The position numbers were made by a program, and so were the translations under genes. The notes under the pieces were generated by a model, which was given only the letters and a program-made list of their open reading frames with translations, made no database searches and was not told the DNA's origin. A stretch of DNA of 35,015 nt from Deltaproteobacteria bacterium (lineage in GTDB: Bacteria; Desulfobacterota; Dissulfuribacteria; Dissulfuribacterales; UBA3076): assembly GCA_027004715.1 (NCBI GenBank), contig JALTHG010000023.1, forward strand, positions 1 to 35,015, given 5' to 3'. Of this stretch, positions 1 through 35,015 are shown piece by piece; the stretch's first letter is position 1; every line of letters starts with the position of its first letter.

Positions 1-100
1 CCTAACTAAAGGGTAAAATTCAAAATTCTTCTACTTTTTGACAACATTTGGTTCATTATGTAGAATTCAAGTTTAATATCAATACCTGTTATTATTAAAG

Positions 101-335
101 TGTACCCCCATTGTCAAGACAGAAAACCACGTTATTTAACTGTAATATTTTGGGTATGTCCCATATAAGGACCAGCTCTATTAATCGCTTCGGTCTCAAA
201 GACTACTCTCCATTATCCAGGAAACCCCGGCGGAGACAGAATCTTTGCCTATATCCTTTTGGCCTTCTCAAGAGCCAGCTGATGCCAATAGTAGACCTCA
301 GCAGGGACATGATAGCCCAGAGACTGGTGCAATGT
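101..335 (-). pseudogene. IS3-family transposase remnant with one IS end
   Basis: On the minus strand, 335 down to 249 reads as the last 28 codons of an IS3-family transposase. It includes LHQSLGYHVPAEVYYW, which matches the C-terminal signature of these enzymes (HxSLGYxTPAEVY), and it ends at a TAG at 249-251. Downstream, the sequence continues to a TGTACCCCCATTGTCAAGAC end at 101-120, which looks like an IS3-type terminal repeat. The remaining transposase is absent: the coding frame is cut at 334 by a short inverted-repeat element. The remnant is dead and gives no product. Family placement rests on motif memory. Confidence 0.7.
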
Positions 336-461
336 AACTGTTCACATCCCCCGGCCAGCGGTAGCCTTTTTCAGGGTCTCAGGAGCAGCTTGATGCACAG
401 GATCAGGGCACTCTGCCTATAATCCGCATAAAACCTTCGCTTCAGAAATGTGAACAGTTAC
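334..461. mobile_element. IS66-like MITE, copy 1
   Basis: The element is bounded by a perfect 14-bp terminal inverted repeat, GTAACTGTTCACAT at 334-347 and its complement at 448-461. The interior carries the family core (GCTTGATGCACAGGATCAG, ACTCTGCC, ATAATCCGCA), also found at 7209-7258. It has no coding capacity. The 8-bp flanks (GGTGCAAT and GCTGTGAC) agree only weakly. It abuts and truncates the IS3 remnant. The GTAA start and GTTCAC body resemble IS66-family ends, so mobilisation by an IS66-type transposase elsewhere in the genome is inferred. Confidence 0.75.
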
Positions 462-583
462 GCTGTGACAATATTGGCACCCCATGTTAAAGATACAGAA
501 ATAGAAAGCATGTCTGATAAATAAAAGTAGGTGTCCCCTAAGGGGCTTTTAGCAGGTCCTTCTTCGTACGGGGATAATTCTAC
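462..583. other. non-coding spacer between two MITE copies
   Basis: I find no convincing gene here. The short GTGTCCCCTAAGGGGCTTTT at 531-550 has a 5-bp palindrome followed by T residues, but no loop, and is too weak to call as a terminator. Together with positions 1-100, which are A+T-rich and featureless, this completes the gene-free stretch before panE. Confidence 0.4.
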
Positions 584-625
584 GTAACGTTCACATTCTC
601 CTTGGCCAGGGATGTGAACAATTAC
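584..625. mobile_element. IS66-like MITE, minimal 42-bp copy 2 with target duplication
   Basis: The left arm GTAACGTTCACAT and the right arm ATGTGAACAATTAC surround only about 15 bases, so this is almost a bare pair of ends. The flanking octamers AATTCTAC (576-583) and AGTTCTAC (626-633) match at 7 of 8 positions, as expected for an aged 8-bp target duplication. It lies just upstream of panE. A TTG within it opens a longer reading frame into panE that I do not consider the true start. Confidence 0.75.
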
Positions 626-646
626 AGTTCTACAGAGAGGATATCA

Positions 647-1594
647 ATGCATATATCTAGTAATGCCAAGATTGCAATAATGGGCGCCGGGGCTATTGGT
701 TCTGTTATAGGAGGTATGCTTGCCAGACATGGATATCGTGTGACACTGATAGGAAGGTATCCACATATGCACGAGATCTCAAGAAGTGGTCTATGTATCA
801 GTGGTATCTGGGGTGAACACAGGGTGACCTCATCGACGACCAGGACATCTGTCCCTGATGAACATCAGGATATTGTCTTTCTGACAGTCAAGGCATTTGA
901 TACAGTGACTGCTGCAAAAGAGGCCCTTGCTATGCTAGGAGCAGATAGCATCATTATATCTGTGCAGAATGGGCTTGGTAATGTGGAGACACTTGCCAGT
1001 ATCGCAGGCAGAGACAGGACGCTTGGAGCAATGGCAATATTTGGCGCGATAATGCCTGGCCCTGGTAGAGTCCAGGTCACGAGCATTGCATCTGAGACAC
1101 TGATTGGAGAGATAGATGGCGGTGGATCTTCAAGGGCAGAGGCCCTGGCCCAGATGATGAACAATGCCGGTATTCCTACCAGGGCATCTGATAACATCAT
1201 GCAGCAAATCTGGCACAAGGCCCTCTTTAATATCGCACTAAATCCTCTTTCTGCCATATTTCAGACCACATATGGTCAGGTTGCCGACGATCCCTATCTC
1301 AGAGAAATCATCAGAGAGATGGTCTCAGAGGCCTTCCGTGCTGCAGGGGCGGTTGGTATGGACCTGGGCATGGAATCCCCAGATGAATATCTGGAGGTCT
1401 TGTGGAGAGAAAAGGTCCCTCCTACCAGGAGTCACAGGTCATCTATGCTGCAAGACATCCTCCACGGCAAGAAGACAGAGATAGACTATATAAACGGAAA
1501 GATAGTAGAAATAGGAAGGAGATACGGAATTGAGATGCCATATAACAGGACCATTGTCTCCATGGTGAAGGCAAAAGAGGCACTGGCTGGCTGA
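647..1594 (+). CDS. panE: 2-dehydropantoate 2-reductase
   Basis: This cytosolic enzyme makes pantoate from ketopantoate with NADPH, a step of pantothenate and coenzyme A synthesis. The N-terminus has the Rossmann motif GAGAIGSVIGG (about residues 10-20), followed by the mid-region SVQNGLGN and the C-terminal helical ApbA/PanE domain with the KALFNIALNPLSA signature. The 315-residue length is normal. I chose ATG 647 because AGAGAGG lies 6 bases upstream; the longer TTG 602 reading would begin inside a mobile element. The stop codon lies at the edge of another copy of that element (1591 onward). It is a single gene convergent with divIVA. Confidence 0.92.
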   Translation: MHISSNAKIAIMGAGAIGSVIGGMLARHGYRVTLIGRYPHMHEISRSGLCISGIWGEHRVTSSTTRTSVPDEHQDIVFLTVKAFDTVTAAKEALAMLGADSIIISVQNGLGNVETLASIAGRDRTLGAMAIFGAIMPGPGRVQVTSIASETLIGEIDGGGSSRAEALAQMMNNAGIPTRASDNIMQQIWHKALFNIALNPLSAIFQTTYGQVADDPYLREIIREMVSEAFRAAGAVGMDLGMESPDEYLEVLWREKVPPTRSHRSSMLQDILHGKKTEIDYINGKIVEIGRRYGIEMPYNRTIVSMVKAKEALAG

Positions 1595-1675
1595 CTGTTC
1601 ACATCCCCGGCCAGTGCTGGCCCCTTGGCGGATTAACGGGCAGAGTGTCTGATCTTGTGCGGAGCTATGCCCCTA
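1591..1675. mobile_element. IS66-like MITE, copy 3, inverted and truncated
   Basis: The ACTGTTCACATCCCCGGCCAG end begins at the panE stop. The interior GCGGATTAACGGGCAGAGTG followed by TCTGATCTTGTGC is the reverse complement of the family core seen at 7220-7258. The far terminal repeat is not recognisable before the divIVA stop at 1676, so this copy is decayed. It fills the whole space between two convergent genes. Confidence 0.6.
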
Positions 1676-2260
1676 CTAGCTGGCCGTGTCTCCCTCTAAG
1701 GCAGGTGCCTTTTCGGTCTCTGTAGATGTCTCTTTAGGCGGTTCACCTGGGACTCTCTGTATATTCTCTATCTCTGAGGCCGTAAGGCGCATTGTCTGTT
1801 CGATTCCTTTTGGTGGCAGGGCCTCTTCGTCCAGGAGCTGCAGATAGCCCTCAAGGGTAGAGCGGATCTTGAATATCGTCTCTCTCTGAATACGTTTGAG
1901 ATTTCTTATCCGCGCCTCCAGTTCAATGACCTCTTGATGGGCATCGGCCACTATATGCTCTGCATCCAGCCTTGCCCTTTCAAGGATCAGCTCAGAGTCC
2001 CTTTGGACCTGCGACTTCATGTCCTCTGATAATTCCTGTGCCGAGGCCAGGGCCTTATGGATATCTTCTTCCCTCTTTCTGAGATCTGCTAACTGGGCAT
2101 TACAGGCGGCCAACTGGTCTCTCAGGCTATTTCTTTCCTTGACCAAGGAGGTCATGGCCTCAGCTACCCTCTCAAGGAAGTTGTCTACTTCACTGGAATC
2201 GTAGCCCCTAAACTTAGTATGGAATTCTTTGTCCAGGATGTCATTTGGGGTGATATTCAT
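1676..2260 (-). CDS. divIVA: DivIVA domain protein
   Basis: This is a 194-residue coiled-coil protein of the DivIVA/GpsB family, which bind curved membrane at poles or septa and recruit partners. The N-terminus MNITPNDILDKEFHTKFRGY followed by the DSSEVDNFLERV segment is the DivIVA lipid-binding domain (residues 1-60). A long charged coiled coil (about 60-160) follows, then a low-complexity acidic tail. It starts 8 bases after the yggT stop, and yggT-divIVA is a familiar neighbourhood. There is no clear ribosome-binding site, which suggests translational coupling. The precise role in a Gram-negative cell is not known from sequence. Confidence 0.88.
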   Translation of the reverse strand: MNITPNDILDKEFHTKFRGYDSSEVDNFLERVAEAMTSLVKERNSLRDQLAACNAQLADLRKREEDIHKALASAQELSEDMKSQVQRDSELILERARLDAEHIVADAHQEVIELEARIRNLKRIQRETIFKIRSTLEGYLQLLDEEALPPKGIEQTMRLTASEIENIQRVPGEPPKETSTETEKAPALEGDTAS

Positions 2261-2268
2261 TGCATTAT

Positions 2269-2568
2269 CTAGAAGAGCTGCATTGCCAGTTGCCGTAGCG
2301 TACGTACAAGAAAGCTGTCCAGGAAGATTATCACAATAATGATGACCATAGGGCTCAGGTCTATACCTCCAAACTGAAGCGGCAGTAGCCGCTGAACCCG
2401 ATACAATAGGGGATCGGTCACACCGTAAAGGAATCTCACTATTGGATTATAGGGATCAGGGCTGACCCAAGACAGAACGGCCCTGGCAATCAGGATCCAC
2501 ATGTAGAGCTGTAGCACAATATGGATCACTACGGCAAGGGAATTCAAAAAGTTACTTATAATAAACAT
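2269..2568 (-). CDS. YggT family membrane protein
   Basis: This is a small integral membrane protein of the YggT family. Two hydrophobic segments flank the conserved ARAVLSWVSPDPYNPIVRFL block (residues 30-50), and a second block DLSPMVIIIVIIFLDSF follows. I place the start at ATG 2568 because AAGGAG sits 7 bases upstream; the upstream TTG 2589 would begin inside the preceding gene. Length is 99 residues, typical. It lies between a molybdopterin-binding protein and divIVA. YggT proteins are linked to division and osmotic tolerance in other bacteria, but the mechanism is not established. Confidence 0.88.
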   Translation of the reverse strand: MFIISNFLNSLAVVIHIVLQLYMWILIARAVLSWVSPDPYNPIVRFLYGVTDPLLYRVQRLLPLQFGGIDLSPMVIIIVIIFLDSFLVRTLRQLAMQLF

Positions 2569-2579
2569 ACAGATACTCC

Positions 2580-3566
2580 TTAAAGGCAAAGCCCACCATG
2601 GCCCAGGGCTGCTATCTTCGTGCGATCAATGTGTTCTCCAACCAATATCCTTGGAAGGACTAAGTCTAATACTGTAACAGGGAAATATATGGCACAGGCA
2701 GGGACACCCAGGACTGGTATATTGTTGATATAACCAACTAGAAACATGGCCCCTGGTAAGACAGGGCTCCCATAGACTATATCAGTCGCCCCTGCTTCCT
2801 TGATTGCCATGCGAGTCACGTCATCCGGGTCTACAGACATCCCCCCTGTACACAGAATCAACTGGGCCCCTGCCCCAAGTGCAGTATCTATCTCTCTCGA
2901 GATCATCCCTATACTATCTGGGACTATAGAGATCGACAATATATCTACACCAAAGTCCCTGAGTTTTTTCTCTATTGTTGGCCCAAATGCATCTTTTATG
3001 CGCCCCTCATATACCTCTCTACCAGTGACTATAATGGCTGCCCTGTTGATTTTCCATGGCAGGACCCTGATGAGCCCATCTGTATCTGAGGCAATAGATA
3101 CGGCCTTATTCACTATTGCCTTTGGCACGACAAGTGGTATGGCCCTACCTGCTGCCACGAGGTCACCCTGCCTGACTGCTGTGTTGCCATGGCGAGTGGC
3201 CAGCATTACATCCCCAAGGAGATTAAGGGCCATCAACTGCTGGGGATCTACCTGAAAGACGCCATCTATTTCTGCATGATAGTTTATCTTTCCCTCAGAT
3301 GGCTGAGGGTCATACCCAATACCTGGGCCAGCTATGGCCTGTGCCATGATGAGGGCTGCCTCATCTTCATGGACTTCATCTTCTGAAAGCTCCATTACAT
3401 AGATATGATTTTTCCCCATGCTCTGTAGATGGCCTATGTCGTCCTCTGTAATGATATGTCCCTTTTTGAAGGCAGGCCCCTTTTTCTTCCCTGGGACTAT
3501 CTCAGTCATATCATGGGGAACGACCATCCCAACTGCATTGATCACAGAGACCTTTTTTAGAGCCAT
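2580..3566 (-). CDS. molybdopterin-binding protein (MoeA/MogA-like domain)
   Basis: This 328-residue protein contains a MoCF_biosynth-type fold in its C-terminal half: IIVTGREVYEGRIKDAFGP, then ILCTGGMSVDPDDVT and a G-PVLPGAMF segment, as in MoeA and MogA. The N-terminal half is a barrel-like region (residues 1-160) with IVPGKKKGPAFKKGHII. It is shorter than true MoeA and lacks some of its domains, so I do not call it moeA. It lies downstream of an fmdE homologue; FmdE-type proteins are named for molybdenum formylmethanofuran dehydrogenase operons, so a shared role in molybdenum or tungsten cofactor handling is reasonable inference. The start ATG has AGGGG 8 bases upstream. Confidence 0.82.
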   Translation of the reverse strand: MALKKVSVINAVGMVVPHDMTEIVPGKKKGPAFKKGHIITEDDIGHLQSMGKNHIYVMELSEDEVHEDEAALIMAQAIAGPGIGYDPQPSEGKINYHAEIDGVFQVDPQQLMALNLLGDVMLATRHGNTAVRQGDLVAAGRAIPLVVPKAIVNKAVSIASDTDGLIRVLPWKINRAAIIVTGREVYEGRIKDAFGPTIEKKLRDFGVDILSISIVPDSIGMISREIDTALGAGAQLILCTGGMSVDPDDVTRMAIKEAGATDIVYGSPVLPGAMFLVGYINNIPVLGVPACAIYFPVTVLDLVLPRILVGEHIDRTKIAALGHGGLCL

Positions 3567-3603
3567 CGAATACCCCTACCCAGCAATTACTTTAGCTCCT
3601 TGT

Positions 3604-3677
3604 GTAGCCTTCACATCCCTCTGGCCAGTGCTGGCCGACGACATAAGCGGTTAACAGGAAGGCTTGTGAACACTTAC
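3604..3677. mobile_element. IS66-like MITE, copy 4, inserted in the 3' end of fmdE
   Basis: The left end GTAGCCTTCACATCCC and the right end TTGTGAACACTTAC form degenerate terminal repeats of the family. The flanking octamers CTCCTTGT (3596-3603) and CTCCCTGT (3678-3685) agree at 7 of 8 positions, a clear aged target duplication. The last eight sense codons and the stop of fmdE (3651-3677, minus strand) lie inside the element. Confidence 0.8.
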
Positions 3678-4277
3678 CTCCCTGTAATAGCCACCATAGG
3701 CGCAGGCCCGACACAGAATCTTCCCATGCCTCCTCACCTCACGGCAGTCCTGTATATAGTCACCACAGGACTCACACCTCACCCTCCTGATAGGTCTTCC
3801 TGGCATATCACACTCAGGCACATCTACCCGGACTTCCTGTACCTTAAAGAGCTCATCGTCCTTCATCACCTTATATGCCTCTAATTGACACCTGTATTTA
3901 TCTTTTATATCTGGGAAGTATCTCTTTGAGAGTTCTCTTGATTCCTCTCTGGCAATTATTCTATATGCCTTACCTGTCTTCAAGTGGACAAAGGTCGCTG
4001 CCATTATTCCATAGTCCATCCATTTTAGAGAGCGTTTGCCAAGAGAACAACCAGTAACAGATTGGATGGCATCAGTGGCACACCGATCAATCTCCACATA
4101 GACCATGAAAGACTTGCGGTCCTGGCCCTTTGGATCATCTATACCAAGGAGACGCAGGCCCAGCATGGCCAGACGTACACCAAGGACCTGACCAGCACAC
4201 AGATGCCCATGGATGCGTGAAGACTCCTCCAAGAGTTCTTCAAAGGATTTCTCTGAGATCTTAGTTGACGGTTTCAT
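3651..4277 (-). CDS. FmdE family zinc-binding protein
   Basis: This is a 208-residue homologue of formylmethanofuran dehydrogenase subunit E. The N-terminal HGHLCAGQVLGVRLAMLGLR (residues about 23-42) is the family signature with its metal-binding His and Cys. The C-terminus carries a zinc ribbon, CESCGDYIQDC then CRACAYGG. I start at ATG 4277, 7 bases after GGAGAG, giving a 17-base overlap with the upstream glgC. In non-methanogens these proteins act outside any formylmethanofuran dehydrogenase; the exact substrate is unknown, and the molybdopterin-binding neighbour suggests a role around that cofactor. The final residues VSVHKPSC are encoded by a mobile element, so the native tail has been replaced. 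Confidence 0.85.
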   Translation of the reverse strand: MKPSTKISEKSFEELLEESSRIHGHLCAGQVLGVRLAMLGLRLLGIDDPKGQDRKSFMVYVEIDRCATDAIQSVTGCSLGKRSLKWMDYGIMAATFVHLKTGKAYRIIAREESRELSKRYFPDIKDKYRCQLEAYKVMKDDELFKVQEVRVDVPECDMPGRPIRRVRCESCGDYIQDCREVRRHGKILCRACAYGGYYREVSVHKPSC

Positions 4278-5580
4278 GTTTTTCTCTCTCCAGATGCTCA
4301 CCTCCCTGTATAGGGAGCCTTTGGGCCAGATCACCTCTTGGGATATGGGCACTTATAGTAGAGCCATATCTATAGTATCTATGGGTAAAGTCACTGGCCC
4401 TGACTCCAGGATGGATACTACAACCTGCCTCTATTACTGTCTCACTAGGTATCTGTGTGCGGGTGCCAATTACAGCTAATGCCCTGTCATGCTCACCGAT
4501 TACAGACCTCCTGCCAATACTGACACCGACATCAGCTATAGTACGCTCAAGCCTGGCCCCTGGGCCTACCTGGGTATCAAAAAACAGGATGGAGTCCCTT
4601 ACCTCTGCACCTGCCTCTATATGGACCCCAGGAAACAGGATGGAGTGAACCACCTTTCCCTGTACTCTGACACCATTGTACAGCCTGCTGTTCTCTATAG
4701 AGCCTTTAGGCCCTATAAGTGCAGGGCCCTTGTCTCTTATGGCCTCATGGTCCAGGTTGGTACAGATACCCCATTTAGACAGTTCTATCCTGGGATATTC
4801 TCCCAAGAGGTCCATATTGGCGTCCCAGTATTCCTCAAGCGTTCGGGCATATCCCCAATAGCCATAGAATTTATAACCATATACATTATATCTGTTTATT
4901 ATGACAGGGAATATATCCCTACCAAATTCATGGGAACTGGACCTGGCATTTTCCTCCAGGACCTCTTCCAGGACCTGTGTCTTAAATAGATATATGGTCA
5001 TAGAGGCCCAGTTAGATATGGGATGGTCTGACTTTTCTACATATTCCAAGATGCGGCCTCCTCTTGGATCATCTCCAGTTATCAGGGCCAGGCCAAACCT
5101 GGACAGACCTGCAGAAAAGACCTGGACAAAGGTGGCCGTGACATCTGCCTCCATCTCCAGGTGAAAACGTATGAGCTCTCGATAATCCATATGGTATATA
5201 TGATCACCAGAGAGGATCAGTACAAGGTCTGGCTGATAGGCATGAATAAAGTCAAGATTTTGATATACAGCATCGGCCGTGCCCATATACCAGTCTGAGG
5301 CGTGCAGTCCTTGAAAGGGAGGAAGGAGTGTAATGCTGCGGTGTTTACCTCTCATGTCCCAAGAGGCACCAGTCCCAATATGCCTTATCAGAGATGAAGA
5401 CCTATATTGGCTAAGGACTCCAACCCTCTCAATACCTGAGTGCATGAGATTACTTAAGGGGAAGTCTATAAATCTGTATAGACCTCCGAAGGGTACTATA
5501 GACTTTGGCCTGAGGAAGGTAAGGACTCCCAGTTCACCAACTCTTCCCCCTGCAAGGAGCATAGCTAAGACCCTTGACAT
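4261..5580 (-). CDS. glgC: glucose-1-phosphate adenylyltransferase
   Basis: This enzyme makes ADP-glucose from ATP and glucose-1-phosphate for glycogen synthesis. The 439-residue protein has an N-terminal nucleotidyltransferase domain with FGGLYRFIDFPLSNLMHSGI (about residues 31-50), LSGDHIYHMDYRELIRFH and YWGYARTLEEYWDAN, followed by a left-handed beta-helix region from about residue 295. The glycine-rich loop reads LAGGRVGELGVLTFLRPKS, not the usual GGRGTRL...AKP, a variant I associate with deltaproteobacterial GlgC. It is translated into fmdE with overlap. No other glycogen gene is present here. Confidence 0.85.
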   Translation of the reverse strand: MSRVLAMLLAGGRVGELGVLTFLRPKSIVPFGGLYRFIDFPLSNLMHSGIERVGVLSQYRSSSLIRHIGTGASWDMRGKHRSITLLPPFQGLHASDWYMGTADAVYQNLDFIHAYQPDLVLILSGDHIYHMDYRELIRFHLEMEADVTATFVQVFSAGLSRFGLALITGDDPRGGRILEYVEKSDHPISNWASMTIYLFKTQVLEEVLEENARSSSHEFGRDIFPVIINRYNVYGYKFYGYWGYARTLEEYWDANMDLLGEYPRIELSKWGICTNLDHEAIRDKGPALIGPKGSIENSRLYNGVRVQGKVVHSILFPGVHIEAGAEVRDSILFFDTQVGPGARLERTIADVGVSIGRRSVIGEHDRALAVIGTRTQIPSETVIEAGCSIHPGVRASDFTHRYYRYGSTISAHIPRGDLAQRLPIQGGEHLEREKHETVN

Positions 5581-5679
5581 CTGCTTACCATATCAATACT
5601 CCCAGACATTAACAGCAGGGAATTCAATAACCTCAGATGAAGATTTCTGAAGATGTCTTTTGAGTTCTGGCACTACCAT

Positions 5680-6027
5680 CTAATCACTTTTATCCTTGGA
5701 CCTCGTTTCGTCGGCCACCTCTTCCATGGCCTCGTCTACCACCTGATCGAGGTCCTCTCCAAGTTCATCTCCCACAAGGCCTCCCATCTTTTTCATCCAC
5801 TTTGCCATACTCTTGGGATTGTTCTCATCAAGGCCTCCCATTATAGCAGGATCTGCCAGCTTCTCCAGCCTTGTCTCCTCAGAGAGACGCACATTTATCC
5901 TGGAGACCAATTTGGTAACTGACCTGCTTCCACAATATTTACAGTAGGGGCTAAAGTCATCCCTCTTGATGACCAGATGAGAAGAGGTCTTTCCACAATC
6001 ACTACAGCGATACTCATAGATTGGCAT
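5680..6027 (-). CDS. FmdB family zinc ribbon protein
   Basis: This small protein has the FmdB zinc ribbon at its N-terminus: MPIYEYRCSDCGKTSSHLVI, then a second CKYCGS pair, giving a four-cysteine knuckle (residues 8-36). The remaining 80 residues are charged and rich in Met, Asp and Glu (GGLVGDELGEDLDQVVDEAM) and probably helical. The name comes from formamidase and formylmethanofuran dehydrogenase regulators, but function is unproven for most members. ATG 6027 has AGAGGAG 7 bases upstream. Total length 115 residues. It lies upstream of glgC on the same strand, separated by 99 bases with no recognisable feature. Confidence 0.85.
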   Translation of the reverse strand: MPIYEYRCSDCGKTSSHLVIKRDDFSPYCKYCGSRSVTKLVSRINVRLSEETRLEKLADPAIMGGLDENNPKSMAKWMKKMGGLVGDELGEDLDQVVDEAMEEVADETRSKDKSD

Positions 6028-6076
6028 GATCTGCTCCTCTCTTTTAAAAAGTCAGTCCAAGGCTCGAATTCAGTTG

Positions 6077-7141
6077 TTATTTGAGATACTTTACTATCAG
6101 ACGATGTAATGTATTTGTAGTAAAGTTTCTGGTTGCAGTATCAGGCAGGTCTTTAAAGGTAATCTCTGCCCTGGCACTCTGCCTGTGTCCACCAGCCGGC
6201 CCTATCTTACCAAAGACTCGCGATGCCAGCTTGCCTGCATCCTTTTTGTACCCATCACATCGGAAAATGACTACCAATTTTTCCCTATAGAGACCAGAGA
6301 TTATGACCCAACCTATATCATGTACATGTGTGAAAAAGTCAGCGACCACGACCAGGATATCTGGATTGCCTACGCGGCCCAGATGGGCATAGATACGCTT
6401 TTTACTGACCTTCATATTTTCTAGGGCAATCCTGAAATACTTCAGCTCTGAGCGTCTTATATCAGAGGTCTCTATCTTGTCCAAGAGCTGTTGATTGATC
6501 CTCTTAAAGAGATATTGGAAACACAGCACATCAGAATCAGAGGTCTTTTTTGTAAAATTTTGGGTATCTACCTTGATTGCATAGAACAGTGCCGTGGCAA
6601 GGGCCACTGTGGGTTTTATCTTGGCTGCCTTCAGGTATTCTGTAAGCATAGAAGCAGTTGCCCCATACTCTGGCCGTATGTCTACAAAAGGGGCCTTCCA
6701 TCCACTGGTGACTGGATGATGGTCTATTACAGCGTCATATTCGATAGAGGCCAGGTCTGGATGATGTGGCGGTTGGGAATCTACCAACACGAACTTTGTA
6801 TACTGATCCTGTTTTGTGGTCTTCAGGTGTTGGATAGGGATCTTGAGTAGATCCTTCATCGCCAGATTATTTATCCGCTTAATGTTATTGATGTGGGCAA
6901 TTGTTACGCCTTCTACTCTTCGGCTGAGCAGCCTCTTTATTGCCTGACTGCTGGCCATGGCATCGGGGTCAGCGACTATTAGGACCAATACCTGATCACT
7001 CCGCCTGAAGACCTGTAAAAAAGAGCGAAGCCGTTCCCTATTGGAAAGCCTTCTTGTAATGCGGGCGACCTGATCAGGAGATTGGACTAAAGTAGCCTTC
7101 TGGGTCTCTAGCCCTGAGTTGTTTGTATCTGAACTCTTCAT
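6077..7141 (-). CDS. DHH family phosphoesterase (NrnA-like)
   Basis: This 354-residue protein belongs to the DHH/DHHA1 phosphoesterases, which cleave short oligonucleotides or phosphoadenosine phosphates using two manganese ions. Seen in order are motif I as VADPDAMASSQAI (about residues 56-68), motif II as VDSQPPHHPDL, motif III DHHP (about 141-144), and the C-terminal DHHA1 substrate-binding signature GPAGGHRQSARAEI (about 315-328). Motif I lacks the extra Gly-Asp of classical NrnA (NPDGDALGS), indicating a distinct subfamily. The first 45 residues are polar and variable. It may be nanoRNase, pAp phosphatase or a c-di-AMP product hydrolase; sequence cannot decide. Confidence 0.82.
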   Translation of the reverse strand: MKSSDTNNSGLETQKATLVQSPDQVARITRRLSNRERLRSFLQVFRRSDQVLVLIVADPDAMASSQAIKRLLSRRVEGVTIAHINNIKRINNLAMKDLLKIPIQHLKTTKQDQYTKFVLVDSQPPHHPDLASIEYDAVIDHHPVTSGWKAPFVDIRPEYGATASMLTEYLKAAKIKPTVALATALFYAIKVDTQNFTKKTSDSDVLCFQYLFKRINQQLLDKIETSDIRRSELKYFRIALENMKVSKKRIYAHLGRVGNPDILVVVADFFTHVHDIGWVIISGLYREKLVVIFRCDGYKKDAGKLASRVFGKIGPAGGHRQSARAEITFKDLPDTATRNFTTNTLHRLIVKYLK

Positions 7142-7199
7142 ATTAGCACTAGCTAAACTGGCCTGATAGCCGTTGGGCCGAGTCTGAGAACAGAGCCAT

Positions 7200-7289
7200 T
7201 ATCCCAATCTCAGCATAGCTTGATGCACAAAATCAGACACTCTGCCCGTTAATCCGCACCGGGTTCAACAGGAGGGGTTGAACGGTTAC
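7200..7289. mobile_element. IS66-like MITE, copy 5, left end decayed
   Basis: This copy carries the clearest family core: GCTTGATGCACAAAATCAG, ACACTCTGCCCGTTAATCCG and CACCGGGTTCAACAGGAGG. It ends in GGGGTTGAACGGTTAC at 7274-7289. A matching left terminus is not recognisable; it may lie nearer 7150. It separates the DHH gene from the leader of the PTS genes. Confidence 0.6.
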
Positions 7290-7513
7290 GTTACCACAGG
7301 CAGGCCCCTGCAAACCTGGCTGCATCCTATGGAATTGTCTGCCCTTTTATTAAAAATAGCCTATTTGTAATATTACTTCAATTTTTTTATCATTTTTATG
7401 TAATCCTATGTGATAAAAATTGAAAGGGCAGTATAGATAGGTTATTTTCAATAGAGTGTGTATCTGGTTAGAGTCATAAGATATTTTATCCAATCTATGA
7501 GAAGGAGGACACA
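7290..7513 (+). promoter_or_regulatory. structured A+T-rich leader with crossing inverted repeats
   Basis: This non-coding stretch contains three pairs of complementary arms: A CTGCCCTTT (7339-7347) with AAAGGGCAG (7423-7431); B AAAATAGCCTAT (7353-7364) with ATAGGTTATTTT (7437-7448), 12 pairs including one G-U; and C CAATTTTTTTATC (7379-7391) with GATAAAAATTG (7412-7422). A and B interlock, so in RNA they would form a pseudoknot or be mutually exclusive. A possible promoter is TTGAAA (7420-7425), a 17-base spacer and TATTTT (7443-7448). These are complementarity observations; no known riboswitch class is recognised. Confidence 0.4.
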
Positions 7514-7630
7514 TTGCAAAAGGGATTAAGGTCTTATCACTGGATTTGTATGATATTCCTGGCCAAGATAGGCCTGGATATGTTCTGGCTCTGGAGAAAG
7601 AAGAGGTTAGACAGGGTACATAGATCGTAA
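7514..7630 (+). CDS. putative 38-residue small membrane protein
   Basis: A perfect AAGGAGG (7502-7508) sits 5 bases before TTG 7514, which opens a 38-codon frame ending at TAA 7628-7630. The product begins MQKGLRSYHWICMIFLAKIG, continues LDMFWLWRKKRLDRVHRS, and has one hydrophobic stretch (about residues 8-27) followed by a strongly basic tail, as in single-pass small membrane proteins with the C-terminus in the cytoplasm. I recognise no family. It lies directly upstream of a mobile element and then HPr, so it may be co-transcribed with the PTS genes or act as a leader peptide. The strong binding site and the membrane-like pattern are the evidence; homologues were not searched. Confidence 0.5.
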   Translation: MQKGLRSYHWICMIFLAKIGLDMFWLWRKKRLDRVHRS

Positions 7631-7704
7631 GTAAGTGTTCACATCTCTATCAGACACTCTGGCTTAATCTGCACCGGGTTCAACAGGGGGATGTGAAGGG
7701 TTAC
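7631..7704. mobile_element. IS66-like MITE, copy 6, upstream of HPr
   Basis: The ends are GTAAGTGTTCACAT (7631-7644) and ATGTGAAGGGTTAC (7691-7704), with the core reduced to CAGACACTCTGGCTTAATCTG and CACCGGGTTCAACAGG. It begins immediately after the stop of the 38-residue ORF and ends 10 bases before the HPr start codon, so it occupies the place where the HPr ribosome-binding site would normally be. Flanking octamers do not match. Confidence 0.75.
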
Positions 7705-7714
7705 ATCCAGAGTC

Positions 7715-7987
7715 ATGAGGTATGAAGCTACAGTAACTATAAATAACAGGCTAGGGCTTCATGCCCGTCCAGCCTTCCGTTTTACACAACTGGCAAATGA
7801 ATTTGATTCAGATATATGGCTCACAAAAGGTAAAAAGGTAGTAGATGGGAAAAACATACTTGATGTCTTGACTCTCGCCTGTCCCCATGGGAGCGTCTTG
7901 AAGATCGTAGCAGATGGACCAGATGCAGACCAGGCAGTGTCAAGACTTAAGGCCTTGGTAGAGAGCCGCTTTGGCGAACTGGATTAG
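7715..7987 (+). CDS. ptsH: HPr family phosphocarrier protein
   Basis: This 90-residue HPr passes phosphate from Enzyme I to downstream acceptors in the phosphotransferase system. The active-site motif NRLGLHARPA places the phosphorylated histidine at residue 16. The regulatory serine of Gram-positive-type HPr (Ser46 in GKSIM) is Asn47 here (VDGKNILDV), so control by HPr kinase at that site is not possible. ATG 7715 is preceded by a mobile element and lacks a canonical binding site; AGGGGG and GAAGGG within the element are 14-24 bases away. Enzyme I follows 2 bases downstream. No Enzyme II genes are in the window. Confidence 0.9.
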   Translation: MRYEATVTINNRLGLHARPAFRFTQLANEFDSDIWLTKGKKVVDGKNILDVLTLACPHGSVLKIVADGPDADQAVSRLKALVESRFGELD

Positions 7988-7989
7988 TT

Positions 7990-9810
7990 ATGAACTCACA
8001 AGAAAAAGAGGCGTCATTGATCTTAAAGGGAGTGGGGGCCTCACCTGGGATTGGCATTGGGCCTGCCTTTCTGTTTGATAACCTCAAGATAAAAGTCTTG
8101 AAGAAGCAGATTGGAGAGGGTGAAATAGAACAGGAAAAGAGGCGTTTTGTAAGGGCTGTTTGTGATGCAGAAAAACAAATAAATCAGCTACTTATAGAGA
8201 TTCCCGATGAATTGAGAAGACATTCAGGGATCTTTAAGACCCATCTCCTGATGCTCAGGGACCCAATGGTCTATGACAGGACCTTAAAGCTCATCTCTGA
8301 TGAAAGGATCAATGCAGAGTGGGCCCTCAGTAAGATATTGGACCATGTAAGAAGACTCTTTGCCCAGATAAAAGATCAGTACATCAGAGAGAGAATTGAA
8401 GACCTGGAGTATGTGGTACGCAGGATCCAAAACCTCTTATCTGGAAACCCGTCAATGGACTTCAGCCAGTTAGAAAAGCCTGTAGTACTCGTGGCCCACG
8501 ACCTGTCTCCTGCCGATACGATCCAGATGAGTAAGGGAAAGGTCTTGGCATTTGTTACAGATGTGGGAAGCCGAACCTCTCATACAGCGATCCTGGGAAG
8601 GTCTCTTGGGCTTCCGGCAGTGGTAGGTACAGGAGATGCCATGTCCTCTATAGCTTCTGGTGAGTCTCTGATCGTAGATGGCCTGGCCGGTAATGTGATA
8701 GTAAATCCAGACAGCAGGCTTTTAAAGGTCTACAGGGACAAACAGCAACACTATATACGCTATCAACTGGAAGTAATCCAGCACAGCAACTTTCCTGCAG
8801 AGACCCTGGATGGCTTCAGGGTAAAAATCAAGGCCAACATAGAGTTCCTTGAAGAGATCCCATCTGTCATACAACACGGTGCAGAAGGAGTGGGTCTCTA
8901 TCGCAGTGAGTACCTATATCTGGCCCACAGGGACCTGCCTGGTGATGAAGAGCTCTTTCATACCTATAAGGAGGTGGCAGAGCGCCTGTCTCCCTATCCG
9001 GCAACTATACGTACCCTGGATATCGGCGGAGACAAATTTATCTCATCGGTCTCTCTAGGCGATGAGATCAATCCAGCCCTCGGGCTGAGGGCAATTCGGC
9101 TATGTCTAAAGGAATCTGAGCTCTTTCGTGCACAGTTAAAGGCAATACTCAGGGCCAGTGCATATGGAAATGTAAAGATACTATTTCCACTTATATCTGG
9201 AAAATCAGAGATAGTGGAAGTCAGGAGGCATCTAGAACAGGCCAAAGAGGAACTGCGGAGAGGTGGCATTCCCTTTGACGAGGGCATCAATATTGGGATC
9301 ATGATAGAGGTACCTACGGCAGTAGTCATGGCAGATTCCCTGGCCAGGGAAGTGGACTTTTTTAGCATAGGGACAAATGACCTCATCCAGTATTCCCTGG
9401 CGATCGATAGAGTAAACGAATATGTTGCACATCTCTATGAGCCCCTACATCCTGGGGTCTTGAGGATGATACAGCGTACTGTAATGGCGGCCCACGAGGC
9501 AGGCATTGAGGCAGCAATGTGTGGAGAGATGGCCGGAGAGGCGATGTATCTACCTGTACTCTTAGGTATAGGTATAGATGAACTGAGCATGAATTGCCTT
9601 GCTATACCAAAGATCAAACGCATGATCCGGCAGACCAGGCAGGAGGACTGCAGATCTCTGGCCCAGAGACTCCTTGAGGCCTCTACTGCCTACGAGATAA
9701 GAAAGGAGCTCCTGGAGTTTCTTGTATCCAACTTTCCAGAAGATTTTGACTCGACCCAGGGGATGTATCCAGACTTTGCAGGTAGAGATGTCTACCCATT
9801 AAATTCCTGA
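7990..9810 (+). CDS. ptsI: phosphoenolpyruvate--protein phosphotransferase (Enzyme I)
   Basis: Enzyme I takes phosphate from PEP onto its own His and hands it to HPr. The 606-residue protein has the N-terminal HPr-binding region, the phosphohistidine motif GSRTSHTAILGRSLGLPAVV (His198), and the C-terminal PEP-binding barrel with RTLDIGGDK, IGIMIEVPTAVVMAD, FFSIGTNDLIQYSLAIDR and the MCGEMAGE segment. There is no GAF domain, so it is Enzyme I and not the nitrogen-type PtsP. It is coupled to HPr (2-base gap), and its stop overlaps the hemW start. With no sugar permease nearby, the pair may have a regulatory or kinase-cascade role. Confidence 0.93.
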   Translation: MNSQEKEASLILKGVGASPGIGIGPAFLFDNLKIKVLKKQIGEGEIEQEKRRFVRAVCDAEKQINQLLIEIPDELRRHSGIFKTHLLMLRDPMVYDRTLKLISDERINAEWALSKILDHVRRLFAQIKDQYIRERIEDLEYVVRRIQNLLSGNPSMDFSQLEKPVVLVAHDLSPADTIQMSKGKVLAFVTDVGSRTSHTAILGRSLGLPAVVGTGDAMSSIASGESLIVDGLAGNVIVNPDSRLLKVYRDKQQHYIRYQLEVIQHSNFPAETLDGFRVKIKANIEFLEEIPSVIQHGAEGVGLYRSEYLYLAHRDLPGDEELFHTYKEVAERLSPYPATIRTLDIGGDKFISSVSLGDEINPALGLRAIRLCLKESELFRAQLKAILRASAYGNVKILFPLISGKSEIVEVRRHLEQAKEELRRGGIPFDEGINIGIMIEVPTAVVMADSLAREVDFFSIGTNDLIQYSLAIDRVNEYVAHLYEPLHPGVLRMIQRTVMAAHEAGIEAAMCGEMAGEAMYLPVLLGIGIDELSMNCLAIPKIKRMIRQTRQEDCRSLAQRLLEASTAYEIRKELLEFLVSNFPEDFDSTQGMYPDFAGRDVYPLNS

Positions 9811-10940
9811 TGGCAGGCCTCTATATACATATCCCTTTTTGTAAGACAAAGTGTCCTTATTGCGATTTTGTTTCAGGTCCATTTCCTGTTGAGATACAGA
9901 AGAGGTATGTAGGTGCCCTTTTGAGGGAGATAGAGACCACATCTCAGGAGGCAGAGGCCTCCTGCTTTGATACCCTCTATATAGGCGGTGGGACCCCCAC
10001 GGTGTTACCCGTAGAGTGGCTTGTCTCTATCTTGGAGAAGACCTTTGATCTATTTTCGTGGTCAGATATCCATCCAGAGGTCACCATTGAGGCCAATCCA
10101 GGGTCTGTAACAGAGAGGGGGCTCAGAGAGTTAAGGGCCGCTGGAGTAAATAGGATCAGCCTTGGCGTCCAGTCTCTCTCGCCTGGGGGCCTGAAGGTAC
10201 TGGGAAGGAGCCATAGTGTATCTGATAGCCTATCTGCCTACAGATATGCCCGTGAGGTCGGTTTTCCTCTAGTGAGTTTAGACCTGATCTATGGCCTGCC
10301 TGGCCAGGACGTTGAAGGGTGGCATAAAGACCTTGAGGGGGCTATATCCCTGGGGCCAGATCATATATCCTGTTATGAGCTCACTGTGGAGGGAGATACA
10401 CCCCTAAAGAGGGCCGTGCTCAGGGGAGAGGTAGTGCTTCCAGACGAAGAGACTGTCCTTGAGATGACAGACCTCACTGAGGACTTGCTTGCCAGAAATG
10501 GATATAGACAGTATGAGATCTCAAACTTTGCCATTCCTGGAAGGGAATGCAGACACAATATCAACTATTGGGAAAATGGTGCCTATCTGGGTCTGGGCTG
10601 TTCGGCCGTATCTTTTTTGCCTCCATACAGAGAGAGGAATATCAGGGACATCTTTGGATATATAGAATCAGTGAGAGACACTGGAAGGGCCATTGAGGAA
10701 CAAGAAGTCCTTGACACAGAGGCCAGATTTAGAGAATCAGTGACCCTTGCCCTTCGTCTTATAAGAGGTATATCATTGCCTGAGTTTAGTGAGAAGTGGA
10801 GATATGACCCTATCATATACTATGGAGACACGCTCAAGGTACTGCTGGCCAGGGGATTACTTGCCCTGGAAGATCAGCACCTCTTTCTTACCAGAGAGGG
10901 GAGACGCCTGGCCAATGTAGTCCTGAGTGAACTTGTATAA
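9810..10940 (+). CDS. hemW: radical SAM heme chaperone HemW
   Basis: This is a radical SAM protein of the HemN/HemW group. It has the iron-sulfur motif CKTKCPYCDF (Cys at about residues 10, 14 and 17), the following IGGGTPTVLP glycine motif, NRISLGVQSL and the SLDLIYGLPGQ strand. Length 376 residues matches HemW; the N-terminal extension and the second SAM-site features of true HemN coproporphyrinogen dehydrogenase are absent. HemW binds heme and delivers it to respiratory proteins. The start ATG overlaps the Enzyme I stop (TGATG). Confidence 0.88.
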   Translation: MAGLYIHIPFCKTKCPYCDFVSGPFPVEIQKRYVGALLREIETTSQEAEASCFDTLYIGGGTPTVLPVEWLVSILEKTFDLFSWSDIHPEVTIEANPGSVTERGLRELRAAGVNRISLGVQSLSPGGLKVLGRSHSVSDSLSAYRYAREVGFPLVSLDLIYGLPGQDVEGWHKDLEGAISLGPDHISCYELTVEGDTPLKRAVLRGEVVLPDEETVLEMTDLTEDLLARNGYRQYEISNFAIPGRECRHNINYWENGAYLGLGCSAVSFLPPYRERNIRDIFGYIESVRDTGRAIEEQEVLDTEARFRESVTLALRLIRGISLPEFSEKWRYDPIIYYGDTLKVLLARGLLALEDQHLFLTREGRRLANVVLSELV

Positions 10941-10975
10941 AGGGTAACCGCAATTACTGATAAGGAGTATAAGCT

Positions 10976-11725
10976 ATGTCTAAGGGGCCTGAAACCTATA
11001 TTGATCGATCCAGACAGTTAAGAGATGAGGACACTTTTTGTTTTTCCTGTAGACCAGATAGGAGCTGTTTTACTGCATGCTGTTATGACTTGAATCTCTT
11101 ACTCATGCCTTATGATATACTCCGGATCAAGAACCGCCTGGGCATGAAATCAGGCGATTTTATAAAACAGTATACCAACATATATGTTGGACAGGGCTCA
11201 GGGCTCCCTGTAATATCGCTCAAGATGGACAAGTTCCACTTCAACTGTCCATTTTTGGAAAAGGGAAAGGGATGTAAGATCTATGAAGATCGACCTGGTG
11301 CATGCCGCACTTATCCCCTTGTCAGGATGGCCTTGCGAAGCAGAGACAGAGAGGGAGTAGAGGAATTTTATTATATCATTAAGGAACCTGGCTGTGAAGG
11401 ATTCGAGAATGGAAAGAGGTGGACTGTCAGAGAGTGGATAGATAGTCAGGGTATTGCTCCCTATAATGAGATGAACGACATCTTTGGAGAGCTCTTGCAG
11501 GCAAAGACCGAGCTAGGCATACCCTATCTCAATGCAGACCAGATCAATACCTTTTATCTGGGGTGCTATGATATAGATGCCTTTCGCCAATATTTCCTGG
11601 AAGGCCCCTGCCTTGAACGCTGTATGGAGTCTGAAGACCTGATAGAGAGAGTCTCCCAGGACGAAGTTGCCCTGCTCAAATATGGCATGCGTTGGGTCAA
11701 GAAAAAACTCTTTCAGGTAGATTAA
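10976..11725 (+). CDS. YkgJ family cysteine cluster protein
   Basis: This 249-residue protein has the YkgJ (CxxCxxxCC-type) cysteine cluster: CFSCRPDRSCFTACC near residues 21-36, then CPFLEKGKGCKIYEDRPGAC (about 88-107), followed by RTYPL. The conserved cysteines are expected to bind zinc or an iron-sulfur cluster. Extra cysteines occur at the C-terminus (CLERCM). The function of the family is unknown. AAGGAG lies 9 bases before ATG 10976. It sits between hemW and purD with short spacers, so it is probably co-transcribed. Confidence 0.85.
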   Translation: MSKGPETYIDRSRQLRDEDTFCFSCRPDRSCFTACCYDLNLLLMPYDILRIKNRLGMKSGDFIKQYTNIYVGQGSGLPVISLKMDKFHFNCPFLEKGKGCKIYEDRPGACRTYPLVRMALRSRDREGVEEFYYIIKEPGCEGFENGKRWTVREWIDSQGIAPYNEMNDIFGELLQAKTELGIPYLNADQINTFYLGCYDIDAFRQYFLEGPCLERCMESEDLIERVSQDEVALLKYGMRWVKKKLFQVD

Positions 11726-11742
11726 GGGGAGGGTTAGAGATT

Positions 11743-13524
11743 ATGGACAAAAAGAAGGTATTAGTTATAGGCTCTGGAGGACGTGAGCATGCACTCTGCT
11801 GGAAACTGTCATCTAGTCCAGAGGTCTCTGAGGTATTCTGTGCACCTGGAAATGCCGGTATTGCCCAACATGCCGTCTGTGTGCACTTGAGGCCTTCTGA
11901 CATCGATGACCTTATATCTTATGTAAAGAGGGAAGGGATTGACCTCACAGTAGTAGGCCCTGAGGCCCCTCTGGCACAGGGCATTGCAGACAGGTTCAGG
12001 GCAGAAGGCCTTGCGCTATTTGGACCCTCCAGGGCGGCTGCCAGGATTGAGGCAAGCAAGGTATTTACCAAGGACCTGCTCACCGAGGCCGGCATCCCTA
12101 CAGGGTCTTATAGGGTCTTTACTGAACCAGTATCTGCCTTTGACTTTATCAAAGATGAAGTCGGAGTACCTGTGGTATTAAAGGCAGATGGGTTGGCAGC
12201 AGGCAAGGGAGTAATCGTTGCCCATAACCTGGAGGAGGCAAAAGAGGCAATAGAGCTTATCCTCTGCAAAAAGGTATTTGGTGAGGCAGGCAATCGCCTG
12301 ATAGTAGAAGAATTTATTGCTGGAGAAGAGGCATCCTTTATGGTTGTAACAGATGGTAAGACAGTCCTTCCCCTTGCCACGTCACAAGATCACAAGCCAA
12401 TATTTGATGGGGACAGGGGACCCAATACCGGCGGCATGGGTGCCTATTCACCTGCCCCAGTGATAGACAGGGTCTTGTTTGACAATATCATGGAGACCAT
12501 CATGAGGCCTGCGGTAGAGGCCATGTCCAGGGCAGGGAGGCCCTATCAGGGTGTACTCTATGGTGGTCTGATGATCAGACATGGCCGTCCAAAGGTCCTG
12601 GAATTCAACTGTCGCTTTGGCGATCCTGAGGCCCAACCGATCCTGATGCGCCTCCAGACAGACCTGATGGAGATATTTGAGGCAACCATCGAGGGGAGAC
12701 TGAATGAAGTGGAGCTTGTCTGGGATCCCAGGCCCGCTGTCTGTGTGGTCTTGGCCTCCAGGGGCTATCCTGGAAAATACGAGACAGGAAAGGTCATCCA
12801 TGGTCTAGAAGGGGTATCTGAGATGGAAGACGTAATGGTCTTCCACGCAGGAACAGCCAGGGATGGAGATCAATTCGTAACCTCTGGGGGGAGGGTCCTG
12901 GGAGTGACGGCACTTGGAGAGACTATCCCCAAGGCAATAGGGCTTGCCTATGAGGCAGCTGGAAAGATCTCCTGGACAGGTATGTACTATAGGAAAGATA
13001 TTGGCCAAAAGGCCCTCAGACATGGATCTGTCACAGGCACCTCACCCAGGGTGGGTATTGTCATAGGGAGCCCTGGTGATAGAGAGGTAATGCAGACCTG
13101 TAAGGATGTGCTGGATGCATTTGGGGTCCCCTGTGAGATGACGATCAGGTCTGCCCATCGCTCTCCAGGGCTCACTGAATCCTATGCCAGAGAGGCAGAG
13201 GCCAGGGGTATAAAGGTCTTGATAGCCGGCGCCGGGATGGCTGCACACCTGGCCGGTACGCTGGCTGCACACACCATTTTACCCGTGATAGGTGTACCGA
13301 TGAATAACTCGGCCCTGAGCGGACTCGACTCCCTGTTCTCTATGGCCCAGATGCCTTCAGGTGTCCCTGTTGCAACTATGGCAATAGGCAAGGCCGGGGC
13401 AAAGAATGCCGCCATGCTCGCCCTCCAGATCCTTGCGCTCCAGGACCAAGTCCTGGCAGAGAAGCTGAAAAGGTACAGAGAGGCCCAGGTGAGAGAGATA
13501 GAGGCACTCAATAGAGGACTTTGA
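11743..13524 (+). CDS. purD-purE: fused PurD-PurE (GAR synthetase / N5-CAIR mutase)
   Basis: This single 593-residue frame holds two purine enzymes. Residues 1 to about 424 are phosphoribosylamine-glycine ligase, with VLVIGSGGREHALCWKL, the ATP-grasp strand LKADGLAAGKGVIVA, GPNTGGMGAYSPAPV and EFNCRFGDPEAQP. After a linker of about ten residues (RHGSVTGTS), residues 436-593 are a complete class I PurE with VGIVIGSPGD, the SAHRSP catalytic loop and AGAGMAAHLAGTLAAHT. Class I PurE needs the carboxylate made by PurK, which is not here. I start at ATG 11743, preceded by AAGGGGAGGG. The two steps are not consecutive in the pathway, so the fusion more likely ensures equal amounts than channelling. 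Confidence 0.93.
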   Translation: MDKKKVLVIGSGGREHALCWKLSSSPEVSEVFCAPGNAGIAQHAVCVHLRPSDIDDLISYVKREGIDLTVVGPEAPLAQGIADRFRAEGLALFGPSRAAARIEASKVFTKDLLTEAGIPTGSYRVFTEPVSAFDFIKDEVGVPVVLKADGLAAGKGVIVAHNLEEAKEAIELILCKKVFGEAGNRLIVEEFIAGEEASFMVVTDGKTVLPLATSQDHKPIFDGDRGPNTGGMGAYSPAPVIDRVLFDNIMETIMRPAVEAMSRAGRPYQGVLYGGLMIRHGRPKVLEFNCRFGDPEAQPILMRLQTDLMEIFEATIEGRLNEVELVWDPRPAVCVVLASRGYPGKYETGKVIHGLEGVSEMEDVMVFHAGTARDGDQFVTSGGRVLGVTALGETIPKAIGLAYEAAGKISWTGMYYRKDIGQKALRHGSVTGTSPRVGIVIGSPGDREVMQTCKDVLDAFGVPCEMTIRSAHRSPGLTESYAREAEARGIKVLIAGAGMAAHLAGTLAAHTILPVIGVPMNNSALSGLDSLFSMAQMPSGVPVATMAIGKAGAKNAAMLALQILALQDQVLAEKLKRYREAQVREIEALNRGL

Positions 13525-13532
13525 GGGGTCTG

Positions 13533-14144
13533 ATGTCTATGGCCTTTTCTCCTCCTGATCCTATCCTGATAGAGCAGGCCACAGAGATAATAAGGGGAGG
13601 CGGGGTAGTGGCCTTTCCCAGTGAGACCAGCTATGGGCTTGCGGCATCAATAAGACATATCCATGCACTCGAACAGATCTATGCCATAAAGAGGCGGGCA
13701 AGAAACAAACCCCTCCTGGTCCTTATCTCAGATCCCTCACAACTTGACCTCCTGGTCAGCCAGATACCATCAATAGCACCCAGTTTGATCAGGCGTTTTT
13801 GGCCAGGACCCTTGACTCTTCTCTTCCCTGCCAGACCTGGACTGCCCTGGCCACTCTGTGGAGATACAAAAAAGGTAGGAATACGCATCTCTAGCCATCC
13901 ATGGGCCCAGGCACTGGTAAGGGCCTTGGGAGACCCCATGACGGCAACCAGTGCAAACCTGTCTGGCCATCCCCCTGGCTGTACGGCCAGGGAGGTCTTA
14001 GATCAGTTGCGATCTCCAGGGCCTGACTATATATTAGATGGTGGTCTTACATCAGGGGGTGCTCCATCCACTATATTAGACATATCCATCTCCCCACCCC
14101 ATATCGTAAGGAAAGGGGCTATCGATCCAACACTATGTAAATAG
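13533..14144 (+). CDS. tsaC: L-threonylcarbamoyladenylate synthase
   Basis: TsaC/Sua5-family enzymes make threonylcarbamoyl-AMP for the t6A modification at tRNA position 37. The YrdC fold is clear: GGGVVAFPSETSYGLAA (about residues 23-39), IKRRARNKPLLVLI with the KxR...K binding residues, FWPGPLTLLFPAR and MTATSANLSG. At 203 residues there is no Sua5 C-terminal domain, so it is the short TsaC type. ATG 13533 follows GAGGGG by 4 bases; ATG 13539 is an alternative. The partner TsaE is also in the window (26519-26998). Confidence 0.88.
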   Translation: MSMAFSPPDPILIEQATEIIRGGGVVAFPSETSYGLAASIRHIHALEQIYAIKRRARNKPLLVLISDPSQLDLLVSQIPSIAPSLIRRFWPGPLTLLFPARPGLPWPLCGDTKKVGIRISSHPWAQALVRALGDPMTATSANLSGHPPGCTAREVLDQLRSPGPDYILDGGLTSGGAPSTILDISISPPHIVRKGAIDPTLCK

Positions 14145-14155
14145 TGACAGATATC

Positions 14156-14184
14156 TTGTGTCTTGTTGTAATTTATAGTATAAA
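14156..14184 (+). promoter_or_regulatory. candidate promoter for the PEBP gene
   Basis: TTGTGT (14156-14161), a 17-base spacer and TATAAA (14179-14184) form a plausible sigma-70 promoter in an A+T-rich gap between tsaC and the next gene. The -10 box matches consensus at five of six positions, the -35 at three. Confidence 0.4.
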
Positions 14185-14274
14185 ATAGTCTTTAAGAGAT
14201 AGATGTCTTGGCCGATCTCCATGCATGGCTGCAGACAGGCCTTGCATGGGAGTCAGGCCATAAGGTTATTAGAT

Positions 14275-14823
14275 ATGTCATCAAGGTTATTTATCTGGTC
14301 CCTGATTTTTATCTCTTTTATAGGTCCCTGTGACCTCTGTGCAAAGGATGCAACTATGATTCTATCTTCTACTGCCTTTTCAAATGGCTCCAGGATACCT
14401 GTCCTCTATACGCGGCCAGCAGTAGGAGGCAAAGACATCTCACCTCCTCTTAACTGGTCTAAGCCGCCTGATGGCTCTAAATCTCTGGCCCTCTCTGTAG
14501 TAGATGTCCACCCAGTGGCCAGGAACTGGGTCCACTGGATCGTAATCAATATTCCAGTAGAGGTAAGAGGGCTCAAAGAAGGGGCATCTGGAAAGTCCAT
14601 GCCACAGAATTCTAGAGAACTCATCAATTCCTTTGGTAAACCAGGCTATGGTGGACCACAACCCCCACCAGGGACAGGTGAGCATCCATATATCTTTACT
14701 CTCTATGCACTGGATGTAAAAGAGCTCGATCTGCCTGTGGACGTCGATCTGTCACACTTTCTCCATGCCATTCAAGGCCATATAGTGGCAGAGTCCAGTC
14801 TGACAGGCTATTTTGGTCGTTGA
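14275..14823 (+). CDS. secreted YbhB/YbcL (PEBP) family protein
   Basis: This bacterial phosphatidylethanolamine-binding-protein homologue (Raf kinase inhibitor-like fold) is about 182 residues from ATG 14275. It begins with a signal peptide (MSSRLFIWSLIFISFIGPC, with a probable cleavage after about residue 23). The PEBP signatures follow: DISPPLNWSKPPDGSKSLAL, VHWIVINIP, then GYGGPQPPPGTGEHPYIFTL. ATG 14275 has AAGG 9 bases upstream; an upstream ATG 14203 would hide the signal peptide. It probably acts outside the cytoplasm. The ligand is unknown; no bacterial signalling role should be assumed from the eukaryotic name. Confidence 0.85.
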   Translation: MSSRLFIWSLIFISFIGPCDLCAKDATMILSSTAFSNGSRIPVLYTRPAVGGKDISPPLNWSKPPDGSKSLALSVVDVHPVARNWVHWIVINIPVEVRGLKEGASGKSMPQNSRELINSFGKPGYGGPQPPPGTGEHPYIFTLYALDVKELDLPVDVDLSHFLHAIQGHIVAESSLTGYFGR

Positions 14824-14900
14824 CTTAGGTATTTTCCAAAATAGAGTGAGATATCAGTTATGGCGGATAGTCTCCCCTACAGATTTCTGGAGATGCTCTC

Positions 14901-15665
14901 TTGAGCCCTAAACGTCCTCCTTTTGTCCTTACAGACAACCGATCCTTTAGAACACACCTTTCAGAGCTAGGCCCAGGAGACACTGTCATTGGATTACTGA
15001 ACATCAAACCCACAGAAGAGGTCCTGTTTCTGGACCTTGTGGAACGTGGTGTCCGCCTGTTTCCTCCAGCGCTTGCCCAGCAACTCAGCAGGTCAAAGTG
15101 TCTACAGGCCATGGTCTACAGGGACTGGATGCTTCCCAATACCTTTGTAGCCAGAGACCGCTATGATATGATCAGGCATATATGTATCTATGGTCATGAG
15201 GGGATAGGGGCCGTAGTTACCAAACAAAATCGCCTCAACTGTGGTCTAGGCATACATGTATGGTTGTCAATTGAGGAGGTCTATAACCATGTCTGTTTTG
15301 GCTCCCTGAGCTATCCCTTTGTCGTGCAGCCACTGGTAGAGGACGTGACAGATGTGAGGGTCATAATAATAGGAGACTACTCAGAGGCCTATTGGCGCCA
15401 TAATCCAGACTCCTTCAGAAATAACATCTATTTTGGTGGGGACAGTGGTGAATATGAACTCTCATCTGCACAACAGGAGCTCTGCCAAGAGGTCATGGAG
15501 CGAGGGAAATTCCCATATGCACACCTGGACCTCATGGTTACTAGAGATGGGAGAACTTATCTTGCAGAGATAAACCTTAGAGGTGGACTCAAGGGGGCCA
15601 AGATCTCAGGAGAGGAATATCGCAGGCGTATAGAGGCCATAGAGAGGTCTTTTTTACACCCTTGA
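14901..15665 (+). CDS. ATP-grasp protein, RimK-like
   Basis: This 254-residue protein resembles the RimK/glutathione synthetase ATP-grasp ligases. It has a pre-ATP-grasp region (residues 1-60), the lid region VVTKQNRLNCGLGIHVWLS, a central YPFVVQPLVEDVTDVRVIII and the metal-binding C-terminal YAHLDLMVTRDGRTYLAEIN. The final catalytic strand ends in Glu and Asn (LAEINLRGG), as in active ATP-grasp enzymes. The likely start is TTG 14901, 8 bases after GGAG; an ATG at 14893 is in another frame and stops at once. The substrate is unknown. It is convergent with the next gene, the two stops lying in one palindrome. Confidence 0.75.
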   Translation: MSPKRPPFVLTDNRSFRTHLSELGPGDTVIGLLNIKPTEEVLFLDLVERGVRLFPPALAQQLSRSKCLQAMVYRDWMLPNTFVARDRYDMIRHICIYGHEGIGAVVTKQNRLNCGLGIHVWLSIEEVYNHVCFGSLSYPFVVQPLVEDVTDVRVIIIGDYSEAYWRHNPDSFRNNIYFGGDSGEYELSSAQQELCQEVMERGKFPYAHLDLMVTRDGRTYLAEINLRGGLKGAKISGEEYRRRIEAIERSFLHP

Positions 15666-15678
15666 CACTTATGTCAAG
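15661..15678. other. palindrome spanning two convergent stop codons
   Basis: CTTGACA (15661-15667), a four-base loop and TGTCAAG (15672-15678) form a perfect 7-bp stem. The TGA of the plus-strand ATP-grasp gene and the TGA of the minus-strand gene both lie in it. There is no T tract on either side, so a terminator function is possible but not supported. Confidence 0.5.
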
Positions 15679-17371
15679 AGTGTAGCCCTGACCCCAACTG
15701 CCCAAGTAGATATAAGAGGCTTTCCTTTTTCCCGGCAACCCGTGGGTCCTGCCATACGACCCCCAAAATTATCTGATCTTGGACCTCGGCAAGACCGCAT
15801 ATATGTGCACCTACAGGCGGCGTGACTGCCTTAAGGACATATTCTCCAGCTGTCCACCCAAGCGACATCAGGCTGTCTCCTGCCAATGAAGGCCCCCTCT
15901 CAGGCACTTCTGAAAAGAGTAGCTCTGGTAGGCCATTTCTGTCTATATCTAGGGAGACCAATTGCTTTGAGAGATTGTCTCTGGACAGCCCTGGAGAGAT
16001 AGGACCTGGAGAGGACCAAACCAGTTCCCCGTTTTCATAGACAAGGAGCTTGCCTGTCCTACCGACTGTACAGAGTTCAGGGACGCCATCCCCATTTGTA
16101 TCTGACCATATCGACCTGATCACAGAAAAGCCTCTTGGTTCCTTTATCCGCTCTATGTAACTGATGCCCTTTTGACTGGCCTGCATCAGATAGATCTTTG
16201 CCCCAAACATGGCATTGACATCAAAACTCTGCCCCAGAAAGGACTCTCTTCTCCTGTCTCCATCTCGGTCCATAAAGGCAAGCCAGAGATTAATGTCGGT
16301 CTCTACAGCGCGGAGGCTGGAATGTTGATATCTCAAGAGCATGGAACGCATGCCTGCTCCATCTATCAAGACATTTACTGCTATCCATCCACCAGGACCG
16401 GATGCAGAGAAGTTGACCGGGCGCCCAGGCCCGGAAAATCTATAGCCTACAGGTCTACCTTGATTCCTATATGGGCTGACATAGATAGCTGATGGCAAGA
16501 GATAGACTATCTCAGGCCTTCCATCTCCATCTAGATCGAGGATGTCTATCTGGATAGTATCTTCCAGAAGACGACCTATAAGGTGTGCGTTGGCCAGATT
16601 GAATTCCCTTATATTTGTCTTGAATTTCCACCTCTTGGCCTTTCCTGCCAGGGCCCCTTTGAGATCTCTGCCAGGCAGGCCCCCTCCTGACCTAAAGGCA
16701 GGATATTTATGTAAGAGGCCCAGATCAGGACCATAGACCTTCAGGCCATCAGGCTCTAAGGCAAAGAGGAGATCAATGCCCAGGGTCTTCATTGACCTGG
16801 AGTCCAGGATATCAGAGGGGACATCAGATGGATTCAGCCAGATAAGGTCTGGAAAGAGTTCCTCTAATTTCCCGAGTAATTTTTTCCCTGAGTCAGATTT
16901 GGATCTGGAGACAAAGGCCGCTGTCATATCGCTATATCTCGTAGCTGGCTCTCCAACCCTTAAAGGGGCCTTAGTGCTCACTACCCTGCATGTAGACCTG
17001 TTATCTTCAGTCCGTATTACTCGTATGGTAGCTATAGGTCTCTTGAGATAACCGATTACCTCTCTGGTCTTGGAAAGCACTGGAGAACCTCTGCCATATA
17101 TCTCAAATAGGTCTCCTCTATTTACACCGTCGGCCTTCCCGGTATCTAATATCAGGGAATGTCCTGATACCCCCAGGACCACAGAGGAGACCGGAGAGAA
17201 GTCTCTTATGATCTGATCATAAAAGTATATAGGATATGACTTCGAATAGACTGAGGCTGTCTGTAAAAAGACACAGAAAATTGCCAACAGAAGGACTGTC
17301 AGGGAATAAAAAGACCTATCCGAACATAGTCTACAGATAGCCTGTACACATGAGATATATTTTGACAACAC
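15674..17371 (-). CDS. secreted FG-GAP/VCBS-like repeat protein
   Basis: This 565-residue protein is unrecognised as a whole. An N-terminal hydrophobic stretch (LTVLLLAIFCVFLQTAS, about residues 24-40) looks like a signal peptide or anchor. A region of about 45-150 has SH3/flagellar-assembly-like features (LILDTGKADGVNRGDLFEIY). The C-terminal half contains at least four calcium-loop-like repeats: DLDGDGRPEIVY, DRDGDRRRESFL, DTNGDGVPELC and DIDRNGLPELLF, as in FG-GAP/VCBS beta-propellers. It is probably periplasmic or surface exposed. The start is GTG 17371, only a few bases from the dsrC terminator and without a clear binding site, so the true start is uncertain. Confidence 0.7.
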   Translation of the reverse strand: MLSKYISCVQAICRLCSDRSFYSLTVLLLAIFCVFLQTASVYSKSYPIYFYDQIIRDFSPVSSVVLGVSGHSLILDTGKADGVNRGDLFEIYGRGSPVLSKTREVIGYLKRPIATIRVIRTEDNRSTCRVVSTKAPLRVGEPATRYSDMTAAFVSRSKSDSGKKLLGKLEELFPDLIWLNPSDVPSDILDSRSMKTLGIDLLFALEPDGLKVYGPDLGLLHKYPAFRSGGGLPGRDLKGALAGKAKRWKFKTNIREFNLANAHLIGRLLEDTIQIDILDLDGDGRPEIVYLLPSAIYVSPYRNQGRPVGYRFSGPGRPVNFSASGPGGWIAVNVLIDGAGMRSMLLRYQHSSLRAVETDINLWLAFMDRDGDRRRESFLGQSFDVNAMFGAKIYLMQASQKGISYIERIKEPRGFSVIRSIWSDTNGDGVPELCTVGRTGKLLVYENGELVWSSPGPISPGLSRDNLSKQLVSLDIDRNGLPELLFSEVPERGPSLAGDSLMSLGWTAGEYVLKAVTPPVGAHICGLAEVQDQIILGVVWQDPRVAGKKESLLYLLGQLGSGLHS

Positions 17372-17374
17372 TAT

Positions 17375-17407
17375 AAAAAGGCCCCAGCTGTCGGCAAGGG
17401 CCTTTTA
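17375..17407 (-). terminator. rho-independent terminator of dsrC
   Basis: The arms AAAAGGCCC (17376-17384) and GGGCCTTTT (17398-17406) form a perfect 9-bp stem with a 13-base loop. Read on the minus strand, the GC-rich stem runs into a T tract, 20 bases after the dsrC stop. It is nearly symmetrical and could work both ways. It isolates dsrC from the repeat-protein gene downstream. Confidence 0.8.
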
Positions 17408-17426
17408 ACCAATACCGCTTCTGTCT

Positions 17427-17747
17427 CTACACGCAACCAGTTGGCTTTGGGAGACCTGCCATCTTACAGGCCCCCTTACCAGGTCCAGATGGGAAAAGCT
17501 CATAAATCTTCTTCAATGGGAAGCCAGTGGTCTTACCAAGGATACGGACCATAGGGGCGATGCCATTTTTCTTGTAATAGTCCTGAAGTACATTGACGAC
17601 CTTCCAGTGCTCTTCAGTCAGTTCCTCGATGCCTTCTATTGTCTTTACATAGTCCACCCATGTCCGATCCCAAGCATCTATACCTCCCAAGAGAAACCCA
17701 TCCTCATCGACTTCATATTTTTTCCCACCAAATTCTACCTCTGCCAT
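17427..17747 (-). CDS. dsrC: DsrC sulfur-carrier protein
   Basis: DsrC carries sulfur as a trisulfide between its two C-terminal cysteines during dissimilatory sulfite reduction or sulfur oxidation, working with DsrAB and the DsrMKJOP complex. The 106-residue protein has the family start (KKYEVDEDGFL), the helix block LTEEHWKVVNVLQDYY and the C-terminal arm CKMAGLPKPTGCV, with Cys94 and Cys105 exactly ten residues apart. Both redox cysteines are present, which separates true DsrC from TusE and other RspA-type proteins with one. AAGGAGG sits 6 bases before ATG. A dedicated promoter and terminator imply strong single-gene expression. No other dsr gene is in the window. Confidence 0.93.
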   Translation of the reverse strand: MAEVEFGGKKYEVDEDGFLLGGIDAWDRTWVDYVKTIEGIEELTEEHWKVVNVLQDYYKKNGIAPMVRILGKTTGFPLKKIYELFPSGPGKGACKMAGLPKPTGCV

Positions 17748-17817
17748 ACCGTCCTCCTTTTGGAATTAAATTACAATTAGAAATAACAGAAATAATCTTA
17801 TATCTAAATTCTATTAT

Positions 17818-17846
17818 TAGATACTATAACACAAAATTTTTGTCAA
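17818..17846 (-). promoter_or_regulatory. candidate dsrC promoter
   Basis: On the minus strand a perfect TTGACA (17846-17841) precedes TATCTA (17823-17818) at a 17-base spacing; TATAGT (17828-17823) is a better -10 box but only 12 bases away. The region between here and the dsrC start is very A+T-rich, and the gene has a near-perfect Shine-Dalgarno. Which -10 is used cannot be told by eye. Confidence 0.5.
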
Positions 17847-17943
17847 GAAACCTCCACACCTTTCATATGCAGGTCCCTTATGGAGAAATTTGCTTTAGAT
17901 TATAGTGAGTTACACCCCATATCTATAGACAATCATTCTGATA

Positions 17944-19659
17944 TCAGGACTGGAGTTCTTGCATCCTGTCTCTGGCCCAGGTGAGCCCAGGGTCTAATTC
18001 AAGTGCCATCTTGTACCATCTAATTGCGGCCCTGTTCATGCCCAGTTTTCCGAGATTGCTGGCTATATTTGCATAGTCTACAGCAGATCCAGGATCTATA
18101 GATATTGCCTGCTCAAAGGCATCTATTGCCTTGAGGTGTTCTCCAATACGATAAAAACAATACCCCAAGAGATTGTATATCTCCTTGAGTCCTGGATTCA
18201 GGTCTCTGGCCTGTTTGAGTTCATCTATTGCCCTTGGAAAGTCCTCTATCTCTTTATAGCATACCCCTTTCTGACAATGGATGCTTGCCAGTTCTTCAGC
18301 GACAGGGTTGAGGTCAAGTGCCCTGTTATACCAGTCAAGGGCCTCTCTGTAGTCCCCAAGACGCTCATATACGTGCCCAGTATAGAAGGCCACATAAAAG
18401 CGTCCTGGATAGAGGTCCTCAATATCAGTCAGGATAGAAAGGGCCTGCTGGGGATCATTGATCGAGTCTGCCAGACGGGCACAGTGAAAGGGAACATCCA
18501 GACCCCTGGTATGATCTCTAAAGTGATTTCCAGGGACTACTGCATATACTACAGGGATAGCCAGGTCTGGATGGGTGATGTCTACCAGGTATGCATTTAG
18601 CCCTACTCCTGCCAGGGCCTTACATATCCCTTCTACCTCGAGCCTGAAATTTCTTGAGCTACAACTGGGCATTGCATCTATAGGGACCCTGCTGGATCCA
18701 TCCAGCACATATGAGGCCTCGTCCAGACCAGAGAACTTTGGGAGTCCGCTCTCTATATATCTGCCTTCTCTGTCAAAGTCCCCTGCCAGTTGTGCCACTT
18801 CTGTAATGGCACGTATTGCCGCACGGACAGGATCAGGTGCCGTGCCGGCTGTGTAGACTATCTCACTCCTGTCTGGAAAGGTCGATGGGTCCCAGGCAAT
18901 GGCCCCGACTGTCGGGATGGCGAGATCAAGAGAAAAGTCCTTCAGCACTAAGTGGATAGACAGGCGTTCAAATCTGTCCAGGAGCCCCCTTAAGACCGGG
19001 TCTCTGATAGAATCGAGTTCTATACTCGGAGTATGCAGCTCTTTATAGGTAATGACAGAACATACGTGACGTTCAACTACTTCTGAGAGGGCCTGAACTG
19101 CTGCCTCTTCCAGAGAATTCCCTGAGGCCGAACCATTATATCTATTTAGGGGCCAAAACCACGAGAGGGGAAGCCAGAACTCCCTCCCATCTACTGGGCG
19201 GTAGGCCTTTACCCAGTCAAGAGGTAGGCCTCTTATCAGGTCCCATGCCCTCTCTTCTTCCTGGTCTTTGACGTGTATGGCCTTAAGCATGTCTTGCAGA
19301 GGCAATACATCACCATCAAGGTCTGTGGCCCTCCCGGTATGAGGGATTCCATCTTGCAAGAAGTGAAACAGGCTGAAGCGTTCTATCAGCTCCATCACGG
19401 CACTGGTCTCGGCCTGGACACTGGTGACGCCCTTGCCCATCTGGCTGAATTTACCAGTCAGGTGGCCTGCAGACGGACTATACCTACTCAGATACACCGG
19501 TATCCCTAGACGTCCCCTGTCTACCCGCCTGGTATCCTGAAGGATGGGTATACTGAGCTGATCAAGGCGACTGCGTATCCATTTCAGGGTCTCATCTGGT
19601 GCCCTTACCTTGTCAAAGGCAATACCTGATTCCTTGAAGCTGTCTCTCAAAAAGACCAT
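17944..19659 (-). CDS. YcaO domain protein with C-terminal TPR repeats
   Basis: Residues 1 to about 420 form a YcaO domain, the ATP-using enzyme that makes thioamides or azolines on peptide backbones. Its nucleotide-binding signatures are all present: AETSAVMELIERFS (about 82-95), AAVQALSEVVERHV (about 186-199) and AAIRAITEVAQLAG. The proline-rich C-terminal tail of azoline-forming YcaOs is absent. Residues about 435-571 are four tetratricopeptide repeats (for example GDYREALDWYNRALDLNP), a protein-binding platform. No partner TfuA, dehydrogenase or leader-bearing peptide is nearby. It lies between a DUF5335-like gene and dsrC; in my experience this architecture recurs in sulfate-reducing lineages, but its substrate is unknown. 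Confidence 0.87.
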   Translation of the reverse strand: MVFLRDSFKESGIAFDKVRAPDETLKWIRSRLDQLSIPILQDTRRVDRGRLGIPVYLSRYSPSAGHLTGKFSQMGKGVTSVQAETSAVMELIERFSLFHFLQDGIPHTGRATDLDGDVLPLQDMLKAIHVKDQEEERAWDLIRGLPLDWVKAYRPVDGREFWLPLSWFWPLNRYNGSASGNSLEEAAVQALSEVVERHVCSVITYKELHTPSIELDSIRDPVLRGLLDRFERLSIHLVLKDFSLDLAIPTVGAIAWDPSTFPDRSEIVYTAGTAPDPVRAAIRAITEVAQLAGDFDREGRYIESGLPKFSGLDEASYVLDGSSRVPIDAMPSCSSRNFRLEVEGICKALAGVGLNAYLVDITHPDLAIPVVYAVVPGNHFRDHTRGLDVPFHCARLADSINDPQQALSILTDIEDLYPGRFYVAFYTGHVYERLGDYREALDWYNRALDLNPVAEELASIHCQKGVCYKEIEDFPRAIDELKQARDLNPGLKEIYNLLGYCFYRIGEHLKAIDAFEQAISIDPGSAVDYANIASNLGKLGMNRAAIRWYKMALELDPGLTWARDRMQELQS

Positions 19660-19679
19660 GGTCTATATCTGGATAGATG

Positions 19680-20168
19680 CTAGTCTATAAAGGGTGTAGC
19701 CACCTCTTCTATGAGCCTTTCGGCCTCATACCAGTCTTTCTGGTCCTCACCGTGTATAGTACCCCGCATCTTATAGAGGTTATATGCCAACATAGCTGTC
19801 CATTCGCACTTTGCAGGCTCCTCATCCAGGAAGATCACATAGGCCATGTCTTCCTCTGGTGCCCCCTTGATCTGCACCCCCCTTACTGGATTACAGGCCT
19901 CTGTATCCCTGATGAGATAGATTGCCCTGGGTACCTCTACTCTATGGGCCAGGTGTGCAGGGTTTTTTGGATCCATACCTCCAAAATAGAACTCCATCCT
20001 GCGCCTGTCCTCGTTATAACACAGACCAACCAGGGGCAGACCAGGCTCTCCAATCACTGATTTTTTACCCAGGCTCAGCGTGGCCTTCCTGAACTGATTC
20101 TGTCTATTAAAGTCCTTTACAAAGGTTGGCCACTCGTACTTTAATATTCGGGTCTTTTTCACAGCCAT
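19680..20168 (-). CDS. DUF5335/DUF2934-like protein
   Basis: This is a 162-residue protein of unknown function. Residues 1-110 resemble DUF5335, a small beta domain (LKYEWPTFVKDFN, PLVGLCYNEDRRRMEFYFGG, AHRVEVPRAIYLI). The tail, residues 120-158, resembles DUF2934 (AYNLYKMRGTIHGEDQKDWY followed by EAERLIEE). Both assignments are from memory and moderate. GGAGGTGA lies 5 bases before ATG, a strong site. It precedes the YcaO gene by 20 bases and is probably its operon partner, making it a candidate adaptor or substrate for that enzyme. Confidence 0.65.
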   Translation of the reverse strand: MAVKKTRILKYEWPTFVKDFNRQNQFRKATLSLGKKSVIGEPGLPLVGLCYNEDRRRMEFYFGGMDPKNPAHLAHRVEVPRAIYLIRDTEACNPVRGVQIKGAPEEDMAYVIFLDEEPAKCEWTAMLAYNLYKMRGTIHGEDQKDWYEAERLIEEVATPFID

Positions 20169-20245
20169 CTCGTCACCTCCAATAGGCTATATGTAATTAT
20201 ATCTTACTATTCAGATATCTTGTCAAATCAAAAATATATGTGGAT

Positions 20246-20399
20246 GTAAGCGTTCAGACCACTCCTGTTACATGCATCCATGTCCCTTGCCAGTAGCCTT
20301 TTGAAGGGGTCAAGTTAACTTCTCAATGGTTTGTCCTAACCTGCCCTCTCCCCCAGGATAGAGGGTCTGTGAGGTATTGCAGGGGGATGTGAAGGTTAC
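20246..20399. mobile_element. IS66-like MITE, copy 7, with an inner hairpin element
   Basis: It starts GTAAGCGTTCAGACC at 20246, a typical IS66-type end, and finishes GGGGATGTGAAGGTTAC at 20399. The flanking octamers ATGTGGAT and ATATAGAC share five positions, with the other three being transitions, so a decayed duplication is possible. The interior holds CCTGCCCTCTCCCCCAGG, related to the hairpin element at 33693, and TAACTTCTCAAT, also found on the opposite strand at 33728-33748. Confidence 0.6.
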
Positions 20400-20407
20400 A
20401 TATAGAC

Positions 20408-22438
20408 CTAAGAGACAGGATCATAGTGAGAAAATACCATGGTGAAGGTACCTCTGCCCTGGGTTATAGACCTGAGGGCAGTAGAATAGCCAAACATCTT
20501 GGAAAGCGGTACGACCGCCTTGATTACCTGAACTGGTCCCCTGGGCTCGATCTCTTTGATCTTCCCATGGCGGCTGTTTAGGTCTCCTATCACTTCTCCT
20601 ATAAAGGATTTAGGGGCCAGGACCTCCAGACGCATAGTAGGTTCAAGGAGTACTGGATCGGCCTGCTCACAGGCCCTTGTCAGTCCCATAGAGGCCGCAG
20701 CCCTAAAGGCCACATCTGTAGACAGGCCTTCCTCAAAGATGGCATCTTCCAATACTACTTCGACATCTATCATGGGAAAGCCCTTTAACACACCGCTTTC
20801 GAGTCTCTGCCTCAGAGTCTCCAGGATGAGTTCCTCATAGCCTTCTGGCAGTTTCTCAGGTCCAAGCCGGCTGATCACACGATTGGTCCCTTCTCCCTTT
20901 ATGGGAGAGACACTGAGGCCCAGGCTGGCTACCTGACGCCCTCCACCTATCTCCCGATCAAATCGTTCCTCTAAGGTCACAGATTTCTGTATGGTCTCTC
21001 GATACACTACCTGGGGTCTGCCCACTGTCACAGAGGCATTGAATTCTCTGAGCAGCCTATGGACCAGGACCTCCAGATGCAGCTCTCCCATGCCTGAAAT
21101 GACTGTCTGTCCTGTCTCCTCATCGAATCTGACCTGAAAGCTTGGGTCTTCTTCAGACAGCTTATTGAGGGCCATATCTATCTTTTCCTGGTCTCCTATG
21201 GTCTTTGGCTCAACGGCCACAGAGATCACTGGATGATATGTCTCAATAGGCTCAAGGAGTATAGGGTGGTCTGGATCACAGAGGGTGTCTCCTGTTGCCG
21301 TATACTTGAGACCCATAACGGCCACGATATTACCTGCCCTGGCCTCACTGATTCTCTTCCTCTTGTTTGCGTGCATCTCTAAGATCCTGGAGGCCCTTTC
21401 CATACACTTCTTCCCAGTATTCCAGGCCTCATCTCCTGTCTTTAAGACCCCGGAGTATACACGCAGATAGGTCATCTTACGTCCATGATCCATCTGGACC
21501 TTGAAGGCAAGGGCCGCAAGTGGTGCACTGTCTCGACTGGGTCGTTCCTCAATGTCTCCTGTCTCAGGACTCGTGCCTGTGACAGGCGGTATGTCCAGTG
21601 GACTGGGTAGATACCTGGCTATGCCATCCAATAGTGGCTGTACCCCTTTATTTCTGAGGGCCGAGCCACAGTATACCGGTACATACTGGAGCCCAATACA
21701 GGCACGCCTGATGGCCTCATGTATCTCTCTCTCATCTATGGGCCTCTCATCCAGGTATTTCTCCATTATACTATCGTCTGTCTCAGAGAGTGCCTCAAGC
21801 AGCTCATCTCTGGCAGCAGAGACCTCGTCTCTATGCCCTTCAGGTACAGGACGCTCCTCGAACTCTCTGCCCTGACTCGATTCATCCCATACAATCCACT
21901 TCTCTCTTATTACATCAAAGACCCCCTGGAAGGACTGCTCAGAGCCAAATGGAAGGGTCAGGACAATGGGATGGGCCCCAAGGCGCTCTCTTATCTGTTC
22001 AACAGTCCCCCAGAAGTCTGCCCCCAGTCGATCCATCTTATTAATAAAGACGATCTTAGGGATTTTATACCTATCTGCCTGGTGCCATACCGTCTCTGAC
22101 TGCGCCTCAACTCCACCTACTGCACAAAATACCCCTATTGCCCCGTCCAATACCCTCAGGGACCTCTCTACCTCTATTGTAAAGTCTACATGTCCAGGGG
22201 TATCAATTATATGCATTTCTCTGCCCAGCCAGTAACAGGTGATAACTGCAGAGGTGATGGTGATTCCTCTCTCCTGTTCCTCTGGCATCCAGTCCATAGT
22301 GGCCTGGCCATTATGGACCTCTCCCATCTTGTGTGTTTTTCCAGTATAGTAGAGGATGCGTTCAGTGAGAGTGGTCTTCCCTGCATCTATGTGGGCAATT
22401 ATGCCTATGTTGCGGATACACTTAATTCTTTTATTCAC
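20408..22438 (-). CDS. fusA: elongation factor G paralogue (EF-G2 type)
   Basis: This 676-residue translational GTPase has the full EF-G domain set: P-loop AHIDAGKTTLTERIL, switch II DTPGHVDF, NKMD, domain III/IV and the C-terminal FGYSTALRSITQGRGTFTM. It is shorter than standard EF-G (about 690) and lies away from rpsL, rpsG and tuf, so it is probably a second copy. The domain IV tip, SYHDVDSSE in E. coli with the His important for translocation, reads IFEEGLSTD here, with Glu569 at the His position. The GTG 22438 start lacks a strong binding site. A role other than routine translocation, such as ribosome recycling or stress, is inferred. Confidence 0.85.
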   Translation of the reverse strand: MNKRIKCIRNIGIIAHIDAGKTTLTERILYYTGKTHKMGEVHNGQATMDWMPEEQERGITITSAVITCYWLGREMHIIDTPGHVDFTIEVERSLRVLDGAIGVFCAVGGVEAQSETVWHQADRYKIPKIVFINKMDRLGADFWGTVEQIRERLGAHPIVLTLPFGSEQSFQGVFDVIREKWIVWDESSQGREFEERPVPEGHRDEVSAARDELLEALSETDDSIMEKYLDERPIDEREIHEAIRRACIGLQYVPVYCGSALRNKGVQPLLDGIARYLPSPLDIPPVTGTSPETGDIEERPSRDSAPLAALAFKVQMDHGRKMTYLRVYSGVLKTGDEAWNTGKKCMERASRILEMHANKRKRISEARAGNIVAVMGLKYTATGDTLCDPDHPILLEPIETYHPVISVAVEPKTIGDQEKIDMALNKLSEEDPSFQVRFDEETGQTVISGMGELHLEVLVHRLLREFNASVTVGRPQVVYRETIQKSVTLEERFDREIGGGRQVASLGLSVSPIKGEGTNRVISRLGPEKLPEGYEELILETLRQRLESGVLKGFPMIDVEVVLEDAIFEEGLSTDVAFRAAASMGLTRACEQADPVLLEPTMRLEVLAPKSFIGEVIGDLNSRHGKIKEIEPRGPVQVIKAVVPLSKMFGYSTALRSITQGRGTFTMVFSHYDPVS

Positions 22439-22511
22439 GGTCCATGTCTCTTATTTATACATAGATGGAAATATAGCCTACTCTCACGGCAGAGTCTCAT
22501 TTGGGCTCAAG

Positions 22512-22551
22512 GGATATACTCATTGACAAAACATGTCAATGTATTTAACAA
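22512..22551. promoter_or_regulatory. divergent promoter with shared palindromic -35 region
   Basis: CATTGACA (22521-22528), five bases and TGTCAATG (22534-22541) form a perfect inverted repeat in the gap between fusA (minus) and pyrR (plus). Each arm contains a perfect TTGACA -35. For fusA a TATATC -10 lies at 22518-22513, 16 bases away. For pyrR TAACAA at 22546-22551 is 17 bases away. The symmetry could also serve as an operator. Confidence 0.5.
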
Positions 22552-22570
22552 AAAGTCTTTGGACATACAA

Positions 22571-22612
22571 TATCTTGGGAATCTCCCAATATAGCTATAC
22601 AGAGCTATAGTA
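22571..22612 (+). promoter_or_regulatory. two small hairpins in the pyrR leader
   Basis: TTGGGA-ATC-TCCCAA, then ATAGCT-ATACAG-AGCTAT, form two short perfect inverted repeats just upstream of pyrR. They could be RNA hairpins for autoregulation by PyrR, but I see no T tract and no recognisable PyrR-binding consensus. Confidence 0.3.
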
Positions 22613-22628
22613 AAGTGTCATATACAGA

Positions 22629-23186
22629 ATGGAGATAACAGTGAATAGTATGGGGAAGATTGTACTTGATGCAAGGGAGATGGACTGGGCCCTTACCAGG
22701 ATGTCTCATGAGATCATTGAGAAAAATAAGGGAGTAAGAGAGCTTGTGCTCATTGGTATCAGGACAGGTGGTGTCCCCCTGGCTGAGCGTCTACAACAGC
22801 GAATTGCCTCTATAGAGGGAGTTATGATCCCTGTTGGGATCCTGGACATCACCCTCTATAGAGATGACTGGAGTACCCTGAGCCAGCACCCCATAATCAA
22901 AAAGACCGACATCTTATTCTCTATAGATAACAAGAGTATAATATTGGTAGATGATGTTATCTATACCGGACGTACGGTCAGGGCCGCCCTGGATGCCCTG
23001 ATCGACTTCGGTAGACCCAAGAAGATCCAACTGGCCGTCCTGATAGACAGGGGCAGGAGAGAACTTCCCATCCAGCCCGATTTTGTCGGACTCTCTGTAA
23101 AGACCTCGGCCGATGAACGTATAGATGTGTTTTTGACAGAGATCGTAGGGAGGGATGAGGTAGTTATGACAAAGAAGGCCGGCTAA
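22629..23186 (+). CDS. pyrR: bifunctional pyr regulator / uracil phosphoribosyltransferase PyrR
   Basis: PyrR binds pyrimidine operon RNA in response to UMP and often also converts uracil and PRPP to UMP. The 185-residue protein has the phosphoribosyltransferase loop ILVDDVIYTGRTVRAALDAL (about residues 99-118) and the family segments LIGIRTGGVPLAERL and LAVLIDRGRRELPIQPDFVG. There is no Shine-Dalgarno before ATG 22629; ATG 22650 is an alternative. The stop overlaps the next start (TAATG), beginning a chain of coupled genes. No pyrimidine biosynthesis gene is in the window. Confidence 0.9.
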   Translation: MEITVNSMGKIVLDAREMDWALTRMSHEIIEKNKGVRELVLIGIRTGGVPLAERLQQRIASIEGVMIPVGILDITLYRDDWSTLSQHPIIKKTDILFSIDNKSIILVDDVIYTGRTVRAALDALIDFGRPKKIQLAVLIDRGRRELPIQPDFVGLSVKTSADERIDVFLTEIVGRDEVVMTKKAG

Positions 23187-24811
23187 TGCCTGCTATCCAA
23201 AGGATTACCTGGATATCTGAGACAGCCTCTACCAATGACCTTGCCAGAGACGACTTCCTGAAAAAGGGGAGGCTATGGCACTGTTTTGTTGCCGATTCCC
23301 AGACCAGGGGCAGGGGCAGAATGGGTAGGAGCTGGGCATCCCCACCTGGTACTGGTCTCTATCTCTCGCTTGCTGTCCCAAGGCCAGGGATCCTTGAGCC
23401 CTGGCTATCCCTTGTCTGTGCTATTGCCACATCCAGGGCCATCCAGTCTGTTGTCACCAGATCTTATTGTCCCAAGGGGATCTCTATCAAGATCAAGTGG
23501 CCAAATGACCTGTATATAGGCGACAAAAAGATAGCAGGCATACTCTGCGAGCTGGCAGGGGACCACAGGGGAGGGTCTGCCTGGATAATCGGCATAGGTA
23601 TAAATGTCAATACACCAGAGGAGGGCTTTCCAGAGGAACTTCGGGCAAGGGCTGGTTCTATATCGAGTGTTATAGGTGCCCATGTGTCCAGAAAGGCCCT
23701 GCTCGATGAAGTCCTTGTCTGTCTATCTTTCTGGCTGGGCAGGCTCTACAGTGGAGATCTGGCTGGAGTGTGCAGCTCTCTCGAAGGGGCAGAGATCACG
23801 GGCATAGATCCACCTGGTCCACTACTGGGCATTACCATGGGGTGTCCTGCAGGGATCGGTCCTGAGATCATCATAAAGGCATTTGTATCTAATCCAGAAT
23901 GGTCTATGGCCCCGCGGTCAGTGGTTCTAGGAGATATAGGAGTACTTAAGAGGGCATCAGAGGTGCTTGGAATAGATGTCCCCATCAGGCCATGGTCACC
24001 TGGCGATCCCTCTCTCAGGCCTGGGCTCTATACATATCCAGTGACTGAGCTTGATGCTGTAGATATCCCATGGGGAAAGACAGGTCCCATTACCGGAAAG
24101 GCATCCTTTGAATACATTGTAAGGGCAGTAGAACTGTGCCAGGATGGGATATTATCCGGCATTGTGACCGCTCCGATAGACAGACTGGGGCTCAGGCAGG
24201 CAGGTATTCCATACTCAGGGCATACTGAGGTCCTGGCCCACATGACTGCCACAGAGAGATATGCAGTGATGCTGGCAGGTGACAGGCTTCGGGTGACCTT
24301 TGTGACCATGCACTGCCCCTTGAGAGATGTGGCAGCCCAGATAGATAGCAAAAAGATACTGGAGATCATCTGCCTTACCGATTCCTCTCTAAAGAGAGAC
24401 TTTGCCATAAAAGACCCTGAGATTGCAGTGGCTGCCCTGAATCCAGATGCAGGTGGGCCTGGGATGTCTGGGATAGAAGAAAGAGAGGTCATAGCACCTG
24501 CAATAGAGGCGGCAAGGAGACTGGGAATAAGGGTCACAGGGCCCTATCCTGCAGACGGCCTGTTCTACCGGACGGCTAATGGAGAGTTTGATGCAGTGGT
24601 CTGTCAATACCAGGACCAGGGCCTGATCCCGTTTAAACTCCTCCATTTCAGAGAGGGAGTAGGTATAACCATAGGTCTCCCAATAGTCAGGACTTCAGTA
24701 GATCATGGGACTGCATACGATATAGCCGGTACTGGAAGGGCAGACTGTGCCAGCCTTGAGGCAGCAGTCAACCTTGCTGCAGAGATGGTGGCAAACAGAC
24801 AGACTTGCTGA
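23186..24811 (+). CDS. birA-pdxA: fused biotin-protein ligase (BirA) and PdxA-like dehydrogenase
   Basis: Residues 1 to about 205 are a biotin protein ligase catalytic domain: SETASTNDLA, GRGRMGRSWASPPGTGLYLS, KIKWPNDLY and KKIAGILCEL. It has no N-terminal DNA-binding domain, and the usual C-terminal SH3-like domain is missing. From residue 213 a full-length PdxA follows (329 residues, the E. coli length): GITMGCPAGIGPEII, SGHTEVLAHM, HCPLRDVA, TSVDHGTAYDIAGTG. PdxA oxidises 4-phosphohydroxythreonine for pyridoxal phosphate synthesis. Two motifs have changed: NPHAGE is NPDAGG (Asp421), and the metal-binding His of YHDQ is Gln476. Activity of the second half is therefore uncertain. The frame is open throughout and coupled to genes on both sides. 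Confidence 0.9.
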   Translation: MPAIQRITWISETASTNDLARDDFLKKGRLWHCFVADSQTRGRGRMGRSWASPPGTGLYLSLAVPRPGILEPWLSLVCAIATSRAIQSVVTRSYCPKGISIKIKWPNDLYIGDKKIAGILCELAGDHRGGSAWIIGIGINVNTPEEGFPEELRARAGSISSVIGAHVSRKALLDEVLVCLSFWLGRLYSGDLAGVCSSLEGAEITGIDPPGPLLGITMGCPAGIGPEIIIKAFVSNPEWSMAPRSVVLGDIGVLKRASEVLGIDVPIRPWSPGDPSLRPGLYTYPVTELDAVDIPWGKTGPITGKASFEYIVRAVELCQDGILSGIVTAPIDRLGLRQAGIPYSGHTEVLAHMTATERYAVMLAGDRLRVTFVTMHCPLRDVAAQIDSKKILEIICLTDSSLKRDFAIKDPEIAVAALNPDAGGPGMSGIEEREVIAPAIEAARRLGIRVTGPYPADGLFYRTANGEFDAVVCQYQDQGLIPFKLLHFREGVGITIGLPIVRTSVDHGTAYDIAGTGRADCASLEAAVNLAAEMVANRQTC

Positions 24812-25767
24812 TGATGTCACATATACCCCAAAAAGATACAGAGGGGGCAGGGACACCTGTCGTGGAGATCCAGAACCTGACCAAAAGATTTGGAGATAGA
24901 GAGGCAATAGGCGGCATTGATCTCAATATATACCCAGGAGAGTGTCTGGGGCTACTCGGCCCCAATGGGGCAGGAAAGACTACTACTATAAACATACTCC
25001 TTGGGCTTGTCCGGCCCACCTCTGGTGAGATCCATGTCTTTGGTGAACCCATCCCAAAACGGCTGAGGCATGTAAAATTAAGGATAGGGGTGGTCCCCCA
25101 GGCAGACAACCTGGACCCAGACCTGACCGTATTGGAAAATCTCATCACCTATGCCGCATATTATGGGATAGGCCACTCTATGGCCAGGAGACGCGCAGAT
25201 AAGCTCCTCCAGTTTTTTGCCTTAAAGAATCGAAAAGATGAGATAATACAGCATCTATCAGGTGGTCAGAGGAGGCGGCTCCTCCTGGCAAGGGCACTGG
25301 TAAATGAACCAGAACTGCTCATCCTTGATGAGCCCACTATAGGTCTGGACCCTCAGGCCAGATACCTGATATGGGAGCGCCTTGAGACCTTGAGGTCCCA
25401 GGGGACCACCATGCTCCTTACCAGCCACTATATGGAGGATATATCCCATCTGGCAAACAGGGTCTCTATACTGGATGAGGGAAAGGTAGTTGCAGAGGGA
25501 GATCCCCAAAAAATGGTAACAGATATGATTGGCGTGGAGGTATTTGAGATAGTAGATAGCCCAGAGGAACTCGATAGACTGGAGAGGGAGATATCCCCAT
25601 GTAATGTAGATACCGAGAGGGTCTCAGACAGGCTATTTATATATAGGCGTGATCCATGTCGTGAACTTGAGGCCCTGGCCGTTATCCACCACCATGTCAG
25701 CAGACGGCCTACAAATCTGGAGGACCTGTTCCTGAAGCTGACAGGAAGGACACTGAGGGAAAGCTGA
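24811..25767 (+). CDS. ABC transporter ATP-binding protein (NodI/DrrA type)
   Basis: This is the ATPase of a drug or polysaccharide-type ABC-2 exporter. It has Walker A LLGPNGAGKTTTINILLG, the signature LSGGQRRRLLLARALV, Walker B LLILDEPTIGLD and the switch His in TSHYMED. After residue 220 comes a C-terminal extension typical of DrrA/NodI. The start ATG 24811 overlaps the preceding TGA by one base; a second ATG follows at 24814. The stop again overlaps the permease start. The substrate cannot be told. Confidence 0.9.
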   Translation: MMSHIPQKDTEGAGTPVVEIQNLTKRFGDREAIGGIDLNIYPGECLGLLGPNGAGKTTTINILLGLVRPTSGEIHVFGEPIPKRLRHVKLRIGVVPQADNLDPDLTVLENLITYAAYYGIGHSMARRRADKLLQFFALKNRKDEIIQHLSGGQRRRLLLARALVNEPELLILDEPTIGLDPQARYLIWERLETLRSQGTTMLLTSHYMEDISHLANRVSILDEGKVVAEGDPQKMVTDMIGVEVFEIVDSPEELDRLEREISPCNVDTERVSDRLFIYRRDPCRELEALAVIHHHVSRRPTNLEDLFLKLTGRTLRES

Positions 25768-26522
25768 TGGGACTGCTATTCTTCAAGGTATGGATGAGAA
25801 ATGCCCGGGTGTGGCGCAAGTATATAGTGGCCAGCCTGATAGGGAATCTGGGCCAGCCAGTCCTCTTTCTCCTGGCCATGGGATATGGACTGGGGAGAGA
25901 GATCCCACAGATAGAAGGGCTCACCTATCTCCAGTTCATAGCCCCTGGCCTGGTGGCCTCGGCCGTCATGTACAGTGGCTCTTTTGAGACCATGTATGGC
26001 TCATATACCAGGCTTACCACACAGAGGACCTATGAGGCCATACTCATGACACCAGTGAGCGTAGAAGAGCTTGCCCTTGGAGAGATAGTCTGGGGGGCGA
26101 CAAAGGGCCTTCTATCAGGCTCCATAATGATCATAAGTCTTCCCCTATTTGGAGTAATCCCATCCCTATGGACCCTGGCCCTCATCCCTGTACTCTTTCT
26201 CGAAGGGGTCCTGTTTGCGGCATTGGGTCTTATAATGACTGCCCTGGCCAGTGACTACGAATTCTTCAATTACTTTACCTCGCTCTTTATAACACCTCTA
26301 TTCCTGTTCTCTGGCATCTTTTTCTCCTTAAAGGCCATGAACCCTACCATACAGAGGCTCTCTATGGCCCTACCCCTGACCTATGCAGTAGATCTGTCTC
26401 GTATGCTCTGTTATGGCCAGATCGAGCCTGACTGGCTGATCAATATAGTAGTCCTCACGGTCCTGTCTCTTTCCTCTGCATTGATCGCCATTATACTTAT
26501 CAGACAGAGGCTCATATTGTGA
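25767..26522 (+). CDS. ABC-2 type permease (NodJ-like)
   Basis: This 251-residue membrane protein has about six hydrophobic segments and the ABC-2 family pattern: QFIAPGLVASAVMYSGSFET, then RTYEAILMTPVSVEELALGE and the late FLFSGIFFSLKAMNP. It pairs with the ATPase upstream (TGATG overlap). NodIJ-like exporters move lipids, oligosaccharides or drugs outward; no substrate gene lies beside it. The stop overlaps the tsaE start by four bases. Confidence 0.88.
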   Translation: MGLLFFKVWMRNARVWRKYIVASLIGNLGQPVLFLLAMGYGLGREIPQIEGLTYLQFIAPGLVASAVMYSGSFETMYGSYTRLTTQRTYEAILMTPVSVEELALGEIVWGATKGLLSGSIMIISLPLFGVIPSLWTLALIPVLFLEGVLFAALGLIMTALASDYEFFNYFTSLFITPLFLFSGIFFSLKAMNPTIQRLSMALPLTYAVDLSRMLCYGQIEPDWLINIVVLTVLSLSSALIAIILIRQRLIL

Positions 26523-26998
26523 CCCTGAGATATCTGCTCAATGGGATAGACGATACCAATATTCTGGGAAGGTGTCTTTCAGAGTCAGCCAGACCAGGAG
26601 ATATCCTCCTCCTGTCAGGGGATCTGGGAGCAGGCAAGACCTATCTGACCAAGGCCATAGCATCTGGCCTTGGGATAGACACTAGAGAGATAACAAGCCC
26701 CTCCTTTACTATAATTCACGAGCATCTGAATGGTCGCATCCCTCTGATCCATGTAGACCTCTATCGCCTTGGCAGACATGCAGATATCACTGAGATCGGG
26801 CTTGAAGACTATATCAACGGAGAAAATCTGGTAGTCATTGAATGGGCCGAGTACTCTGATGGGCCTTTACTAGAGCAGGGTCTTAAGATAGACTTATATC
26901 TTATTGATGAAGAGGTCAGGGAGGTATGTATAACTGCCAGGACAGATATATGGAAAGATAGGCTCTTAGAACTTGATGGGTGTATGGGTAAAAAATAG
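26519..26998 (+). CDS. tsaE: tRNA t6A biosynthesis ATPase TsaE
   Basis: TsaE is the ATPase that drives turnover of the TsaB-TsaD complex, which transfers threonylcarbamoyl to tRNA. The 159-residue protein has Walker A LLLSGDLGAGKTYLTKAIA (about residues 30-48), the family block TSPSFTIIHEHL, then HVDLYRL and VVIEWAEY. The start is GTG 26519 in a GTGA overlap with the permease stop. It completes the coupled operon that begins at pyrR. Confidence 0.92.
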   Translation: MTLRYLLNGIDDTNILGRCLSESARPGDILLLSGDLGAGKTYLTKAIASGLGIDTREITSPSFTIIHEHLNGRIPLIHVDLYRLGRHADITEIGLEDYINGENLVVIEWAEYSDGPLLEQGLKIDLYLIDEEVREVCITARTDIWKDRLLELDGCMGKK

Positions 26999-27006
26999 TT
27001 TTAGGC

Positions 27007-27074
27007 TTTAAGTTTTAAGTATTAAGCAAATATAGGCCCTATTTTAATAGCTCAAGGCTGAAAGCTCAAAGCAA
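27007..27074 (+). repeat. two sets of heptamer tandem repeats
   Basis: TTTAAGT-TTTAAGT-ATTAAGC at 27007-27027 and AGCTCAA-GGCTGAA-AGCTCAA-AGC at 27049-27072 are imperfect 7-base tandems in the gap between tsaE and rmlA. Such heptads are common intergenic filler in related genomes, in my recollection; no function is claimed. Confidence 0.55.
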
Positions 27075-27123
27075 AAGATTGATATGATATGGTTTCTTGA
27101 CTTAGCCTCTGGACTTTGAGCTG

Positions 27124-27166
27124 ACTTTCATGCTCCGGGGTGCGAAATACTGCTTGGCATGAAAGT
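27124..27166 (+). promoter_or_regulatory. leader hairpin upstream of rmlA
   Basis: ACTTTCATGC (27124-27133) and GCATGAAAGT (27157-27166) form a perfect 10-bp stem with a 23-base loop, 25 bases before the rmlA start. There is no T tract, so it is more likely a 5' leader structure or operator than a terminator. Confidence 0.4.
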
Positions 27167-27191
27167 TTGGATAGTGAGGAAATGATCCCAG

Positions 27192-28259
27192 ATGAAGGCA
27201 TTAGTCCTCAGCGGAGGTAAGGGGACGAGGCTGAGACCTCTTACCTATACAATGGCAAAGCAGCTTGTCCCTGTCGCCAATCAGCCGATACTGGGATATG
27301 TAATGCGGCACCTCTCGCAGGCAGGTATAGAGGAGGTAGGTGTCATAGTCGCACCAGAGACCCAGAGGGAAGTACGGGAGTATCTAAGAGATGGCAAGAG
27401 ATGGCAATTTAAGATCACCTACATCCTGCAGGAACGGCCCTTGGGCCTTGCACATGCAGTAAAGGTAGCACAGCCCTTTCTGGGGGGCTCCCCTTTTGTC
27501 ATGTATCTGGGAGATAACCTGCTGGGATCAGGTATCTGTGATGCCATAGACCGCTTCAGGGCAGAACCAGCAGATGCGCTCGTCTTTCTGAAGCACGTCC
27601 CAGACCCCACTGCCTTTGGAGTGGCTGAGTTGGACGAGAGAGGGGGGATAAAGAGGCTCATTGAAAAGCCCAGAGACCCTCCGTCAGACCTTGCCCTTGT
27701 TGGGGTATATCTCTTTAGCCCCAAGATTCACCAGGCGATCTCGTGTATCAGGCCATCGTGGCGTGGTGAGCTAGAGATCACTGATGCCATCCAGGCACTT
27801 ATAGATATGGGTGGCAGTGTAAGGGGAGAGGTCCTCAATGGCTGGTGGCTGGATACAGGAAAGAAGGATGACTTTCTGGCTGCCAACACCGTGGTATTAG
27901 ACGAGTATACCAGACGTGATATCCTGGGAGAGATCGATGCAGAGAGCAATATAGAGGGAAGGGTCTGTGTCTGTAAGGGGGCAAGGGTGATAAGGAGCGA
28001 GGTGCGTGGCCCGGTGATCATAGGGGCAGGGGCAGAGATCGTTGACTCTTTTATAGGACCATTTTCCAGCATAGGTAATGGCAGTCGCATATTGAATTCT
28101 GTAATAGAGCACGCAGTCATCCTGGAGGATGCAGTAGTAGATGGTGTGGGAAGGATCGAGGACAGCCTTATAGGGAGGCACGCCAGGGTCATTAAGGGTC
28201 AGGGATGCACCAAGGCCCTGAGACTGATGATAGGAGACCATTCACAGATAGAGATATGA
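27192..28259 (+). CDS. rmlA: glucose-1-phosphate thymidylyltransferase, long form
   Basis: This enzyme forms dTDP-glucose from dTTP and glucose-1-phosphate, the first step towards rhamnose and other dTDP-sugars. The 355-residue protein has the nucleotide loop LSGGKGTRLRPLTYTMAKQL, VMYLGDNLL and an EKP motif. Residues about 250-355 are a left-handed beta-helix tail (RVIRSEVRGPVIIGAGAEIV), as in the longer StrD-like members and some archaeal enzymes. GAGG lies about 13 bases upstream of ATG. An RmlC-like cupin is encoded at 29213; rmlB and rmlD are not in the window. Confidence 0.88.
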   Translation: MKALVLSGGKGTRLRPLTYTMAKQLVPVANQPILGYVMRHLSQAGIEEVGVIVAPETQREVREYLRDGKRWQFKITYILQERPLGLAHAVKVAQPFLGGSPFVMYLGDNLLGSGICDAIDRFRAEPADALVFLKHVPDPTAFGVAELDERGGIKRLIEKPRDPPSDLALVGVYLFSPKIHQAISCIRPSWRGELEITDAIQALIDMGGSVRGEVLNGWWLDTGKKDDFLAANTVVLDEYTRRDILGEIDAESNIEGRVCVCKGARVIRSEVRGPVIIGAGAEIVDSFIGPFSSIGNGSRILNSVIEHAVILEDAVVDGVGRIEDSLIGRHARVIKGQGCTKALRLMIGDHSQIEI

Positions 28260-28274
28260 TTGAGGGAGAAAAAA

Positions 28275-28625
28275 ATGAAATGCGATAGGTGTGGACGCCA
28301 GATCGAGAAAGGCGACGAGATGGAATATATGGGTCAGATATTGTGTGAAGACTGTTATATGGATATACTCTCTCCTGCAAGGGCCTGTGATCCCTGGGCC
28401 GTTTATACTGCAAAGTCAACAGGTAGTGACGATTCTACATTGACAGGGCTGCAAGAAGATATCTTGGACATACTGAAAGAGACAGGTGGGATCGAGCAAG
28501 GGGCCCTGGCAGAGAGACTCGGTCTGGAGTTGAGTGACCTAGAGAGGGAGATCGCCACACTGAGGCACATGGAGAAGATAAAGGCGACCATGAAAGGCAA
28601 CAGAAAGCTCCTCTGCCTGTGGTAA
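28275..28625 (+). CDS. zinc-finger / winged-helix protein
   Basis: This 116-residue protein has an N-terminal four-cysteine zinc finger (KCDRCGRQIEKG, then ILCEDCYMD), followed by the conserved stretch SPARACDPWAVYTAKS, which I recall from conserved hypothetical proteins of deltaproteobacteria and archaea. Residues about 55-116 look like a winged-helix domain (LQEDILDILKETGGIEQGAL and AERLGLELSDLEREI), with a C-terminal KLLCLW. It is likely a DNA-binding regulator, target unknown. I use ATG 28275, with GAGGGAG 6 bases upstream; it begins 15 bases after rmlA. Confidence 0.75.
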   Translation: MKCDRCGRQIEKGDEMEYMGQILCEDCYMDILSPARACDPWAVYTAKSTGSDDSTLTGLQEDILDILKETGGIEQGALAERLGLELSDLEREIATLRHMEKIKATMKGNRKLLCLW

Positions 28626-28628
28626 TGA

Positions 28629-29210
28629 ATGATTCGACATATGGATAAAAAGAAATTTGATTCCAAAAGACTGCAGATATTGAATGATCCACAGAGATTG
28701 AAGGATATCCCTGTTGATTATGTCTGGGACAGATTAGATATAGCAAAGGCAGACATACTTGTTGAGATAGGTGCGGGAACGGCATTTTTCAGCATAGCCT
28801 TTTTCCAATATGCCAGGCCCTCAAAGGTCTATGCCTGTGATGTATCAGAGGTAATGATCAACTGGATAGAGGAAAACGTTGTCCCAAGGTATCCCAATAT
28901 AGTCCCTGTAAAGACTGAAGGAGACTCCATACCACTTGATGATGAAATCGCAGACCTGGTCTTTATGATCGACCTCCATCATGAATTGGATAATCCAGGC
29001 CTGATACTCGAAGAGTCATACAGAATTTTGAGACCCAATGGAGGCATCTTTATTGTGGATTGGAAAAAGGAGGATATGGCCGAAGGGCCTCCAAAGGAGA
29101 TCAGATACCTGCCTGAGCAGGTCAAGAGACAGATGATGGATTCCGGGTTCAGGCATATAGATATCTTTGATGAATTGCCAAGGCATTTTTTGGTTGTTGG
29201 GGAAAGGTAG
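28629..29210 (+). CDS. class I SAM-dependent methyltransferase
   Basis: This 193-residue enzyme has the SAM-binding glycine motif LVEIGAGTAFFSIAFF (about residues 44-59), an acidic ribose-binding residue in VYACDVSEVM, then ADLVFMIDLHHELDNP and ESYRILRPNGGIFIVDWKKE, a Methyltransf_11/25-type fold. The substrate cannot be predicted. Start is ATG 28629, four bases after the zinc-finger gene; ATG 28641 is equally possible. Neither has a clear binding site, so coupling is likely. Confidence 0.82.
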   Translation: MIRHMDKKKFDSKRLQILNDPQRLKDIPVDYVWDRLDIAKADILVEIGAGTAFFSIAFFQYARPSKVYACDVSEVMINWIEENVVPRYPNIVPVKTEGDSIPLDDEIADLVFMIDLHHELDNPGLILEESYRILRPNGGIFIVDWKKEDMAEGPPKEIRYLPEQVKRQMMDSGFRHIDIFDELPRHFLVVGER

Positions 29211-29212
29211 AT

Positions 29213-29695
29213 ATGGAACAAAAAGAGTTTAAAGATGGGTGTATTCCTGACGCACATATAAGGAGATTTACCAAGTATCTGGATGAGAGGGGCTGGTTGT
29301 GCGAGCTCTACCGACACGACGAGCTGGACCCCGAGTCCTATCCCTGTATGGCATATGCCTCTCTGACCCTTCCTGGGGTAATAAGGGGGCCACATGCACA
29401 CAGGGGACAGACTGACCTCTTCTGTTTTATAGGCCCTGGTAATTTTAAGCTCATCCTCTGGGACAACCGGCCTGAGTCTGCCACCTATGGCATCCGTCAG
29501 GTAGTCTATGCGGGCCAGGACTCGCCCCTGTCTGTCCTGGTGCCCCCTGGAGTAGTACATGGATACAAGAGCCTGGGTCCAGGGCCGGGTCTGGTCTTTA
29601 ATGCACCAAACAGGCTATATGCAGGAAAAGGGAAAAAGGGACCAGTTGACGAAATCCGCTATGAAACCAGGCCAGATTCCCCTTTCAAATTCTAG
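29213..29695 (+). CDS. RmlC-like cupin (dTDP-4-keto sugar epimerase family)
   Basis: This 160-residue single cupin-domain protein resembles dTDP-4-dehydrorhamnose 3,5-epimerase in its core: LPGVIRGPHAHRGQTDLFCF (about residues 54-73) with its active-site His pattern, then LVPPGVVHGYKSLGPGPGL with the second conserved His. It is shorter than typical RmlC (about 180) and lacks the classical start, so isomerase activity is plausible but not certain. It starts two bases after the methyltransferase. With rmlA close by, a dTDP-sugar role is likely. Confidence 0.75.
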   Translation: MEQKEFKDGCIPDAHIRRFTKYLDERGWLCELYRHDELDPESYPCMAYASLTLPGVIRGPHAHRGQTDLFCFIGPGNFKLILWDNRPESATYGIRQVVYAGQDSPLSVLVPPGVVHGYKSLGPGPGLVFNAPNRLYAGKGKKGPVDEIRYETRPDSPFKF

Positions 29696-29713
29696 CCCTG
29701 GTCTCCAATAGAT

Positions 29714-30904
29714 ATGTCCTCAAGCGATTCAGACAGAGATTATCCATCAGATGTCCATATCGTTCGATTAGGAGACCGGAAAGTGATCCTTGTCGGCACG
29801 GCCCACGTCTCTCAGGAGTCTGTCGATCTGGTCTATCGAGTCATTGAACATGAGAGGCCGGACTGCGTATGTGTGGAACTGGATAACAGACGCTATGAGG
29901 CCCTGTCAAGAAAGAGGCGTTGGGAGTCTCTAGACCTCAAAGAGCTTATCCGCAAAAAGCAGCTCAGTACACTCCTGGTCAACCTGATGCTGGCCTCTTT
30001 TCAAAAAAAGTTGGGGGAACAGATGGGTGTGCTGCCAGGCACTGAGCTCCTGGAGGCCACAAAGGCCGCTAAAGAATACAATATCCCAATAGCCCTGTGC
30101 GACCGCGATATCAGGGTCACTCTCAGGAGGGCCTGGCATACTACCTCTCTCTATAGAAAGGGCTATCTCCTGGCCAATCTCTTGATTGGCCTGTTTGATC
30201 GGACAGAGATCACTGAAGAAAAACTGAATGAATTAAAGAAGACAGACGTGCTTTCAGAGCTCATGTTGGAGTTTGGCAGGGCCCTCCCGGAGCTAAAGCA
30301 GGTCCTCATTGACGAGAGAGATACATTCCTGGCAGAAAAGATCAAGGCTGTAGATGGCAGGCGGATCGTGGCCGTGGTAGGGGCAGGTCATGTCGAGGGG
30401 ATAAAAAGGGCCCTGCAGGAGGACAGACACACCCAATTAAAAGAAATCAATAGCATCCCCCCTGTCTCCCGGACCTGGAAGGTGGTGGGCTGGTCCATTC
30501 CTACAGTAATCCTCGGCTCCCTTGGAGCAATTGCCTGGGGAAAGGGGAGCGAGGTAGCTGAGGAGAATATCCTCTATTGGATCATGGCCAATGGCATACC
30601 ATCCTCTATTGGGGCCATGTTGGCCCTTGCCCATCCGCTTACCATTATTACTGCCTTTGTCGCGGCACCAATAACCAGCCTGACACCGGTCATTGGGGCA
30701 GGCTATGTCACTGCCTTCATCCAGGCCCTTGTCCGGCCCCCAGTAGTCAGAGAATTTGAGACAGTCCTGGAAGACATGTCTGGTCTGACCGGCTGGTGGA
30801 AAAACAGACTGCTCAGGATATTCCTGGCATTTCTGTTGCCTGGCATTGGCAGCGCAATTGGTAGCTGGCTTGGTGGATACAAGATCATTTCCAATCTATT
30901 TTAG
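29714..30904 (+). CDS. TraB/PrgY family membrane protein
   Basis: This 396-residue protein belongs to the TraB/PrgY family (related to Tiki/GumN proteins). The N-terminal domain carries VILVGTAHVSQESVDLV, an acidic pair in CVELDNRRYEAL, and the later VAVVGAGHVEGIKRAL, the GxxH motifs thought to bind metal. The C-terminal third has several hydrophobic segments (about residues 257-390). It ends 20 bases inside the convergent HtrA-like gene. PrgY-type proteins degrade or sequester a peptide pheromone in enterococci; here the function is unknown. Confidence 0.83.
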   Translation: MSSSDSDRDYPSDVHIVRLGDRKVILVGTAHVSQESVDLVYRVIEHERPDCVCVELDNRRYEALSRKRRWESLDLKELIRKKQLSTLLVNLMLASFQKKLGEQMGVLPGTELLEATKAAKEYNIPIALCDRDIRVTLRRAWHTTSLYRKGYLLANLLIGLFDRTEITEEKLNELKKTDVLSELMLEFGRALPELKQVLIDERDTFLAEKIKAVDGRRIVAVVGAGHVEGIKRALQEDRHTQLKEINSIPPVSRTWKVVGWSIPTVILGSLGAIAWGKGSEVAEENILYWIMANGIPSSIGAMLALAHPLTIITAFVAAPITSLTPVIGAGYVTAFIQALVRPPVVREFETVLEDMSGLTGWWKNRLLRIFLAFLLPGIGSAIGSWLGGYKIISNLF

Positions 30905-31988
30905 CCGTTGAGACCCCTTCAGGCCTCTTCTCAAGGCGCACCTTTAGGCGCCTTATACGTCCCCTACGATATACTGACACCAGGACCTCATCTCTGGGCG
31001 CTTTGGTCAGCAGGATCCGGATTACATCTACATCTGAGCATACCTTCTTACCGTCAATCCCTACTATTATGTCTCCCCCTATCGGGTAGATGCGGTTTCC
31101 CAGACGGAGTATCTTATCACTCCCGTTTATCCCTGCCTCGGCAGCCGGCCCTCCAGGTACCACTTTTATTACCATGGCCCCACTTTTTACAGAGAGATCG
31201 AGAAATCTGGCAAGGGTTGGATTGACTGTCTGGAGGTCTACTCCCAGCCATGGGCGTATTACATAGCCCCTGGAGATGAGCTGTGAGGCCACCCATTTTA
31301 TGGTCTCTGACGGGATAGCAAAGCCCAGGCCAGGTATCTGTGACGAAGGAGTAAACATCAGGGTATTTATTCCAATCACCCTGCCAGATGAATCTACAAG
31401 TGGACCACCTGAATCACCTCTGTTTATGGATATGTCAGTCTGAATCACGTCATAGATGACAAGTCCATCAGGCGTAGAGACAGTGCGTCCAATGGAAGTG
31501 ATTATTCCCTTTGATGCCGTATACCCTGTGCCAAATGGGTCGCCAAGGGCAAAGACATCCTGTCCTATCCTGGGCCTTGAGGTACACAGATGCATTGGAG
31601 ATAGAGACTTGAGCTCTCTTTGGGGGGCCTGTAGCTCAAGTACTGCAAGGTCTGTCTTGGTATCATGACCTACTAGACTGGCTGGCCACTTACGGCCATC
31701 AGATAGGACTACCTCAATAGAGTGTATATCACAGATGATATTATAGTTGGTCAAGACGTGTCCAAGACGATCCAAGATAAATCCTGAACCCGAACCCCTG
31801 TGTGGGAGTGGGGCCATATAAAAGTCAGGAGGAAGTGCCCTACTGGTTATGTTTACCACCCCTGTTGAGATCCTTTTGCAGAGATTGACCCTGTGCTGTT
31901 CCTGAGATGTGATAGCCAGAGATGACATAGACCAGAGACAGGTACTGGCAAGGAATAACAAGATAAGGTATCTTCCTGAAAGAGACAC
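30885..31988 (-). CDS. HtrA-like PDZ protein with degenerate catalytic triad
   Basis: This 367-residue exported protein has a signal peptide (LILLFLASTCLWSMSSLA), a trypsin-like domain (about residues 36-225) and one PDZ domain (about 245-355). The catalytic Asp (KTDLAVLEL, Asp113) and Ser (NRGDSGGPL, Ser193) are present. The catalytic His, normally in TN(N/Y)HV, is Asn83 in LTNYNI (codon AAT at 31742-31740), so it is probably not a normal protease. It starts at GTG 31988 with AAGGA 4-5 bases upstream. It may act as a periplasmic chaperone or binding protein. The stop region overlaps the convergent traB gene. Confidence 0.85.
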   Translation of the reverse strand: MSLSGRYLILLFLASTCLWSMSSLAITSQEQHRVNLCKRISTGVVNITSRALPPDFYMAPLPHRGSGSGFILDRLGHVLTNYNIICDIHSIEVVLSDGRKWPASLVGHDTKTDLAVLELQAPQRELKSLSPMHLCTSRPRIGQDVFALGDPFGTGYTASKGIITSIGRTVSTPDGLVIYDVIQTDISINRGDSGGPLVDSSGRVIGINTLMFTPSSQIPGLGFAIPSETIKWVASQLISRGYVIRPWLGVDLQTVNPTLARFLDLSVKSGAMVIKVVPGGPAAEAGINGSDKILRLGNRIYPIGGDIIVGIDGKKVCSDVDVIRILLTKAPRDEVLVSVYRRGRIRRLKVRLEKRPEGVSTAKIDWK

Positions 31989-32006
31989 GGTTCCTTGACC
32001 TGGATT

Positions 32007-32801
32007 CTATCTCAATGACCAGGCATTGAGAATTGATAGCCCGCTTATTGCGTGCCAGGTTGCATCCAGAAATGGAGCACCCCTATTTTTTCTGGCAAAT
32101 CCTCCAGATCTGGTCTGGCAACTGAGGATAAAATTATAGACCCCAAGGGTATCAATTGGTCTGGAACCAATTAATGACAGGGCCTTGAGACAGTAATGGC
32201 AGTTCTCAATATATGAGGTCGTACCTGGATAAAAGCCAAAGCCTCCATCACAGGTCTGACATCTTTTCAGCCAGGTCGAGAGATGGTCAGCATCTATTGG
32301 CAGATTGTAATGCCTTTTTATGGCTGTCAGCATCAAGACCTCTCTCGATGTAGATCTGTCACTCTGGACAGAGATCGTTTCTCTAAGGGGAAAGGTCCAC
32401 TCTTCATGGACTAACTCAAATAATTTTATCCCATAATAGTAACTATATATATCATCTGCAATTGCCACTCTTCGGACTGTCCTTCTCAATATATCTAGAC
32501 CTATACCCGCTGTCTTACATGCATATATGAGTTGAAAGGCCAGCTTTATATTGTACCAGTCCTGCTTCAGTGAATCTGTAAGATAATCAATGGTCTCACT
32601 GGCCGAGATCAGGACTTTTACTTCATGTAGATTGGTGTCCCTCTGTATTTGTTGTAAAATACTAATGGCATAGAATGTATCTTCAATAGTGTGTGGAAGA
32701 CCAGGGGCCTGGGCGAATCCTCCATCTCTCTTTTTTCGATCGCTGACAAAGCTTATGACTGCCTCCAGGTCGATCTCTCTGTGTGCATCGTGACCGTTCA
32801 T
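32007..32801 (-). CDS. prenyltransferase/squalene cyclase-type alpha-toroid protein
   Basis: This protein of about 264 residues resembles the beta subunit of protein prenyltransferases and squalene oxidase repeats. Three repeat signatures appear: KKRDGGFAQAPGLPHTIEDT, CQTCDGGFGFYPGTTSYI and CQTRSGGFARKNRGAPFLDA, followed by TWHAISGL. The ENCHYC segment may align with the zinc-binding DGC of farnesyltransferase, and the DATWH histidine with its third ligand. No alpha subunit is here. I use ATG 32801, preceded by AGGAAGT and GGAGG; TTG 32864, overlapping uppP, is an alternative. Bacterial members are mostly uncharacterised; the uppP neighbour hints at isoprenoid chemistry. Confidence 0.72.
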   Translation of the reverse strand: MNGHDAHREIDLEAVISFVSDRKKRDGGFAQAPGLPHTIEDTFYAISILQQIQRDTNLHEVKVLISASETIDYLTDSLKQDWYNIKLAFQLIYACKTAGIGLDILRRTVRRVAIADDIYSYYYGIKLFELVHEEWTFPLRETISVQSDRSTSREVLMLTAIKRHYNLPIDADHLSTWLKRCQTCDGGFGFYPGTTSYIENCHYCLKALSLIGSRPIDTLGVYNFILSCQTRSGGFARKNRGAPFLDATWHAISGLSILNAWSLR

Positions 32802-32847
32802 ACTTCCTGTTGAATCCTCCATGTGAGATGTGAAGCCTATATCCGAG

Positions 32848-33648
32848 CTAATGGCCTGATACAAGTACCATGGCCACCACCAGGGCTATTATCAGACGAT
32901 AATATACAAAGATATAAAATGTATGTTTAGTCAGATAGCGCATCAGGAAGGCTATTACCATATAGCCGCATAAGACCGAGGCAATAAAGCCCTGGAGATA
33001 ATCCATGCCCATACTGCCAAGACCAGTATGCCAGAGCTTTAGGCCTTCATAGAATCCAGCCCCTGCAATTATAGGGCATGACAGCAGAAAAGAGAATTTG
33101 GCCGCTGTCTCTCTCTTAAATCCCAAAAACAGGGCCATAGTCATGGTTATCCCACTCCTTGATACCCCTGGCACAATGGCTAAGGCCTGGGCCATGCCTA
33201 TGGCCAGGGCATCTTTCCAGCCAAGCTCTTCAAGGCTGCGGGTACGACGTGTCATCCGTTCTGCCAGCCACAGGACTATGGCAAATCCAGAGAGGGTCGT
33301 TGCTACTATCCATGGAGAGCGGAAGATGGTAGAGGCATCCTTCTCCAATAGATAACCCAGGATGGCCCCTGGAAGTGTACCTATCACCAAAAAATACAAT
33401 AGCTGTCTATCTCGTCCTCCTGATTCTCTCCCTGGAACTATAGAGCCTGCCATGTCTATCCAGTCATGCCAAAAGTATAAAAGGACTGATATCAGGGTAC
33501 CTATATGGAGAGTGACATCAAATGCAATAGATGCACTCTTGATGTGCATAAAGTATTCTGCCAGGATGAGATGGCCAGAGCTGGAAATAGGGAGGAATTC
33601 TGTAATGCCCTGGATAATACCTAGAGATATTGCCTCTATACCAGTCAT
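32848..33648 (-). CDS. uppP: undecaprenyl-diphosphate phosphatase
   Basis: UppP (BacA) removes phosphate from undecaprenyl diphosphate so the lipid carrier for cell-wall synthesis can be reused. The 266-residue membrane protein has the catalytic motifs GIIQGITEFLPISSSGHL (about residues 10-27) and PGVSRSGITMTMALFLG (about 160-176), with several hydrophobic segments. I use ATG 33648, 9 bases after AAGGAG; ATG 33672 upstream lacks such a site. It overlaps the longer reading of the downstream toroid gene. Confidence 0.9.
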   Translation of the reverse strand: MTGIEAISLGIIQGITEFLPISSSGHLILAEYFMHIKSASIAFDVTLHIGTLISVLLYFWHDWIDMAGSIVPGRESGGRDRQLLYFLVIGTLPGAILGYLLEKDASTIFRSPWIVATTLSGFAIVLWLAERMTRRTRSLEELGWKDALAIGMAQALAIVPGVSRSGITMTMALFLGFKRETAAKFSFLLSCPIIAGAGFYEGLKLWHTGLGSMGMDYLQGFIASVLCGYMVIAFLMRYLTKHTFYIFVYYRLIIALVVAMVLVSGH

Positions 33649-33680
33649 AATTATTATCTCCTTTTCTAACATGCTCTCGC

Positions 33681-33748
33681 CCCCTCACCCTGCCCTCTCC
33701 CCAGGGGAGAGGGGGAACACTGTATAGCCAGGACTTATTGAGAAGTTA
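33681..33748. repeat. intergenic hairpin element (CCCTCTCCCC palindrome)
   Basis: CCCTCTCCCC (33693-33702), one base, GGGGAGAGGG (33704-33713) is a perfect inverted repeat embedded in CCCCCTCACCCTGCCCTCTC, a sequence type widely scattered in bacterial genomes. Its right flank reads, on the minus strand, AGTAACTTCTCAATAAGTCC and supplies the rsmI stop. A degenerate relative lies at 20336-20365 inside copy 7 of the IS66-like element. Confidence 0.65.
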
Positions 33749-34666
33749 CTCCATTTTCGACTTATCCTCAGATTGCATCTCTCTATTTAATCTCAGGGCA
33801 AGCGGATATATCTGGGCCCTGGTCATGCCAGTAAGCCGTATCAAGAGGTCCACGCTGTCCCTTATTGACAGGCTCTTTTCTGAGATCAGATGCTGAAGTG
33901 CCTTTTCTATTGCCTCCAGGTCTGAGCAGGACCTCCTGTGTCTTATCTTCTCTGCCCCCTCTATCACCAGGGTAACCTCGCCCCTGATAGACGCCCCTGA
34001 TAGCAGCTCTATAATGACAGATATCGGGCCAGATATTGTGGTCTCATGTAGCTTTGTGAGTTCCCTTGCCAGGAGTATATGCCTGTCACCCAGGACCTCC
34101 AGCATATCTTTCAGACTGGTAAGGAGACGGTGGGGTGCCTCAAAGACCACTATTGTATCTGGAATATCTGCCAGTTGTGTGAGGGCCTCTCGCCTCTGGG
34201 CCTGCCTGTGAGGGAGAAAGCCTGCAAAAAAGAAGGAATTGGCCGACATGCCTGCCACACTTAGGGCCGCAACAATGGCAGATGCACCTGGCACAGGGAC
34301 TACATGGATCCCTAAGTCTCTGGCAAGTCTCACCAGCCCTGCACCTGGATCTGAAATCACTGGTGTACCTGCGTCTGTCACCAGGGCTACGTCCTTTCCA
34401 TCTCTGAGATAGGCTATAATCTCTTTGGAACTGGCCTCTTCATTGTGCCTGTGGCAACTCAGGACCTTGACCCTGATATCCAGGTAGCTGAGGAGCTTCC
34501 TTGCCCTCCTGGTGTCCTCTGCTGCGACGATGGATACATGCCCAAGGACCTCTCTTGCCCTGATGGACAGGTCATTTAGATTGCCAATGGGTGTACCTAC
34601 TACATAGAGAATGCCTGGCTGGGCCTGTCTATCATCTGAAGAGTTTCCTATATAGCTATCAGTCAT
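33746..34666 (-). CDS. rsmI: 16S rRNA 2'-O-methyltransferase RsmI
   Basis: RsmI methylates C1402 of 16S rRNA in the decoding centre. The 306-residue protein has the tetrapyrrole-methylase-like fold with LYVVGTPIGNLNDLS, VAAEDTRRARKLL, ALVTDAGTPVISDPG, VPVPGASAIVAALSVAG and FFFAGFLPHR. The C-terminal 50 residues are the family's helical tail. I start at ATG 34666; the TTG 34753 reading overlaps leuS and includes repeat-like sequence. A 7-bp palindrome, GTGTAGG/CCTACAC (34679-34694), sits just upstream, and no clear ribosome-binding site is visible. Confidence 0.92.
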   Translation of the reverse strand: MTDSYIGNSSDDRQAQPGILYVVGTPIGNLNDLSIRAREVLGHVSIVAAEDTRRARKLLSYLDIRVKVLSCHRHNEEASSKEIIAYLRDGKDVALVTDAGTPVISDPGAGLVRLARDLGIHVVPVPGASAIVAALSVAGMSANSFFFAGFLPHRQAQRREALTQLADIPDTIVVFEAPHRLLTSLKDMLEVLGDRHILLARELTKLHETTISGPISVIIELLSGASIRGEVTLVIEGAEKIRHRRSCSDLEAIEKALQHLISEKSLSIRDSVDLLIRLTGMTRAQIYPLALRLNREMQSEDKSKME

Positions 34667-34742
34667 ATGTAGGCTACAGTGTAGGTGCCTACACCCCTTC
34701 TTGTTGAACCCCTTACGTCGCCGCCAGGGGGATGGGATATCT

Positions 34743-35015
34743 CTATGCCACAACGATGTTTATCAGCCTTTCAGGTACATATATGATCTTGCGTATGGTC
34801 TTTCCCTCTGTGTGGTGCCTTACCTTTGGATCGTCCAGGGCCATTGACTCTACTATGTCTCTGTCTGCCCCCTGATCCACCTCTAGCTGGCTGCGGAGTC
34901 TCCCGTTTACCTGCACTGCGATATTTATGGTATCAGACCTGGCGACTTCAGGGTCTGCAACAGGCCAGGGCTCGAGGCCTATGGGACCATGGTGGCCAAG
35001 GAGTTGCCACAGCTC
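34743..35015 (-). CDS. leuS: leucyl-tRNA synthetase, C-terminal part
   Basis: This frame enters from the right edge and gives 90 residues ending in TAG at 34743-34745. INIAVQVNGRLRSQLEV and TIRKIIYVPERLINIVV are the typical end of bacterial leucyl-tRNA synthetase, the anticodon-binding and C-terminal extension region. The rest, including the catalytic domain, lies outside the window. It is followed by rsmI on the same strand. Confidence 0.92.
   Translation of the reverse strand, partial: ELWQLLGHHGPIGLEPWPVADPEVARSDTINIAVQVNGRLRSQLEVDQGADRDIVESMALDDPKVRHHTEGKTIRKIIYVPERLINIVVA

Follow-up and report, generated by a model that had tools for sequence, protein, structure and literature searches.

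The window (the whole stretch of DNA analysed, 35,015 nucleotides from a deltaproteobacterium of the order Dissulfuribacterales) encodes a YcaO protein with a C-terminal TPR domain, YcaO-TPR, which recurs next to genes of sulfur handling, is nearly restricted to dsr-bearing genomes and is a good candidate for an enzyme that modifies a cell protein with sulfur in a way not yet discovered. At a probability of about 0.5, YcaO-TPR thioamidates the backbone of an intact protein in sulfate reducers and is tied to DsrC and other sulfur carriers. The protein itself is already known, and DVU2210 of Desulfovibrio vulgaris has the same two domains and the same type of ATP motif; what is new is the sulfur linkage.

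The genes concerned lie on the minus strand, and all open reading frames of the earlier note on this DNA proved to be real, with exact coordinates. The YcaO-TPR gene (17944..19659, 571 aa, DVU2210-like family) is preceded by the gene of SP162 (19680..20168), a 162-aa DUF5335/DUF2934 protein, upstream of which an EF-G-type GTPase is encoded (20408..22438), and is followed by dsrC (17427..17747, 106 aa) and, 3' of dsrC, by the gene of an FG-GAP-repeat protein (15674..17371), which is found order-wide and evolves fast. The strong ribosome-binding site formerly noted for the small protein SP162 is present (ggaggtgacg, 20171..20180, 2 bases 5' of the ATG). The gap between the YcaO stop and the dsrC start amounts to 196 bases, and dsrC has its own ribosome-binding site (GGAGG, 17753..17757) and perhaps a promoter of its own; judging by this layout, an operon of YcaO-TPR and dsrC is possible. 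An ATP-grasp RimK-like gene and a PEBP gene are convergent to the minus-strand block. The genome (1.44 Mb, 100 contigs, 93% complete) contains dsrA and DsrD elsewhere, as well as two more YcaO genes.

Profile searches clearly place YcaO-TPR in the YcaO superfamily (PF02624, 233 bits over residues 74-377, 18529..19440; gathering score 25.7), and several TPR families match residues 423-558, the TPR domain as a whole covering about residues 402-569 (17953..18456) by the profile matches and the AlphaFold model. Residues 177-197 (SASGNSLEEAAVQALSEVVER, 19069..19131) match exactly the pattern Sx6-7Ex3Qx3ExxER, the published YcaO ATP motif as quoted in PMC7774982, and the PxPxP tail is absent, the C-terminus being ...QELQS; the description of a TPR-fused YcaO with an intact ATP motif and no azoline-type tail is thus borne out. 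The family alignment A1 comprises 21 sequences of 40-83% identity, all co-linear and with full-length YcaO and C-terminal TPR parts. Its last two TPR repeats are conserved like the catalytic domain (mean share of the commonest residue 66% vs 64%), as would be expected if they held a constant partner. The AlphaFold model (pLDDT 91, pTM 0.86) has Mj-YcaO as its top PDB fold match (TM 0.72-0.75 by target length), followed by E. coli YcaO, cyanobactin heterocyclases and Mk-YcaO, with identities of 25-27%. Among the NCBIfam YcaO models, the best-scoring one is TIGR03266 (McrA-glycine thioamidation), at 135 bits and below its cut-off of 365; TIGR03604 (azoline-forming cyclodehydratase; 101 bits, cut-off 219) and NF040716 (E. 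coli YcaO/uL16 equivalog; 45 bits, cut-off 700) also fail, and by these family scores YcaO-TPR falls outside every named equivalog. No TfuA was found among the neighbour proteins scanned at YcaO-TPR loci, and no conserved short co-directional ORF that could encode a precursor peptide was found among the neighbours of at least 80 aa. On structural and contextual grounds YcaO-TPR may work like a thioamidating YcaO, while not being a member of the McrA or uL16 group.

The block consisting of the EF-G, SP162, YcaO-TPR, dsrC and FG-GAP protein genes recurs throughout the whole order, so the arrangement in the window is not a matter of chance. In 24/31 order genomes dsrC is located 88-488 bases 3' of YcaO-TPR, and in several of the remaining genomes the genes lie on different contigs. 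SP162 lies 15-263 bases 5' of YcaO-TPR in 31 of the 33 genomes that have it; in G016 it adjoins dsrC, YcaO being on another contig, and where SP162 is missing, EF-G directly precedes YcaO-TPR, overlapping it by 4 bases in locus L075. The label 'DUF5335/DUF2934-like' fits SP162: DUF2934 matches it at 30 bits, and DUF5335 matches 24/26 orthologues, though not the window protein itself. A search of the SP162 fold against the PDB gave no match at E<=0.001, and a PHROGs search produced nothing useful. SP162 was considered as a core partner and rejected, as it has no match in G012, G013, G017, G020, G021 and other genomes of the order with YcaO-TPR, and among the sampled genomes its linkage with YcaO-TPR is limited to one order. 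It is an order-level addition, and dsrC is the more constant partner.

The neighbour is a genuine DsrC, as had been proposed: it scores 117 bits with PF04358 and 108 bits with TIGR03342 (cut-off 53.5), is close to D. vulgaris DsrC (2V4J) and has both conserved redox cysteines at its C-terminus (...ACKMAGLPKPTGCV). Outside the home order, adjacency was defined as a co-directional dsrC within 1.5 kb and was sought in 113 genomes of 31 families; it was found in 14 genomes and three families, 0.014 adjacent families being expected by chance. In Desulfarculaceae (f26) dsrC lies 146-160 bases upstream of YcaO-TPR in 8/8 genomes, and it has the same place in L124 and L157, the DsrC sequence of L157 being that of G235; in f50 it lies 193-422 bases downstream in 5/12 genomes, and in f97 1.1 kb downstream, separated from YcaO-TPR by a radical-SAM gene. 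L107 (Desulfobacterales) is another locus with dsrC beside YcaO-TPR. On the YcaO-TPR gene tree the adjacency occupies four separated places, upstream in one and downstream in three. In two f39 genomes the YcaO gene near dsrC is a different, short one; dsrC precedes it by about 500 bases, and a ComEA-like (helix-hairpin-helix) gene lies in the interval. The idea of a DsrC-linked modification, put forward from one locus, is now better supported than a single locus allowed, the support being at the level of gene association.

Other sulfur genes take the place of dsrC elsewhere. LarE (TIGR00268, 321 bits) is encoded directly upstream of YcaO-TPR in 10 loci, all confined to one clade; LarE is a sacrificial sulfur transferase. 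Family f48 has the gene run HcyBio - NIL-ferredoxin - YcaO-TPR - Thi4, where HcyBio (PF01837) belongs to sulfur incorporation into homocysteine. NIL-ferredoxin also stands beside YcaO-TPR in f39 and f72, the next gene being MnmA in f72 and, in f39, a PP-loop gene similar to it, and the NIL-ferredoxin arrangement appears in two separated clades of the YcaO-TPR gene tree. A JAB/desampylase-like gene is found at the locus in f83. At most YcaO-TPR loci no sulfur gene is recognised alongside, and in 11 an RNase D-like gene (named from sequence) stands there instead. The replacement of one unrelated sulfur-handling gene by another beside YcaO-TPR is the main reason for reading its function as sulfur insertion, and the LarE, HcyS/NIL-ferredoxin/Thi4 and MnmA neighbours make such a role likelier than one shared locus would.

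In the mechanism proposed, the TPR arm would hold an intact cell protein, and the YcaO domain, at the expense of ATP, would activate a backbone amide in that protein and replace its oxygen by sulfur (thioamidation), as in the McrA and uL16 YcaO enzymes. Sulfur handling would fall to DsrC in some lineages and to LarE, HcyS/NIL-ferredoxin or MnmA in others, and such lineage-specific handling would account for the genes of these proteins standing beside YcaO-TPR. DsrC might be the sulfur supplier or itself the target; sequence cannot decide between the two.

That DsrC is the substrate, with YcaO-TPR modifying its C-terminal arm and so tuning DsrAB entry and trisulfide formation, is rather unlikely; example sites would be the GPGKGAC glycine or the one that precedes the last cysteine, and the thioamidation of McrA likewise falls on a glycine (PMC5589413). 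The recurrent adjacency of the two genes speaks for this reading, and so does the arm itself (GPGKGACKMAGLPKPTGCV, 17430..17486, in the window). The canonical DsrC arm is GPGKGACKM in every YcaO-TPR genome where it was read, as in D. vulgaris DsrC; dsrA genomes without YcaO-TPR have GPAKGACK[LVI], in one case GPAKGGCKL, except for G077, G225 and G256, which fall inside the YcaO-TPR clade and may represent recent losses or gaps. The arm of Pyrobaculum-type DsrC (structure 1JI8) is GPAHGACKV, and in f28 a further, divergent DsrC is encoded 2.7 kb away from YcaO-TPR. The covariation was nevertheless rejected as independent evidence: on the rpoB tree all genomes with a GPA arm fall into a single clade, and the residue match therefore reflects a single evolutionary event and is no proof by itself, and the difference in the arm is a suggestive lead. 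Both DsrC and DVU2210 were among the high-scoring mutated genes when D. vulgaris was evolved with a methanogen, and the DsrC mutations were function-modulating, not loss-of-function (PMC8319347); this speaks for the main reading as well as for DsrC as the substrate. Sulfate respiration proceeds at a normal rate in the single DVU2210 deletion (PMC7774982), which counts against both; sulfite reduction cannot depend on the function of the protein. A DsrC substrate also leaves the LarE, HcyS and MnmA neighbours unexplained. It is unlikely, too, that YcaO-TPR puts a thioamide into the DsrC arm (GPGKGACKM...PTGCV) with lineage-specific sulfur donors encoded alongside.

It is quite unlikely that YcaO-TPR does in sulfate reducers what YcaO does in E. 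coli, thioamidating uL16 or another translation protein, with sulfur genes nearby only because of a need for sulfide. E. coli YcaO also combines a YcaO domain with a C-terminal TPR domain and thioamidates intact uL16 without TfuA (PMC13063428), the fold search returns it, and some YcaO-TPR loci have translation genes alongside, namely EF-G in this order and MnmA in f72. However, YcaO-TPR belongs to a different sequence subfamily, as the NF040716 score indicates; the PDB sequence match has 29 bits only and covers part of the domain, and a moderate full-length TM of about 0.5 with an rmsd of 12 A means that the domains are arranged differently. YcaO-TPR proteins are also less acidic (pI 5.0-6.1 vs 4.4 reported for E. 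coli YcaO), and, since uL16 is universal, a uL16 target would leave the near restriction to dsr-bearing genomes unexplained. The sulfur source of E. coli YcaO was left open in the 2026 uL16 study, whose authors suspected proteins of primary metabolism (PMC13063428).

The association with sulfate reduction was assessed in 395 genomes sampled evenly from the phylum, of which 150 have YcaO-TPR and 190 have dsrA; 146 genomes have both and 44 have dsrA without YcaO-TPR. All 41 families with YcaO-TPR also have dsrA, 14 families have dsrA without YcaO-TPR, and YcaO-TPR genomes nearly always have DsrC. Of the four YcaO-TPR genomes without dsrA, two are incomplete assemblies and one is an order member; the fourth, G331 (f50, 100% complete), has kept the YcaO-TPR/dsrC pair and a second dsrC and has neither dsrA nor DsrD. 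DsrD was discarded as a marker that splits dsrA genomes by YcaO-TPR, since it does so only in part: f49, f64, f80 and f82 have an ordinary DsrD and no YcaO-TPR. A Fisher p of 8e-62 treats genomes as independent and was not retained as strong statistics: on the rpoB tree one large clade, within which dsrA is scattered, never has YcaO-TPR, and correction for relatedness, on a tree that also includes dsrA-negative genomes, leaves about 2.6 independent contrasts. All of these have YcaO-TPR going with dsrA, with none in the opposite direction, which is not significant. The co-occurrence check suggested in the earlier note therefore holds as a count, with dsrA in 146 of the 150 YcaO-TPR genomes, but it reflects largely one clade and loses significance once corrected. 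The DsrC link itself, against which a wide occurrence outside sulfur metabolism would have spoken, survives, by the same count and the adjacency in four gene-tree clades. It is very unlikely that the neighbourhood is a conserved gene order of no functional meaning, YcaO-TPR and the dsr genes having been co-inherited by one large clade; the presence patterns do follow one clade, but dsrC adjoins YcaO-TPR in different arrangements and in separate gene-tree clades, NIL-ferredoxin does so twice, and the number of adjacent families exceeds that expected by chance.

Least likely of all is that no backbone is modified and that a small oxyanion or some other molecule is what the YcaO domain activates with ATP, along the lines of the molybdate proposal for D. 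vulgaris: the delta-sat delta-DVU2210 strain resists molybdate and the S195R allele, in the ATP motif of DVU2210, behaves like the deletion, but the authors presented this as a hypothesis and allowed for an indirect effect, E. coli carrying DVU2210 was not made molybdate-sensitive (PMC7774982), and no characterised YcaO in the literature searched acts on oxyanions.

The thioamidation reading makes the function of YcaO-TPR in sulfate reducers, so far represented by the molybdate phenotype only, directly testable, and offers DsrC (a TusE relative), LarE, HcyS and MnmA as concrete candidates for the sulfur source of TfuA-free YcaO enzymes. Should DsrC be the target, a modification has been overlooked in a core protein of the global sulfur cycle; a thioamide in the DsrC arm would mean that the central sulfur carrier in dissimilatory sulfate reduction bears a backbone modification not reported before.

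Compared with known systems, YcaO-TPR stands nearest in architecture to DVU2210, for which a molybdate phenotype alone is described and a link with DsrC was not discussed; the ATP motif of the f50 members closely resembles that of DVU2210 as printed in PMC7774982, and in G119 of this family dsrC is far from YcaO-TPR, whose start is overlapped by the gene of a Methyltransf_16 protein. The window dsrC is a full member of the TusE/DsrC sulfur relay; in the literature searched, no YcaO partner for this relay is described, and no paper dealing with YcaO and DsrC together was found. The closest solved folds are the McrA-glycine thioamidating enzymes Mj-YcaO (6PE3/6PEU) and Mk-YcaO (6CI7). These archaeal enzymes differ from YcaO-TPR in having no TPR part and in their TIGR03266 membership, and neither McrA nor TfuA was found beside the window YcaO-TPR. 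The archaeal YcaO acts on an intact protein, and the likeness would lie in the type of target proposed for YcaO-TPR.

The complete genome G331 (DNA stretch L230, family f50) retains a YcaO-TPR gene adjoining dsrC and carries a second dsrC; both dsrA and DsrD are absent from this complete genome, so the YcaO-TPR/dsrC pair can outlive DsrAB.

A second DsrC, divergent in its sequence, is also found in the genomes of family f28, where it is encoded at positions 5068-5421 of locus L238, at a distance of 2.7 kb from the YcaO-TPR gene and on the opposite strand, with the C-terminal arm reading TSERAICKIAGLPKPTGCI; these genomes contain a canonical DsrC as well, encoded elsewhere. Several other genomes have two DsrC-like domains in tandem within open frames of 216-264 aa (G365 C20; G316 C5; G096 C1; G126 C110 and C316), and the matches in these frames end before the end of the DsrC model.

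Besides YcaO-TPR, the genome of the window contains two YcaO genes, one encoding a 486 aa protein with a short TPR-like tail (L001, 1264-2724) and the other a 436 aa protein (L003, 1321-2631).

The window also contains two fusion genes on the forward strand. The first (11692-13524) is a 610 aa ORF joining PurD (GARS) and a PurE-type AIR carboxylase; the second (23186-24811) combines a biotin/lipoate-ligase (BPL) domain and PdxA in a single ORF, whereas in relatives, e.g., at locus L067, PdxA is separate and lacks the BPL domain.
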